Positions 1-5,378 of a stretch of 5,378 nt of DNA are shown one piece after another. Position 1 is the first letter of the stretch. Each line of letters opens with the position of its first letter. The notes under the pieces were generated by a model. That model had not been told where the DNA came from and searched no databases. It saw nothing but the letters and a program-made list of their open reading frames with translations. A program made the position numbers and the translations under genes. Origin of the DNA: Chloroflexota bacterium (GTDB lineage Bacteria; Chloroflexota; UBA6077); NCBI GenBank assembly GCA_021788565.1, contig JAJYKO010000466.1, positions 1 through 5,378 on the forward strand. Reading direction: 5' to 3'.

Positions 1-230
1 CAAATGCCGGGGGAGTCGTCGTGTCCTACTTCGAATGGGTGCAGGATCGGTACGGCTATTTCTGGCGAGAGAGCGAGATCCGCGAGCGACTCGAGGAGAA
101 GATGGTGACCGCCTTCCGCGACGTGGCGGGGGCATCGGAGACCTACCATGTCCCGCTGCGTATGGCCGCCTACATTCTAGGGGTTGGCCGGGTGGCCGAG
201 GCCAAAAAGCTGCGGGGGCTGTACGCCTGA
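1..230 (+). CDS. gdhA: Glutamate dehydrogenase, C-terminal part (5' truncated)
   Basis: The frame is open from the window edge (first complete codon at 3) to TGA at 228-230 and gives about 75 residues starting N-A-G-G-V-V-V-S-Y-F-E-W-V-Q. This is the signature near the C-terminal end of the NAD(P)-binding domain of Glu/Leu/Phe/Val dehydrogenases. The remainder, ending in the usual helical tail with a closely matching L-R-M-A-A-Y-I-L-G-V-x-R-V-A-E-A stretch, is typical of hexameric glutamate dehydrogenase, which interconverts glutamate with 2-oxoglutarate and ammonia in the cytoplasm. The GTG at 21 is an internal Val codon, not the start; the real start lies upstream of the window. A leucine or phenylalanine dehydrogenase is less likely because the SYFEWVQ motif favours glutamate dehydrogenase. 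Nothing suggests decay. The gene is followed after 4 bases by an inverted repeat. Confidence 0.9.
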   Translation, partial: NAGGVVVSYFEWVQDRYGYFWRESEIRERLEEKMVTAFRDVAGASETYHVPLRMAAYILGVGRVAEAKKLRGLYA

Positions 231-234
231 GCAC

Positions 235-362
235 CGGTTCGCCGGCAGGAGCCGGCTCCTACGCAAGAGGAAACGTAGGGGCCGGTTTGTGCGCCCCATG
301 GATCGTAGGAGCCGGTTTGTGCGCCCGATGGATCGCAGGGGCCGGCTCCTGCCGGCGAACCG
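235..362. repeat. Inverted-repeat element enclosing 30-bp direct repeats
   Basis: A perfect 22-bp inverted repeat has arms 235-256 and 341-362 (left arm begins CGGTTCGCCGGCAGGAGC). With one G-T wobble and one mismatch, pairing extends to 263/334. Between the arms are two near-identical 30-bp direct repeats, 274-303 and 304-333 (two differences), and the right arm begins as a third, diverged copy (334 onward). The left arm also holds the 14-bp palindrome AGGAGCCGGCTCCT (247-260). It starts 4 bases after the dehydrogenase stop, so the RNA could act as a 3' stem-loop. The structure resembles REP/MITE-like interspersed elements. No transposase is present. Confidence 0.75.
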
Positions 363-587
363 TCTTGCCTCTTGCATCTACATCCTACCCTGCTCCCAAC
401 GTTGGTGTCCACGACCTGCCCTCGCGTGACAGCCGCCCCTCCGTTCGTACTAGCCCAATTTCATACTATCGTTCATCCTCGGTTCACACCTCCTGGGGAT
501 GTACTTGCAGGCCAGGGTCGGTACTCTAGCGACGAAGGCCGGAGCTCGACGCCGGCATCAGTTTGACGCTTGATCAAGGAGGCAAGT
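363..587 (+). other. Leader region of the membrane protein-ferredoxin operon, no gene seen
   Basis: I find no convincing coding sequence here; the open frames in this stretch are repeat translations or low-complexity shadows. The promoter of the downstream operon should lie here. Only weak candidates are visible, such as GTGACA at 426-431 with TACTAG at 448-453 (16-bp spacing), or an isolated TACTAT at 464-469. None is good enough to call. A strong ribosome binding site, AAGGAGG at 576-582, ends the region 5 bases before the ATG at 588. Confidence 0.5.
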
Positions 588-1202
588 ATGACCCCGGACC
601 AGATCTCGCAAGCCGTCTCCGGTGCGCTTTCCGGCGGGGGCGAACAGCTGCTCGAAGGCACCCTGGCGGCAGTGCTACCCATCTTGTGGATGATGATGGT
701 CGCGCTACACCTCGCTCGACCATACATGCTGAACGTCGTGCAGAAGTTCTCCCTACGGTTGGGCGCGGACATCTGGTGGCTCGCCTACGTGGCGATCCGT
801 GACTTTGTGATCCTGCTAACTTTCGGGCTCAGCTTCATGTTCTTCTTCCCGGACGTGATGCAGAGCAATGATCTGCCGGTAACCGGACCTTTCGCCGCGC
901 TCTGCCTCTTTGCTGTGCTCGTAGTGAAACTGGTCCGCGACGTGGACGAGGATCCGGCGGCCTTCAGGCTAACCAGCACGCTTCTTGGTTTGGGAGCATT
1001 CCTCTATCTCCTCCCGACTCTCCTGGGCGTGCAGGCGACCCTGCTCGGGGTTAACCCGGCGATCGCCAGGGCGCTCGTATCGCAGGACAACCTCGGTCTG
1101 GCACTTGTCGCTACCTACACCTCGCTCGTAGGGGTGGGAATCCTCGGCGCCTTCGCCGCGATATATACGTTGCGCTCTACCGGCACTCCGGCAGCGCGAT
1201 AA
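588..1202 (+). CDS. Multi-pass membrane protein, paralog of the gene at 1735
   Basis: Encodes 204 aa. The ATG at 588 was chosen over an upstream TTG at 570 because AAGGAGG lies 5 bases before it and because the resulting N-terminus (M-T-P-D-Q) matches that of the downstream paralog. Hydrophobic segments lie at roughly residues 26-42, 62-87, 101-116, 128-148 and 170-196, so four or five membrane helices, with no signal peptide. A strongly conserved block in residues 39-72 contains H41, R44-P45-Y46, K53-F54, G59-A60-D61, W63-W64 and R71-D72; further shared residues are D95-L96-P97, T99-G100-P101, K114, R117-D118 and D120. I do not recognise the family. Position beside a dicluster ferredoxin suggests a membrane anchor or quinone/heme-interacting subunit of an electron-transfer complex; H41 could be a cofactor ligand. 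This is inference only. Confidence 0.85.
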   Translation: MTPDQISQAVSGALSGGGEQLLEGTLAAVLPILWMMMVALHLARPYMLNVVQKFSLRLGADIWWLAYVAIRDFVILLTFGLSFMFFFPDVMQSNDLPVTGPFAALCLFAVLVVKLVRDVDEDPAAFRLTSTLLGLGAFLYLLPTLLGVQATLLGVNPAIARALVSQDNLGLALVATYTSLVGVGILGAFAAIYTLRSTGTPAAR

Positions 1203-1207
1203 GGAGG
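1201..1207 (+). promoter_or_regulatory. Ribosome binding site overlapping the upstream stop codon
   Basis: AAGGAGG begins inside the TAA stop (1200-1202) of the first membrane protein gene and sits 5 bases before the ferredoxin ATG at 1213. The arrangement implies translational linkage of the two genes. Confidence 0.8.
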
Positions 1208-1212
1208 CACGA

Positions 1213-1731
1213 ATGGCAGGCTTCCGATTCTCCTTCGATCCCGACGAGTGCCTGAACTGCGGCGTATGCGTGGATGTTTGCCCCGCCCACTCCCTCGACA
1301 TGACTCGGCCCCAGGCTTCGGGCCCCGAGCCGGAGGACGAGGTTAGTGGCCTGCCATCCGCGAATCAATCCTGGATGATGGTCTTTCCCATTCAGATCGC
1401 ACGCTGCACCGGCTGCATGGTCTGCACCATGGAGTGCCCGCTGGGCATCGTTCACGTCGAGAAGGCGGAGGGCGATGTCCCACTGGCATCGCCGCAGGGG
1501 CTGCTTGTGCACGAGGTTCCCTACGATCCCGAGCACTGGCAGGCCCTTTCGGCCTTCACACGGGTCTCCCGTAAGGAGCGGCCCGCGGGCGACCCCTGGG
1601 GAGCCGAGCACAAGTGGCGGCCGGTGCGGCGGGACCAGACCTGGCGGGTATGGCGGACCTGGCAGACGAACGACGACACGACGAAGGTGCGGACAACCGC
1701 GAACCCCAAGACTCTCACCGAAAAGGAGTGA
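1213..1731 (+). CDS. Dicluster 4Fe-4S ferredoxin-like electron-transfer protein
   Basis: Encodes 172 aa. Two classic 4Fe-4S binding motifs are visible: C13-x2-C16-x2-C19-x3-C23-P and C65-x2-C68-x2-C71-x3-C75-P. They are separated by about 40 residues, longer than in small bacterial 2[4Fe-4S] ferredoxins. In known dicluster ferredoxins the fourth Cys of each motif ligates the opposite cluster, so two low-potential clusters are expected. A polar, Trp- and Arg-rich tail (about 85-172) has no motif I recognise and may dock to the partner membrane proteins. There is no Tat or Sec signal, so it should be cytoplasmic. It sits between two paralogous membrane protein genes with gaps of 10 and 3 bases, which strongly suggests one complex. 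Likely role: passing electrons between a soluble donor and a membrane component. The specific partner is unknown. Confidence 0.9.
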   Translation: MAGFRFSFDPDECLNCGVCVDVCPAHSLDMTRPQASGPEPEDEVSGLPSANQSWMMVFPIQIARCTGCMVCTMECPLGIVHVEKAEGDVPLASPQGLLVHEVPYDPEHWQALSAFTRVSRKERPAGDPWGAEHKWRPVRRDQTWRVWRTWQTNDDTTKVRTTANPKTLTEKE

Positions 1732-1734
1732 ACG

Positions 1735-2397
1735 ATGACACCCGATCAACTCACCAATGCGATCACTTCCGGCCTCGTCACAGGTGGACAGACGTGGATC
1801 ATCCAGACCGCGGCGGCGATGCTTCCCGCCTTCTGGATCCTTACCCTCGCGTTGCACCTGAGCCGGCCCTACATGCTCCGTATGTTGCACAAGTTCACAC
1901 TGCGCTTCGGCGCGGACATCTGGTGGCTGGCCTACGTGCTGGTGCGAGACGGCGTCATGTTGGTGACTTTCAGCCTGGGGATCATTATGTTCTACCCCAA
2001 TCTCGTGAAGGGTAGTGACCTTCCCCTGACCGGCCCACTCGCAATGTCGATTTTGCTCCTGGCCCTCGCCGTTAAGCTGACGCGCGACGCCGATGACAAC
2101 GCGACCGACTACCGCGTCACAACTGGACTGATTCTGCTCGCTGCGACGCTCTACCTGGTGCCGCAGGTGTTCGGAGTCGAGGCCGCTGACCAGGATTACC
2201 TCCGCGCGATCAGTAGCTTCCTGACCACCAGCAGCAACCTCGCGTGGGCAATGCCGCTGCTGTATGCCAGCTACGTGGTGCTGATCGGGACGGCAGGTTA
2301 TCTGTTCACGTTCGTTACGTTCCTCAAAGTGAAAGTGCCGGCCCATCGCCGGCCTGCTCGTGTTGCGGAAAGGGACGAGGCCGCGACGGCTGCGTAA
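1735..2397 (+). CDS. Multi-pass membrane protein, paralog of the gene at 588
   Basis: Encodes 220 aa and starts 3 bases after the ferredoxin stop, with AAGGAG (1723-1728) 6 bases before the ATG. It aligns without gaps to the protein at 588 over roughly the first 130 residues, beginning M-T-P-D-Q. In residues 39-72, 25 of 34 positions are identical, including H41, R44-P45-Y46, K53, R57, G59-A60-D61, W63-W64 and R71-D72. D95-L96-P97, K114 and R117-D118 are also shared. Hydrophobic segments lie near 24-42, 63-87, 101-116, 127-147 and 175-205. The C-terminus is longer and ends in a charged cytoplasmic-type tail of about 20 residues rich in Arg and Glu. Tandem duplication followed by divergence is likely, so the two proteins may form a pseudo-symmetric heterodimer around the ferredoxin. 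The family is not recognised. Confidence 0.85.
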   Translation: MTPDQLTNAITSGLVTGGQTWIIQTAAAMLPAFWILTLALHLSRPYMLRMLHKFTLRFGADIWWLAYVLVRDGVMLVTFSLGIIMFYPNLVKGSDLPLTGPLAMSILLLALAVKLTRDADDNATDYRVTTGLILLAATLYLVPQVFGVEAADQDYLRAISSFLTTSSNLAWAMPLLYASYVVLIGTAGYLFTFVTFLKVKVPAHRRPARVAERDEAATAA

Positions 2398-2433
2398 CCG
2401 CCCGGAGTGAGAGCCCCAGGATCCGAAATCAAA

Positions 2434-2469
2434 CCCCCCCGGTCTCCAAGGCCGCGGGGGCTTTGGTTG
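2434..2469 (+). terminator. Probable intrinsic terminator of the membrane protein-ferredoxin operon
   Basis: A GC-rich hairpin lies 36 bases after the last stop codon. C2434-C2438 pairs with G2456-G2460 and C2440-G2442 pairs with C2452-G2454, with one C-C mismatch and a 9-base loop. It is followed by a modestly T-rich stretch, CTTTGGTTG. The T run is short, so efficiency is uncertain. Confidence 0.55.
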
Positions 2470-2715
2470 AACACCCCCGCCGGCCTCCTCCGGCTCTAGT
2501 TGCTCGGGCGGCCTCAGTCATATCCAGCGTAACCTCTTCCTGGTCGATAGACGTTTCCCCTGTTTCGTTGGCCGAGGTGACCGCCAGGTCTTGGTGGCCT
2601 GGGCCAGGAGGCTCTTCCCGCCTGTCTTGCCTCTGGCAACGATGTCCCTACAGGTCGAACAACACCTGTCGATCGTGGGTCGAGCAGGTCAGCCCGCCGG
2701 GCTACGAGGCGGTGC
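2470..2715. other. Intergenic region without a supportable gene
   Basis: No frame on either strand gives a recognisable protein or a start with a ribosome binding site. A basic stretch on the minus strand between about 2518 and 2650 is open but not identifiable; it could be a remnant of an older gene. No tRNA, rRNA or CRISPR-like structure was seen. Confidence 0.5.
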
Positions 2716-2744
2716 TTGACAGCAGGTCTGCTTCATGATATCTA
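2716..2744 (+). promoter_or_regulatory. Sigma-70/SigA-type promoter of the arsR-methyltransferase operon
   Basis: A perfect -35 hexamer TTGACA (2716-2721) is followed after 17 bases by TATCTA (2739-2744), a reasonable -10 box. Transcription should start near 2751 and give a leader of about 35 bases before the GTG at 2787. This is the best promoter in the window and argues that the genes behind it are expressed. Confidence 0.7.
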
Positions 2745-2760
2745 TGTTGCTACATATATA
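2739..2760. promoter_or_regulatory. Palindromic operator, probable ArsR binding site
   Basis: The inverted repeat TATGT-TGCT-ACATA (2743-2756) extends outward, after one mismatch (C2742/T2757), with TAT/ATA to 2739 and 2760, so 8 of 9 pairs match. AT-rich imperfect palindromes over the core promoter are the usual operators of ArsR/SmtB repressors. This one covers the -10 box and the expected start site of the operon encoding an ArsR-family protein, so autorepression relieved by the inducer is the natural inference. Confidence 0.7.
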
Positions 2761-2776
2761 GCTGCGTCGATATAGC

Positions 2777-2782
2777 GGAGGA
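2777..2782 (+). promoter_or_regulatory. Ribosome binding site deciding the GTG start of arsR
   Basis: GGAGGA lies 4 bases before the GTG at 2787. It supports translation of the regulator from this non-ATG start, giving an N-terminus (MDSSIAALAEIFKTLAEPTR) of normal ArsR-family length before the first helices. Confidence 0.75.
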
Positions 2783-2786
2783 AGCG

Positions 2787-3161
2787 GTGGATTCTTCGAT
2801 AGCGGCACTGGCGGAAATCTTCAAGACCCTCGCCGAACCCACGCGTCTCCAAATTGTGCTGGCCCTCACTCCCGATTGAAAGTGGGTCAATCTCCTCGTC
2901 GAGGAGACCGGCTTTGCGCAGCCCCTGGTCTCTCACCACCTGAGGGTCCTGCGGGACCATGGCCTTGTTCGGGCCGAAAGGCGCGGTGCCTTCACCTACT
3001 ATTGACTGGCTGACGAGGCGGTCTGGAAGACCGTCGACGCGTGCAGGGAGTTGGCGGCCTCTCTGAGTGAGGATGGGGCACATGTTCGCCGGTATGGACC
3101 TCGCCGACAAAGTGGCCTTCATGCAGACGATGATGGGAGTCTGCATCCCCAGGATCACTGA
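2787..3161 (+). CDS. ArsR/SmtB-family regulator with two in-frame TGA codons (candidate selenoprotein)
   Basis: Starts at GTG 2787 behind GGAGGA and runs 124 codons to TGA 3159-3161 if the TGAs at 2877 (codon 31) and 3003 (codon 73) are read as amino acids. The rest is a textbook ArsR winged helix: FKTLAEPTRLQIVLAL (about 12-27), recognition region Q45-P-L-V-S-H-H-L-R-V-L-R-D (to 57), wing to F69-T-Y-Y, then L74-A-D and a final helix with C86. Residue 31 falls two positions before the first Cys of the E. coli ArsR metal site (ELCVCDLC); residue 73 replaces the common Arg in YYRLAD. No normal Cys ligands remain near position 31. Each TGA has a SECIS-like hairpin behind it, so selenocysteine is the preferred reading; the protein would be a cytoplasmic autorepressor sensing a soft metal or metalloid. 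The alternative is a pseudogene with two nonsense mutations. The last 25-30 residues are uncertain because the next ORF overlaps. Confidence 0.75.
2880..2909 (+). promoter_or_regulatory. Candidate bacterial SECIS element 1 (after TGA 2877-2879)
   Basis: A perfect 7-bp stem, TCTCCTC (2891-2897) with GAGGAGA (2901-2907), closes a GTC loop (2898-2900). Eighteen bases separate the TGA from the loop, and the first loop base is G. An alternative fold adds outer GGTC/GACC pairing (2885-2888 with 2906-2909) and a bulge. This agrees with the bacterial SECIS model as I recall it: loop 16-37 bases from UGA, G in the first two loop positions. Confidence 0.7.
3006..3035 (+). promoter_or_regulatory. Candidate bacterial SECIS element 2 (after TGA 3003-3005)
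   Basis: An 8-bp stem, GGCGGTCT (3017-3024) with AGACCGTC (3028-3035, one G-U pair), closes a GGA loop (3025-3027). Nineteen bases separate the TGA from the loop, and both of the first two loop bases are G. Distance and loop match element 1 almost exactly. Confidence 0.7.
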
Positions 3162-3267
3162 GGGGCTGGGTTCCTCCGAGCGGGAGAGGTTGCCCGAGGG
3201 TCTCCTCGGCAGGATGGCTGAAGAGATCAAGTCCTTGGTCCAGACAGTTCGAGAGGAGCAAGACTGA
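3082..3267 (+). CDS. Small Met-rich helical protein between regulator and methyltransferase
   Basis: Encodes 61 aa from ATG 3082 (M-F-A-G-M-D-L-A-D-K). Other possible starts in frame are GTG 3067, ATG 3073 and ATG 3094; none has a strong ribosome binding site, so translation may be coupled to the overlapping arsR. The protein looks real: amphipathic and probably all-helical, with a Met-rich F-M-Q-T-M-M-G-V-C-I-P segment and a final charged helix ending R-E-E-Q-D. One Cys amid Met residues would suit soft-metal contact, but I do not recognise a named family. Its stop is 16 bases before the methyltransferase ATG. It overlaps the predicted end of arsR (to 3161) in the +1 frame. An alternative is that it is a C-terminal extension of the regulator reached by frameshifting, or split off by a sequence error. 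Confidence 0.55.
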   Translation: MFAGMDLADKVAFMQTMMGVCIPRITEGLGSSERERLPEGLLGRMAEEIKSLVQTVREEQD

Positions 3268-3272
3268 CGGTT

Positions 3273-3276
3273 GGAG
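3273..3276 (+). promoter_or_regulatory. Ribosome binding site deciding the methyltransferase start
   Basis: GGAG at 3273-3276 lies 7 bases before ATG 3284. It favours this start, upstream of the in-frame TGA at 3350, over the internal ATG at 3554, which has no ribosome binding site. Confidence 0.6.
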
Positions 3277-3283
3277 AAGAGTC

Positions 3284-4141
3284 ATGAATAAAGAGACCGA
3301 CCTCAGCGAAGAGGCAATGCCAACGGGGGCTGTGTGCTCCATATCGGGCTGAGCCAGACCTGCCGCTCAGGATGAGCGGAAGCAACTAGATATCCTTTCA
3401 GGAACCCATACTCTCGCCAGCAAGCCCTCGCCGAGGGATGAGCGAGACCAGAAGCGACAGTGGTCGGGTGATTCAGATGAACCGGGCGTCGATAGAGAAG
3501 CCCTGGACCGCCAACAGGACCATTGGGGCAATACGTTCGCCCGGCAACTCGAGATGTTTGGCACCCAGCCCAGCGATCCCGCACTGGCGGCGGTCGGCCT
3601 CTTCCAGGGCCATGGGACGCTGGATGTCCTCGAACTCGGCGCGGGGCAGGGCAGGGATACCCTTTTCTTCGCACAGCACGGCCTAAGGGTCCGGGCGCTG
3701 GACTACGCAGAAGAGGCGGTCGAGACGATCACGATCAAGGCATGCGCCGTCGGGCTGTCAGAACTCGTCTGCTCTTCCCGCGCCGACGTGCGGGAGCCCT
3801 TGCCCTTCCCCGATGAGAGCTTCGATGCCTGCTACTCTCACATGCTCTTCTGCATGGCGCTGACGACCCCCGAGCTCGAAGGGCTGTCGAAGGAGGTGCG
3901 CCGGGTTCTGCGTCCGGGAGGGCTCTGTGTCTTCACCGTCCGCACGACGGACGACGCCCATTACGGGGCAGGCATAGACCGGGACGATGACATGTTCGAG
4001 GTCGGCGGCTTCATCGTCCACTTTTTCGGCCGCTCGCTAGTGGAGCATCTGACCACCGGCTACGAGCTGCTAGACCTGACGGAGTTCGAGGAGGGGGACC
4101 TGCCGCGCCGGCTGTTCCGGGTCACCATGAGGAAGGTCTGA
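3284..4141 (+). CDS. Class I SAM-dependent methyltransferase with N-terminal in-frame TGA (candidate selenoprotein)
   Basis: Read from ATG 3284 with TGA 3350-3352 as codon 23, the frame gives 285 aa ending at TGA 4139. The only start after the TGA is ATG 3554 (codon 91); it lacks a ribosome binding site and would cut off the D-H-W-G-N-T-F segment preceding the fold. SAM-binding motif I is E117-L-G-A-G-Q-G123 and the acidic residue after beta-2 is D140. P-F-P-D-E-S-F-D-A precedes S-H-M-L-F-C-M-A-L, and R-V-L-R-P-G-G-L is the usual post-motif III turn. The N-terminus carries C18-S-I-S-G-U23, a Cys-x4-Sec pair ahead of a charged linker of about 45 residues. That pair could bind a metal(loid) or serve as a redox pair. 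With an ArsR gene in the same operon, methylation of arsenic, selenium, tellurium, mercury or a similar element is a reasonable inference; the substrate is not shown by sequence. A non-recoded 195-aa protein from 3554 is the fallback. Confidence 0.75.
3353..3379 (+). promoter_or_regulatory. Candidate bacterial SECIS element 3 (after TGA 3350-3352)
   Basis: A perfect 6-bp GC-rich stem, CCGCTC (3363-3368) with GAGCGG (3374-3379), closes the loop AGGAT (3369-3373). Sixteen bases separate the TGA from the loop, and G is the second loop base. The loop starts AGG, as I recall the E. coli fdhF SECIS loop doing. A weaker CCTG/CAGG pairing (3359-3362 with 3368-3371) competes. Confidence 0.7.
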
Positions 4142-4257
4142 GGGACGCGCGATCACGTTCGTTGATCAGAAGTACCTTCCGCGGGCATGACGGGCCGAGG
4201 GAGGCTGCCCCGTTTTCATTCGCGGTTGGTTTCCCAGAGGGGCATGGGCAATTCTCT
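4142..4257. other. Convergent intergenic stretch, nothing recognised
   Basis: Between the methyltransferase stop and the palindromic repeat I see no gene, clear terminator or operator. GATCA occurs at 4151 and at 4164 as a short chance-level repeat. Confidence 0.4.
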
Positions 4258-4342
4258 CGAAAGCGGGAATCCAGAGCCCCGGCGTACTACGTGGATCCCC
4301 GCTTTCGCGGGGATGACGATGGGTAGAGAGGGGATGACGATG
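4258..4342. repeat. Palindromic interspersed repeat with short direct repeats, between convergent genes
   Basis: Arms 4258-4273 (CGAAAGCGGGAATCCA) and 4292-4307 (TGGATCCCCGCTTTCG) pair at 15 of 16 positions around an 18-base loop. An alternative tight hairpin inside the right half pairs 4295-4302 with 4307-4314 around TTTC. After it, GGGGATGACGATG occurs twice (4309-4321 and 4330-4342, 21-base period). Repeats built on CGCGAAAGCGGG-type cores followed by ATGACG occur in many copies in a range of bacterial genomes. Lying between the convergent methyltransferase and response regulator genes, it could serve as a two-way transcription barrier. Confidence 0.7.
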
Positions 4343-4371
4343 CGTCCCACCGCGGCCTCAGCTTAGCTAGC

Positions 4372-4395
4372 CTGCTGTCACCCACCCTACAGCAG
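4372..4395 (-). terminator. Hairpin over the response regulator stop codon, possible terminator
   Basis: CTGCTGT (4372-4378) and ACAGCAG (4389-4395) form a perfect 7-bp stem with a 10-base loop, overlapping the minus-strand stop codon at 4387-4389. There is no T run after it on the minus strand, so a terminator role is weakly supported; it may simply protect the 3' end. Confidence 0.3.
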
Positions 4396-5016
4396 CTTCA
4401 GGCGGATTGCCTCCGCCACCAGTTCCGCACGGTTCGCCGCATTCAGCTTGCGCATCAGGCTCTGGATGTGGCTCTTGACGGTGCTCTCGCTGATGACCAA
4501 CTGTTCCGCGATCTCCCGACTGGTAAGCCCGCGGGTGACGGCTCTCAGAACCTCCACTTCTCGTCCCGTCGGCCGCTCCATGGCTGCGTGGATGACCATC
4601 TGCTGCATCTGGGCGACGACTCGGCCGGCGACCTTCGGGTCGAGGACTACTTCGCCGCGAAGGACCGCGCGCAGCTGCCCGAGCAGCCCCACGGCATCGA
4701 TGTCCTTGAGCAGGTATCCCCTGGCGCCGGCGAGCAGGCTGCGCTGGATCGCGTCCTCGTCGACGAAGGCGGATAGCATGACGATCTTCAGGTCTGGCCA
4801 ACGTCGCAGCAACTCCTCGCACAGCGCCGAGCCATCGCGGTCGCCAAGGCGTACGTCGAGGAGTACGAGGTCCGGCGCGGTTCGCTGCACGGCGGCCATC
4901 AGGTCGTCTGCCCGGGCGCACTCGCCGGCCACCTCCAGATCGGCCGCGGTGGCGATGATCTCGGCTAGTCCCCGCCGGACGATTTCGTGGTCGTCTACCA
5001 GCAAGATTCGACTCAT
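4387..5016 (-). CDS. NarL/FixJ-family response regulator
   Basis: Encodes 209 aa, from the ATG at 5014-5016 (minus strand) with GGGAG (5026-5030) 9 bases upstream. An upstream-extended reading only adds a shadow of the kinase gene. The receiver domain (about 2-120) has the acidic pair D8-D9, phosphoacceptor D54 in L-V-L-L-D-V-R, the switch residue S82 and invariant K104 in Y-L-L-K-D. The LuxR-type helix-turn-helix (about 145-205) has R-P-T-G-R-E-V-E-V-L, then G-L-T-S-R-E-I-A-E-Q-L, then S-E-S-T-V-K-S-H. All key residues are intact, so phosphorylation-controlled DNA binding is expected. The ATGA overlap with the upstream histidine kinase gene marks them as one translationally coupled pair. The stimulus and target genes cannot be read from this sequence. 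Confidence 0.95.
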   Translation of the reverse strand: MSRILLVDDHEIVRRGLAEIIATAADLEVAGECARADDLMAAVQRTAPDLVLLDVRLGDRDGSALCEELLRRWPDLKIVMLSAFVDEDAIQRSLLAGARGYLLKDIDAVGLLGQLRAVLRGEVVLDPKVAGRVVAQMQQMVIHAAMERPTGREVEVLRAVTRGLTSREIAEQLVISESTVKSHIQSLMRKLNAANRAELVAEAIRLKLL

Positions 5017-5378
5017 GCCACGACGCTCCCGTTCGGTGGCTCGTTCCACTGGCACAGGAGGGGAATAGTGGCCTCGACTACGGTGCCGCCCTGCGGTCGC
5101 CGGCGGATTCCGAATGTTCCATGCCACGGTGCCAGCCGTTCGATCATGCTGGCCAGCCCATGGTGACCGCCGGAATGGAGGGCTTCGTCGCGACGAACAT
5201 CCGCGATACCGAGACCGTCGTCCTCGATGCGGATGACCACCTGCTCCGGCGCAAACTCCAGAGTCACCCAGACGTGAGAGGCCCCGCCATGACGGCAAGC
5301 GTTGAAGAAAGCCTCTCGGGCGATGCGGTACAGCGTGCTCTCTATCGCGAGGGGCAGCGAGAAGGTGGAGCCAATGGT
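5013..5378 (-). CDS. Sensor histidine kinase, C-terminal part (5' end outside window)
   Basis: The minus-strand frame is open from the window edge at 5378 to TGA 5013-5015 and gives 121 residues of a GHKL-type ATPase domain. The N box is R-E-A-F-F-N-A-C-R-H-G-G-A, the G1 box is E-D-D-G-L-G-I, the G2 region is H-H-G-L-A-S-M-I-E-R-L, and G-G-T-V-V-E-A-T-I-P is the final strand. The N-box form and the LuxR-type partner are typical of NarX/DesK-like (HisKA_3) kinases, whose dimerisation and phospho-His region would lie upstream, outside the window. The GTG at 5265-5267 is internal. The gene overlaps the regulator start by four bases (ATGA). A short tail of about 15 residues after the last strand is unremarkable. 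Confidence 0.92.
   Translation of the reverse strand, partial: TIGSTFSLPLAIESTLYRIAREAFFNACRHGGASHVWVTLEFAPEQVVIRIEDDGLGIADVRRDEALHSGGHHGLASMIERLAPWHGTFGIRRRPQGGTVVEATIPLLCQWNEPPNGSVVA

Follow-up and report, generated by a model that had tools for sequence, protein, structure and literature searches.

Two in-frame TGA codons at a conserved cysteine pair of a Chloroflexota ArsR-family repressor are candidate selenocysteine codons

The stretch of DNA analysed here (5,378 bases of a Chloroflexota bacterium, assembly GCA_021788565.1, contig JAJYKO010000466.1; hereafter the window) carries a trio of genes that extends to position 2397, followed by the frame of an ArsR-family repressor, a small ORF and a SAM methyltransferase frame that runs to 4141 (Table 1). 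An initial annotation made from the letters alone proposed a selenoprotein operon in which three TGA codons, each trailed by a SECIS-like hairpin, interrupt otherwise intact frames. The codons themselves were placed correctly: TGA 2877 and TGA 3003 are both in frame from the GTG start codon at 2787, as codons 31 and 73 of a single arsR frame, and TGA 3350 (3350-3352) is in frame with the methyltransferase ORF. Scans of the window returned no Rfam match at the gathering threshold and no tRNA.

Table 1. Features of the arsR-methyltransferase region of the window. L083 is a related locus with TGA at both codons; Sec, selenocysteine.
Feature	Position	Strand	Basis and remarks
TTGACA, possible -35 box of arsR promoter	2716..2721	+	weak: good -10 box absent
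Operator-like inverted repeat ATATCTA-N6-TACATAT, 6/7 pairs	2738..2757	+	shared form in relatives
ArsR-family repressor gene, two in-frame TGA (predicted Sec)	2787..3161	+	PF01022, NF033788, translation
TGA codon 31, predicted Sec, Cys31 column	2877..2879	+	translation and alignment; TGA also in L083
SECIS-like hairpin TCTCCTC-GTC-GAGGAGA, loop +19	2891..2907	+	score 9.0; kept in L083
TGA codon 73, predicted Sec, Cys73/TGA73 column	3003..3005	+	translation and alignment of relatives
SECIS-like hairpin GGCGGTCT-GGA-AGACCGTC, loop +20	3017..3035	+	conserved with double changes; score 9.5
Small helical protein ORF	3073..3267	+	no family assigned by Pfam or NCBIfam
Third TGA with hairpin CCGCTCA-GGA-TGAGCGG, loop +18	3350..3379	+	Sec reading not supported
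SAM methyltransferase (MduS-like), homologous region	3437..4141	+	NF045649 261.3 bits (cut-off 380); homology from 3437

When TGA is translated as Sec, the arsR product scores 39.4 bits against PF01022 (cut-off 22) and 76.6 bits against NF033788 (cut-off 55); HTH_5 and HTH_metalloreg above cut-off, together with an ArsR fold in the structural model, place it in the ArsR/SmtB family. The AlphaFold model, computed with Cys in place of Sec, has a pLDDT of 93.6, and its best Foldseek matches among those listed are SmtB and CzrA structures (TM 0.8-0.9). In the model, residue 31 is followed by a short strand (32-33) where alpha3 begins, and residue 73 is located within the wing strand (69-74). Residues beyond approximately codon 95 overlap the next ORF.

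A comparison of homologues at codons 31 and 73, as proposed in the initial annotation, finds Cys or TGA aligned at both; the in-frame UGA codons of the window thus stand where homologues have Cys, as in bacterial selenoproteins. A first protein search (120 of 277 matches listed) left 93 of the 120 off the placing motif and unclassified; among the 27 placed proteins, 18 combine Cys31 with an end directly before codon 73, five are Cys31/Cys73, three have neither, and one, P0124, begins downstream of codon 31 and carries Cys73. The second search, whose query began after codon 31, gave an overlapping list of 82 proteins, 14 of them off the placing motif and unclassified. The 68 placed here comprise 16 with Cys31 and an end before codon 73, five Cys31/Cys73 proteins, P0124 once more, and 46 proteins without Cys31, all 46 of which have neither Cys nor an end at 73. 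Within the subfamily, Cys31 is accompanied by Cys73 or by an end before codon 73 in 23 of 24 proteins of the first search and in 21 of 22 of the second, the exception being P0124 both times; on this pattern, positions 31 and 73 behave as a pair. For P0124 and the methyltransferase P0003 alike, the longest contig is given as 5,328 bases, so the two probably lie together; we infer a TGA at codon 31 of P0124. Inspection by eye gives P0258, one of the 14 unplaced proteins of the second search, a Cys31 and an end before codon 73.

On the DNA level, the ArsR alignment was scanned against one genome per species (84,980 species). In the best 80 of 341 loci, codons 31 and 73 read Cys/TGA in 17, Cys/Cys in two (L004, L018) and otherwise in 61, and TAA or TAG at codon 73 occurs in none of these 80. 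Most of the 17 Cys/TGA loci belong to the Actinomycetota, Chloroflexota, Bacillota and Armatimonadota; one (L010, genome G010) comes from a bin labelled Pseudomonadota, on a contig of 4.3 kb. When 400 genomes from the phylum that includes G009 were searched, 277 matched at E 1e-12, mostly with ordinary ArsRs. Codons 31 and 73 were read in the three top loci (L081-L083), two of which extend the series: L082 as Cys/TGA and L083 as TGA/TGA. UGA at codon 73 hence recurs in 17 of the best 80 of 341 loci as well as in L082 and L083, so that TGA73 is common to the window and 19 other DNA-verified copies. TGA31 has its one DNA-verified counterpart in L083, P0124 being a further candidate. Searches of 396 Actinomycetota genomes gave four matches at E 1e-21, all in genomes found before, and among the 13 genomes of the order of G055, the genome that carries L083, only the G055 copy matched at E 1e-19. 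Random sense codons, or TAA and TAG, in homologues had been named at the outset as grounds for abandoning the idea; nothing of the kind was encountered at codons 31 and 73. The tree groups the window, P0124 and L083 (support 95/87). Parsimony counts seven changes for the Cys31/TGA73 label, but the well supported branches force only one, and a repeated exchange of Sec and Cys is therefore not claimed.

The stems after TGA31 (7 bp, loop GTC) and TGA73 (8 bp, loop GGA, one G-T pair) are as originally described; the third hairpin is a 7-bp stem with loop GGA rather than a 6-bp stem with loop AGGAT, and the loops start at base +19, +20 and +18 past the TGA. By a score that counts loops starting 15-22 bases past the codon, the hairpins reach 9.0 (TGA31), 9.5 (TGA73) and 9.5 (TGA 3350). 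Among 6,600 random positions in arsR loci, a score of at least 6 is found at 7.8% and of at least 9 at 1.06%, so that each hairpin of the window is unusual and not decisive alone. This reservation had been made from the beginning, together with the argument that the joint geometry of the three hairpins is persuasive; the deciding evidence is conservation instead. After codon 73, a score of at least 6 is reached in 16 of 20 TGA73 copies (the other four score below 6), in neither of the two Cys73 copies and in 2 of 61 ordinary ArsRs; after codon 31, in both TGA31 copies (6.5 in L083) and in one of 20 Cys31 copies (L004, 7.0).

Covariation was assessed in a gap-free alignment of 19 TGA73 copies; L082 enters the hairpin scores and stands outside this alignment. 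The stem of 8 bp (+12 to +30) is paired in 89.5% of cells, compared with at most 55.3% when the partner is slid by 1-3 columns. Double-changed cells number 12, where shuffles average 3.1, and the covariation score of 0.350 compares with 0.228 in shuffles (0/500 shuffles in either case), while two weaker measures, pairs with a double change (4 versus 2.2; 39/500) and further pair types (10 versus 8.4; 65/500), give less, and kinship among rows can push all such values above shuffles. RNAalifold recovers the TGA73 stem unprompted. Overall, a conserved bSECIS-like hairpin follows codon 73; its counterpart after codon 31 is represented by two copies only.

The third TGA is a different matter. A search for methyltransferase homologues (120 of 4,444 matches listed) bears on the suggested check at codon 23: among the matches listed, none of the 120 covers TGA 3350 (residue 23), all 120 align from residue 39 or later and 119 from residue 52 or later, and the closest homologues begin near 3437. 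Third-position GC in 3353-3434 is 0.56 in the methyltransferase frame versus 0.63 and 0.54 in the other frames, and 0.84 in the gene body. With neither homologue coverage nor coding bias, TGA 3350 is not counted as Sec, despite its good hairpin. The methyltransferase itself aligns with positions 6-214 of the 338 of the MduS profile NF045649 and scores below its cut-off (Table 1). It is important to point out that calling the frames otherwise intact was too strong. Between TGA 3350 and 3554 the methyltransferase frame has no in-frame ATG, GTG or TTG, possibly because the locus is worn, the start is of an unusual kind or the assembly contains an error. The arsR tail past codon 73 comprises 51 residues and runs into the next ORF; 16 of the 17 Cys31/TGA73 relatives have 23-39 residues there, and L014 has 55. 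By these two marks, the long arsR tail and a methyltransferase without a recognisable start, the window operon shows wear.

The machinery for Sec insertion is widespread among the relatives tested. In the 17 Cys/TGA genomes, selB is above cut-off in 15, tRNA-Sec reaches at least 67 bits in 13 (four have no strong match) and selA or selB is found in 16, with selA searched only in G010, G012, G014 and G016; G010, which has TGA73 in L010, has neither selA nor selB above cut-off. The two Cys/Cys genomes differ: selB and tRNA-Sec are present in G004, and in G018 selA, selB and tRNA-Sec are all below cut-off. Since five of seven genomes with ordinary ArsRs also have both selB and tRNA-Sec, the machinery amounts to consistency, not proof. 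A neighbouring gene and L083 suggest that the window belongs to the order of G055: the nearest genome by that gene, G267 (77% identity over 214 residues), is a member of this order and has selA and selB without a strong tRNA-Sec match. Across the 13 genomes of the order, selA is present in 12, selB in 11 and tRNA-Sec in 10. In the G055 assembly tRNA-Sec is present and selA and selB were not found; because of that tRNA, an incomplete assembly is as likely as a loss of Sec use.

The initial annotation had described the promoter as intact; the promoter scan of the window gave no site by its rule, though a TTGACA stands upstream of arsR. An ATATnnn-N6-nnnATAT repeat lies upstream of 10 of 19 copies and is perfect in five. 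The window's own version is matched by 42 of 300 shuffles and is thus weak alone; the shared repeat fits autoregulation and is a candidate operator. Downstream of arsR, longer Met-rich relatives of the small ORF occur in L001, L002, L003, L009 and L015, a related methyltransferase occurs in L001-L004, and other methyltransferases adjoin arsR in L009 and L010. Several neighbours have in-frame TGA codons of their own. The methyltransferase of L001-L003 is followed by a DUF2284-type gene that has a TGA in frame; read through, this gene yields a full DUF2284 domain in L002 and runs into another gene past the TGA in L001. L002 and L003 further contain a thioredoxin-like gene interrupted by a TGA in frame (39.7 bits against the DF selenoprotein model in L002, below the cut-off of 70), and in L005, L006 and L007 a DUF5714-CMD gene has its TGA in a GCxP-U-xxYC motif. 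The DUF2284, DF-like and CMD-domain neighbours are probable selenoprotein genes. The idea of a selenoprotein operon is strengthened by these surroundings of arsR in relatives; for TGA 3350 in the window, Sec is not supported. The families of the neighbouring genes hint at a role of the operon in metalloid or methylmetalloid handling.

Several alternative explanations have to be weighed against Sec at codons 31 and 73. A minority chance, to be taken seriously, is that the family truly is one of selenoproteins but the copy in the window, its TGAs inherited as Sec codons, is in decay and has ceased to yield a functional repressor. The long arsR tail into a shortened next ORF speaks for this, as do the methyltransferase that lacks a recognisable start where its homologues begin and the clear decay of L083, the only other DNA-verified double-TGA copy. 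Yet over codons 17-91 (75 codons) the window and L083 differ at 38 of the 57 synonymous sites and at only 26 of the 162 nonsynonymous ones, the first 95 arsR codons are free of TAA, TAG and frame breaks, and both arsR hairpins are strong. It is quite improbable that TGA73 is a true stop, yielding a short ArsR of 72 residues without the last helix, and TGA31 a nonsense mutation. Gene callers do terminate 18 of the 27 placed proteins at codon 73, but versions with Cys73 are full length (P0121, P0122, P0123, P0243-P0245), the only stop codon seen there in the best 80 of 341 loci is TGA, and a covarying hairpin follows directly. In six copy pairs (L002 used twice), moreover, pS is 0.29 and pN 0.12 after codon 73, or 0.35 and 0.13 with the hairpin codons omitted; since the substitutions there are mostly silent, the codons after 73 are likely translated.

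A dead arsR with nonsense mutations at random sites, and hairpins that arise by chance in GC-rich DNA, would fit the wear of the operon and the frequency of scores of at least 6 at random positions, but both TGAs fall on Cys columns, purifying selection is evident, and the recurrence of TGA73 in 19 other DNA-verified copies renders this explanation very unlikely. A genome-wide reading of TGA as a sense codon deserves next to no credence: TGA is in frame within several ORFs, but the ferredoxin ORF ends at an ordinary TGA stop (1729-1731, with the next ATG at 1735), as does the methyltransferase (4139-4141), and global reassignment is thereby refuted. Taken together, the alignment of Cys with TGA, the recurrence of TGA73, its covarying hairpin, the mostly silent substitutions and the Sec machinery of most relatives tested make Sec at ArsR codons 31 and 73 a well supported prediction. 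Of the three Sec residues proposed initially, the two in ArsR are upheld by Cys columns, recurrence and hairpin, and the one at TGA 3350, which no listed homologue reaches, has been dropped.

UGA31 and UGA73, at the positions of a Cys pair, most likely encode Sec, and we are confident in predicting a selenol-based sensor that represses its own operon until it is oxidised or metalloid-bound. In the window, Sec31 and Sec73 would form a diselenide or jointly bind a thiophilic metalloid; in most relatives, Cys31 and Sec73 would form a selenylsulfide or bind the metalloid in the same joint fashion. Either event could move alpha3 relative to the wing, a lever modelled on RexT, and this shift would release the ATAT...ATAT operator, whereupon the derepressed operon may methylate or otherwise handle the inducer. 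If so, a DNA-binding repressor with a Sec sensor site would represent a use of selenium in signalling, and a regulator tied to the selenium supply, given that a lack of selenium would halt translation at codon 31 or 73 and leave the operon derepressed. The annotated group of 72-residue ArsRs may be misread selenoprotein genes, and the repressor could offer a direct handle on the inducers of selenoprotein gene clusters with methyltransferases.

We lean towards regarding these proteins as the first family of Sec-containing transcription factors, distributed over Actinomycetota, Chloroflexota, Bacillota and Armatimonadota, in which selenium serves for sensing rather than catalysis, with the window as an extreme, Sec-Sec (diselenide) form of the switch. 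No report of a Sec-containing ArsR, SmtB, helix-turn-helix protein or transcription factor was found among the literature matches listed, though Haft and Tolstoy 2025 (mSystems) and Haft and Gwadz 2023 (J Bacteriol) possibly mention one, and scans of four ArsR copies against NCBIfam release 20 yielded no model whose name denotes a Sec-containing ArsR. Most of the 119 prokaryotic families or subfamilies of selenoproteins in a 2026 inventory are redox enzymes or proteins that handle metals or metalloids; in the accessible text of this inventory, ArsR is not among them and FmdB is the only entry called regulatory (PMC13188914).

Among known systems, the ArsR/SmtB metalloregulators are closest in profile (NF033788, PF01022), which the window likewise passes, and in their SmtB/CzrA-like fold; CzrA itself, by profile alignment, has a residue other than Cys at both positions where the window has two predicted Sec. 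TsoR (NF045707), a regulator named by NCBI among selenoprotein-linked genes, is the second-best NCBIfam model for the window and the best for L001, at scores (71.6 and 86.7 bits) below the cut-off of 115, in a comparison by profile score alone. The window methyltransferase has as its best model the double selenoprotein MduS (NF045649), the C-terminal part of which it lacks. We know of no Sec in ArsRs of the sulfur-sensing BigR/SqrR type, and the window scores 41.5 bits against the BigR model NF040642 (cut-off 155). As far as the accessible portion of PMC12423496 describes them, these proteins use two conserved cysteines on an ArsR fold as a switch, Cys 50 and 116, spaced by 66 residues compared with 42 in the window. 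In the cyanobacterial redox-sensing ArsR RexT, as set out in the available part of PMC8960804, oxidation breaks the contacts between alpha3 and the wing strand and the protein leaves the DNA; its cysteines, Cys40-Cys41, are adjacent on alpha3, unlike the predicted Sec pair at 31 and 73. With the known bacterial selenoprotein families, to the extent that the accessible text of PMC13188914 covers them, the window shares a UGA at the position of a Cys and a hairpin just 3′ of it.

The DUF5714-CMD genes adjoining the gene for Sec-ArsR, the predicted selenocysteine-containing repressor, in three relatives (L005, L006 and L007) each carry an in-frame TGA that falls within a GCxP-U-xxYC motif, and they probably encode additional selenoproteins. 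Close to Sec-ArsR in another relative, a methyltransferase frame (L009:6009-6980) is broken by a single TGA (QTLL-TGA-ILPDV), which may represent selenocysteine, a nonsense mutation or an error.

A Chloroflexota remnant of the same arsR-methyltransferase locus as that of the window (L083:1456-2400) keeps both arsR TGAs; the arsR match starts only at about residue 16, and the methyltransferase fragment that follows lies in a different frame.

Features and their coordinates
Feature	Window	Relatives
DUF5714-CMD gene with in-frame TGA		L005:5781, L006:5351, L007:3034 onward
Met-rich small helical protein adjoining arsR	3073-3267	L001:5320-5565; L002:6007
Membrane protein, ferredoxin, membrane protein	570-2397

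The order of the upstream trio is the same in G267, the nearest genome by neighbouring gene (locus L115), and homologues of window 1735-2397 are carried by 42 of 400 genomes of its phylum (E 1e-30). In the intergenic stretch at 240-360, GTAGGAGCCGGTTTGTGCGCCC-like units recur in both direct and inverted orientation.

The Met-rich protein has no match in Pfam or NCBIfam; its relatives have an N-terminal half that is missing from the copy in the window.
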